Part shown: positions 1-64,000 of the stretch, one piece after another | How the letters are laid out: the number at the start of each line of letters is the position of its first letter | Position numbering within the stretch: the stretch's first letter is position 1 | Assembly (NCBI GenBank): GCA_022695795.1 | Contig: MU404062.1 | Location: forward strand, 124,001-188,000 | Source of the DNA: Biscogniauxia marginata | Taxonomy: Eukaryota; Ascomycota; Sordariomycetes; Xylariales; Xylariaceae | Length of the DNA: 64,000 nt | Direction of reading: 5' to 3' | The notes under the pieces: model-generated | Seen by the model: the letters and a program-made list of their open reading frames with translations, nothing else | Databases searched by the model: none | Told to the model about the DNA's origin: nothing | Translations under genes and position numbers: made by a program

Positions 1-237
1 AATCTAGAGCACACGTCAATTTCCACTAACTAGGTAGTGACTGGATTAAGGACGCTTGGCGGGATGGCAAGAATAGCAATAATGCAATGCGCACGTTTCG
101 TATGTAACCGGTCTTTCTACTAAATACCTTGTATACAATAATCCTAAGTCTTCGTAACAACACACTCATTTCTCATCCTTTCGATATACCGTCACGCTAC
201 AGAAAATATCCAATCCTTTTCCATAACCCCCTTCCCC

Positions 238-2482
238 TTATATCGGCGGCGCCTTCTTCGCGGAGCCTCTCTCCACGTCAGATGCCTTGGAATCGGATGA
301 GCTCTCGACTCCCTCGATACCGGGGAGCTCGCCATGAAGCATGTGGTGCTATAAGGTAGCATGTTAGCTAAGAAAAAAAAGTGCGCTGAGTATAACATCT
401 TATCCATGACAGTTTCTCTGCATATTATCTTCTCACGTACCTCGATGTTGATCTTCGGCCCCTTGAACCACTTATGCGCATCGACGAAAAACCAAATAAT
501 GACGAGTAGCATCGGCGCGCCCTATAGATTGGGTATCACACGGGTCAGGTTAGCGAGTGAAGCACGCCAATGAATTATCACTTGGGCTTCTAAGAGGGGG
601 AGGGAGAGGGGGGTTTGGATTGTGTTGTGTTATGTGGGTCATGGAGAGAAAAAAAAAAACTAAAAAACTTACGTAGACCAGACAAGTCCAGTTCATATCC
701 TCAAGCGTCAGGTTCTCGCCGCGCACGCTGGGGAAGCACAGGATAGGCAGCATGAGGACGACGAAGGCGCAGGCGGCCACGCCCGAGGGCAGGCTGAGGG
801 GGCCGAGGTGCCAGGGCCCGCGGCGGAAGCGGTTCCCGACGAAGACGACCTTGATGAAGATGGGGGTGGTGAAGGCGACGTAGGCGGCGATGGCGCCGAT
901 GCTGAAGATGGCGTCGATGGCGGCGCCGCCGAAGACCAGCAGCAGCAGCAGCACGCCGACCGACGTGTTGAACCAGACGGCGTTTACCGGCGTCAGCGTG
1001 CGGCCGTTGACGCGCTTGAGGACGGCGCTGGCGCGGCCGAAGCAGTCGTCGCGCGCGTACGCGAAGCACACCCGCGACGCCGCCACCATGCAGCCCTGGC
1101 CCATGGAGAAGGCGCAGACGATGGTCAGCGCGAGCACGGCGAGCGCGACGTTCGGCGGCAGCACCTGGATCAGGTACGCCGCCCACGGCTGCCCGAGGTC
1201 GCTGTCCATGACCGCGGCCACGTCCTGGATCGTGTACGCGATCAGCACGTTGAGCACGAAGCCGAGGATCGAGCCCGAGCCGGCCGTCATCACGATCGAG
1301 CGCGGCGTGGCGACGGCGGCGTTGGAGCACTCCTCGGCCAGGTGGAAGCTCGCGTCGTACCCGCTCATCGTCCAGATGATGGCCAGGAAGGACATCAGGA
1401 CTGCGATGCCGTCGGGCCAGTCCGTCGCGTTCTGGATGCCCCAGGCGAACTCGTTCGGCTGGAACTTGGGCTCGGCCATGGCCGCTGTGGGGATGATGAT
1501 GATGGTGATGACAAGACAGAGGATGTTGATGACCGTTCCGACCGAGTTGAAGTTGGCGATCCACAGCGTCGGCATACTGCTGATGCAACCATGTATCAGC
1601 ATGATGAAGACGGTCAGGAGGAACGTCTGGTAGTTGGTCGGGATGTATTCCGGGTTCACGATGGACGCTGCTGCTAGAATCATGGCGGCTTCACGCGTGT
1701 TAATACTGTATTTTTCCCATTGGGGGACACAAGCTTAAGAGAGATTCTTCTCACCACAACCGTAGTCGACACTAGGGGCCCCCGTGACCTGCACGAACCA
1801 GTTGCTCCATCCCGTTATCCAAGCGGCAAAGGGGCCGTATTTTGGGCCCGCAAGCACAGCGGCTGCATAGTACAACCCTCCCGACGTCGGCATACTCGAT
1901 GCCAACTCTGCCATCGAAGCGGCAACCTACGTAGACGGTGTCAGATATACCAGCTCCTATCCCATCGACAGCTCTCTCGCCCTGCCGTCGGGATCGCAAT
2001 GGCAAACTCACACACAAGATGAAGACAACCGAGAGCAGCCATCCCCACGTATTCGCCGCAGGCCCCGCTAGACGTCCATTCACATTAGCCCAAGCCCTGT
2101 AATCTTTCTTTTCCGTAATACCAATCTATCCAATTTCTCTGCTACTGGAGAACGACGAATAGGGGGGGAAGAAAAAAAAGAAAAAAAAGAAACAGAAAAA
2201 GCTAGCTCACTCACCATAGCCGAGGCCGTACCACATGGTGGTTGCGATACTCGGCAGCAGGCCCATGACGGCGAAGCTGACGGCGAACGTGGTCCAGGCG
2301 GAGAACTCGCGCTTGAACTCCTGTTTGTACCCGAGCACGGCGAGCGCGGCCTCGTCTTCGGACATCTCGGCGAGGTGGTCCGGCATGTCGCCCTCGGTGA
2401 ACACGGTCGTCACCGGCGGCGGGGCGTGAGACCCCGACGATTGCCGCCGGCCGTCTTCGGCTGCTGCCTTCAATGCTGTCAT
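238..2482 (-). CDS. APC-superfamily permease (GABA/choline/amino-acid type), six exons
   Basis: Predicted integral plasma-membrane transporter of the amino acid/choline transporter family (fungal Uga4/Hnm1-like), importing amino acids, GABA or choline with protons. I read the exons as 2482-2215, 2067-2012, 1926-1755, 1688-673, 521-441 and 348-238, all with GT/AG borders and matching phases, giving 567 residues, a normal length for the family. Visible hallmarks are the N-terminal FSAWTTFAVSFAVMG segment, SMAELASSMPTSGGLYY in the second helix region, WITGWSNWFVQVTGAPS, and the conserved SGYDASFHLAEECSNA stretch mid-protein, followed by repeated hydrophobic helices. The start at 2482 gives a hydrophilic cytosolic N-terminus. 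The C-terminal tail is charged and Ser-rich. An AGC-rich run near 940-955 encodes a poly-Leu stretch. Substrate cannot be assigned from sequence alone. Family assignment is strong; exact exon borders are inference. Confidence 0.9.
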
Positions 2483-4792
2483 GATGACAAGGGTTTCTCG
2501 TTTTCCTCTCTTGATTGTAAGGCCCCGGTTGGTAGTAAGCTAGTCGCCTTGATTGTTTTTTTTCCTTTTTCCTTTTTAGGTTGTTCTCGAGATGCGGAGA
2601 GAACTTGAGTCGTATTATCGCCAGCCACGGCCGGGAAGATAAGAAAAAGACAGAGAGCTTCTTTACCACGGCTCTCACTGTGTCGATGTCGATCGCTAAG
2701 TTAGTCTTATCGGGTTTCCTGAGTCCAGAGGCTTTTCGTCTATGACACGGCACCCGAACGGCCACAGTCTAGCTGGTGGGATGATATCATGAAAATGCAC
2801 AGCGAAATCGAACACAGGATAATCATGCGGGAAGGATTGTTGGATTGCGCCGACGTGATATATATATCTCCCTTATCATTCTCCGCTGCCGGCAAGAGAG
2901 ACTGCATACAGTAGCACACGGAGGCCGCATGTCATATCACTTTTATCTCCTGCCCGAGCTGGGGGGGAAAGCTGGGGGAAGCTGGGAAAAATCATAAGCA
3001 GACAGGTAGATAAGAAGTAGATATCAGAACTCAATTGCCAGCCAATCGATCAAATCCCAGCCTATTGTCGTATCTCTAACCCCTTCTGCACCCCCCTTCC
3101 CATGCTCATGCTGTGTCCCTGACCGCGTATGCATTGCATACGGGGTCGCGGGGGAAGGATTGTAACTTTGTACCTCCCCATTGCAAGGATGTTGGGAGCT
3201 GCGTCTGCTTGGATTGTATGTACTTGGAATGTCCAGCCGGTCGTGGTTCTCAGGTATAGACTTCAAGCTAAAGTTAGTACGCCGTAGCTCGGGAGGCAGC
3301 TTGGCACATAAAGCTTCTCTGCCACCCCCCGGTTCTTGGTGGGATCCTCCTGTTTCTCTCTGCTATGGTATATCTGCGCATACCAGGTAGATAAGAATAA
3401 AAATAAAAATCCGATGGGAGATTGGCGTCGCACACATCGCTTTGGATTTTTCAGCCCTGGGCGTCGCCTCATTCGAGGGAATCTCCAGTCGGCCCCCTTC
3501 CCCTCTTCTACTGTCCTTCCCTATCCGAACCAAACCAGCAAGAAGAATGGGAGAAAGGGGAAGCAGGGGAAAGGCGACGATCCTTCTTGGATTGCTGGCT
3601 GGATTAGTACCTACCTATTCCTATTATCTCCGGTGGAGAATCTCGGATCGACTTCGATCTACATTCTAGAAAAATTGAGGAATGAAATTGAGGGAGAGCT
3701 TGGATGAAAGCCTCGGAGGTGGGGAACGAAATCTCTTGGGCCCATGGTATTGAAGTTGGGGCTGAGTGGCTGCAGATCCGTTCCCCCGTAAGAGCAGGCT
3801 AGGTGTAGGTATTACCAGACATTGTGAATATGTAGTTGGTTGTTATCTCGTGGCTTTTCTGCAAGTACCTAATTTAGGATGGAAGGTTATGTTATCTTGC
3901 ACCTACCTCTGCTACGTAATGCTGATATCTAAGAGGCAGACGAGCTTAGTCACATCAAGCTCTAGTGCAAAAAGCTAAATGAGCTGATAAGAGATTGCAT
4001 CCTAGGCACATACGTACAGTGAGAGGTGCTAGGTATCTGGGATACTAGGTAATTGTGAAGTCATGCTAAGAAGGCCGACCTATTTAAACAGTTTTAAATG
4101 TTTCATGTTTTATACATGTAATTACATAACTCTGAGACCAATGTATAGGTAGAAAGCTTTTTAACTTATATGTACCTACCTAGGTAGATATAAAGCGCAA
4201 GTATCGCTTGCATTCATGTTCTCTTCGTCGAGCTTTATAGCTAGCATTGACAATTGCATGTACATATAGCAACAAAACTGACATAAGTGGGAACCTGAAG
4301 GTGGCAGTGGACCTCATTGGCTTCGGTTTCCCCGAGCTTCACTTACACTGCATTGAGCTATCGGTCCGTATTGAAGCACTTGATTAAAGTATATTGAAGG
4401 AACTGATCTAGACGGTGGTTTGGTAGTTAGTTAGCGTACATGTTAGACTTGAAACAATTCGAAGAGGGGAAAAAATAGAGTCAATAATTACACAATTACT
4501 TGCGCTGAAAAATCCATAATATTTCTCCGACGATGACAAGATGCGAGGCAAGGCGGGCAATTGAAGCAACCTCCCTTGCGTCCATAGAAGAGATCCCATG
4601 GTAGTGAATGGATGTAATCTAAGCATCGCTCCCACCACATCAAGCAGTTGCTCGTATACAAACGTCGAAACGAGCAAGTGGTACCTAGGTAGGTAGGGTT
4701 TAGTACCATCTCTCTCCGTCTAACCCTTCATCCCGCGCGTTATCAAACTCTCCTGGCGCTTATACCTCCAAAGACCAAACCGCCATCGCAAA
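2483..4792. other. Intergenic stretch, no gene recognised
   Basis: Upstream side of the permease. It holds short open frames without splice support, a purine-rich stretch near 2540-2580, and TACCTA/TAGGTA repeats near 4171-4190 and 4681-4698. I see no coding signal here. Confidence 0.5.
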
Positions 4793-5593
4793 TCACATTT
4801 CGTCCCAACCCGGTGGCATCTTTCCTGTGAGCTCAAGCTGAATCGCTGCCCAGTGACTAGGGTATTCATCGCGCCATTGGCGAAAGTGACCTTGAAATGT
4901 CCGCGTTGTTTTTTCCAGCCGGCTAGAGTGCTTTTCGAGGCCGAGCCTGAAATCATCCGCCGTGGTATTCTTGTCTTTATATTTGAGCTTGCGGAACAGC
5001 TTTTGGTAAGGAAATGCGCGAGACGGCCAATTCTTTGTTTTACGACGGGCATCGTCGTTCGGGAGAGTCTCTTTATGCGGGGGAAGGGTCTGTTGCGAGC
5101 TTGAACCGTTGTTGTCTGCCGGCATCTGCTCCTAACCTGATTCCGAAACTGTGTGTAAATGCGTTTGCTCTAGAGTCGGGGCTTCTATCATACGAGCTCC
5201 ATGCTGGCTCCTAGCAAATATTGAATCGGCGTAATGTGTGGCATCTCCCGTCACGATAGGAGGCGACCGCCCGTAATATTCAGGAACGGATACCGTGTTT
5301 TCGGTTAGAGATTCGTCTCCGAAGTCTAGTGCGTAGGTAAATTCAGCTACGGGATCGAGGCCGTACGGCAGAGGCTCTCTCCGGGACTTGGTTCCGGAAA
5401 GTGGATAGTTGTGGCCGTTGGAGCTTGGATTGTCTCGAGTCTGTAGATTCTCGTCTCTAGAGAACCTCATCTTGAAAGACCGGTTGCTTGTCAGAGTTAA
5501 CGCAATGACGCAGCAAGGGATAAATAATGGACCGTCGACAAGACCAAAGACGGGAATGTCTAAGGAGAAAACGCTTCCCATAAGCAAACTCAT
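4793..5593 (-). pseudogene. Unrecognised membrane-plus-basic-tail protein, interrupted by an in-frame TAG
   Basis: I do not recognise the family. The open frame runs from an ATG at 5593 to a TAG at 5132-5134 and continues in the same frame to a stop at 4793. The N-terminal part is hydrophobic (SVFSLDIPVFGLVDG, then LFIPCCVIALTLTSN), like one or two membrane segments. The middle is Ser/Pro/acidic. The part after the TAG is Lys/Arg-rich (PYQKLFRKLKYKDKN) and ends in KMPPGWDEM. The frame also stays open upstream of the ATG, so a 5' exon may be missing from this model. Composition looks coding on both sides of the TAG. The single stop could be a CAG-to-TAG mutation, a read-through or edited codon, or a small unrecognised intron. 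Treat as a hypothetical gene. Confidence 0.4.
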
Positions 5594-5608
5594 AAGAGAG
5601 GCGTCCAA

Positions 5609-7063
5609 GAGAGTCTGGCATGGGTAGTAAAAATGCCAGCGAGTCGGCCTTAAGCTATTTGCTTAATTCATGATATGGCCAAGTATATACCTACCTACTT
5701 GATCAGATACCTGGGGCAGGTATATGGCGAGGTTAGACGATCAGGCTTGCTGCCGTCATGTTCCATCGGGCCCTGGCGGCATGGCGGTGGCAGGTGGGCG
5801 TTGGAGACTTCTACCTACCCGTTGTATCCGTTGTCTAGAACGTGCGACGATCTTTCTAGATTCATGTCGCAGCGAGAGCATGGAAAGGGCGAGATGGAAG
5901 TGCGCCGCCGATTGGCTGTGGAGAATCTGGGGAACCCTGAATTGCCTGAGTAGCAGGGGTTGGTTTTGTATGTAGTCTTGGTATTCTAGAAATGAAGTAC
6001 ATACATACACTTACCTACATATTCCCCAAATCTTAAACGTGTGATGAGCAGCATGACCTGGACAGAATGCCGAGATGGCACACGCCAGAGATCATACCTT
6101 CGTACTGCATAGTGATGTTAGGTTTATCTAGAGGGACGAATGATCCCAATCTATAAGACATGCAGTGTTAATTGAATGCAATGCAACATAAAACCAACCG
6201 TAATAATATAATATTATTAATATAATAGGTAGGTACTTATTAAGGTCTTAAAGGAGAGAACCAATATGAGATTTATGTGTACCGTAAAGTTACGCGTCCC
6301 TTGCAAGGTCTCGTTTGGTTCCCGCACAGGTACATGGATGTACGTATAATACGTCAAATACACGTATTAATCATTTTGCATACCTACCTATATATTCCTT
6401 TTGCCTCACATAGTTATTTTATCGTACAACTTTAGGAAATGTTGAGAATTGGGTAATGATCTAGATAGGGTATATTTCATGTCAGTGAATGTGCCAGAGA
6501 CCGACCAAGCATGATGGCTGACCAGGCAGTGTTGGGTTCAGCTACATAGGCGTCCTTGAACCCGAAACGAGGCAGGCAAGGGTCATTGCCACTCTAGTAT
6601 ATAAGCTCGACGGCCGGCCTTCGACCTTTCGACAGATTAACTTGGCTACTCTCCCATCGACCCTTTGCAACAGTCGGTACCCGAAAGTCAGCATGGTACG
6701 ACATATCACACCGCATTCCTCTCACCGGAGTCTCTGAAGCGCTGAGCAGCAGCCCCTTTGGCCGAGTAGTAGCCTAGTGGCCTCTCTTGTTCCCATTTCT
6801 GGGCCCTCAAGCTCTGGAGCATTCCCGACGCCCCGTCCAACTCTCACGAACGTAATGGCAACCCCAACCAGGGAGTTAGCCTTGGGCCTCATTTTGGAAA
6901 CGAGATCCCAGTTTTTGATCCTTTGATGAAAGTCCTGGAACTTGGCTGTACCTGCTCTTTCGTAACTTCTCTCACCTGTCATAAATCATTCTCACCTTTT
7001 CGTTCTGTCCGAATCTGTAGCAAGACACTCTGCTTATTAGGCAAGCATTAGTACTAGAGTGAC
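5609..7063. other. Intergenic stretch, no gene recognised
   Basis: AT-rich patches (for example 6200-6235) and TAGGTA-type repeats near 5690 and 6225-6237. An 86-codon minus frame at 6722-6982 lies just downstream of the F-box pseudogene but shows no recognisable motif, so I do not call it. Confidence 0.4.
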
Positions 7064-8588
7064 TTACCTATTTTCGCTGAGGATTTGCCGTAGCGAGACA
7101 GGCCTAGCGACCTTAGTCGAAAGTCCCAGCTGGCGGATCGCATCGCCGTGGCATCGAATCACATCTGGATCGATCAAAGAGGTTTGTACGACGACCCTGC
7201 CATGGCAATGCCGGTGGGCGACCACATCCCAAGCTTGCGTGGCCGCAATCCCTAGAGCAAGCTCCGACGTGCCCCGTACCGTGATGATGGCCAACTGCCC
7301 ATCTTGAGCCCTCTGGTAGCGAAAGAGCATTGCCACACCCCGTCTGCCGTTCCATAACTCCATCGTATCAAGTTACAGCGGCGTCTCGAAGCATGTTGTT
7401 GATATCTGAGGTGTCTGCATCGTCAGTGAGGACCCTCGAAGTCAGCGCCAGAGAAGTGAGCTTATCCCACGTCCATAAATCTTGACGCGCTGCGAAGAAG
7501 TGTCCGGCGTCGACCATGAAAGAGGCGGATAGCGTCGTGAGGTGCAGACTGGCGCGAGCGAGTTTCTGGCTCACGGCCGGGTCCGGCACCCTGATAGCGG
7601 GACACAGGGAATATCTTTCTGGGTATGACTCGTTGAAGTTCTCGAATATCGTCAGCTTGCACAATTTCGTCCGGGGAAAAGATTTGATCAGCGTCTGGTT
7701 GCCTGTATTCTGGTTGGTCAGCGACTGCGTCGACTACATTGCCAGGGGTCAAGCAAACACATGCGTTTATCGATTTGCGTCTCAATTTTAGTCCACTCCC
7801 TCCAGGGTTCGTAACAAAGCTCCTTCATGTTAGGGAACCGCGTAAGCATGTTGGCAAGCGCAACCGGCTTCCATCGTCGGCGGGTTTGCTGGCGGAGGAG
7901 CACGACCCCGACGACGGGTACAAAGGGGAGACCCCGCCACCACTGCATCTAGGGTTCCTCGTCGTCGAAAGGCCCCTCGCCCATGATCTCGTCGAATGTC
8001 CGTTCAATGGCGAACTCTTCAGGAGCAAGGACCTGCTGCCCGGCAACCCAGCCATGAGCCGGGTCATTTACCAGGGTCGTTCCTTGTTCGTGTCCACGGC
8101 GAGACGAGCACTCGCCTAGGTTGGTGTCGGAGCAAAAGCTGAGGTACTTGAACCAGTGCTGGTTGTCACTAGGCGAGTAGACACTAATATCGAGGACCAA
8201 GTCACCGCGAGGCTCCCATGCGCTGAGTGTCGTGAACAAGCTTTCAAACGCATCCGCGATGAATTGGTCGTCGATTTTGTCCAAGCCCCAACTGTCCTGG
8301 TCAGTGTTAGCACATTGGCTGCAATCGTAATGCTTCAGTTCCACGCGAAACCAGATATAGCGAATCTGGCTTCTCCTTCGCAACAGAATAGCTTGAGGGT
8401 TGAGGTCGGCGAGGCGTGGTACCGTCAAGCTGATCTCGGCAAAGTTGAGCGGCTCGATAATTGATTGCCAGTCTCGGGCAACGGTCGCGAGCAGGCTGCA
8501 CCTCCCGCCGAGAACTGGCAGGAGACCAATGATCTCGTTTCGAATCTCGGGAGGTAGACAATCCCAGGAGGTTTTGCCCCTAGACGTC
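7064..8588 (-). pseudogene. F-box protein (DUF6546-like), decayed
   Basis: Reads as a fungal F-box protein that would recruit substrates to an SCF ubiquitin ligase. An F-box-like core (LPPEIRNEIIGLL, then ARDWQSIIEPLNF) begins near 8557. It is followed by IRYIWFRVELKHYDCSQC, LDISVYSPSDNQHWFKYLSF, LLRQQTRRRWKPVALANM and LTIFENFNESYP, then LARASLHLTTLSASFMVDAGH and, in another frame, GLSTKVARPVSLRQIL. I recall these as hallmarks of the Pezizomycotina DUF6546 F-box group. Damage: no ATG in frame before the F-box (an in-frame TAA lies just upstream, unless a 5' exon exists), an in-frame TAG at 7949-7951 within otherwise continuous homology, and a frame change near 7364-7370 where a few residues seem lost. 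A likely intron lies at 7703-7758. The C-terminus would end at 7064. Identity is fairly sure; pseudogene status is likely. Confidence 0.7.
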
Positions 8589-8599
8589 TTTGATTAGGC

Positions 8600-9813
8600 G
8601 TGCAGTAGGTTGAGTGTGAAGGATCGCGGTTGGTGTGGATTGAGAAGGATGTGATGGGATGAAATAGCTCGAAGTTTGAGACTTTAGGTATGTTTTGGGG
8701 GTGAAAAGAGGGAAAGATAGCAGATACTTATACCTTTCTGGAGAGGGGTTTGTAGTTATAGTTAGAAGTACAAGCTTTTCAGCTATGCAGCCGAAAGCTT
8801 GAAAATAGGCAACTGTGTGGTTATCGGAATATGATGCCCATGATGTGGATGTTCGGGTTCAGCCCAAAGTCTAATAGCAAGCAAACAAGGGTGACTACAG
8901 CTACGAGGCACGAGAGTAGATGGATGCGCCATGGCTGCGTGTGCCCTAGTCTAGTCCGGGCAGGATAATGACAGAGACCACTGGGGCAGCGAGCCTTGGA
9001 GAAGAGTAGAAGCTCTGGTCAGAACGAGAACGGTCTCGTAGTCGGCTTTGGAGCACTTGGATGCGGCGAAGATGGGTTGGGGAGAAGGTGGGCTTTATAT
9101 CTTCGTCTCCCACCGCCGTCAGGGCATCATCACTCCAAGCAGCCCCAGTCGAGCCAGCCACCCTTTTGGCCGCTCTGCCTCGCCGTCCATGCTGAAGCTG
9201 GACAAGTATGCTGGTTTGCATAAGATGCGTCGGTGCTTGTTTGCCGAAATGGTGATGTTCCAGGTTGTTGACGGAGGCGCAAAAAGACGGAAGCTCCAAA
9301 GTTTTGAAATGGTCAAAACGGAGACAGTGGCGGGGCGGCGGGGCACCGGGGCAGCAGCGCTTTACCCTTTTCGGGGTGCCAGAAACCGTAGAGTCGGGGA
9401 GGTGTATTTAAGCGTCCCGTCGATTTCCATCAACACCTGCATCAACCAAATCCTGTACCACTGTACATACGAATCTAGCTAGCCTCACCAGCAGCTAAGC
9501 CTAGGAGGGATCAGCACCGAAGAAAACCAGAAGAAGAAAAAAAGAAGAAAACAGCTAAAGCTATCTCGGACCCTTGACAAATAATAAGCAGGACAAAAGC
9601 CGCTCTCCGGGGGTGCCCACTCCCGCCACGCCAAATTAATTACACCTGCCTTCATTTTCCTGTCCCTTCGGCTCCCAGTCACACACGCAACGACACAACA
9701 CGACACGAACACGGCCCTCCAACTTCAATGACCACCGCGACCTCCACCTCCGCCTTCGTTGATCTCGCTGTCGACTGTTGCTCCCTCCGGCTGTCTGCGC
9801 ACCACCGGGCGCA
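8600..9813. other. Intergenic region, includes the EFR3 promoter and 5' leader
   Basis: No coding frame with recognisable motifs. The last 300 bases before the EFR3 start are CT/AC-rich, as expected for a fungal promoter and 5' untranslated leader. A second in-frame ATG lies at 9778, 36 nt upstream of the chosen start. Confidence 0.4.
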
Positions 9814-12800
9814 ATGAACGCCCTCCAGCAGAAATGCCGGCCGAAGCACCAGGTCTTGGTTCTTAAGTGTTATCCGCACACCACCAAGGGCGCTGTCGAC
9901 GTCAAGCCCAACTCGAGCGAGCTCAGCTACCTCCTCTTCTATGCCACGTCGCGACGCTCCAAGGTTCAGAAGGTTGGCCAGTTCCTCGAGAAGAAGACTG
10001 CCAGCGATGTCTGGCGGGTGCGCATTGGGTATCGCCCCTTTTCTTCCTTGAATCCGCCGAACCCGTTATCATGGTGCTGACTTTTGTCTGCTCACCGCAT
10101 CTAGAAATGTCCAAGTCACTCTGCAGATACTGGCTGCCTTGATCGAGAAGTCCCCCAAGGACCTCCCCTTGTTCGCGCAAAATGTCCTCAAGGTCCTAGC
10201 CCTCGTCCTCCGCTCGAATGACATTACCATGGTAGAGGCTTCGCTGCCTACCTTCGAGATGTTCTGCGAACACCACGATGTCTCGTCGCTCTTCGCCGAC
10301 CAGGCCTATCTGCGCCAATACGAGGAGGTCGTCCGTGAATACGCTACCTGTGCGTCCGCCCTCAAGGCCGCTGATGGGGGACCGCCTAGCAAGCCTGTTG
10401 CTCTCCGTTGGAGGAATGCAGGCCTTGAAGCTATACAGAGCGTTGCCAGGTCCGATGCCCTGTCCTCCGTGGCCGGACGTCAACTCAATGTCATAGTCCC
10501 CATAATCTTGGAGAACCTCTGGACCGATGATGAGGACACCCTGCACACTCTGCTGCAGCGATCACATACGGGGGAAAAGGTTGAGGCTCCTGGACTTGTA
10601 CGACGTAGGACGAGTGTCTCCACGGTCAAGACTGCCGAAGAGGGAGGTGATGCGAACCCCATTGCTATTTCCGGCACTTCCGGAGATATCGACAAGCTGG
10701 CCGAGGAAGACATAGGCGTCGTAGCCATGCGGTGCCTACAGCAGGTGTTTGTCATGCCTAATAGGGCCCAGCTCCACGAAGCTACTGCAGCACTGTTGAA
10801 ATTCATCAAGGAGCGCATGGGGCAGAAGGAGGTGGTCGTGAAGGCAAAGGACGAGAAGGGCCGTGACACCGGCTGGGCGATTAAAATGTTTGACCTTGTC
10901 GCGAGGTGGGCACCAGTCCAGGATCGCTATGTGATAATAACAACCGTTGCGGATGCTCTGTTGCGGATGCCCCCGACCAACGAGAACATCGAGGAGCAGA
11001 TCGTGCTAGCCGCAATCATCGGGTCCCTTCTCCGCTCCGATATCAATCTGATCGGGTTGAATGTTATAGATGTGCTTCTTGGGTTGCTTCAGCATATGAA
11101 GCGAGCCCTGAGGCATGGCATTGGCTCAGGAGACGGGAACTCGCCGGCTACACCACATGATGCGATACCGCCTTCTGTGACTGCTAACATACAGCAGATG
11201 TCAGCTCAGCAGACGGAGCTGTTGGGGCGTATTCAGCAGTGCATAGGGGACCTGGCTACCCACGTCTATTATGCTGATCAAATTTCGGATATGATTTCAG
11301 CTATCCTGTTGCGCCTTAAGCCTCATCCCAGTGTGGCAAATGCGACGCCATCTCCGGAAAAGACAGACAGCCCTCCTGCCCCTGCAGCTTCAACGGGGAA
11401 TATCTCAGAAGACCAGCACCACCTTGACAGTTTCTTCGCCTTGGAACTGGCCAAGGTTATTGCGCTCAAGGCCGTTAAATCAATTCTCCTTATCGCCAAT
11501 CCGAAGACCAAGATCAGCGGGAATGTTAGTCTCACGAGGAACAAGGTTCCTATACAGGTCTGGGAGGGGACTCATTGGCTACTGCGCGACCCCGACGGAC
11601 AGGTCCGCAAGGCCTACGTCGATGCGTTAATCACTTGGCTCGACCGCGAAACTTCGAGGGCCGACTTGAAAGCTCGGGACGAAACAAGCCAGAGACAGGC
11701 ACGGATGGCTAGTAGGGAGGTACCGCCTGCAAGTGCTACCCGCCGCGCGGTCTCGAGTGCCTCGGCCCGGGAGAAACCTGGTAGAATCGCCCGATCTCAC
11801 TTCTTGCAGTTGCTTCATCTGGCTATTTACGACAATGCCTTACAATTCGTTGAAAACGATGCAGATATAGCCTTGCTTCACGTCCTGCTAGCTAAACTAA
11901 CTGGTAAGCTAGGCGTCAATGCTGCCAGGTTTGGTCTACCGGTCGTTTTCAGATTGCAAGAAGACATTCAGGAAGCAGAAACGCCCTCGGCAAAAGTACG
12001 TCTAGGGTGTCTCTGCCACGGTTATTTCTGGGCTTTGAGCGAGCAGTTTGACTTCGAATCTTCGCACGTCGGGCAAGCAATTCAACAAGAGATCAGCCGG
12101 AGAAGGAGCAAGCAATTCTGGGTGGATGGCGTCCATGTACCTCCACCACCGTTGGAATATATAGGGACTTCTAGCACGCTAGGAGACCGATCAAAAATAC
12201 CAATCCAGGAGGTGGAGTCGGAAGCGCTTTTGCCTTTTGACGATCGACTCGGGATGGTTGATTGTATTTGCAACAATTATCAAGAGAGCGCAATTTCTCC
12301 ACCAACAAGCCCTACAGCGTCACCGAGTCGTACATTCACACACCCGATTCTAGGCTCGACTTTGAGCACGATCCCACCTGTCAATGCTGAGCGGGAGTTG
12401 CCTATCAAGTTCCGGGAAGAGATGCTGGCGGAATGGACCCGAGAGGCGGCCACTGCGGCTCTTCAGGCGAGCAGCAAGTCGGCATCTCTCAGCGGATCCA
12501 AGTCGGGGACCATATTTACCAGGGGTAACCGTCTTGCTGTTAATGGCGCTTTGGCTAACGGCCATAGTCCGAACAGGCCGGGTTCAGCATATGCGAACCA
12601 AACCAACCTGCGGCCGGGCTCTCGTGCCGCGGGTCAGGGTGGAACAATGGCAGCGTTGCGCAAGTCTAGTGTCCAGAGCCGCGGATCAGGTAGAAGTGGT
12701 TCCAGCCGAGGCTTCGTCGCATCGGTCGACCAGCTCAAATCGGTCCTTAGTGGTGATCCGGTTAGGCCAGCTACGTTCCGCACGTTGCGAGAAGATGACG

Positions 12801-13261
12801 ATAGCAGTGAGAGTATGGCAAGCTGCGATTATAGTCCCTCTGAGCTTTCCTTCAATCCTCCTCCGCATGAAGGTGGAGAACTGAGCGAAGCGGCGCTAGC
12901 GCGAATGAGGTCGAAGTCTCGTGAACGCAAGGCGTCAGGTGATTCTGGCGGCCCTCTAACATCACACCCCGCCGAAGACGAAGATGGAGACGCGGTCCCA
13001 CCCGTGCCACCCCTACCGCCGTCCGTGGCCGGAAAGTCACCGTCACCTGAGGCTACTAAAGAGCGGAACATAGTCGCGAGCCCGACTCATACTCATAGGA
13101 CACCTAAACGACATCTCAAGAGCCGAGGAGGTGAAAGCCTCCTTACAGGCAGCTTTGCCAATTCCGTCTCGGCTAGCATGGACCTCCAATCTATGCTTAA
13201 AGGAATCGACAGCAATTCCAGACAAAACACAATCGGGAATCTCACAAAACCTCCTTACTAA
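9814..13261 (+). CDS. EFR3: EFR3-like plasma-membrane scaffold of the PI4-kinase complex
   Basis: EFR3 is the peripheral membrane anchor that, with Ypp1/TTC7, recruits the PI4-kinase Stt4 to the plasma membrane to make PI4P. Exon 1 is 9814-10028 and exon 2 is 10105-13261, with a 76-nt GT-AG intron in phase 2. Together they encode 1123 residues, typical for fungal EFR3. The start MNALQQKCRPKHQVLVLKCY has the N-terminal Cys residues and basic patch characteristic of the family. Next come KPNSSELSYLLFYA, KVQKVGQFLEKKT and VTLQILAALIEKSPKDLPLF, then a long helical-repeat (HEAT/ARM-like) body. The last 350 or so residues are low-complexity, Ser/Pro/acidic and probably disordered. An alternative ATG at 9778 would add 12 residues; I prefer 9814 because it matches the conserved N-terminus. 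Intact, no odd features. Confidence 0.93.
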
Positions 13262-16200
13262 CAGTCGACACTGTACAAAAAAAAAAGAAGCTCATATGTA
13301 TTCATTCGGATATACACGCGCCCAAGCCGGCCGAGGCTGATGCAAATCAATGTTTAAAAACTACTATCTAGACTTACTGCGGGGGCTGGTTGGAACTAAA
13401 TTTCATTGGGTTATATATACACAGCATTAAGGACGACCTATCATCTCATCTATGTCAAGCAGGTCGATAGGAATAAGAGGGGGTAAATGGTCAACCTCGT
13501 CTGTCAAAAAGGACATAAAAGACAACATCACGGAGGAGCAGCTAAGCCATACGGGAACGCATTTGTATATACATTTCTATCTTTTTTGTCAACTCAGCCA
13601 AGGAACCGGTATCTTTTCGACATACTAAAACATAAGTCATGCATTGGGTCGGTTCTTGTTTTTTTTTTCGTTGCTGGAAGGGAGAGATGCCACACTTATT
13701 TGGTTTTTAAGCAGCGGCAGAGAAGCACATTATTAATCGACAAGAAAAAGGATTCTGTAATTTTTTTTCTTTTGCTCGTGAGGTTTTGAACATGATATCC
13801 CCTTTCGTTCTAATTATATAGTATCACCGCTGCCTTGTCTATGTACGTAGTTGAAACTGCCCTTATACAATAATGCATTGTTTTCAACATTAGATCAGGA
13901 GAGACGATCTAAAGCTCTCGATGTGGTCGCCGGCAGGCCTCCATAGAGGGGAGGGGGGGCTACATCTTCGCTGCCCACTCACGAGGCTGAATAATACTCC
14001 CGCGGCTGCGGATAGACAAGGTGGTAAACGTAGCCGTGGTCTTCATCAGTTCGGCGTCGAGGAGAGCACGGAAGAACAGACTGAGGGCAAGACGGTTCAT
14101 TGCTTTATTCATTCATAATAAGCCCTCGTCAATCAAGTGATCGCTTACTTGATTTATCTGGTCTCTGGTCTCTGGTCTGCTGTGTTCCATATATATACCT
14201 AGGTATGCATACATAACCCCTAAGATTTCCAACAAGAAAAAGATGAAGTTCACGCTATAGTCAGGTAATTACGCATGACCTAAAAGTGTAGGTAGTATGA
14301 ACGAAGGTGGGTCGTCAGAGTAGAGTATATTACGGTCAGTCACGCCATTATCGCGATCGCTTCGACGGAACCCTGGGGCTTACTTGTCATGACCTGTTTT
14401 CCATGGAAGCGAGGTAAAGTGCTCGCCTGGGTCGCTTGCAAATTCGGTATTTACGTGTCTGCTACGTCCCCCACGCTTCTCTGGATCTTGTCCGACTTGT
14501 GTTCTCCACCCGGATACGTAAAATATCCGCCTGCTCACTCTTTTCGTATCCGCATTTCTGCCCGTTGGTTGAGTAGACATGCCGTTCCGACGTAGATCGG
14601 CGACATGCCGAGGCGGGAAGCCGAGTCTTCGACAATGTCTTCCTCGGGGAGGAACCGCCTCGTGCGTGGCTCCCCCTTCCCCCTTTTTTTCCGGGCGTAG
14701 GCAACTGCTTCGTCAAGGCGGCGATGACGGGACGGAACGGACGGAACACGTGTGTTCGTGGTCGCCAAAATGATCCCGACGCTTGCGGTATCCCTACGGA
14801 AGAGATCACATATCTCTACGAGGCAACGGGGCCGAGCGCTCTCCGGTAGCATGATAGTCGGTTCCGCACAAACCCGGAACTCCAGGGAATCCCTTCGTGC
14901 CTCGTCCGGACGCCCCGTTTTCTCGGGGTCCGCGGTTCGAGGCTTTCGGGAAGATGGCTCTTAGTGGTAAGGATGCCCTTGGGTCTGGGTCTGAGTCTGG
15001 GTCTGGGTCTGGAGACTCGTTCTTTGTCGTCCAAGTCGGTTATGCAGGCCGTCGAGATATCCGGCCCTAGCCTTGACTTTAACTCTGAAGTCCTATGCTG
15101 CTTTCTAGGAGGGGAGAAGACAATATTGTGAACTAACCCTCAGCCGTCGACAACGGTTTACCTCCTTGCGCAATTCCCTCCCGCGCACTACAAAACTCCC
15201 GAAACGATTCGTACGGCGGCGATCCCGTCCGAGAACCGTGCCCGGCTTAGTCGTCCGAGATCGCGGACGGTAGATGGCATCAGTCTCGCTTGACCCGCGT
15301 GTACGGAGCCCGGCTACCCTGTGACATTCTCGGCGGCTCCTCCGTGGGTGGCTATGTCAAGCCGACCGTGGACGAGCGATCAGGACTTCAGTTTCATTCA
15401 TCCTGGTCGGCGCCCAGATTGAGATAGATCGCCCACGACGAGGAACTCCCGGATGCTGCGTCTGATCAGGACCCGTTGGATTGCTTTATAAGGGATGTCG
15501 CCACTTTAGTAAGTTGCAATGGAAAGGAATGACAGTGGTAAGCTCTACGGGAAATGTGAAAGTGTAGTCACTCTTCTTTTTCTCCCCTACGGAGGCCTTT
15601 AGCCGGTAATAGATAAATTATTCGGGCATAAAGTAATTTCTCCGGGCCCTTTGCTAGACCCAAAATGTGCTCTCGCGGCATCATATTCGTCATGGCCTCG
15701 TTTCGTTGATGAAGAGCTGGACTGACCCCTGCGACATGCAGACTCTGGGATAGATGAAAAGGAATCTCTCCCCTAGGGACTATCGTAGCTTTTACTAGCG
15801 AAACGGTGAAGAACCACAGGTACAGACCTACGTGGGAACAAAGGGGGTGTTCTGTATGTAAGGAGACCGGCGGCTATGTACTCCTAGTTCCAGCTCTTCG
15901 CGCAACAACTACGTGTGTATCCCCTTATAAGGTCCACATTGTGAAAATAGACATCGGAACCTATACCGTACCTGTTCTTGGAGGCTAGCAGCGCTATAAT
16001 TATATCCGAAGATTATAGGACAAGCCCTCCTGTTCTAGATTCTGGGTCGGCTATCAACTAGATAAGATCTTCCACGAATGAAACTGTGAGCTGGGCGATG
16101 ACGGCCTTCGGGGCGCTACTGTTAAGAAACGATCGGTTTTCTGTCTGCTTCATTATGGACGATGGAGGAGTATGCAGACCGCCATACCCCATTTCGTAGA

Positions 16201-18699
16201 ATACAATCTCCTGTGATGGAAAGTTCGACTAGAATGACGCCTTTAGATTTTGTAGAGGCGGTACTGCAACTAACGGGCTGATATATATAAGCCCTCTCAT
16301 CTGTTTTACTCTGGATAGATATCTTCTTCATTAGAAGACAGACTTCATGCGGCGATTGCTCCTCGTACGACTCCAGGCATCTAAGCTCATCCCATTCGCC
16401 CGCTTCACCCTTGACCTTCTGCGCCTCTTCCCCAGCAACTTTAAGAACCACAGCTGCGTGTGCCGCAGGTTAAGGAGCGAGTACCCCGCTCGCTTGTTAT
16501 CCTACTCCAGACTTTTCCCCCCTGGCCATCTTGAATGTCATACTACGAATGTTCTTCAAGACGTTGCCCCTGAATAAACACGGGCCAATACAAATGTAGA
16601 TCCCAGCAGTTCGATAGATATTAGATGATGTATATAGACTATGAATTAGTTGTGAGACACGATTCCTTCCGACTCAAGAGACTCAAGGCGTTCACCATGT
16701 TTCTTCATGCCGCTAAATATCGGGACTAATTGGATTTATATATCCAAGGTCCAGAATATCTCTATGGGGCTACCGTGATACCTGTTTCAATCCTCTGAGT
16801 ATATTGATTCATTTGCGTTCGTTTATATGTATTAGTTGAATGACGTATCGGAATACGGGGTGTAGCTTGAAACTCCATAATGTGTGTAGATAAGAGACAC
16901 GAACATAGCTTTTTCTTGTTACGTATTGTGCATATTGAGTTGACTTGGAAAAGGACAACCTACCGTTCAAACTAACCGTCGCAAAGGCGCATAATGTATG
17001 AAGTAATGCATAAAAGGCACTGGTTCAAACTAGTGCGAACTCATTAAAGGAGCGGCTTCAAATTCTATACTTCGAAAAATTCAAGCACACATAGATAAAT
17101 CAACAGAAAATGTGGTATTTATTTACGTTGTTTTATTTAGAAGATGGTTTCAAACCTAGGCCTTTATTTAGCCAGTTTTCCAAAACAATATATAGATGAA
17201 TTAGGAAAATAAGTTTACCTTTTATACATACTAGACTTGCAATCATTTTGATGTTGAAATACAGGGCTGTACGACCCTGGTCTCCTGTATCTATATATGT
17301 AGGGGATGGGCCTCGCTCATCCCATCTAGACTCACATTGAACTAATACACTCGATCCTATCCTCATATCTTCGTCTCATCTCAATATCTGAAATATGGAA
17401 ATAAAATCAGACAGTCAGTTTAATTCGGTTGATAAGTTTAACAGCGTCTAGACCTAATGTTCTGCCAGTTCAACGCCGGGCCGTTTGTTGACCATCTCAA
17501 ATCTATGGCACTCATGATATAATAGTACCACAAACTAGAGTTAAGGTTTAACGTCTTTCTATATGGTTAAGCTAATACAACTTTGAAGTATTATCTATAA
17601 TAACCAGTCACCTTGAAATACCGGGGTTCCCCTATATTTCCGGTATGAAAGAGTATCTCGGCTACGGATGTATGACGGCTTATACAGTGAATCCTTATCT
17701 CCTCAGAATAGTCTTCGTCTCTGGGTTGTTCGCCCAAGACAGCATTGGTACAGCCCAACGCGTCTCATATTATTCTAGAAAGACGTGATATGGAAAGTTC
17801 AACATATCATTCTCGAGACATTCTCGAGTTTTAATCACCTTAAATCCTTTCCAATTAATTCGCTCCGTGGTCCTGCGAGACACGTAAACACGCACATATA
17901 CATGTATGCATGCACAGAAACGCATGCAAAAGCTTTGACAGGTAAACTTCGTTGCTTCAAGACTGGTAAGTATTGTATTACCGGGCGAAGGGAGTCCAAT
18001 AAAGTAGCAGACGGCTTCAACCATCTTTCTGGGCCAAACATATTCTAGTGTCCTATGCAGTTGAGAAACTCGATGTTCAATACAAAGCAAGAACCTTGCA
18101 TATGATACACACGGCAGCACGCAGGTGACTCGATCGAGGCATCGTCAACTGCATGGGGTAACTACCGACTGCAATCAGCCGCCTGCTTCACCCCACAGAC
18201 TCGCCCATCGTCATGCGGATATATATGCGCCAACCCTGCTAGCAAGCTCATCCCAGAGTGCAAGACACGCGACAATATACCGAATGAGTATAGAAGTATT
18301 CTTGCACTCCTATTACTATATTTCTTCAGCGTTCTTGCTCCTGGAAAACATGGGTAAATTTTTAATGCCCCATGGCCCTATTGTAGTTTAAATACCTATA
18401 ATCTTTAAAGTATCATAAACAAACTCAACAGAGAGACAGGGAAGTATAACAGAAAAAGAACAAAATCAGGTACCAAGACCCGGCCCAGACTTCCTAACAT
18501 GGAAACATGAAGTACATATGAACTGGGGAGTAGCAGCCGGGAACCGGGAACCAGGGGATTTTCACCATGGTATTCCCGCCATGTCCTCCTGTACGTGCCT
18601 TTGTCCATTTTTCCCATCCTACCATCTGTCATGTGTAGCCGCCAAGCTGCAGCGTGCCGTGGGCCCGGGAACGGATAATCGAATTGTAAAGTAAAGATG
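13262..18699. other. Long gene-poor stretch before the first retrotransposon
   Basis: Starts with the EFR3 3' region. A GC-richer block at about 14380-15300 has overlapping open frames on both strands but no recognisable motif. It carries a hexanucleotide GGGTCT repeat at about 14981-15012. From about 15500 onward the sequence becomes AT-rich and stop-rich. No gene, tRNA or rRNA was recognised. Confidence 0.5.
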
Positions 18700-18704
18700 C
18701 CAAA
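18700..18704. repeat. Left target-site duplication CCAAA of chromovirus copy 1
   Basis: The five bases CCAAA directly precede the TGTTACG start of the 5' LTR. The same five bases directly follow the 3' LTR, which fixes the element's limits. Confidence 0.9.
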
Positions 18705-19063
18705 TGTTACGAGACTCCTAAAATGAGGAAACGCGTGCCACGCACGTGACCCTATCGAATAGGTGAATAGTGGGTGGGGCAACCTACGATTCAATTATTC
18801 AGTTAATTATATGAGAGGAAGGACGAGTATAAGTAAATTAGAATTTCTTTGTATAATTAGTTTCTCCCTTTTTAGCTATTAATTTAAGACTATAGTTACT
18901 TTTTAATACTATAGTGAAAGTACCTTGAAACCTTTTTAACGAATATAACATTATAAATTAATTAAATTAATTTTAATTTATTATTATTTTTAAATCAAGA
19001 AAACCTAATACGTACTTACTTGTGAAGTTAGCTAACTAGGAACACACAAGGAGGTTCGTTATA
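18705..19063 (+). repeat. 5' LTR of chromovirus copy 1
   Basis: 359 bp, starting TGTTACGAGACTCC and ending GGAGGTTCGTTATA. It aligns along its length with 25763-26168. The terminal CA has become TA and other CpA sites are mutated, consistent with RIP. Confidence 0.92.
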
Positions 19064-19299
19064 TTTTAATAGCTCTTTAATTAATGCTTAACATTAGTTT
19101 AAAAGAAGGGACTTTTAATTGAATAATTCCAGGATAAGCATGCCCCTTAAGACCAAAGAGTAACAAGAAAAAAAACAAATAAAAGAATAATAATTAATAA
19201 GCTTTTAAATAAAAGTTTTAAGTCTTTTTATAGTATAATTAAAAGGTTTAAAGGAATTAACACAAGAGTTTATTATAATTGTAGTTAAAAAAGAATTAT

Positions 19300-22200
19300 A
19301 GAAGGACATCTCGAAAGCTCAGTAAAAAGAATTATTTAAGGAAAAAGAAAAGGAGGAGAAAGAAATACCTAAAAAAAAAGACAAATAAACAAGATAATTC
19401 CTACCTCTTAGAAATAAATAACCACCCTTAGACGATAGCGACCTTAATAACTTAAACGACGAAAATAATATAATAACCCCCGACGTAAAGGGTTTTAAAC
19501 TAATTACACTTAATAAATATAATGGGTTAAGCGATTTAAAAGGATTTTTGATTTAAGCTAAAACCTACTTACGGTTTTATTATGGAATAATTACTACTAA
19601 GGAATAAAAGGTTTTCACAATATCTTAGCTCCTCGCTAAAACCGCTTTAACCTGGTTTTAACCAATGTTAAAAAATCATCTAAAAAACGGATCAAACGCT
19701 TAAAAAGACATAAAAAAAGTCTTTAAGAATTATAAAGAGTTTAAAAAACAACTTAGGTCTATATTTAATAATTTAATTCTTAAGTAATAAACCGAAGCTC
19801 GATTTTATAAACTATGACAAGATAAAAAGGCTTTAAATTATGCTATTAAGTTCAAGAAACTCGCAAGTTAATTATAACTACTTATTAAAAGCCTATATTA
19901 CTTATTTTATTAAAGATTAAAGGACTATATAAAAAATAAGCTATATAAAATAAATCTATATAAAAAAAAGAACCTAGGAAAGTTTAATAACTACGTTATA
20001 ATGGCAATTGCCATTAATAATAAGAACTTTAAATAGTACCTTAAAAAGAAAAAGACGGTACAACAAAGGAATGATAATTAGCTGAAAAGAGGAAATCACA
20101 AAAGCGGTACCGGAACTAGAAAAAGCACTAAAACTAAGTTAAACTTCATTAAAATTAACATTATTTAAAAGGAATAAAAAAACGAGATAAATTAACTATT
20201 AAGTGTTTTAATTATAAAAAGAAAGGATATTATAAGAACAAGTACCGAAGTCTTAAGAAATAAGAACTAAAAACAAAAGGGATTTCTCAACCCGAAAAAA
20301 GAGTCGCCGAGGTAAGGGTTTAATTTAAAAACAACGAAAAAATAAACTAAGTATTTATTATCGACATTATTAAGGCAAAAAAGATCGAGGAGACCTTTAT
20401 AAAAAAAGTTTATAAATCTTATTAAGTTAACCGCAAAAACTATTTAAAGAATAACCACTCGTATTTAAGATATTTCACATTAAAATAAACTAAATAAAGA
20501 TATAACGAGGGCGAACTATTATACGTATATGATAATTATAAGCTAAAATACGACTTAGGAATTAAGTCAAACCATAGTGATCTATATTAAAGCCACTATA
20601 AAAACGATAAATACGAAACCTATTAAAGAAAAAGCTAGCATAATAGCTTAAATTAAAGGTTTTATATAAATAATAATTATAATATTTATTAAAGCTCAAA
20701 AGAACATATATCGTTACATTAAAGCTTTTATATTAATAACGCTTATTAAATATATAAAAGTTTTAAAGATAAAGCCGGTTATTATCCTTAAGAACCAGAA
20801 AGTAACGACACGAAAAAAAATAAGTGTATTTACGATGACACCTCACGATAGCCACATTTTTCTCGAGCATGTTATCTTTACCCCGGTTCCGAAAAAAATA
20901 ACGAAATAATTACCAAGAGTTACATGTGTTACACCTTAGTACCATACGACGTACACGACTTACTCGAAACAGGTTTCAAAAAAAACGAGATTAAAAAAGA
21001 ATTATAAGAATTATAAAAGAAACTATATCTTTTATAATGGCTTAAAAAACGAATTAAATATAACATTAATTTATTCGGCTTTATAAAGAAACACTTAACA
21101 AAGTAACAAGTAAAAACACGTGTAATTAAATAAGGCTATAAATAAATCATTAAAGCATACCTTAAAAAAAAAGGAAAACTTTTAAAAATTAATATAAACT
21201 TAAAAGGAGATATCGAGATACCCTTAATAAATAAATTCAATAATTATTTATTTTATTTAAGGATAATCTAGAACTTCAAAAAATTCCGAGTTAATAAAAT
21301 AAACTTAAGTTACAAAAAGGCCCTCGAAAAAGAATTGAAGTTTTAATATGCAAGGTTTTATATAAAAAATAAACCTTTCACCCCCTACTACGTAAAGGGT
21401 AATTAAAGAGACTATCTAAGTAATGATTACTAAAAACACGCTCTTATGAAAGCCTAAGAATAAAAAGACATCCGGGTTATAACAACTAAAAAAAAACTAA
21501 AGAAAAAGGGACGTGGAAAACCAAAAAACGATAAAGGCTCTCGCCAGTAAGGTAACGAGAAGCCATAAATAATAAGTCTTTATATAAAGTCTAGTCAGGA
21601 CTTAATAACACTATTATAACCAGAGTTAAGTATAATAAAAGGAAGTATAAAGCCCTAATAAATTCAAAAGCAAATAAAAGTTATGTCTTAGTAAAGGTAA
21701 CTCAGGAAAACAAAATATTATAAGTATATAAATAAAATCTATATAAATTATAAAACTTTAAAGAAAGCATATTTAATTACGAGAATAATAAAGTACTAAG
21801 AAAAATAATTCCTTTCTCGGTAACTATTTAAAAGCATCTTAAACAAGTTATTTTTAACATTATATACATATTAAATCACGATATAATCTTAGGAATAAAT
21901 TAGCTTAAAAAAAGTAATTCACAAATAAATTTCGAAATAAACACGCTTTATTAAGATTAAAAACAAGAGGAGTTAACCATTATAGGTTATAAGATGAATA
22001 CCGCAAATAACTCTAGAAAAACGGATATAAAAACGAAATATATTATTTATATAATTCGAGTAACCAAGCCTAAAAATCTAACGAAAAGAGTATCGCGTAA
22101 GTACCTCTATTTCTATAAATTGTTTAAAGATAAAATAAAAAAAGAATTACTAAAATATAGCTAATAAAATCATTAAATCTAATTTAAAAAAGGAAAATAA

Positions 22201-25040
22201 TTAAAATAATTTTTAATATATCTTATAAATTAAGAAAAATAAAAAGCATTATAAAAGGGAATCTAGAAAGATCTTAATAAAAGATATATTCGAGAATCTA
22301 AATCCTCGTTAAAATACCCGGTAATTATAATACCTAAAATCGATAAAAACGGAAAGTAACGTGTCGATAAAGAAGGAAACCTAGTGTGGCGACGAGTAAT
22401 TAACTATTAACACCTCAATAAAATAACCAAAAAAAACGGGTATTTATTACCACTAATAAAACTCATAAAAAGATAAATCAACAAAGCTTAAATCTTTATA
22501 ACACTAGACTTTCGCGATAGATATTATATAATTAAAATGGTTAAGGAATACAAATAATATATAACTTTTCGAATAATATATAAATATTATAAGTATAAAG
22601 TTATGCCATTTAGACTTATTAATACACCCGCTACATTTTAACACATAATTATAATAATTCTTCGTAAGTTTTTAAATAAATTTGTATTTATTTACCTAAA
22701 TAATATCCTAATTTACTTAGAAAATGAGAAGAAGTATAAAGAACATATAAAACAAGTGTTAAAAGCCCTAGAAAAGGCGAATTTATTTATTTATTTAATT
22801 AAAAGTGAATAACATATTAAAAAACTAGACTATTTAAGGTTTATAATAAATCTAGGGGAAATCCGCATTTAAAAAAGAAAAATAATAATAATTAAGGATT
22901 AGCTAAAACCTAAGAGTGTCATAAACGTACGCGTATTTCTTGGCTTTATTAACTATGTTAAATAACTCATTAAAGATTTCGGGCGTATCGCTAAACCATT
23001 AATAAAACTAATTACCCTAGTAAAAACAAGAGAGGCTTTCCATTTCATTAAAGAAGCTAAATAGGCTTTTTAGCAGTTAAAGGAAGTTATAACTAATGAA
23101 GTTATATGTAAACTTCTAAACGAAAATAAAAAGAAACAACTAAAAACAAACGCTTTAGATTTCGCTATTAAAGCAGTCTTAGAGCAATTAAAAAATAATG
23201 AGAAATAGTACCCAGTCGCGTACCTATTTAAAGCATTATATAGTGCTAAATTAAACTATTAAATTTATAACAAGGAATTATTAATAGTTATTAAAGCACT
23301 AAAGAAATAAGAACTATGGCTTAACAAAACCAAAAAACCTATTAATATCTACTTAAACCACAAGAACCTTACACGATTCATAATAACATAAACGTTTAAT
23401 TAAAGACATAAGCGTTAAATAATCTTTTTATCTAAGTTTAATTTTAGAATCCAGTATATCAAGGAAAAAGAAAATATCTAAGTAAATCTTCTTAATAAAA
23501 AGGGAGATTATAAATTAAAAATCAACAAAAGAAATATCTAAATGTTTTAACAACAAAATAATGAATTAATTATATTAATTTACATACGAATTAACATAAA
23601 AAACTAGAAATAACGTTTCAAAGAAAATTATAATTAAAAAGAAAAACAATTATAGTTTTAATAAGGATTTAGCGACGAACTTCTCTCGTACAAAAAAAAG
23701 GTATATATACTAAAACGAATGTAAAACGAATTCATTAAAAAATTTCACGAATATCCTTTACACAACCACCAAGGGATTTTTAAAACAGTAAAACGACTTT
23801 AAAAAGAATTCGACTTTCCAGGAATACGACAAATAATCAAAAAAATTATAAAGAATTATAACATTTATAATAAGGCTAAAACATCACGATATAAACCATA
23901 TAAATTACTATAACCAACCTAAATACCTAATAAAGCATAAAATATAATTACATGGGATTTCGTAATAAAACTCCTAAAGTCAAAAGATCTTACCATAAAA
24001 GTACCTTATAATAACATATAAATAATCGTTAATAAACTCACGAAATACGCCTACTTCTTACTATTTAACAAATCAAGCATAATAAAACAATTAGTTTTCA
24101 GCTTCTTAAGAAAGTACGTTAACAAATATAAATTACTAAAACGCGTTATTTTAAACAAAGATAAGTTATTTACGTTAAAATTTTAAACTAGCTTAATAAA
24201 ACGAATAAGAATTAAGTAAAAATTGTTTATAGCGTATTACCTTTAAATCGACAAATAAATAAAAAAATTAAACTAAATAATAAAACAATATTTATAAAGC
24301 TATATTAACTAAGAAATAAATAACTAAGTAAAATTACTATTAATAGTTTAAATAACATATAACACTTCGATTAACGAAAACATAAAAATGTCACTACACG
24401 AGGCAGTGTATAAACAAAAAGCGGAAGCTTAAAAACAACCGATTAAACTCACGAAAACATTAAAAGTCAAAATAAAAGCCCCGAGAATAAAAGTACTATC
24501 TAAAAAGATTTAAGTAATATAATAACGGCTACAAAAAGAATTACAGTTTATTTAAAATAAAATAACAAAGTACTATAATGAAAAAAGAATTAAGGGATTA
24601 ATTCTCAAGAAAGGAGACATGGTTTACTTACTCCGCTAACGACAAGGCGCAATATTAAAAACACTCTAAATTAAAATAAAGCAACTTAGCGAAAAACTTA
24701 AATTTAAGAAATTAAAACTATATAAAATTAAAAAGGTTATTTCGAAAGTTAATTATAAGTTAGTATTATTAAAAGGATTTAAAATATATTTTATATTTTA
24801 TGTTTCGCTTTTAAAATTAATATTAAAAAACGCTATACTAGAAAACCAACTAGAATTTAAGGAAAACCCTAATAAGTACGAAGTAAAAAAGATATTAAAT
24901 TTAAAATAAGTCGAAAATTAATTATAGTATTTAGTTAAATAAAAGGGTTACCCACCAAAAAAAAACACTTAAAAACTATTTAAGCATTTAAAGAACTTAA
25001 TAAATAAAATTAAAGATTTTTACCGCTAAAATATAAATTA
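19300..25040 (+). pseudogene. gag-pol remnant of chromovirus copy 1
   Basis: Former polyprotein, now full of stops. Landmarks: gag zinc knuckle at 20204-20245, where the CCHC positions now read Cys, Tyr, Tyr, Tyr; protease active site at 21661-21669, where Asp-Ser-Gly reads Asn-Ser-Lys; reverse-transcriptase motif A near 22504-22521 (LDFRD, Asp kept); catalytic YxDD at 22693-22704, now YLNN; RNase H at about 23080-23510; integrase zinc-binding region and catalytic core at about 23740-24400; chromodomain at about 24886-25030 (residues LVK-KGYPP recognisable). The loss of catalytic residues shows it is inactive. Domain order is what classifies the element as a chromovirus; the borders are approximate because the frame is broken. 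Confidence 0.85.
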
Positions 25041-25390
25041 ATTAAAAAAGCCTAGACGTCGAAGTCTTGATCTTGCTAGAAAAAACCAAGAAAAGAGGAA
25101 AAGTAGGTCTCGGAAATAAGCAAACTCTACAAAGATTTAGATTAACGCTACGATTTCTCTACACGTTACGATTCTTTAATAAGATATTTCTATTTTTTTT
25201 TTTTACGTTTAACGCGCTTTAAATTCTTTATGGAATTAAAACCTCAAATAACCATTTTACGTAGTTTATTTAATTATAATTTATGCTTAATTTTAAGGCG
25301 TAAAATGCGGTTTATAACTGCCTCTTTAGTAACATAAGTAACCTTATAATGGGATTCCGCTTTTTTAAGCTTAACCTCGATCTTTTAAAA

Positions 25391-25657
25391 TTATTCCGTA
25401 ATTTTAACTACGCTTTTTCGCGAAATACTAAACACGTCACATCGTAATCGACCTAATTTTATGTATTTTACATAACAATTAAAATTTTTCGAAATAATAT
25501 AATTTTTTTTATTACGCTTATAATAAAAATAAGTTATTTCTTTTTTATTATAAAAAGCAACAAAGTTTAAAAGAGCTACCTTGGTTTTAGTTTGTTTTTT
25601 AACTCGACGCGAAATGTTAGAATTTTTTTTGCGAAATTTTATTATACGATAAAACAT
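25391..25657 (-). CDS. Antisense ORF (88 codons) in the 3' part of chromovirus copy 1
   Basis: An ATG-to-stop frame on the strand opposite to the element, lying between the chromodomain and the 3' LTR. It has a same-length, gap-free partner at 46344-46610 in copy 2. The N-terminal 40 residues are very Lys/Arg-rich (SRRVKKQTKTK). Residues 43-73 carry Tyr43, Tyr46, Tyr53, Tyr62, Tyr65 and Cys73. That spacing (2, 6, 8, 2, 7) fits the Zn2Cys6 consensus if the tyrosines (TAT) derive from cysteines (TGT) by RIP. After the stop, the same frame continues with recognisable but interrupted sequence. Function unknown. The present protein has probably lost its metal site, and expression is undocumented. 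It may be a remnant of a conserved antisense gene. Confidence 0.5.
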   Translation of the reverse strand: MFYRIIKFRKKNSNISRRVKKQTKTKVALLNFVAFYNKKEITYFYYKRNKKNYIISKNFNCYVKYIKLGRLRCDVFSISRKSVVKITE

Positions 25658-25748
25658 TATAAATTAAGTTAAAAAAGGCTTAAACCTTTTAATAAATCAA
25701 AAAGAAGGTTAATTAATACTCTTTTTATCTTTAGGACAAAGATTCTCG

Positions 25749-25762
25749 AAGGGAAAGAATAA
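25749..25762 (+). other. Polypurine tract of chromovirus copy 1
   Basis: The purine-rich GAAGGGAAAGAATAA-like stretch directly before the 3' LTR is where plus-strand DNA synthesis would be primed. The matching position in copy 2 is AAAGAGGAAGAATAA on its own sense strand. Confidence 0.6.
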
Positions 25763-26168
25763 TATTACGAGACTCCTAAAATGAGGAAACGCGTACTACG
25801 TATGTGACCCCATTAAATAGGTGAATAGTGAGTAAGGTAACTTACGATTTAACTATTTACTAAATATATGAATAATAAGTAAGGCAACCTACAATTTAAT
25901 TATTTAGTTAATTATATAAGAGAAAGGACAAGTATAAGTAAATTGGAATTTCCTTGTGTAATTAGTTTTTCCCTTTTTAACTATTAATTTAAGATTATAA
26001 TTACTCTTTAATATTATAATGAGAGTACCTTAAAACCTCTCTAACGAACATAATATTATGAATCAATTGAACTAATCTTAACCCATTATTACCTTTAAAT
26101 CAAGAAAACCTAGTACGTACTCACTTGTGAAGTTAGCTGACTAGGAACACACAGGGAGGTTCGTCACA
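25763..26168 (+). repeat. 3' LTR of chromovirus copy 1, with an internal tandem duplication
   Basis: 406 bp, starting TATTACGAGACTCC and ending GGAGGTTCGTCACA. It is 47 bp longer than its 5' partner because a segment of about 47 bp (GAATAGTGAGTAAGG... then GAATAATAAGTAAGG...) is present twice in tandem near 25822-25915, but only once in the 5' LTR. Confidence 0.9.
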
Positions 26169-26173
26169 CCAAA
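26169..26173. repeat. Right target-site duplication CCAAA of chromovirus copy 1
   Basis: Matches 18700-18704 exactly. Confidence 0.9.
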
Positions 26174-29100
26174 GCTATGGTTATATACAACCGTAGACAC
26201 GGATTGTAATCAAAAAGCGGTATCACTATCGTACGGCATACGCACGCATGATTCGTAGAGACGAAGCACAATCGGGAGACAAGGAGGAGGGGGAGGGGGG
26301 GGAAACGGACATGTGTGTATAAGATAGGATAGGATATGGGACGGACACGTCCTGTCTTGTAATTCGACGGCTGTCTATTCTCCTGTCGTTCCCCACAAAC
26401 TCGCAACCCGCCCGCCCCGGAAGCAGCAGACCGAACGGGGCTAACATCCGTATTCCCTCTGCTACTGACAATATTCGACATGAAGTAATATACTCGGCAG
26501 GTTTCTGCGCTCGCCTCGAAGGGGGAAAAAATAAATTGTGCGTATTAATAACTATCTTAGTGTCACCCCCAGCCTACGACGCAGCGAGGTGTCGTCTAAT
26601 CTACCTATCTCTATTTTTTGGTCTCGTGGGTTTGATTACTTCCCCTTACTGAATTCATCTTGAGCACAAGACACGCTCGCTCTGTGCTTTGCCCCTCCAA
26701 CGCAGCATCTGCCTGCTACTTGACCGTAACCGTGCACAACCGTAACCTCTGGTACTAGTACACCGCACATACACAGGCCCTCCCGAAGGAGACGAAAGCC
26801 GGGGCGGCAGAAACGTGGATGTTCGCTGGGCCACCAAAAACGGATCGCCCGAGCCTATTCCAACGTCACGACTATTCGGAGATTTTACCAAGCTAGTCAG
26901 AAGTATATTCATTCACTCGGAAGATAGAATATATAGACGGGAGGCGCAGGCAAATGGTGCAATCCTCATATGGGGGCATCCTCCTAGCGCTTAGAATTTC
27001 TTCCGCCACGGTCAATATGGTGGTTTTGCATTAAGCATATGTACGGACGTATTATTGCATCAATCGGCACGGGCCGCTCTTGTTCGGTTATAATGTATTT
27101 CGTTCATACATACATGCATACATACATATGTACATACGTATATTTCATTCCGGCCCAACAAAAGAAAAAAAAAGAAAAAGAAAAACAATATACGAATAGG
27201 AACTTCCGATACGATACGATGCGACGAATCATATCTACCGCCCAGCATTCTCTTGAGCCAGTAGGCAACTAAAGTTCAGACCGGCGTAAAAAAGAACAAC
27301 CACACAATTGCACTAAAAGTCCCCCAAAAAGGAAAAAAAAGGGGGGGGAGGGATCGGGGGGCGATTTGCTAAAGCTCCAATGACTTAACCATTACCTATC
27401 TTACCTACATATATAATTATGTACGTAGGATGCGTCACATAGCTAATAGGTAGACCCTGCTGAAAGCTGAACGAGAAAAGCTCCCGCCTCCCCGGAGACG
27501 GGAGGTTTTTCGACCTAGCTTACGGAATCGATCCCCCCCGATTTCCTTGGCACTATAATAGGCTCTGGGCCGTCCCGCCGATCTGAGTTAACTCCGTAGG
27601 TCAAGCTATTTCTAGAAGGTGATCTTGATGATCCCCTTAAGGTTTTTTTTTTCCCTTTTTTTTCCGGCTCGAAGTAGTAAAAAAAACGACGTTATTGCAT
27701 GTGCCTGGTGGAGATCCGTCCACAAGACTATTGATTGGCGAGCTAGACAGACGAGCAAGAAGGGGATCCCAGACGAAAAGCAAAAGATGGTTAATGCTCG
27801 ATATGACAGCCGGCGGATTTTAAGGGGGGGAATATTAGGATGTCCCATATTAATTTATTTACAGCGAAATGATGCAGCTGGTAATAGACGACTGACTAAG
27901 TAAAATATGAACACTCGGATCGGGGGGACTTTTGTTGTAAGCGATCTCGTTAGTTCTTCAAAACCCAACTGTCTGACAAGTATGTATTGTACACATTGCT
28001 TCACCTTAGACATGTAGACCAGGGGAAGGGGGCCGGTCATCAGATCGTTGTTTGATCTACACCTACACACCGAGAATACTATTCACGAGTAACACAAGAG
28101 ACGTTAAATCGCCGATTACACAGGAGCTAGTTAACATACTATGTTGAGTAGTCGAAGTTACGTGGTGACATGAAAGAGAGAGCACACCACACCCACACAT
28201 CAGATGGATACGAAAAGACACCCAGAGGAATTGGCATTATTTGTGTAACCACACACCCTGGCCGACCCCCAGTCCATCAATCAACGGAATAGATAACTGT
28301 GCATATGTCTTGTCAACAAGGCCAAAGCTACATACGAGGACAGCTTCAGCTTTACGTAGCATTGGTAGTATTCCTGCGGCATCTCACCTGTGGTTTAAAT
28401 TAAGCGACGTCCGGGGATGCTGGGACAAAATAAAAGGATCAGATACGTCTTACCAATCCACTATGCCCCCCCAATCTAGTACCCTCTAAGGTGTGTGCCG
28501 CAACGAGGTATGGTTCGCCCGAGTTGTCATTGGCCTATCCTCAGGAGGGGAGGGCGAAAAAGGAAAACCGAGTTAGTTCTCGTGTAACCGTTGGGAAACT
28601 TTTGGAAAGACAAGGTAAGGATAGGGCTATTTCTCGAGCTCGGGTGCCGAAATAGCAGCGAAGGAAGACCTTGCAGCTTTGCTTACTGGCCAGAAACAGG
28701 AGGAGGAAGCGCGGGGCTCAAGACTTCTGACCACGATATTCCACACATCTCTACCCATTAGCGTGTGGTAATGGCGACAGGCCGGCCTAGCGCCTGAGTT
28801 CTGCATCTGTCATCAAGCATCCTTGAAGCTTCTCGGGGTAGCAGGGATAGCAGAGCTATGTACGTCCACTGATACGAAAAGAAAAGAGGCCGTATGGCAG
28901 GCAAAGCAGTCAGTTACTTGTTACTGGTAGAGCAATGAGGTTACACAAGTCGTATGTATGCGGGTGGCAGAGCGCAATGCGTGCCGGGCATGCAGATTGT
29001 CTGTGTGTGCGTGTGTCAAATTCGCAGTTGGATGGAGTCAGGCCAGGCCTGTCTTTCTACCTGTCTGCTTAGATCGATCCCTAGTCGACTCGAAGTTGCT

Positions 29101-31098
29101 TTTTTCGTTTCTACTTCGGACCTGAGTATTTTTTCTGTTTCACATCCTAGAATTGATCAGCAAGCACAAGCCAGGATAGGCATAGCGCGACATGAAGCTC
29201 GTCAGTCAAGGTGATAGGAGTAAACACAATCCAGAGCGAGGTCGGGAAGAGAATCGGTAAGAGAATCGGTAAGCAGACTGTTTCGATTGAGCTGGGCCAA
29301 TGTATAGTGTTCCTCTATACAATACAAACACTTGTTATAGAGAGGGCGTGGGTAGGTGGCTGTCATTGAATCTGGACTTCGGAACTTGCAGATCTCAGAG
29401 AAGAAAACATATTACCTACCTATGCTTATAGAATTGATATTACATGAGGGGAATGGACTGCTACATTTACATTTCCCATTGCCAATCGCAAACGCCGTAC
29501 GCAGCCTCGCCATGTGGTATTAGGAATCTGCACCACCACCGCCAGGCCCAGGATTCCGGTTGGGGTAGTGCGGAATGGGCGCCGTGGCATAGTCCCAGAG
29601 ATATCTCAGCGCCATAGCCTACAGTGGTTTGTGGGCCTGTATCACCAGTATAAGCCAAGCCTAGCCTCTCTGGAATATTCTACAGGAGAAGAGCGGCATG
29701 GCTAGAGCGCTCATAGAAGGGAACAAGACCACTAAGCTGGACTCACTAAAATGAATAACACATAGTGGCAAGATAAACGTGGCTGCCACTGGAAGTTGTA
29801 GGAAGCCTTTGTCTGAATTCCTAGATGTATTCTGGGGAACTATAAATTCCAGACCACGGTTTTTTCGGATGTTTCCTTATTTGGTTTCCGGGGGGTATCA
29901 TAGTCAGCATTGTGCAGTTTTCTTGTCGGGCTTTTGAAAGAGAGGGGTTCGCTTGATATGGACAGAGATACAGGCTGCCTACTTCATGCAACATTCGCGT
30001 GGTCTAGTTGATCTCTTCCAGGTTTCTGCATCCAGGCTTGCAGGAGCATGGCCACGTAAGGAGGGGGCACGGCAGAGGATAGCAATAGGGCGTTAAGAAT
30101 TTTGCTTAGGGATGCCTAGACAGAGGAAATCTATGAAACGAACAGGTCGTTAGAGAAGAAAAAAAGGATTGCGGAGGATTTCCCTAGCGCAGGCAAGACA
30201 GAGAGATCAGATCAGGTGGGCAGCAGCTCTCGCGTTTTCGATTCACTGACGATATGGCGAGCATTATGGAGAGATCTCCATCCTTTGTACCTATGACGCA
30301 AGACCTCAGGACAAATGGGTATATGATACCTATTACATAGATACCTACCTAGGTAAGTAGTCGTGCTGTAGCGGAAGTTTGAGTCAGAAGGGGGAAAAGT
30401 TTCCTCTCCACAAGGTCCTCTAGTCAGTTTCAACACCACGTAGATACAGTAAAGCTGAACTTAAAGTGGCGAGATCAGTTTGTTAGAGTTTAGGCCAATG
30501 ACTTTGACAGTCATGCCTACCCATGTGAGACCTTTCATGTAGTTCCTTTTATTATGGGGTTATTCATAGCAAACCCATTCAACTATGATTCGTCTCCCTA
30601 TCATAATACCAGTTCATATCATTCTACTAGGCAGCTGCTCGTTGGTATTATGCTATTCTGGACTGGAAGATCTCTAGAGAATAATTCTTGAAACGATGGG
30701 CACTAACATGCATACACCACTAGGTTAGGTAACTAAGGCGGTTTATCCTTGATAGGGGTTGACCTTGGGGTTGGTCTGCTGTGAAACAGAGTTATGACAA
30801 AGTCAACGGCTAACAAGCAGGTATTCATTAGGCATTGTCGCTAGAGGTTCTTAACCGGGCACCAACCGAGTAGCGATTGTATATTGCTCAGGATGCTGGG
30901 CATTTTCTCTGGCATGTGAGGCTGTGTCGTCTTCCATGTGAAACATTGTGGTTAACTAATACGATCTAAGGAGGAAGGATCTTTTGTTTTGGGGTGATTC
31001 CAGAGTCCCCGAGACAGATGAATGATCGGCGCCTAAACATAAGAGGTCCCCGATGGAACTAGATTGTACCTTAGCATGCTAGATTCTTATCTGTATGC

Positions 31099-31132
<34 letters not shown>

Positions 31133-31419
31133 CACATTTTACTTTTTTTTTTCTTTTGGGGGGTTTGGGGGGCTGTTTTTGCCCCTGGGTGAACTAATCA
31201 GCTACGAGACCAATTCCTGTCCTGTCCTTTCTTTCTGATTAGAGCATTCTAGTTCATACTACATGTTCAGAGTCTGGAAAAGAAGGCGTCGTAGTAGCAT
31301 CTTTAACGTCAGTTAGTGTGGTACGCTGTAATTTTGCAACCACTGAAAATGAAGTACGTAAATTATACACAGCATAGATGGGTATCTGCATCTCAACAAT
31401 AATCCAACAATGGCCCAAG
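26174..31419. other. Gene-free stretch between copy 1 and the C2H2 region
   Basis: Base composition returns abruptly to normal after the retrotransposon. Only short frames without motifs are present. Features are a TACA/TACATA microsatellite near 27106-27140, A/G tracts near 27160-27190 and 27305-27360, and a 28-T homopolymer at 31105-31132. No gene recognised. Confidence 0.5.
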
Positions 31420-32003
31420 TTAATTCCCACGACCTTCTAACCAATAGTGATACCCAAAACCATAGTGTCTTAGCCATTCCATGCCCGACCCCTCTATGAA
31501 TTTTACAACCATTCCGCTTCTTTTTGGGGTAAAGTAAAGGTGATCCGTTGAATGATCGATGTCGTCGTCGAAAATACCTGGAAAGATATCTGGTCGAGAG
31601 TATTGGTATCCTCCCCTCTCATCGACGTAGCCAATAAACACTCTACTCATGAAATGTGTCGAAGTGCAAATCTGGGACGGCGATGTTCTTCCGGGTAAAG
31701 GGTTTTGTCGTAGATGCGTAGCCGATTCAAACTCCGTTAATGCCTTGCGTTTGTTCTCTCCTTTTGTTCCCACTACCCGTCTCCGTCGACCTCCTGGAAC
31801 GTCCGGACAAATACAATACAAAATAGCACACCGATAAAATGCGTCCTCCAACCAGACCAGTCAAACCCAATAATGAGAGATAGACGTGACGCCGAAGGAG
31901 AGCCTAGCTGAATCACTCTTTCCGAACAAACGCCCCAAACATACGTGGGGATGCCCAAGTGTGTATAATCCCACGTAACCCCTTCTGTGATTTTGGTATC
32001 CAT
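31420..32003 (-). CDS. Hypothetical small protein, two exons (weak call)
   Basis: Unrecognised. The frame starts at an ATG at 32003. Splicing a 134-nt GT-AG intron (31643-31776, phase 2) joins exon 32003-31777 to 31642-31420 and reads smoothly across the junction (EVDGDG then VFIGYVDERGGYQ), giving 149 residues. There is one possible membrane helix (THFIGVLFCIVFVRTF) followed by an aromatic and acidic region (PGIFDDDIDHSTDHLYF). No signal peptide is obvious, no known motif is seen, and the branch site is not convincing. It could be two unrelated chance frames. Confidence 0.35.
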
Positions 32004-32194
32004 GTTTACTCGCTCCTTAGTCCCTCAATATTTTACTCCAACCAAAGTCAATATAGCGTTTTATTCGTCGCGACATATCGTCGTAACCGTCAGTGATGGA
32101 TCTATGATATACGACCTGCCGGCGGATGTGACTTAAACGTTGGCCTCGTGACTTGACCTAGAAATAGCCCCTATGTGATGGCAGACACAAGGTT

Positions 32195-33612
32195 TCAAGC
32201 CGGCTCTTCTTTCAGCCCGCGGGAATTGTTCGAATTTGTGTCAGGGTCTTCTTTGATATCATCTCGTGGTGAACCATCATTTCCGTTATTCGGTGAGGTT
32301 TTACCATTACCACATCCTTTTACTAGTCGGTGTCGCTAGATACAGTAAGTAGGCACCAGTAGTCAAGAGTCAGAAATTAGCTTACCTTTAATGCGTCCTT
32401 TCTGGAGAATGCCTTCTCGCAATGGTCGCACGGAAATGGTTTCACCGCAAGGTGGATACGCTTGTGCCTCTTCAGGTCATGATTTCTGCTAAATGACTGA
32501 GGACAGACGTCACATTTGAAGGGACGATCTTGCTGGTTGTTTGGCGGTGCATGACCGTACATGGAGTGAGGAGGACCAAGATGGTGTGCTGGGTGGTATC
32601 CATGCGACATTGGGTTTATACCGCCCACGAGAGACATCTGACCTCCCGGGTTCGACATATTCGACAAGACTGCTCCTCCCAATGCCGGTGGTAGCGGGGA
32701 GTATCCAAACGGTCCTCCTCTTGCATAATGCGGTGGTGCTTGTAGAGGGGATGGCTGTGAGCTAAGCGCCGGTATACCTCTTGAAAGCGAGCCTGTAGTG
32801 CCTGGAGATGTATGTGGGGGAGAAGGGTGCGCAGAGGAAAAAGACGGGTAGGACGTCTGCTGGGGTGTCGACGAAGGCGCAGAGTAATAGTTGGGTGTCG
32901 GTGGCGCTCTCGAGTAGTTATCCGGAGGTGCCGTTGTCGAAGGCGTAGGGGGATGTGAAGAAGCTGCCTGAGAGCCCAATATCGGATTCTGTAGATGGTG
33001 CTGGTGTTGTGGTTGCGAAAGCATGCTAGAATGACCGGAGCTACCTCCCGGTAAATGGAGTGGAAATGTAGGGCCAACACTGTCGTATGGGGGAGGGGCT
33101 AGCCCGTCTGCCGTCGCAGGTGACTGGGAATTTCTCGAGCCGTAACCGGTCCCGGGGGGGGAGTAAACATGGCGGTTGTAATTAGACTGCATGAGCCCAG
33201 TCTGCCCACCGTGGTTCATTGAGCCGTATGTGTAAGCCGAACCTCCCGATATAGACCAACTTCCGTGGGAGTTGTAAGGTGTAACCCCTGCCTGTGAGCT
33301 CTGTGAACTAGCGCTGTTGATGCTAGAAGACAGAGGACTTATGCCGTCACTTCCAGTCACTCCTGGGGACGAAGTCAGATGCTTGCTGCCAACGAGGTGT
33401 GGATATGTGTGTTGATATGGCGAGGACGTCTCTTGACGAGAGTCTGGAGGGGATGAGGTAGGAGGAGGAGAAGGGTAATGAAGATAATAATTTGAATCTG
33501 CCATACTGGGAACTTGAGGATCCGATGGCGGATTTGGTGGAGGAAGTTGGAAGTGAGGAAGACCGCCAGCTGCTGGTCTACGGGAAGCAAAGCTATGCGT
33601 GGCGGTTTCCAT
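32195..33612 (-). CDS. C2H2 zinc-finger transcription factor, two fingers at the C-terminus
   Basis: Predicted nuclear DNA-binding regulator. Exons 33612-32386 and 32335-32195, with a 50-nt GT-AG intron in phase 0, give 455 residues. The first 370 residues are Pro/Ser/Gln/Tyr-rich and presumably disordered activation sequence. Finger 1 (RPFKCDVCPQSF...) is C-x2-C-x12-H-x3-H. Finger 2 is C-x2-C-x12-H-x5-C, the C2HC form, and is cut by the intron between Lys and Arg of DALK/RHRLVKGC. The finger pair resembles the filamentous-fungal MtfA-type regulators (development and secondary metabolism), from memory, so I leave the symbol blank. The tail after finger 2 is Asn/Asp/Lys-rich. The start at 33612 is the first ATG; the frame stays open slightly upstream through a TTG. 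Intact gene. Confidence 0.88.
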
Positions 33613-36600
33613 ACTTCTGAAACGACGCTCTCTCAACAAGACTGCCTCCCGTCAAGAGGCAGGCTTGATCTACCTCAACACGCCCGACGTCAAATGGAAG
33701 AAGGGGCAATGGTGATAGATATTGACTGCAAGTCGTTTAATCACTGGTATCATAAAGCGTTGCTTCGTGGCCGTACACAAGTTACGACCTTCCCGGCTCG
33801 TGTCGAAGTGCTGATTTGACGTCGGTAACTGCGATACTATAGCGGGTCGAGTTATGATATGACCTAATCAGTCGTTTTCCTCCGAACTTAAGAGTAGAGG
33901 CGTCGTATGGTCTAGTCGTGCCCGCAGTGATACTTGCCTCGTGCGTCTTGCTGGCTTAGTTGATTCTGATTTCCAATGTTGTCAATGGCTTAAGAAAGCC
34001 AAAACCGAGCTTGGGAAGATGAGTTTCTTGCGGACCAAAACGAGAAGTTTCTCTGGCAGGTGGGTTCACGAGCTTTAAGGTAGTAAACTGGGTGTGGGGA
34101 CGTAGATCATCGGGAGGCGCCTGTCGAGATATATGTTGCCAGGCCGGTATTGGGCGATGGGAACCTTGCTCTGTGCGTCGTAGGCTGACCTGGCTGGGCC
34201 TAGAGGAACCTAGCAACTTTCTTTTTCCCCGGATGGGCCATGTACCGGTCTCTCTGCTAGCCTTGTATCTTGTATCTTGTACTTTTGCTCGTAAGGGGCG
34301 ATCTCGCTTTAGTAAGTTTAGATGACCTAGGTAAGGATCAGGACATCAGTCCCGAACTAGCTTGAATGGGCTGCTCAACGTGTACATATGCACTGTACCT
34401 CGATATTTAATGAAGTTGTGAAGGGACACAAAACTTCCTTTAGTGTAAGCGGAGGAAATAATCTAGCTGAGGTTATGTACCTAGAAAAGGGTGGGCCTGG
34501 GAAACTCTATGTGCTGAACTCTCTTGTATCTTGATTACAGATTGGGTTTGGTCACAAGCCATTCCTGCCGTCGAAGATTTCAAGTACCTAGTATGGAGTT
34601 CTCTCTCCGAGAGATAAAGAAGTGGGTGGCTTCTGAGATTCTAGGCCGGCACTGAATGGCAGGCTGGGCGAATACCAGTACGGGGTTCGAAGAAGTAATA
34701 AGGGCCTGAAGCCCAGACGGGGGTGGGATTGAGATAAAAATGGGGGTCATGGAGTGAAGACCTATACCAACACTACGGATCTAGGACAGGAAAAGTCGTG
34801 GTTGAGGCTAGTAAAGATTTAAGACAAGGACTCCCTGACGGAGTCTTAGCGACAGGAAGAGGAGGGGGACAAGTCGGGTCATCAATCAAGGAAACAGAGG
34901 AGAGAAACTCCACCTAGTTGGTACAACAGCTGAGGAGACGAGGAAAGAAGAGACGGAAAATAAAAAATAAACCTAAAAAGCAAAAATAAATAAGGATACA
35001 GTACAAGGTGTGAAGCGTCTCAAAGGTGTGCCTCCAGGGTCCCCCCCTCAACCTGGATTGCTATCAAATAAGGAATGGAGGATTTCAGATGTTCAAGGGG
35101 AGGTCAAGCAAGTCAGGTAGTGTAAGAGGCAAAAGGCTAGAACCCTGTTCGACTATGTACCCTACCCACCCGAGCTCTCCATGCACCCAAGATTCCGGGT
35201 TGCTCCTATTGTCCAGGGCATGATTAGCATACTGCGACTCATTCATTTTAATGGGAGGTACTGCCCGGCAGGACCGTATGCGTATACTGACTTCATAAAG
35301 AGCAACAGAATCTACAAGTATTTTTAAACATAAGAAGCACTATTGATTCGGATTGTCTTGCTCGGTTGTTGTAAACATAAAACGAGACGGAATTAACGGC
35401 GACATGTCTAATCAAGAAGGGTACATCTTTGGAACTTAAGTTCTTGACGTAACTAACCCTACCTTGTACGTCCAGATAGATTGTGTGCCCTGACGTTAAG
35501 TGCAGCTGGACATCTAGCTTACCTTTGGCAGGACAGAGTAGAGTTATTTTCTGAGTACTGAGGAGCTAGGGGGAAAAAATGCTGAGTGCTGTCGGTGATG
35601 AGAGATGATGAATTTTTTGGGGGTCTTGAGGGACCTACCAGGGCCATCCATCCCCCTGTCGCTCATGGGTGCATTTGACAGGGGCCATGATCGCTCGGCC
35701 GCGAGTCCGTGACCCAGAAAAGAAAAGGGAAGAAAAAAACCAGTTGGTAATAGGTAGGTACTTTCTCAGGCTGAGGACGGGAAGACGGACATACTCTTTA
35801 AAGTCCACTACGGTGCATACATACTTATCTTACTATGTGTGTGATCAGTCCCAGGAACTCTGGGATATTGGACAACACTGAGTACACGCTCTCCATAATG
35901 CATGTATAACTTGTACGAGTACCTGCTGAAATATTGCCTTGGCATACGATCACCGATGGGCCAACCCCCAATGTAGGCTTAGCTTGTTCAGCTCTGGGCT
36001 ACTAATAACAGTGTGAGTTACTACGGCTGATCTGCTTGGGAAAATCGGACTGATCTCATCTCATCACCAATGCGGAACAACAAAATACTTTATCTTTGGG
36101 AACGATGGGGGTCTCATGCGGATATAGAAGAATGATCCATCAGTCATTGAGAGCGCATATAAGTATATATAGTATTAGTGAGCATTGGTTCGCATTCAGT
36201 GCTTGGAAGAGATAATCCCGTCATTAGACCAACCTAGGTAGCCTATGCGTCCAGGTGATCTGCGATGATTGTGCTATCATCTATTATGAGTCCATGATCA
36301 TCAGGTCTATACGTCTAAGTTTCAGCTCCTCCACACCGTTGTTAATAATCAACGGGACACCAAACTATTCTTCAGACTCGTAAGCTCTCGTCAGAGGGCG
36401 CGTAGAGTGACCAATGGTGAATGTTCTAATAGCCCGAATATAAAGCACTTTCAAAGAGCTCCAATGAGTAGCTCTCCGGCTCTCACTCGACTTGGTTTCA
36501 ATTTCTAGGACGTCTGCCAAACTCGTGGCCGCCTCGATCAGGAGCCTGTAACACAAATGTAGATATCCTCACTAGAAGACCCATGTCGCAGTGACAACTG

Positions 36601-39600
36601 AAGCTGGAAAAAAAATAAGCAGGTGCTTACAGAATAATTAATATTGCCTTAGCGAAGCTTTAATGAGACCTTCTCTATCATTAGAACAGAGCCCGTTAAT
36701 CTGATATCCCTCAATAATGCATAAGATCAAGGACCGGATGCAGCTCTTGAAGGTGTGTTACGTGGAAACATGGATCCCCCCTTGTCACCCCTCCTCACTT
36801 CGGGATCGTACCCAAGATTTCTGGGAGAACTACTGGAAGGGCATATGTACTGTGTACAGCTGAATACATTTATATTTGACATACTAGAAGGGCCGTGCCT
36901 AGCAGGCGAGGGTGGCAGAAGTCCTGATAGCCAGGTAATGACCACGCAGCGTAGCAGTCTGGATGTGAGTTTGTTTTACTGTCCAACCAGGAGTACCTCG
37001 CTACTTGCGCATGTATATTGATCGTCTGAGGTCGAAGCTGCTGATCTGCCAGATCAATTTGGTCCCAACAGATACTGCTGGCTGCGGCTGCTTCGGTGCA
37101 GGGGTCCCAGCTAAGTCACACTCCTATTGACATAATACTAGGTTAGATGAAAGCTGGGGTGTTCGGAAAGCATCTTGCAGTGCACATATGCGTGTACCGT
37201 ACAGTGCGATATTGAGGGTGCTGGCGATAAGTGTTCTCTTAACTAGGGAGTTAAGGGGGAAGACCACCCCCGCCGCATCTCCTTAGCTTCATGTACTTCT
37301 AAAACATCAATACTTTGGTCGCACGTGTGGGAGACGAAAGATCGTCCAACCCGTGAATCAGACGAATCAGGGGAGGCGGCTACTTAGTCTGTCCAATATC
37401 TCTATTCTGCGTTTTTCTTTTTTCCTCTCCGGTCTCAGGGAACACTCTCCTCGACAGTTTAGTTTGCCGAGCTTGGGCTAAGAAATGCGTGGTCCTTTTG
37501 ACATGTCGATGAGCGGACAGACCGCAACTTGTTTCTTAACGAGTTGTTAGTTCTAATGGGCAGAGCCCTAAGGTTAAGTGATAAGAATCGGTTAGGTCAA
37601 GTAGAAGTAGGACCTTGTCTGGATCGGGGAATTTTTGACGAGAATAGTGCAAAAATCATTCAACCCGTCCATCCGACCGTCAGCCGTCTCGTAATTCGAG
37701 AAGGGCAAGCTTTACTGTCCGTCTGTTTACCTTCGCGAATAATCACAGTAGGCACCCTTTTGGCTCAACCAACGTGACCTTCGGGAAATTCCTCTCGTGA
37801 GCTGCGGATCATCTGAGAATCATTGTGCTTCCCATCATGTCCATTTTTAGCAGTGGTTTCACGACTCTGACTCTCGATACGGGGCTTCGTAAGGCCGGAG
37901 ACTATGAAGGTGTCTCGTGCTACTCGAGGTAGTCATAAGGTATTGCCAACGGGTGCTAGAATTGCCATCTTCGTGTGTGCAGCTGAACCGAACACAAAGT
38001 CTCCCATTGGTCGAACGGCTAAGAGAAGGGATCCGAAGGAGCCCGCTCGCATCATTGATCCAGTTGTACAGTATTGTGTAAGACCCGGGACCGAGAATTA
38101 CTCTCTATAACGGTTTGGGGTCGCTTGTCCGCAGCCTAGAGTCGGGTCCCTAACTTGAGCTCGAGCTTGAACTTGAGGAGCACGGCGAGCGATTTTCTAG
38201 AGATCTGTACAACAGCATGATAGCCAAGCATGGCGTCTAGAACTGTGTCGCTCAAGACCTGGAGGAGCCGGTGGCGCAAACTCAAAAATCTTAGCATCTG
38301 CATGGCGTAAACAAGGTTATTCAACATTGCTACCATCCACCGAGCCAGGGTTACTCGTTCCCATTTCGCTCTGCGGCATCACACCTCACGGGCCTCACTA
38401 TAGCTATGTACCTGCGCGGGTTACCAGGGTCAGATCCACCGTGGGCCCTTGGAGATCTCGTTTACGGAACGGCTCCGCCACCAGGAGGAGCCAGGGATTT
38501 TTAAAAGACGATATGTAAAGAGTCCAAGGGTGGGAGCGTCTGCGTGGGTGTGAATGGAGTGTGAAGTGTGACCCGTCAATTCATTTCGGAGCTTGCAGCG
38601 GAGAGTGGTTCAAGGACCGCTACAAATGGAAAGAAAAAAAAGTTAAAGGGTTTGACTGATTGATCGGGATGTTAGCCAGTCGCCAGTCGACTTGAGGCTG
38701 CATCCTTTATGTCGGGAAGATGCAGACTATGACAAGTCTCCAGTCGGGGGGGAAACAATGGCAACACCGGTGATGGGAATGCCAATTATGAGTAACAATG
38801 AGGACAATACTTAACCTGCAGTGGAACCAAAAACGTTCTATCGGACTTTAGAGATAATAATGGCGACGCGACACGCTTCAAGATGGTATAACAGGCAGAG
38901 TAAAGGTAACAGCAAGATAATTCATTGTATTTATTCTCGTTCAATGTAGTTCAGGGGCCGAGACAACCACAGAGGTACGCCGTCAACCTTACGAGTACAC
39001 GTCCGATGTAGACGAGACAAGACGACTCTTGATAGTTGAAATGACATGTTCCAAGGATCTCGGAATAATAATTTGACCGCTGACATTTCGACCACCTTTA
39101 CGACTCAGCCCCTTGCTCGGAAGTACTTGATGGCCCCTATCGACGGGCCCGGGCCTCAACCAACCCCGAACCTGTCACATTCCACACCCACTCGACAAGT
39201 CTAGACTCATGACCACTGGTTCGAACTGTTTACTGCACTGCCTAGGATTTTCTTTTCTTGTTTTTTAACATTGAAATCATCACGTAGCTTCAACACAACC
39301 TGATCACCTAGACCTCATTTCTAGAGATGAGAATGTAGTTGTCTTGAAACCCCAACACAGTAACGGGATACCTCACGCTGGTCTCATGACCACAGGGAAC
39401 CCCTAGGAACGGATCCATTAGGCTACGGTCGCGACTGTGTGTTATCCTCATGGAAGGTCTCGGCTACCTTCAACCCAACGCGGTGCGTCCGCACCTGGGA
39501 AGCACAACAGCGTGTTTACAAGGAAGCCCTGCAAGGATTCTCTGCAGCCGAGCCAAAAATGACACCTCACTACAGATTCAAGGACATTGGGTCATTGACG

Positions 39601-42600
39601 TTACACGGAATCTGTGCTTACGCAGTAGTTCCTGTTATCTTACAGTGATAATACTACGCGTTACTTGCCCAAAGAAGACAGAATGTCGGGCTCGGCTTTA
39701 CAACCGAGATGCACTCATGTACGTGGAAGTCAGCCGGTGCTCTCCAGTCGTAACTACGTATTTGCGTATCTGGTTTACATAGAAGTACCTAGGGTGACAT
39801 AAGGGAGACCGTTAATTTAGAGGAGACCATCCTAAAGTCTGTTGCATCCCGACAAATTGGAACGCTATTCCAAAGCGTACAATCACAAGCAGCAGAGGCT
39901 TATTTTTGAACATCCCCCGTGCGGCAACGCGTATTACTACGTAAGGTGAAGCCACCAAATCCCAGGAGTGGGTGTGGCTGCAGAAGCAGCATGGCTCGAG
40001 AAGATGCTAGGATGCCCCAGAATCCATGATCCATGATCAACATGGATAGCATTGAATCGTCCCGAAATAGGACCTCGGATGTCCACATAAGGAATAATGA
40101 CAAATTCCAAATGCAACCCGACGGGGTTAGCACATTCAATCTCCTTTTACAATGCTCTTCCCCTTCTCTTCAGGCGCTTTCATACTCCCAATCTTCATAT
40201 TCTCCGTAATGGAGACTGGACTGCATCCATCACCCTGCAGAGGGCCTATTCCCATCACTGTCAGCACTTGTGCTGCTAATAATAGTAAAGAGCACGCGTT
40301 AAGAAGATCTGACATGGAATAGGGGATCTTGGCGCAGTTTTCTCTCCCTGTGTACGGCGGTGTTATTTTTTTCTCTTTCTGATAGCTGCCGATTCTGTAT
40401 TCTTCAGCGATCTCATCGCAACCCAACATAATCGGTAACTAGTGTATCTTGGTGTTGCTTTCCGGTGCTCTGGGTCAACTCGGTTGGCGCACTGCATGAG
40501 CTCTGTGTGGCCGAACTAGCGGAAACACAAGTGAGCCTCAATGCTGGAGCTCGCCCTGCCGCCATCCATCCGAACGGTTTGGCTGCTTATGGCTTCGGCA
40601 AGGTTCCGAAGGGGAAAAACACGAGTTGCAAGATCTAAGACGATCTAAGACTCCACCTCTATCGGTCCACAAATTGTCATGGCGTTGGGGGAGAACTATC
40701 TCTTTTCGTATACAATACTGTTGATCACCCAAAAATCAAAGCCATCCATAAGAGCCCTAGCTAATACCACCAAATTACCAAAAAGCAACTACCTACATCT
40801 CTGCAACCTAAACCGGAAATGCTTAAGGGGCTCTTCTAATAATGAATACATCTCTCCTAAAGAATGAAAAGAACACCCACTCCTTTTCACGTCTATAGAA
40901 CTCGTTAAAGAATTAGTCCTCACATATTGTTATCGGTTCAATTGAGCTACCTAAAGGCCAAGAACATAGAGTATCCTTACTTCCTTATCCCTTAAGCCAG
41001 GCCAATTAAATAAGCAATTGTACCAGCTTATCAAGTCGAAGTCTCATAGAATGTTCTTCATCCCATCGACATGATGATGACTAAGTTAACAGTGAACTTG
41101 TTGGCTAGCTATGATCAACTCCATAAACATGACGATGAAACATTTGAATCGGGGAATCTCATATAAACCGATAGATATCGCATCCAGCAATGATCAGCGA
41201 TTATGTTAGGGTTGTTCATAAACAACCTCATTTAACCTCAAGATCTAACATCAGCATCCTTGTGTCGATCGATCTCAAGCTCCATGTGCCTTAAAATTGC
41301 CATCGCAATAGCTGTCGCCGAAGAAAAACGAAAAGAAAGGCTTATGATAATTAGAGTAATACGTAGATAATAAAAGAAAAGCCACGTGCCTTAGGCGTTA
41401 GCTTCACTAACAGCACGTATGCGTGTAGATATCGTCATCACGGGCCCTTGATGAAGGATATGGATCCAAGCCAGGGATGAACCGCAGCTTGGCTTCGACG
41501 CATCCGCAATAGGGGACCAAACAAACGCCACTAGACGCACGAGGCTATTCCGTCACATAGTGTGCCGAAATTATGTAGCATTCACTTGATGGCATATAAA
41601 CGTTCGTTACCGGCACTTGCTATGAACCCTCCTCGAGCCGGCATAAGATATCTGAGCTTCAACACTGCCATTGTCTCCACGGACCAGAATAAGTCGATTG
41701 ATAAATAGGCGAATGGAACTTTCGAGCGTTGCGCACCAATTCGCACCGGATAGCTCGGCAGAGCCGTGCTCCCTTACATCTAGACCGCCGTCCGACTGTT
41801 TCAATGTGGGACAGAGGATCCAATAGTCGTGCGATCAACCACGGCATCATGGATATCGCAAGGTGGATTCATAAGGCACCGATGTGCTCCTACGAAGATC
41901 ATGGTGCTATTCGTGAGAGCGCTCGAGATGGATCAACAGAGTTGCTCCATCCGGCCCACTCGCTTAGGGAGTTTGACGGCAGTCTACTAGGACTTGCTTA
42001 GCTTAGGATGCCCCCGTCCCGGCATGTGCCGCTATCATCAGACCTCTACGATCCAAGTCACGCTTAAATGAGTCGTGGGGAAGTTTCGCGTGCCGTGTGG
42101 TCTTAAGCTGCGAGTCCACAACGTCCCTGTTCTAGTGGTAATCTCTGATGCGCATGTGTCTGGTCAGATTGGGCTTACTATATCATCCTGTGGCCGCGCC
42201 TTACTACGGCGTCAGGCACATATTACATGCCTCCTTACTGGAGATGGAGACACATCATACTTGAGTTGATGACCATAGCGGCCACTTTTCTCTCCAGATG
42301 ACCAATCCCCGGGGTGGTAATCCTAGGAGAACTACCTATGAGCATCTCATGTACTCGTTGCTGTGCGTCCAAGGGGAGAATGCCTTCCCATCTTAATTGT
42401 TAGTTTAGTGCTGAACGACACTGTTGAGTACTTGTGTAGAAAATACCCTAGCATTTGTTTTTGTTTTTTAGTAAAGTAAACGATACTATTTTTACCCCTA
42501 TGAGTATGTATTCCAGGGTGCTCGACGGGCTCACGAAGATCCCAAGTCAATAGTGATGGCCAGCTTTAAGATTTCAGATCAAGATATCTGACCTACCCTC

Positions 42601-45600
42601 TCTTGATAACTTCGACTCGTTATCAAGTCTTACTCGTCACAAGGTTATTATGCATACGTAGAATATAGCTGGTGAGATAATAGCCATAGCCTACTTTTGT
42701 GACATATCCAAGCTCTCGATGACTTCCTCATTATCTTCAACCACAAGGGGAACAATTATAGACCATGAGAGTGCATTCCATACATAAATCCACAATGGAT
42801 AGCCCTTCGCGTATTATCATTCATGGCAACCTTGGATTCCAGGCCACTTAATTTATATGTCTAACTTCCAAAACGAATCACTAACTAGTAAATACCGCTT
42901 AACTATAAATTTACACCCATTCAGAGGTAGCTTCTTATGTGTTCAGAGAATTTTTCTTTTTGGAGCATTACAAACTACTTTAGGTCAAGAGACAAATTCC
43001 AATTCGGTGATGACGATGTATTAAGAGGCCAGCGCATTGAGTTCTATGGGTTAGCTCCCACTCTCCAAACGAAGAAGTAAAAATATGATTACCAAATCTT
43101 AGTGAATCAAGGAAAATACTGCTTAGTCTGATCCAAAGGATATTAGCTATAAGCCCGCATGGTACTTTTATTCTCGCGGTGTTTGGTACCCCTGGAATAG
43201 GATCTGATTCTCATGCATGACATAACGACACTAACGCATCGCAGCTCCAACTATTCCACACGCATTATGATTTAAACGGGTAGGCATACACGAAGGCTAT
43301 GGTATTGAAACTGATAAAAACCTGCTTGTTTCATCCTTGCGAACCCCTACATAACCCCGAGAATCCCACGGCGCTCGACCGGCCCGGACGTGCGTGGTAG
43401 GATCACGAGACCCTGACTGACGTGAGATCACTGCACAACATGTGGTCAGCGCCAGCCGCAATCCTTGATGATCCTCTGGATCACATAACCTTTTTTTTCT
43501 CTTTCCTACCGGGCATGGAGAGACGATCAAGGCTGTGCACGTGCAAAGCTGAGATACGGCGTTTGTCTCACCTCACCGAACTCACGTATACAGGTTTCTT
43601 TATGGCACCAGTACGATACTTATGTGTCGAATACTTGTCTTCGTATGTTCTTTCTGCGCCAGTGTACTGTCTGCCCATGTACTATAGGCTATTTACGCCC
43701 TGTTGCCCGAGTTAGGTGGGCTCACCTAGATCAGTGGCTTGTTCACGAGAGTTAGTTATAAGCTGTGTAACACAACCTAATAGAACAATCTATATATAAA
43801 TTATCAATACTTGCAAGTCTATCATACCTCGCCACGCTAAAACGGCCACGGGAGAAGCCTTGTTATGATATAATTGGGCACAATACGACGGCCTCTGTGT
43901 AACGATGTTTAGTTCCTAAACCGCAAGGATAGGTCTTGAAACCAAACTACATCGGTTATATTCCGTTGGTTTACCGCCAGAAGTCCACTGTACAACAGAG
44001 ATACTTAGTGTTATACTTCTCTTACCTAAATTATGTATATCGGGCATACTACCTAGGTTGGAAGATTCCGTGGGCAAAATAGCATGGAAAACATCATATT
44101 CAATGAGGCGATTAACAGAATAGAAAGGGGGCGAAGAGGAGGAAAAGGAAAATTAGAACTAACTAACTACTAGGCTCGAAGAAAATCGAGATATTTCAGA
44201 TGAACACCTGTTGGCTTATTACAAGTCTAGATAAACTTAAGCCGTAACAATTCGCAGTATCAATGTTACTATCGTAATAACCTCGGCCTGGTTGAATCAT
44301 CGAGAAAAGCCCCTATGCTTTAAGACCCGATAAACTCTGTCTATTATATCAAATATCATGGCTGAAGCCCATACGCCTAGTAAGTAATCTAAAGAATTAA
44401 AATATTCCGTTTAATGCGAGCCGCTCTCTACTGTCCTCTTATGGATTTATGAAAATGTATTCTCAAGCAAGCCAAGACTACTTACAGCAGTATAAATCTA
44501 AATAGGAGAGGTTTTGAATAAAACTCCTTTAAACTCACTTATTGTATACTATTTCGATGGCCTTATTGTCTTGTACAAACTAAGCTCTTCGCCCACTGGG
44601 GAATGTCTCATCCAGTTAGTTAATGCTTTTATATGAGTACTATGCTTAGACTCCAGGAGGCTTCTCATATAGACCAAGAGTTATGAACTAAATTTAGAGA
44701 AAGCTTGACGAGATTGAAAAATAAAGGAGGTCCTAACGTGAGCCTAGATAGATGGGCGGAGCCCACCTATATATATAGATATAGGTTACTAGGGGTCGTA
44801 TAGTCCCGTATTTCAACACCTCCGGTAACAAGACATTGTTAGTCATTCCATCGCTTGCCCGCAAACTAGCATATCTGAGCAATTAAGGCCTCCTGCGGTA
44901 TTGTCGAAGAGATGGTTTAGTAAGCAAACTCTCATCACATCCCCTAAACTAGTTAGTTTATAGATTCAGTAGCCTGTTTCCCGCCTTCAGAGTAGTCTAT
45001 CTAGCGACTCGTGGCCGAGAGAATTCAGCCTAGATTCGTTTGATGTCGCGAGAATAGCTTCAGGATTGTAACAGCAGCATTCTACTCGAATAAAGGGACA
45101 TCCATTAAGAGGGCCGTGCCGTTGAAACAAGCTACTTAGATACAATTTCTTAGATGAGAAATCTCTAGTGATACGCCCCTCAAGCGCGAGGAGGGGGATT
45201 AGGGGCCTGGGGTTGGGAAAGAGGGGGATGTCTTCCTACAGATGGTCATAATTAAAGAATAGAGATGCTAGTTTTTTGTTATCTCCTAAACAGATGAGGT
45301 CGTATAGTGTCACAATATCATGCCTTTCAGTCAGAGCAACGACATAGTTGTTGCGTGAGGAACCAGAAATACAGCTACTCTGGGTGTAATGCTTTTTAAA
45401 TTTTAATTGTTCCATTGTTTCCCTAGACGGTAAGTACTTACATTTTACTGGCTGTTCTTTATATGCCTATCTTCTCATATTACTAGGTCTTGACATATAG
45501 AAAACATTAGTAGTTGTCATGAAGACTCGGCATAAGAACCTTCCTATTTACCTAGGTTTTACCACTTGAATAGGAGAAAAAAGTTCAATATTTGTAGCTA

Positions 45601-45826
45601 CGTGCCGCATGAATTACATCGTCACAGATAGTTAGAAGAGGTAATCAGAGTAATCAATTATGCTACTATACCAGTATTCTGGTCAACATAGTAACTTATA
45701 CTAGTAATGGTCCTGATCTCGCTTCAGTCGTCTCAACGAAGAGAACAATATTACGACTAAGCCGACAATCATAAAAGGAAGGCAACAGGAGACAATTACG
45801 TACAGTCATAACGCTCAGCTACAGTA
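33613..45826. other. 12-kb gene-poor region between the C2H2 gene and chromovirus copy 2
   Basis: The first 700 bases upstream of the C2H2 start are probably its promoter and leader. The rest contains only short frames on both strands without motifs, partial homology or convincing splice sites, and becomes steadily AT-richer toward 45.8 kb. A 97-codon minus frame at 40136-40429 has a hydrophobic segment but no other support. No tRNA seen. Confidence 0.45.
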
Positions 45827-45831
45827 TAAGC
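45827..45831. repeat. Left target-site duplication TAAGC of chromovirus copy 2
   Basis: TAAGC precedes the TGTGACGA end of the element and is repeated exactly at 53282-53286. Confidence 0.9.
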
Positions 45832-46234
45832 TGTGACGAACCTCCCTGTGTATTCCTAGTCAGCTGACTTCACAAGTGAGTACGTACTGGGTTTTCCTAA
45901 TTTAAAGATAACAATGGGTTAAGATTAATTTAATTAATTTATAATATTATGTTCGTTAAAGAGGTTTCAAGGTACTCTTACTATAATATCAAAAAGTAAC
46001 TATAATCTTAAATTAATAACTAAAAAATAAATAACTAAATATACAAAGAAATTCTAATTTATTTATACTTATTTCTTCTTTTTTTAAAATAAGTAAATCG
46101 CTAAATCGCTTTGCTAAAAAGAGCGATTCATTAAATCACTAAATTACTAAATCGCTTTATCAAGAAAAGCGATTTACTAATTTTCTCGTTAAACCACGTA
46201 ACTAATACGTGGTTCCATTCTAAGGTTCGTAATA
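45832..46234 (-). repeat. 3' LTR of chromovirus copy 2 (left end)
   Basis: 403 bp. On the plus strand it starts TGTGACGAACCTCC and ends GGTTCGTAATA. It aligns with 52879-53281. It contains the degenerate AATCGCT...AGCGATT inverted-repeat pair near 46093-46180. Confidence 0.92.
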
Positions 46235-46343
46235 TTATTCTTCCTCTTTAAAGATCTTTATCCCAAAAATAAAAAGAAGACCCTACTATTTTTCTTTCCC
46301 ACTTATTGTTTTCTTTAAACTACTTTACTTTCTTTCCTTTATT

Positions 46344-46610
46344 ATGTCCCATTATATAACTAAAACTCGAAAAAAAAATTTTAATTATTTACGACGTATT
46401 AAAAAACAAGTAAAAAATAAGGTTACTCTTTTAAAATCTATTACTTTAAACAGAAAAAAAGAAATAACTTATTTTCACTATAAACGTTTTAAAAAGGAGT
46501 ATATAGCTTCTAAAGATTTCGATTATTATATTAAATATATCCGGCTAAACCGAACTCGTTATAACGTATTTAAAATTACGCGTAAAGATATAACCGAAAT
46601 TACAAAATAG
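46344..46610 (+). CDS. Antisense ORF (88 codons) in the 3' part of chromovirus copy 2
   Basis: The counterpart of 25391-25657: same length, no gaps, same position relative to the chromodomain and 3' LTR, and again opposite to the element's sense strand. It is Lys/Arg-rich at the N-terminus. Tyr43, Tyr46, Tyr53, Tyr62, Tyr65 and Tyr73 stand at the spacing of a Zn2Cys6 cluster, and the codons are all TAT, one G-to-A step from TGT. Downstream of its TAG the frame continues to 46859 with only a few stops (all CAA/CAG/TGG-derivable). There it encodes a Lys/Arg/Glu-rich, coiled-coil-like tail (RRLRTERR, FNSIKELKRVKREKEK). Function unknown. Confidence 0.5.
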   Translation: MSHYITKTRKKNFNYLRRIKKQVKNKVTLLKSITLNRKKEITYFHYKRFKKEYIASKDFDYYIKYIRLNRTRYNVFKITRKDITEITK

Positions 46611-46929
46611 TTTTAAAAAGTTAAGACTAAATTAAAAGCGATAAAGTTTCGTTATTAAGTTATATAATTAGCTACCAAGAAAGAAATAAATTACGTACGC
46701 CGTTTACGTACCGAACGTCGGTTATAGTCAAGTAAACTACAAAAAATGATTTCTCGAGGTTTTAACTCTATTAAAGAGCTAAAGCGTGTTAAACGCGAAA
46801 AAGAGAAATAAAGGCGTTTTATTAAAAGACTACAACGTAAAAAGGAAGAGCGGCGTTAATTTAAACTTGTATAAAACCTACTTATTTTCGGGACTTTCCC
46901 TTCTTTTTTCTTTAATTAACAAAATTTAA

Positions 46930-49900
46930 ATTTCGATATTTAGGCTTTCTTAATTAGTTTGGGTTTTAACGGTGAAAATTTTTAATTTCTTTTATTAGGT
47001 TTTTTAAATGTTTAAGTAGTTTTTAAATGTTTTTTTTTTAATAAATAACCCTTCCACTTAATAAAATACTATAATTAACTTTTAACCTGTTTTAAATCTA
47101 GTATCTTTTTTATTTCGTACTTATTAAGGTTTTTTTTAAATTCTAGTTAGTTTTTTAATATAACGTTATTTAATATTAGTTTTAAAAGCGAAATATAAAA
47201 TATAGGATGTATTCTAGATCTTTTTAATAATACTAGCTTATAATTAATTTTTAAAATAACTTTTTTAATTTTATATGGTTTTAATTTTTTGAATTTAAGT
47301 TTTTCGCTGGGTTGTTTTGTTTTAATTTAAGGTGTTTTTAATGTTACGTCTTGTTGTTAGCGGAGTAAGTAAACTATGTTTTTTTTTTAAGAATTAGTTT
47401 TTTAATTCTTTTTTTATTATAGTATTTTGTTATTTTGTTTTGAATAAATTATAATTTTTTTATAGCCGTTATTATATTACCTAGACTTTTTTGGATAGTA
47501 CTTTTATTTTTGGGGTTTTTATTTCGATTTTTGGTGTTTTTATGAGTTTAATTGATTGTTTTTAGATTTCCGCTTTTTGCTTGTATATTAACTCGTGTGG
47601 TGACATTTTTATGTCCTCGTTAATTAAAGTATTATATGTTATTTAGGTTATTAGTAATAATTCTATTTAGTTATTTATTTCCTAGTTAATATAATTTCGT
47701 AGATATTGTTTTATTGTTTAGTTTAGTTTTTTTGTTTATTTGTCGGTTTAGGGATAATACGTTATAAATAATTTTTACTTGATTTTTATTCGTTTTATTA
47801 GGTTAATCCAAAATTTTAATATGAATAACTTGTTTTTGTTTGAAATAATACGTTTTAATAGCTTATATTTATTAATGTACTTTTTTAAAAAACTAAAAAT
47901 TAATTGTTTTATTATGCTTAATTCGTTAAATAATAAAAAGTAGGCGTATTTCGTGAGTTTATTAACGATTACTTATATGTTATTATAAAGTACTCTTATA
48001 ATAAGATCTTTTAACTTTAAGAGTTTTACTACGAAATCCTATGTAATTATGTGTCACGTTTTATTAGGTATTTAGGTTAATTATAATAGTTCGTATGGTT
48101 TATATCGTAATGTTTTAGCTTTATTATAAATGTTGTAATTTTTTATAATTCTTTTAATTATTTATCGTATTTTTAGAAAGTCGAATTCTTTTTGAAGTCG
48201 TTTTATTATTTTGAAAATCTCTTGGTAGCTATGTAGAGGATGTTTGTGAAATTCTTTAACGAATTTGTTTTATACTCGTTTTGGTACGTATATCTTTTCT
48301 TTATACGAGAGAAGTTCGTCGTTAAATCCTTGTTAAGATTATAATTGTTTTTTTTTAATTATAATTTTCCTTGAAACGTTATTTCTAGTTTTTTATGTTG
48401 ATTTATATGTAAGTTAATATAACTAATTTATTATTTTGTTGTTTAAATATTTAGATATTTCTTTTATTGATTTTTAATTTATATTTTCTTTTTTTTTAAT
48501 GTGCTAGATTTTAAAATTAAACTTAAATAGGAAAATCATTTAACGTTCGTGTTTTTAATTAAACGTTTATATTATTATAAATCATGTAAAGTTTTTATAG
48601 TTTAAATAAATATCGATAGGTTCTTTAGTTTTATTAAGTTATAATTCTTATTTCTTTAATGCTTTAATAACTATTAATAGTTCTTTGTTATAAATCTAAT
48701 AGTTTAGTTTAATATTATATAGTGCTTTGAATAAGTACGTGACTAGGTATTATTTCTCATTATCTTTTAATTGCTCTAGGATTATTTTAATAACGAAATT
48801 TAAGGCGTTTATCTTTAGTCGTTTCTTTTTATTTTCGTTTAAAAGTTTATATATAACTTCATTAGTTATAACTTCTTTTAATTATTAAAAAGCCTGCTTA
48901 ACTTCTTTAATGAAATAGAAAGTCTTTTTTGTTTTTGTTAAGGTAATTAGTTTTGTTAATGATTTAGCGATATGCTTAAAATCTTTAATAAGTTATTTAA
49001 CATAGTTAATAAAGCCAAGAAATACGCGTACGTTTATAACACTTTTAAGTTCTAGCTAATCTTTAATTATTATTATTTTTCCCTTTTAAATGCGGATTTC
49101 TTCTAGATTTATTATAAACCCTAAATAATTTAGTTTTTTAATATGTTATTCACTTTTAGTCGAATAAACAAGTAAATTCGCCCTTTCTAAGGTTTCTAAC
49201 ACTTGCTTTATATATTTCTTATACTTTTTCTCGTTTTTTAAATAAATAAATATAAATTTATTTAAAAACTTATAAAAAACTATTATAATTACATATTAAA
49301 ATATAATAAGTACGTTAATAAGTTTAAATAATATAACCTTATATTTATAATATTTATATATTATTTAAAAGGCTATATATTATTCGTATTTTTTAATTAT
49401 TTTGATTATATAATATTTATCGCGAAAATTTAATGTTATAAAGATTTAAACCTTATTAATTTGTTTTCTTATGAGTTTCATTAGTGGTAATAAATATTCG
49501 TTTTTCTTGGTTATTTTATTGAGGTGTTGGTAGTTAATTACTCGTCGTTATACTAAGTTTCCTTTTTTATCGACATATTGTTTCCCGTTTTTATCGATTT
49601 TAAGTATCATAATTACCAGGTATCTTAACAAGGATTTTAACTTTCGAATATATTTTTTATTAAGATTTTTTTAAATTCCTTTTTATAATACTTTTTATTT
49701 TTCTTAATTTATAAGATATATTAAAAATAATTTTAATTGTTTTTCTTTTTTAAAGTAAATTTAATAATTTTATTAGTTATGTTTTAGTAATTCTTTTTTT
49801 ATTTTATTTTTAAATAATTTATGAAAATAGAGGTATTTATATAGTACTTTTTTATTAGATTTTTAGGCTTAGTTACTTAAATTATATAAGTGATATGTTT

Positions 49901-52700
49901 CGTTTTTATATTTATTTTTTTAGAGTTATTTGCGGTATTTATCTCGTAACTTATAGTGGTTAACTCCTCTTGTTTTTAATCTTAATAAAGCGTGTTTATC
50001 TCGAAATTTATTCGTGAATTACTTTTTTTAAGTTAATTTATCTCTAGTATTATGTCGTGATTTAATATATATATAATATTAAAAATAACTTATTTAAGGT
50101 GTTTTTAAATGGTTATTAAAAAAGGAATTATCTTTTTTAGCACTTTGTTATTTTCATAATTAAATATATATTTTTTAAAGTTCCGTAGTTAATATAAACT
50201 TTGTTTATATATTTATGGTATTTTATTTTTTTAAGTTATTTTAATTAAGATATAGCTTTTATTTACTCTTAAGTTTATAAGGGCTTTATACTTCCTTTTA
50301 TTATACCTAACTTTAATTTTAATGGTATTATTAAGTCTTAATTAAACTTTATATAAGGACTTGCTATTTATAGCTTCTCGCTGTTTTACTAGCGAGAGCT
50401 TTTACCGTTTTTTGGTTTTCCACGTTTCTTCTTTTTTGGGTTTTTTTAAGTTGTTATAACTTAAATATATTTTTATTTTTAGGCTTTTATAAAATCGTGT
50501 TTTTAGTAATTATTATTTAAATAGTTTCTTTAATTACTTTTTACGTAATAAAGGGTAAAAGGTTTATTTTTTATATAAAACTTTATATATTAAAACTTTA
50601 ATTTTTTTTCGAGAGCCTTTTTATAACTTAAGTTTATTTTTTTAATTTAGAATTTTTTAAAGTTTTAGATTATTCTCGAATAAAAAGAATAATTCTTAAG
50701 TTTATTTATTAAGGGTATCTCGATGTTTCTCTTTAGGTTTATGTTAATTTTTAGAAGTTTTTTTCCTTTTTTAAGGTATATTTTAATGATTTATTTATAA
50801 CCCCGTTTAGTTATATGTGTTTTTATTTGTTGTTTTATTAAGTGTTTTTTTATAGAGCTAAATAAATGGGTGTTATATTTAGTTCGTTTTTCGAGTTATT
50901 ATAGAAAATATAGTCCCTTTTATAATTCTTATAATTTTTTTTTAATCTCGTTTTCTTTGAAACCTGCTTCGAGTAAGTCGTATACGTCGCATAATATTAA
51001 GATGTAATATATATAACCTTTAATAATTATTTCGTTGCTTTTTTTAGAACCGGGGTAAAAATAACATGTTTAAGGAAAATGTGGCTATTATGGGATGTTA
51101 TTATAGATATATTTATTTTTTTTCGTGTTATTACTTTTTAGTTCTTAAGGATAATAACCGGTTTTATTTTTAAAACTTTTATATATTTAATAAGCGTCGT
51201 TAATATAAAAACTTTAATGTAATAATATATGTTTCTTTAAGCTTTAATAAATATCGTAATTATTATTTATATAAAACCTTTTATTTAAGTTATTATATTA
51301 ACTTCTTTTTTAATAGGTTTCGTAATTGTCGTTATTATAGTGGCTTTAATGTAGATTATTATAGTTTAACTTAATTCTTAAGTCGTATCCTAGCTTGTAA
51401 TTATCATATTTATATAGTAATTCGTTTTCGTTATATCCTTATTTAGCTTGTTTTAGTGTAAAATATCTTAAATATAAGTAATTATTTTTTAAATAGTTTT
51501 TATAGTTAACCTAGTGATATTTATAAACTTTTTTTATAAAGACTTTTTTATTTTTTTTTGTTTTAATGGTGGTAATAATAAATACTTAGTTTATTTCTTT
51601 ATTATTTTCGAAATAAATTCTCGCTTTAAAAGTTCTTTTCTCGGGTTAAGGAATCCTTTTTGTTTTTAGTTTTTATTTCTTAAGACTTCGACATTTGTTC
51701 TTATAATGTCCTTTCTTTTTATAATTAAAATACTTAATAATTAATTTATCTCGTTTTTTTTGTTTTTTTAAATAACATTAATTTCGATAAGGTTTAACTT
51801 GGTTTTAATGCTTTTTCTAGTTCCGGCACCGCTTTTGTGATTTCCTCTTTTTAGTTAATCGCCATTTCTTCGTTATACCGTTTTTTTCTTTTTAAGGTAC
51901 CGTTCGAAGTTCTTATTATCGATAATAATTACTATTATGACGTAGTTATTAAACTTTTCTAGGTTCTTTTTTTTATATAGGTTTATTTTATATAGCTCGT
52001 TTTTTATATGGTTTTTTAATTCTTAATAAAACAAGTAATATAAGTTTTTAATAAGTAGTTATAATTAATTTATAAGTTTTTTAAACTTAATAATATAATT
52101 TAAAGCCTTTTTATCTTGTTATAGTTTATAAAGTCGAGTTTTGGTTTATTATTTAAAAATTAAATTGTTAAATATAGATTTAAGTTATTTTTCAAACTTT
52201 TTATAATTCTTGAAAACCTTTTTCGTGTTTTTTTGGGCGTTTAATCCGTTTTCTAGATGATTTTTTAATACTAGTTAAAACCAGGTTAAGGCAGTTTCGA
52301 TAAGGAGCTAGGATACCATGAAAACCTTTTATTCCTTAATAATAATTATTTTATAATAAAACCGTAAATAAGTTCCGGCTTAAATTAGAAATTCCTTTAG
52401 ATCGCTTAACTCATTATATTTGCTAAGTGTAATTAGTTTAAAACTCTTTACGTCGAGGGTTATTATATTATTTTCGTCGTTTGAGTTATTAGGGTCGCTA
52501 TTGTTTAAAGGTGGTTTTAGTTACTTATTTCTAAAAGGTAAAGGTTATTTTACTTATTTGTTTTCTTTTTGAAGTGTTTTTTCCTCCTTTTTTTCTTCTT
52601 CTTTAAATGATTCTTTATGCTGAGCTTTCGAGGTATCTCTTTATAACTCTTTTTTAATTATAATTATAATTAATTCTTGTATTGGTTTTTTTAAACCTTT
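46930..52700 (-). pseudogene. gag-pol remnant of chromovirus copy 2
   Basis: Stop-riddled polyprotein remnant on the minus strand, recognisable by alignment to copy 1. The gag knuckle is at 51691-51732. The reverse-transcriptase region spans about 49100-49700 and lacks the YxDD motif because of a 21-nt deletion near 49231-49250. RNase H and integrase follow leftward (about 47600-49000), and the chromodomain is at about 46960-47090. Not functional. Confidence 0.8.
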
Positions 52701-52878
52701 TTATTATATCGTAAAAAGATTTAAAGCTTTCGTTTAAGAGCTTATTAATTATTATTTTTTTACTTGTTTTTTTTCTTGTTACTCTTTAGTTTTAAGGGGT
52801 ATGCTTATCCTAGGATTGTTTAACTAAAAATCTCTCCTCTTAAACCAATATTAAGTATTAATTAAGAAGTTATTAAAA

Positions 52879-53281
52879 TATAACGAATCTCCCTATATAT
52901 TCCTAGTTAGTTAACTTTACAAATAAATACGTATTAGGTTTTCCTGATTTAAAAGTAATAATAGGTTAAAATTAATTTAATTAATTCATAATATTATATT
53001 CGTTAAAAAGGTTTTAAGGTATTTTTACTATAGTATTAAAGAGTAACTATAATCTTAAATTAATAGCTAAAGAATGAATAACTAAATATATAAGGAAATT
53101 CCAATTTATTTATATTTATTTCTCCTTTCCTTAAAACAAGTGAATCGCTAAATCGCTTTACCAAGAGGAGCGATTCACTAAGTCACTAAATCACCGAATC
53201 GCTCTGCCAAGAGGAGCGATTCACTAATTCTCTCGTCAAACCACGTGACCAGCACGTGGTTCCATTCTGGGGTCCGTAACA
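52879..53281 (-). repeat. 5' LTR of chromovirus copy 2 (right end)
   Basis: 403 bp, ending GGGGTCCGTAACA on the plus strand (TGTTACGGACCCC on the element strand). It is less mutated than the left LTR. It holds two copies of an inverted repeat (AATCGCT...AGCGATT) at about 53140-53178 and 53194-53224, and the palindrome CCACGTGACCAGCACGTGG at 53241-53259. Confidence 0.92.
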
Positions 53282-53286
53282 TAAGC
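53282..53286. repeat. Right target-site duplication TAAGC of chromovirus copy 2
   Basis: Matches 45827-45831 exactly. Confidence 0.9.
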
Positions 53287-56200
53287 CTCAACAGTCTTCC
53301 TCATATAAAGTGGTACACCTAATTACCAGGCCATCAAACCGAGAAAGACTCATCTCCGTAGACATATGGCCCGTCTCCGACAGAGGTTTCTACCACCTGT
53401 ATCTTAGGAACCACGTAGATTATTTCCTATTAGTATGAGGCTAGGATAGGTCAGAGAATATAGAACCCAACGGTGAGAATATACGGCCTTCAAGTGTCCG
53501 AATAAGTAGTCAAGTGTTACGACTTCGTCGTAAGTTTAATATTCAATAGGTCTCGTGGGCTTATTCGTAAGAAAGTTCCTTCCATAGAAGAGTGTATGCT
53601 TAGATTGATCACCGTCTAGGAATTGTATAGGGATATAACGAGCGTGTTTATGAAGGAATAGTAATGAGTTCAACGGTAAGGAAACAGTTAGTTAGGCCCT
53701 CATTCGTGATGTCTCCGTTGCTTCGAGAGGGGGACATGTCTTTGCGTAGGTCCCGTTTTGGACTGAAGACAGTCCCATGCCTTGTGGGTTCGTAAAATCA
53801 CGTCAACTAGCGTCGATAGATGCCATGAGGATAATCTCTTGTATAGAAACCTTTTGCCGCTTACGGGATATAGCTTTCTGTCACAAGTCACCTACCTAGT
53901 ACAGGATTGAGTGATAATATGGTTACTGCGCGGAGGGCTAGAAGCTAGAACTACCGAAGATACGGTGTCTCGTACCTGCTAACAAGTCTTCTCTTTGTCC
54001 CCTAGAAGGTACGTATCACCTTGTATCTCCCTCGATTCCCTACCCCGGCATGGTTCCAAACACATACTACTACTCACTTTAGCAAGCATTTGATGTTTTC
54101 CTATGTGTCACGTGGGTGATAAGGCCCTTACTACGTATATAGCCACTGAAGCTTGTGTAGGAGGAGGAGGAGGGTGGAAATATGTTCATTGAACTTGGGA
54201 ACACCATCATGCTTATTGATCAAGACCAAAGTACCACATATAGGGATGATTCGGTGAGGACAAAAATATGAATCGTGGTCACCCCATTTGCTAGCGTATA
54301 GGTAGTATCAATTCGTAGTTTTAGCATGACATTCGGCCGTCATTTTTGACTTGGATTTTCTACAGTCAGGAATCCCTGGTGAAGGTTTTAAATATAAGCC
54401 TCTAGGCCTAGCTGCGCTGTCTTTTTCTTGCCTGACGAAGCTGATGTGGGAAATGTCTCTGCGCACAGCAAGCTCACCCCATTCCGTGGTTCTTAACACC
54501 CCGGAAAAAATCCATCATGATCAGATGCGATTTCTAGTGTGGTGCAGCAATGAGGCAGTTTTACTTCCTGCCGCAAGAATATCTGATATAGCTGGGCGTG
54601 GCAATATACGCATAGTCGGGCCATGCCATGTCTCGAAAGAATGCGAGGCTCGGGCTTGTCATGATTCATGTCTGAGATGGGAGTGGCACGACGGCTAACG
54701 AACCAACGCAACCCCCCGTCTCGATAAGCGGGAAAGCGTGTTGAACGAGCTTTCTTGGCGTTTGAGGACTTACCAGGCAGCAGATGAAGACGCATAGATA
54801 TTTTCCAGCCCCTATATCATAAGGTAGGCTTTTTATCCGAGACTACGAGCGAGGTTCCATGGCGAGAGACCATGAAGCTGCCTGGCTTGACTCTACCCAG
54901 TTTACAATTGGGGGGTTCTAGCGAGTGTATGAATTGGTTCGTCTTTTACTTGTATTCGTTTATCTGTCTGTGAAGGGTTTTCTCTTCGCATGGCTATGTG
55001 CAGCACCGTCGTGCGACGGAAGATGATCATGACGGCTTGTCGTGTAGCAATGTACGCATCTCCTCGCCAATGAGCGATGCGAATCAGAGAGGCCACAGTC
55101 ATAGAATGACTTCAGGTATTTTTCTAGAGAGGGACCTTGGCCCCGCTAGGCCATGCCGCATAGCCAATCGGTACTCGGAACTCGTTCTCCTGTCACTTCT
55201 GTCGATGTTCAGATCAGACGGCCAAGATGGGTGATTGGTGTTTCAGGGGGGCGCCATGGCGTTTGGTAACCTCAGGTACCTACCTAAGTATGTATATGCA
55301 TTCCTCATGTAGGTAGGTAGCAACTAGGGGAACTAGCAAAACAAGCAGTCAATTTCTTCTGAAGACGGGAGTTTAGGTCGTATTTAATAATAATAAAAAG
55401 GTAGTGATGATCTGGAGAGCATAAAGTCAAGAGTTTCGATCGCTCGGATGTAGAAAAGCCCCCAAACACATGAAAGAAGAAAGAAAGCCTTGGCCGCCGT
55501 CAAAGGTGCCCGACCTGTCGGGATCGAAGCGTACCGGTACTTGGGCGGGGGTTGCCAGCTGCATGCACCAGGGTAGATCCCTGAGAATTGCCGAATCTGG
55601 ATGAGACTAGTGTTCTTAGTGGGGTTTGCCGGGGAGAGTGGGGTCCTTAGTGTTCCCTACATGATGCAGGCTGGCCACCCTTTGAGAGCATTTGAGCAAG
55701 AAAACAAAGCGATAACATCGAGATAACATCACCGTTGCTATTTTAGGTTGGCCTTTGTTAGCTGCCGCTTACACCCTCTTGGGGTCCGAACTTGAAATTA
55801 TAACAAACCTCTTCCAGTCGAATTATACGATATTGACCTTACAGTCCTTCTATTCAATACATACAATCACCGGCTTAGTTATTTTATATTTATTACCCGT
55901 GTCAAAGAACTACCTAACTCCCAACGGCTCGTCACTTTTTGCCATCGACTCCAACTGATCATTGTCCGACCTCCCCTTTTCCACAGTGCCGGAGGGAATT
56001 GGGCCTTTTAAGTCGGATCATCTCTTTCCAGCATTCCTCCAGCGATCTACACGCCTCCTGATCACCACATGTTGCTTCGACAGCGGCTAATCGTCTTGCA
56101 CATCGCTCGCGCCCTCTCGCAGAGTTTCGCTTTGTCTTAAACATCGGATCCTTGAACATCAGACGTTTTCCAAGTCTAGCTTGAATTTCCATCTCTTCGG

Positions 56201-56469
56201 TCGCGCATCTCACAACGCACGCACTTCAATCCGACCGTTTCATGAATAACCACCGTTCCTCGCGAGCAGTACGATAGATAAATCACGACCGACAGTCACA
56301 CTAAACGTTTTGCTTCGGTTTTCCTTCGCCATATCGCCAATATATTTTACAATTGGGTTGCTAACTCTCGCTGCCCTGAACCCCCGCTTTCGACTTACAC
56401 CAACACAACGAATTCTACACCTCACTTAGAAACGAAATTATTTGTTATAAGAGCCCCAACATCGCAATC
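53287..56469. other. Gene-free stretch and copper-transporter upstream region
   Basis: Normal composition resumes after the retrotransposon. Overlapping short frames occur at 54300-54800 on both strands, none with a motif. TACCTA/TAGGTA repeats lie at 55271-55288 and 55309-55320. A long AC/CT-rich leader precedes the Ctr start. The sequence TGAGCAAG at 55693-55700 is one mismatch from the reverse of the Mac1/GRISEA site TTTGCTCA, but it is about 770 bp from the start codon. Confidence 0.4.
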
Positions 56470-57140
56470 ATGCTATCACCACGCCACGGGGATGAGTCCA
56501 TGGACATGGAAGGGATGGACATGGGGCACTCGTCGGAGTCCTCGACGATGATGATGATGTCCGTGTTCCAGAACACCATGGCGACGCCGCTCTACTCGGA
56601 GTCGTGGACGCCGGGGACGGCGGGCGCGTACGCGGGGACCATCATCTTCCTGATCGTGCTGGGCATCGTGCTGCGGCTGCTGTTCGCGGGCAAGGCGTTC
56701 GCGGAGGCGCGGTGGCTCGACGCCGAGATGAAGCGCCGCTACGTCGTCGTCCAGGACAAGCTACCCGTCGCCGAGCAGGTCATGCGCGACGACTCGTCCA
56801 AGCACGCCATCCTGACCGAGAACGGCGTCGAGCAGGGCGTCATGGTCGTGCAGAAGAAAACGGTCCACGCCCGTCCCTGGAGGTTGTCCGTGGACCCGCT
56901 GCGCGCCCTCTTGGACACTTTGATCGCGGCCGTCGGTTACCTACTGTAAGTGGAACATCTACTCTTTCTCTTTCTCTCTCTATATATATGCATGTGTGTG
57001 ATCTACGATCAAGTTCTAAACGATACTACAGCATGTTGGCGGTCATGACGATGAACGTTGGCTACTTCTTAGCGGTGCTCGCCGGCACGTTCCTGGGCAG
57101 CCTGCTCGTCGGTCGGTACTATAGCACTCCCGACCATTAA
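56470..57140 (+). CDS. Ctr-family copper transporter
   Basis: Predicted trimeric copper(I) transporter of the Ctr family, in the plasma or vacuolar membrane. Exons 56470-56945 and 57032-57140 with an 86-nt GT-AG intron (phase 2) encode 194 residues. The N-terminus is Met-rich (MDMEGMDMGH, then four consecutive Met), the copper-capturing region. The first helix is around residues 55-75 (TIIFLIVLGIVLRLLF), and the second and third lie at the C-terminal end. The diagnostic MxxxM of helix 2 is at residues 160-164 (MLAVM, the first codons of exon 2), and GxxxG of helix 3 is at 177-181 (GTFLG). The loop between helices 1 and 2 is about 70 residues. Length fits fungal Ctr2-like proteins, but affinity class and membrane cannot be decided here. 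The ATG at 56470 sits in CATCGCAATCATG after an AC-rich leader. Intact. Confidence 0.9.
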
Positions 57141-58542
57141 GCGGGAGGGGTGTTTAAGCCACCCATCGACGACGACTGCGATGACTCGCGGGTTCTTGGG
57201 GTCACTACCGACAGCACGCAGGGCTAGCCAAGTCAAGCGTGCGACCTGCGGGAATGTGGTTATATGCAATAGGTATTTGAGGCCTAATCATGAGGAGTTG
57301 GGGTAGAATTGCATTGGGCCTCGGTTGTAGGCTATTGACATCAGCCTATATTGGACGACGGGCTCGGTATTCAATATTGTATGACCGATGATGATGATTT
57401 GTTTTTATGTTATTGGCGTTAGGGAGAGAGGTGCACCAAGCAAGCAGGCAAGCAAAAATGCATCAGGACTCATAATTCATTCTACATATCCTATGTCTCT
57501 GTTCGAAAAGAACAATAAATTCCATTTTCTTTAGCATCTTGAAGCTGTATCCAAGATATCGCCGGTCTGTTGAGCTAATACTGGAATTGCGAAAGTAGCG
57601 GTACTTCTGACTAGTGCGGGTCTACGCAGAAAACCTTCTCAAATCCGCTCGTTCAGCAGGGTTAATACTTGTGGGCTACGAGTTAGTGCCCGGTGCCACA
57701 TCAAGCCAACCCAAGTCAAAAGTCAAGCCACGCCAAGCCACGTCAAGCCACTATTTTCCGTTCTCGGTAGATCGCCAGGGGTTCAATGGCTTCTTCCTTT
57801 CCATGCATCTAACGTTCTTGATGAGCCTCACTAATTCACTAACGCTACCAAGTAGGTATTCGACATTCAATATCAGTGTCTATAGCATACACCATTGCTA
57901 TGGCTTTTTTCTTTTTCCCTTTTCTTTTTTTTATAAACAGCTTTTTCTTGTACTCAATCCTTCCCTGGAAAACCGGTACTTCCAAGCTTTAATCTTTTTC
58001 AAGCCGTATTGAAGCGCCCATGAAGCACGCCTCGGGCAAAGCGTTAAGAAGCCCTCCTTGTCACAAGGATTATCACCTAAAAGCGCCGCCAAGACCAGTT
58101 GGCCACGAGCTTGATATCTACTAGAGATATATACGAGTGCGAGATGCAATGAAACTAACGTGCATAAGAGAACAGCTGCCTCAAGCAAAGAATAACGTGT
58201 ATATATACGCAGAAGATTCCTTAAAGAAGACAAGAGAGAACTTAGACTCTCAAGTCCTTTAAAGCCAAAGAGAATTATTAATTAAAATCGAATCTTAGGT
58301 CCAAGCCCACTAGCCTTATCACAATTACAATATCAAGTCGACATCGACAAGAGTATTTTACAAAGGGAATAATAACACATTAATTAAGTCTCAAAGTAAC
58401 CTCCTTGATATGTCTAATGTCGCATAGCCTCGGGATCTATAATAGTAGCGAATGTCTGATTTATTAATACTATAATTTGTTTCCCACTCTGAAGCAACTA
58501 TTCTCCCCTCCCCCCCTCCTCCCCCCAACGTTCCCGGATATC
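57141..58542. other. Intergenic stretch with short CAAGCCACG repeats
   Basis: 3' region of the copper transporter, then a cluster of imperfect direct repeats of CAAGCCA/CAAGCCACG at about 57699-57752, T-rich tracts near 57905-57940, and a C-rich polypyrimidine tract at about 58502-58527. A 100-codon minus frame at 57931-58233 has a hydrophobic segment but no other support. Confidence 0.4.
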
Positions 58543-59527
58543 TTAATTTTCGTCGCTCTGATATCAATATATTAGTAGCCTACCAATAGACGTTCCAATA
58601 GTCATCAAGTAGATCTTACGTCTTGCACCGTGGTGCTCTCAGCCTCGTCCTCCTGCGACATTGTTAGATATTATTAGATATTATTTGAGACTAGTGCATG
58701 TTATGAAGACTTACGGCCTCTGATTCCTCCAACTCGGCCTAGCAAGTTTTGATCAGACACATGTGTAGATGTATCACAAGTTGGAGATTACTCACGAGAA
58801 TCGCATCTCGGGCAGCCTTCGGATCATCACATGCCAGTTTCTAATCGTGTCATGAGTGTGGTCGGGATCATCGTACATCTGCCCCTGGGGCGTTCTGTTT
58901 CACGATTTATTAGCTAATGCGAAACGAAGCCTGGGATCTCTTCACTAACCTTCGCCTTCTTTCTGTACTCCTGAAAGTCTTTTGTCAGATTTCAAAGATG
59001 TCCAAAACAAAATAAAGTGACATGTACAACTAGCCTTGGCCTTGGCCACATGCTCCTGAATCATAGTTAGCCTGATATTGTAAATTTGCTATCTTCTGAC
59101 ACATACCTTCTCGAGCCTCTCGAAGTGCTGAGTTCGAAAATTGTTAGTAGAGCTATACCGCGCAAAAACAGGACATGTAGGTTCGGTACCTCCTTCTTCT
59201 CCCGGTATTGCTATGTAGAAAGTTAGCATGAAATAATCGCGTGAACGGAAGAGAAATACATACGGTGGCGAGTTCGACATGACTCTGCTGGCACATTAGA
59301 TTCAGGGACATCCGAGTGAGAATTATCATAATTACCTCCACTTTCTCCTCGCACCACTTCCCAGACAGTCCTCAGTAAGAGTCACAATCCCGGAGATTGT
59401 ACAACGTACCTCACGAGTCTCGGGCTGTGAAATAATAATTGTAAGTATGAGAAGGCTAGCGTCTTTGGGATGGTACCTTTAAACGAGGCTTCTTGGCCTC
59501 GGGGCCGGGGGATGGAGACTTGTCCAT
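58543..59527 (-). CDS. Micro-exon gene: small charged helical protein from about 13 tiny in-frame exons
   Basis: Unrecognised family. I read the exons as 59527-59477 (51 nt), 59424-59410 (15), 59356-59336, 59284-59264, 59210-59190, 59127-59107, 59055-59035, 58970-58950 (each 21), 58894-58877 (18), 58840-58796 (45), 58738-58715 (24), 58652-58620 (33) and 58557-58543 (15), about 108 residues. Every exon is a multiple of three and starts in phase 0. Introns are mostly 51-64 nt and most carry clear branch sites (CTAAC, CTGAC, CTAAT) 10-20 nt before the AG. The intron after 59035 is GC-AG. The 18-nt exon implies a 36-nt intron; without it there is one 109-nt intron, and the frame is unchanged. Exon 1 holds a possible nuclear signal (AKKPRLK). 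The 21-nt exons encode heptads such as QYREKKE and HFERLEK. The C-terminus is acidic (EDEAESTTVQD, SDEN). Start ATG at 59527 has A at -3. Probably a nuclear or cytosolic coiled-coil-like protein with alternative isoforms. Confidence 0.82.
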
Positions 59528-60168
59528 CTTAGAGAACTTGGTTTGCGTTGATGTCGGCAAGACTTGGTTGTTGAAGTGCAAGATGCGGGGATTAAGGAGA
59601 GAGGGAAGGGGCCCGGCCGGGTGGTGGGCATTGTCCACGAATATGAGCTTGTTAATCGAGGATTGCTAGCGTGACTTCCCAGCGCGCTTTCGCAGCATAC
59701 TTGGAAGTGTTCTGAAAGCGAAGAAGGTGAAGTGAAGTGCTAACGTGTGGTCAGTAGCAGCCACGAGCTAGAACAGGAAGTGACGACGAGATACACTTGC
59801 TGTTGTGTTTGGTTTGGCAAGAGGCAGGAACGGAGTACCTATGTATTAATGATGGAGGATTAGGGTGTAGATGCCCTCTGAGATGCCCTATTTACCTAAT
59901 GCCCGTAGTGGCCACCAACTAGCCCCACATTACCTCCGTTGTGTGAATCTCCGGGCTGCCCCATACCGATTAGTCAGCCCGACGACTGTATCAGAGAAAG
60001 CTTGTGATTGGTTATTTATTCCATAGGACCTCTCCTCATAGACTTTCCTCGTGCACACATACATATAACATCCTCTCTTTCCCTCCAACGATAGAGCCTC
60101 GGGCATCACCAGCATTTAAATACCAGTCACGCGTGAGGCGACAACCCTCCAGCACGCACGCCCCGGTC
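59528..60168. other. Divergent intergenic region
   Basis: Lies between the micro-exon gene (minus) and the 2EXR gene (plus) and presumably holds both promoters. A minus frame open upstream of 59527 lacks an ATG, so I treat it as 5' leader. Confidence 0.45.
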
Positions 60169-61157
60169 ATGGCTACAGAAACGTTTCACCCCTTCGGGAG
60201 ACTGCCTCCGGAACTGCGAGATCAAATTTGGGACCTGGCAACGCTGCCACTGTCACGGGACCATCGACCTGCAGCTCATTTTTTTTTACTCTTGCCAACA
60301 TGAAAGAAGATCGCCCGATGATCTCACTCAAGGACACCATCTGTCATAGTCGCACAGAAATGTATTGCTTAGCGGCCCCGCAGTGTAGTGGACCGGGGAA
60401 AATGTCATGGACAGAGTCAAATCCTTCAGCATATCTATCAGAGATCGGCCTATGGGGGGCTTGTAAAGAGTCTCGACGGCGAGTTCAGAATTACCGAAAT
60501 TCACTCAGCTGGGACGATTAGCTCTCGGTGGCCGTCGATTATTACCTGTCTGACAATTATGACGAGCTCGATCGACTCCCAGCCCTGGTGACATTCTGTT
60601 GTGATGGGCAGAATCAGAACTTTACCATTTATCCCAACTCGGACCTCTTGTGTATCCAGCCATTTAACTTCGATACGATCAGATGGCCCGAAGTTGATCG
60701 TACGACGCCAACGGTCATCGGAGGATACACGGTACGCCATATGGCTCTGGAGTTTGACCCGACATGGGGCAGCCCTTCAAGTAGTGTACCACCTTGCTTT
60801 GACGAGACGGGACCGCTTCGGTGCATTGCAACAGCGGCCTCATTTGACACATATTGGATCAAAAATCTTTGGTTCATTGACTACCGGATTCGTCGGCGAT
60901 CGGGATCGACTCTAAACGAAAAAAGACACGTATTTTATGCCAATTCATGCAGATACGTCGAGGTCAAAGAGACCGATACGGACTGGGAACTCGCTACTGA
61001 ACCCGATATCTTCGAGTTTCTGTTTGACCTGGACGAATCACTGGAGGAGTACTTCGCCGATAATTTTTTGTCGAGGGATGAATCTCCAGTCCTTCGATGC
61101 CCCCGGTGGAGCCAGCCAGAGATTCGAGTTCTAGCCTGCGAGGTATCAAATGAATAA
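60169..61157 (+). pseudogene. 2EXR-domain protein, broken by a T-run frameshift and an in-frame TAG
   Basis: The opening METATETFHPFGRLPPELRDQIWDLA-type segment (start ATG at 60169; core FGRLPPELRDQIWDLA) is the signature of the fungal 2EXR domain, an F-box-like module of unknown function common in large ascomycete families. The reading frame is broken twice. A nine-T run at 60279-60287 shifts the frame (homology resumes as TLANMKEDRPMISLKD), and an in-frame TAG at 60519-60521 separates YRNSLSWDD from VAVDYYLSDNYDELDRL. After that the frame is open to 61157, with typical features such as FDTIRWPE and CRYVEVKETD. The protein would be about 329 residues if both breaks were mended. Either a pseudogene, or a sequencing slip in the T-run plus a suppressible or edited TAG. 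Confidence 0.7.
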
Positions 61158-61487
61158 TCACCGTGGTCAGCTATTAAGAGTCCAGAAGGCGGCACCTGCG
61201 AAATGTGAACGGGCATGATCGGGAATCTGGTGACCTACACAGTAAACTAACTGTCTCCAACTGGAGATAAGAGGCTGTCGCAAATAACTAAAGTGTCAAT
61301 TAGTACGAAGAGGAGGCGTAGTAGCAGGTAGGTAGGGCACAAGTGTGTACGACTTTTCAGCAAATTTAGCGACGAAGATCTGATAGCTATTGATGTATAT
61401 AGGTTTATACCAATGTAGTGTAATGAAGTTCCTAGCATAGCACTCCCATATATATGCCCCTCGGGTAGCTCTGAAATCCGACACTTA
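61158..61487. other. Convergent intergenic region
   Basis: Between the 3' ends of the 2EXR gene and the NACHT gene. Contains a GTAGGTAGGTAGGG repeat at about 61325-61337. No gene recognised. Confidence 0.45.
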
Positions 61488-61958
61488 TTAGTGATCACGA
61501 GAACAAGGACAGCGCTTGTAGCGAGGGTGATTCTTCAGCATCTCCTTGATATCAGTTTCCTTACAATAGTGTATCAACGGCTTCTCCCAGTCATTATTAT
61601 GTTCTGGAAAGGTAAAGTTTACATCGACGTCGCCATTTTTCAGTAGCCACCGTACCATTTCAAGAGCACCCCGAAGATAGTTTGTGAGAAGCAGCTCTCC
61701 AAGTTCCCGGGGAAGATGTGGTGGCTCCGAAACAATCATCTCAGCCATGCGTATATGTCGAGCATAAAATAGCGGCGCGCGCTTAAAGAAGTCAAGTTGG
61801 TTTGGGTCTAGTTTCGGTAGCCGACTTCGTACAAGCTCCCATGCTGAAGAGAGACCGAAGAATGCAAGGATATGGAATATCGTAGTAGGCAGCCTCGCTT
61901 TTTCGATGGAGTAAATTGGCATCTGCTTTCTCAAACCTCGCTCAAGATCTATCAAAGC
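61488..61958 (-). pseudogene. C-terminal helical-repeat part of the NACHT gene, cut off by an in-frame TGA
   Basis: Continues in the same frame as the NACHT gene after the TGA at 61959-61961 and runs to a stop at 61488-61490. The sequence has ankyrin-like helical repeats (FHILAFFGLSSAWELVRSRL; GALEMVRWLLKNGDVDVNF) and a Cys-containing end (CPCSRDH). It begins LIDLERGL without an ATG, so it is not an independent gene. It is most simply the truncated ligand-sensing repeat domain of the NLR-like protein. TGA could come from CGA or TGG by a single C-to-T or G-to-A change. Confidence 0.55.
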
Positions 61959-64000
61959 TCACTTAAGATTCAGTAGTCCCCAGGCATGCATAAAGTGCCG
62001 TTCTCTGAGGCTCCTTCGATATCGCGGGTACACGACGGCTGGCTGAAAGCAATCCTTTAGTAGTACGTCTACATACCGCATAATTAGGTTTTCCGTATCC
62101 TGGCTCATGTGTCTCCTTTCCCGGCCTATGTGTTCTGCTTCCCGCATATGGTCTCCCCAGAAATTAATCGCATAATTCAGAAAAGGAAAGGTATCTTGAT
62201 CAAATGGCAGCGGCTCAGGTGACTGAAGGAAGTAGCCCCTCAAAAAAGCATAACTAATATGCACATCTAATGTGGATTTATACAATGTATAAGTTAGGCA
62301 CTTTTTTGCGATCAATTCGTGTCCCGTCCCGAGGAGAGACGGTCCAGAAGAATCAAGAAACTCTTGCAGGGTAAAATGCATAAAATTAACGGTCTGATCT
62401 TGTCCCACGGTCGTGACAAGGCCTAAGCAGTTCGTTATGACATTCTCGGAGACTATGTCATCAGCGTCTAGGTCCTCCGACCCAACCCCTGTCGAGACAG
62501 CGTGGCGAAGCTCGGTCAATGTCAAGGGACGTTGGGCTAAGTGGACCCATGCCAGTATCTCGAGGGCTTGATCAGCTTTAGCTTTACTTTGCTCCCGTAT
62601 TCTCGAGATCGTATTCTCGTATGCGACTCCGACGTTTTCTAACAGACCGTCAAGGGCCTTGCGTCTCTTCGTGATCGTAGGTTGGCTGAGAACGTTGGCA
62701 ATGTGAAGAGCCGGTAATAGAAACCTGTTATACTATGTCAGAATGGATACAACGAATCATTGTAACGAAATATTTGGGTTACCTACATTCCGCTGGATGA
62801 AGCAATTATTCGCTCGATGATCTCCGACTTGAGGCTATCATTCATAAGTCCTGGTTCTTGCTCTTCGTCCTGAGTTATTTGGAACTCGAGGAAAGCTCTG
62901 ATATCGCTCTCGTCGGCTACAATCTCGGTAAGTGAAGGTATTTCCAAGACCGACCGGATGTTAGGCTCGACGTGTTTTCGGGCCGTGATCAGGATCTTGG
63001 CCTTTGTCAACTGCTTGACGACTTTCAGGATAGAGATAGACTCGCAACACTCGTCGAGTGCATCGATACAAATATAGACAGAGTCAAAGCCGAGCATGAT
63101 GTCTTTCATATGAGCCAAGGTCTCCTCCATCGTAAGCCGCTTCGAATTATTTCTTGAAGTTTGATCGAGCGAAGGGGGAATCCTATTTGAACAAGCTAAC
63201 ATTTGTCTGAGTAAAGCTCGAGCGATGTCTACCGATTTTTGGTCTTCTTTCTGTGCATAATCGAAATATATGTAACATACTGCCACCTTTTCGTCGTGGG
63301 AATATCGGGAGAAGAGGTCGTCTATCACCGCGGAGCTGCTTTTATGAGCCTGAAGTATCTGCCCAATTGGGTCGTAGACTTACCAAAACACAGATTTTCC
63401 AGCACCTGGGTTTCCCAGGCAGCATAACACGTGTTGACTAGTGCCGCCGGTAGATAGCCAGTCGTCGACTTCGTTGGACCTCAGCATCTTCTTGCAAGAT
63501 CCCGGTAATCGTTTCAAAGTGACACTCTCATGTTTCTTCCCGAAATCAGCAGGTGAGATCCAGTTCAAGACCTCTCGAAGATGTTGGCCTACGATATTGT
63601 CAACAACTAAGAACATCATCCTCTTCCTACTAGTTATTCCTTATCGTCAAAAGTCTCGTGCAGACTACGCAGAGATGTGGCTATCTCGTCCACATCAATC
63701 GAAATGACACATTGCACATCTTTAACTTGCTTCAGGGTATCGTTGAGCTGTCCGGTAAGAGAACCGGTCAACTTTGAGACTGACTCCAAAGCGCTTTCTT
63801 GCTGCTTTAGATATTGCAGCAATTCTTTATGATTTTTTGCCAGGACCTCGCTATGAACAAATCAGCAAGTTAAGCAAGTCACAGGAAATAATGATGATTC
63901 ACCTATCATCAATTACTACGAAGAAGTGGAACGTCTGCACACACAGCGACAATGAGGGGCAGATATATTGAGCTTCCTCCTTTCGGAAAGGCCAACGCAG
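61959..64000 (-). CDS. NACHT NTPase (fungal NLR-like), 5' end beyond the window
   Basis: Fungal STAND/NLR-type receptor of the kind linked to non-self recognition and heterokaryon incompatibility. Pieces read: 64000-63903 (N-terminal LRWPFRKEEAQY, typical of the helical N-terminal domain of this group), intron 63851-63902, a coiled region (KNHKELLQYLKQQESALESV), then WISPADFGKKH. Walker A GNPGAGKS is at 63392-63415 and is followed by a 48-nt intron (63336-63383). The NACHT core continues with Walker B (VYICIDALDEC, about 63045-63080) and a sensor-like ILITARKH. A 62-nt intron (62725-62786) leads to FLLPALHIANVL and the winged-helix region (LEILAWVHLAQRPLTLTELR). The frame between about 63620 and 63660 does not join cleanly: either an 80-nt intron with a weak GTAGTC donor or a one-base loss. 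An in-frame TGA at 61959 removes the repeat domain. Confidence 0.8.

Follow-up and report, generated by a model that had tools for sequence, protein, structure and literature searches.

Genes built as arrays of micro-exons have been described in animals (parasitic worms and aphids). The introns of schistosome genes are long, and the bicycle genes of aphids are marked by a cysteine motif. Fibrillar collagen genes, too, have repeated phase-0 exons, each as long as a whole number of protein repeats; there, exons of 54 nt encode Gly-X-Y triplets and lie between longer introns. In schistosome micro-exon genes (MEGs), the coding region consists mostly of very small symmetrical exons, which can be skipped without loss of the reading frame; the products carry a signal peptide and seem to be limited to platyhelminths (PMC4350168). 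Aphid bicycle genes form a family of putative effectors and have many small internal exons, almost all of them in phase 2; in most genomes, it is described as rare for a gene to have many exons of similar size and a single phase (PMC9168663). According to a 2024 paper (PMC11121469), a few fungal genes had been predicted to contain micro-exons, and tests had been confined to Schizosaccharomyces pombe; functional micro-exons were undescribed in filamentous fungi before the single case reported there, one regulated micro-exon in the transcription factor Xlr2 of Trichoderma virens.

A predicted micro-exon array is found on the minus strand of Biscogniauxia marginata, at positions 59527-58543 of the window (the whole stretch of 64,000 nt that was analysed). 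Thirteen phase-0 exons are separated by 12 short introns of 51-64 nt (Table 1); the intron borders are GT-AG, with one GC-AG. The joined frame is open from the ATG at 59527 to the TAA at 58543, and every junction falls between codons. The initial annotation had described these exons, introns, phases and frame, and a check of the sequence confirms them, with one amendment to exon 10.

As in T. virens and S. pombe, these are micro-exons in an ascomycete; in contrast to the single micro-exon of Xlr2, they form an array. The locus shares very small symmetrical exons with schistosome MEGs, but its introns are short and no signal peptide is seen by eye. It resembles aphid bicycle genes in having many small internal exons of one phase, which here is phase 0. 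Unlike the bicycle genes, it is not part of a visible family: a search of the whole locus against its own genome (45.3 Mb, 229 contigs; E<=0.001) gives one match. The protein contains a single cysteine and so does not fit the bicycle motif, and it is unrelated to collagen. Such arrays had been considered unfamiliar from filamentous ascomycetes; in agreement with this, none is found among the open-access literature matches listed, and a term search of the main text of a paper on twin introns in related families (PMC12403724) finds neither genus.

Table 1. Exons and compared introns of the B. marginata micro-exon locus (positions in the window; P0121 is the Durotheca rogersii homologue)
Feature	Positions	Strand	Length (nt)	Residues	Remarks
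Exon 1	59477..59527	-	51	MDKSPSPGPEAKKPRLK	KKPRLK resembles a nuclear signal; weak donor GTACCA
Intron 1	59425..59476	-	52		Durotheca model reads through; 15/15 compared residues identical
Exon 2	59410..59424	-	15	PETRE	P0121 has PETKE
Exon 3	59336..59356	-	21	WCEEKVE	Weak acceptor GGGAAG; supported by the P0121 join PETKE-WYEEKIE
Intron 3	59285..59335	-	51		Open, multiple of three; 13/17 residues common to the Durotheca read-through
Exon 4	59264..59284	-	21	SHVELAT	Trained model starts at ATG 59296, with the same 3' border
Exon 5	59190..59210	-	21	QYREKKE	
Intron 5	59128..59189	-	62		12/18 residues common to the Durotheca read-through
Exon 6	59107..59127	-	21	HFERLEK	
Exon 7	59035..59055	-	21	EHVAKAK	GC donor next; P0121 peptide identical
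Exon 8	58950..58970	-	21	EYRKKAK	P0121 peptide identical
Exon 9	58877..58894	-	18	NAPGAD	Missing from the Durotheca model, possibly optional
Exon 10 (amended)	58796..58816	-	21	AARDAIL	Outside the unprompted path
Exon 11	58715..58738	-	24	AELEESEA	
Exon 12	58620..58652	-	33	EDEAESTTVQD	5-residue in-frame insertion in P0121
Exon 13	58543..58557	-	15 (incl. TAA)	SDEN	No counterpart in P0121

The exon lengths first proposed hold for all exons but exon 10, which had been drawn at 58840-58796 (45 nt). This requires an intron 9 of 36 nt, while the shortest intron used to train the gene model is 47 nt. With CCGAAG as acceptor, intron 9 has 60 nt and exon 10 has 21 nt (58816-58796), in which four of the seven residues (AARDAIL) match TGRNAIL of Durotheca; the amended chain scores 29.7 in the gene model at one intron per 30 nt, compared with 28.4 for the earlier one. 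The amended lengths are, from 5' to 3', 51, 15, six times 21, 18, 21, 24, 33 and 15 nt; as a result, seven rather than six exons have exactly 21 nt. All 11 internal exons are in phase 0 and have 15-33 nt. Since each consists of whole codons, omission of any of them keeps the frame, as had been claimed.

In ordinary genes of this genome, 28 of 60 introns are in phase 0; on this basis, 12 phase-0 introns out of 12 have a probability of about 1e-4. Four introns have lengths that are multiples of three, and three of these contain an in-frame stop; intron 3 contains none. In B. marginata, neither intron 1 nor intron 5 has a length divisible by three. No repeats of at least 14 nt occur within 58400-59700; this and the genome search with the whole locus do not bear out an origin of the introns from introners or repeats.

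The start of a 2EXR-family gene is found at about 60169-60303 on the plus strand, in divergent orientation and at a distance of about 640 bases from the start of the micro-exon gene. Further on, at 61959-63379, the minus strand carries pieces of an NLR-like gene, with NPHP3_N at 62783-63379 and a GPIID winged-helix match at 61959-62732.

The gene model describes codon use, donor, branch, acceptor and intron length, with 264 kb of the same genome as training sequence. Its last training round used 50 introns, each lying between exons of 60 nt or more; consequently, micro-exons took no part in the training. At one intron per 30 nt, the unprompted best path through the locus contains eight introns, all in phase 0, and scores 32.2. 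Six of the eight are identical to introns 4, 5, 6, 7, 11 and 12. The fifth and sixth introns of the path have one border each in common with those of Table 1, and a 54-nt exon between them replaces exons 9 and 10. At one intron per 50 nt, all eight introns of the path lie on the borders of the array alone (seven exactly) and exon 10 is skipped; at one per 100 nt, there are seven introns and exons 7 and 10 are skipped. Exon 9 enters the path at these two rates only, and exon 10, in either drawing, is absent from it at all four rate settings. The path search discarded introns scoring below -3; thus, not all chains were weighed.

Coding log-odds are positive for all 13 exons. In the 264 kb, six chains of at least five introns are found at one intron per 30 nt; this locus is the densest (10.6 introns per kb, compared with 7.0 for the next), and no other has a median exon length of 21 nt. 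Elsewhere in the genome, there is no clear excess of 21-nt exons between strong splice sites; the pattern has 67 matches genome-wide compared with 52 for the reversed-pattern control, some of them overlapping.

Chance was assessed on both strands of 92.4 Mb (31.7 + 60.7 Mb) of sequence shuffled locally, by a first-order Markov procedure within blocks of 5 kb; not all features of real non-coding DNA are reproduced in this way. This null yields 82 chains (34 + 48) of at least six introns, with a top score of 14.24. The exception is one five-intron chain of mostly long exons, which scores 27.88. None of 148 null chains with at least five introns is in phase 0 throughout (one of the two shuffle runs).

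A sole homologue is found in Durotheca rogersii: P0121 (GGS23DRAFT_611808) has 268 residues and matches at E 2.3e-6 in 5.8 billion proteins. For this search a neutral tail brought the query to 194 residues, of which residues 1-108 were scored; this admits proteins of about 107-340 residues, and of 30 candidates P0121 alone has E<=10. The joined 108-residue protein, searched against proteins of about 59-190 residues, gives ten candidates, none at E<=1. The order of peptides in P0121 is PETKE-WYEEKIE, THVKLAT-KFYEKKE and HFEKLQK-EHVAKAK-EYRKKAK-TGRNAIL-AELESSEA-EGEAE. They are contiguous, with no gain or loss, at introns 2, 4, 6, 7, 10 and 11, and exon 8 is joined directly to exon 10; contiguity at these junctions fits either splicing in Durotheca or introns that were never present there. 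The sole length difference among the exons compared is, by eye, an in-frame insertion of 15 nt in exon 12.

P0121 is a chimeric and messy gene model, with read-through introns and an apparently fused neighbour. Where exon 13 would be expected, it runs on into a stretch whose only match found in B. marginata lies on another contig, C4 (E 0.008; 47% over 45 residues), so the downstream flank looks non-syntenic. The counterpart on C4 is a 179-residue ORF (L024:1075-1614) without a Pfam match. At the other end, the Durotheca sequence aligns over the 3' part of exon 1 in another frame. Homology fades within this exon; sequence 5' of this is at the random level, though the P0121 model may splice there. 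In the region of the start codon, 8 of 14 sites differ, which is also the random level.

No annotated B. marginata protein matching this gene was found at about 59-340 residues. In the annotated Xylariales genomes, including that of B. marginata, the gene is unannotated, absent, too diverged or annotated outside this size range. By comparison, the neighbouring copper transporter matches 177 proteins at E<=0.001 and, of the 120 listed, many are named for Xylariales. Searches with P0121 against viral and prokaryote contigs give 5 and 41 pattern matches, respectively, none of which is confirmed.

These results bear on two explanations that would remove or shorten the array. An alignment of splice-like motifs by chance in non-coding DNA would fit several weak sites and a negative score: with introns at their ordinary rate (about one per 1000 nt), the score is -13.5 for the full chain, below -4 for each of introns 1, 2, 3, 5, 7 and 9, and +4.3 for a path of eight introns through the locus. 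The shuffled null is far lower for chains of at least six introns, however, and the Durotheca peptides run contiguously across predicted junctions; chance alignment is very improbable. Exons 1-3 depend on weak splice sites, and the true gene could be shorter, with ten exons and a start at ATG 59296; exons 1-3 would then be a leader or mis-assigned. The unprompted path starts at this ATG and omits exons 1-3 at all four rate settings, and the chain scores 33.0 with this start compared with 29.7. Against this, the peptides of exons 2 and 3 are found in P0121, where they are joined across the weak intron 2, and the shorter gene is considered unlikely. On sequence grounds, a real micro-exon gene is by far the most likely explanation, as suggested by splice signals, phases, lengths, statistical excess, and the peptides and junctions common to Durotheca. 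The initial annotation had read the locus in this way; the unprompted path, the shuffled null and the one junction-sharing homologue lend support to that reading.

The introns themselves can be compared in part. An intron is visible in a protein only if it is read through and hence stop-free in Durotheca, which leaves introns 1, 3 and 5. The read-through residues match B. marginata intron DNA (counts in Table 1); the sequence of these introns is therefore present in both species. By eye, the P0121 residues would allow a GT donor, a branch-like site and an AG acceptor at the places where B. marginata has them, and introns 1 and 5 seem to differ in length from Durotheca by 16 and 1 nt, respectively. 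The sites compared are the first and second positions of Durotheca codons. B. marginata and Durotheca differ at 9 of 100 informative sites in the introns and at 17 of 124 in exons 2-8, 10 and 11 (p 0.30); the exon figure becomes 25 of 174 once exon 12 and the exon 1 stretch, which takes in the initial bases of intron 1, are added. The median for unrelated placements within the locus is about 70-75% of sites differing. Exons are no more conserved than introns and thus show no trace of purifying selection at the level of the protein itself. This conservation of introns was unforeseen in the initial annotation. It points either to recent movement between lineages or to constraint on the introns, both of which are compatible with a micro-exon gene.

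Recent sharing of the segment by horizontal transfer or introgression, possibly followed by decay, has close to an even chance of being correct. Exons and introns would diverge alike because little time had elapsed and protein constraint was weak or absent. The copper transporters of B. marginata and D. rogersii are only 66% identical, and at such a protein distance introns normally fail to align; the low divergence of introns 1, 3 and 5 relative to random placements, the apparently non-syntenic match of the fused downstream part of the Durotheca model and the one match of the locus in its own genome all fit transfer. Divergence is uneven, however (intron 1 differs at 0 of 30 sites, exon 5 at 4 of 14 and exon 1 at 6 of 28), and the comparison involves two species whose relatives' annotation may miss such genes. 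The sequence surrounding vertebrate micro-exons is conserved, and introns that act in splicing regulation, or in an intron-retention product, would likewise conserve the whole transcript. That the three compared introns are as conserved as the exons agrees with this, and intron 3, which is open and in frame in both species, would fit such a function; its length in B. marginata is divisible by three and P0121 reads through it, so that its retention would add 17 in-frame residues. Introns 1 and 5 do not have this property in B. marginata, Rfam gives two matches at 57500-60600, both under the curated cut-off, and the same data are explained by recent transfer; functional introns are a serious possibility, though one that falls short of an even chance. 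The apparently non-syntenic downstream neighbour and the lack of added constraint on exons slightly favour transfer over function.

The locus is probably a real, unannotated coding gene of about 100 residues, with 12 short introns, phase-0 micro-exons and seven heptad exons of an apparent charged alpha-helix; we infer that it is transcribed and spliced. The amended protein has 100 residues. A head with KKPRLK is followed by an E/K-rich middle of 47 residues (13 basic and 12 acidic) and an acidic tail of 36 residues (13 acidic and 1 basic). No signal peptide is seen by eye; the first residues, MDKSPSPGPEAKKPRLK, are charged and without a hydrophobic core. Together with the E/K-rich middle and the acidic tail, this makes plausible the earlier suggestion that the protein is intracellular rather than secreted. 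The best guess is a small charged-helix protein built from heptad exons, perhaps nuclear.

The database searches assign this protein to no family. The best Pfam match of the joined protein has 12.8 bits compared with a cut-off of 27, and P0121 has no Pfam match at E<=10; the single PDB match (E 2.4) is not meaningful. The AlphaFold model of P0121 has a very low mean pLDDT (34.6), with a helix at residues 148-182, which correspond to exons 6, 7, 8, 10 and most of 11. The seven-residue exons are alike in register beyond shuffles (p 0.001), though a register shifted by one residue scores equally; this likeness is compatible with exon duplication or with a plain heptad helix.

The seven 21-nt exons would each supply seven residues of an E/K-rich alpha-helix between a proline/lysine-rich head and the acidic tail. 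If one such exon were left out, the helix would lose about two turns but keep its heptad register. Exon skipping is possible in principle, and the sole hint of it is the absence of exon 9 from the Durotheca model. A further and rather doubtful proposal is that splicing sets the length of a modular helix: each 21-nt micro-exon would be one heptad, regulated splicing would hold the introns as constant as the exons, and the products could form a ladder of helix lengths, all in frame and in register.

In fungi, splice-site recognition is believed to span the intron, taken as a short unit; exons of 15-24 nt should therefore be tolerable. If the gene is real, an array of 21-nt exons between introns of 50-65 nt would show how small exons can get when the intron is the unit of recognition. 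The conserved introns raise a sharp question of transfer versus function. The locus may also be a sign that the annotation of fungal genomes overlooks some genes.
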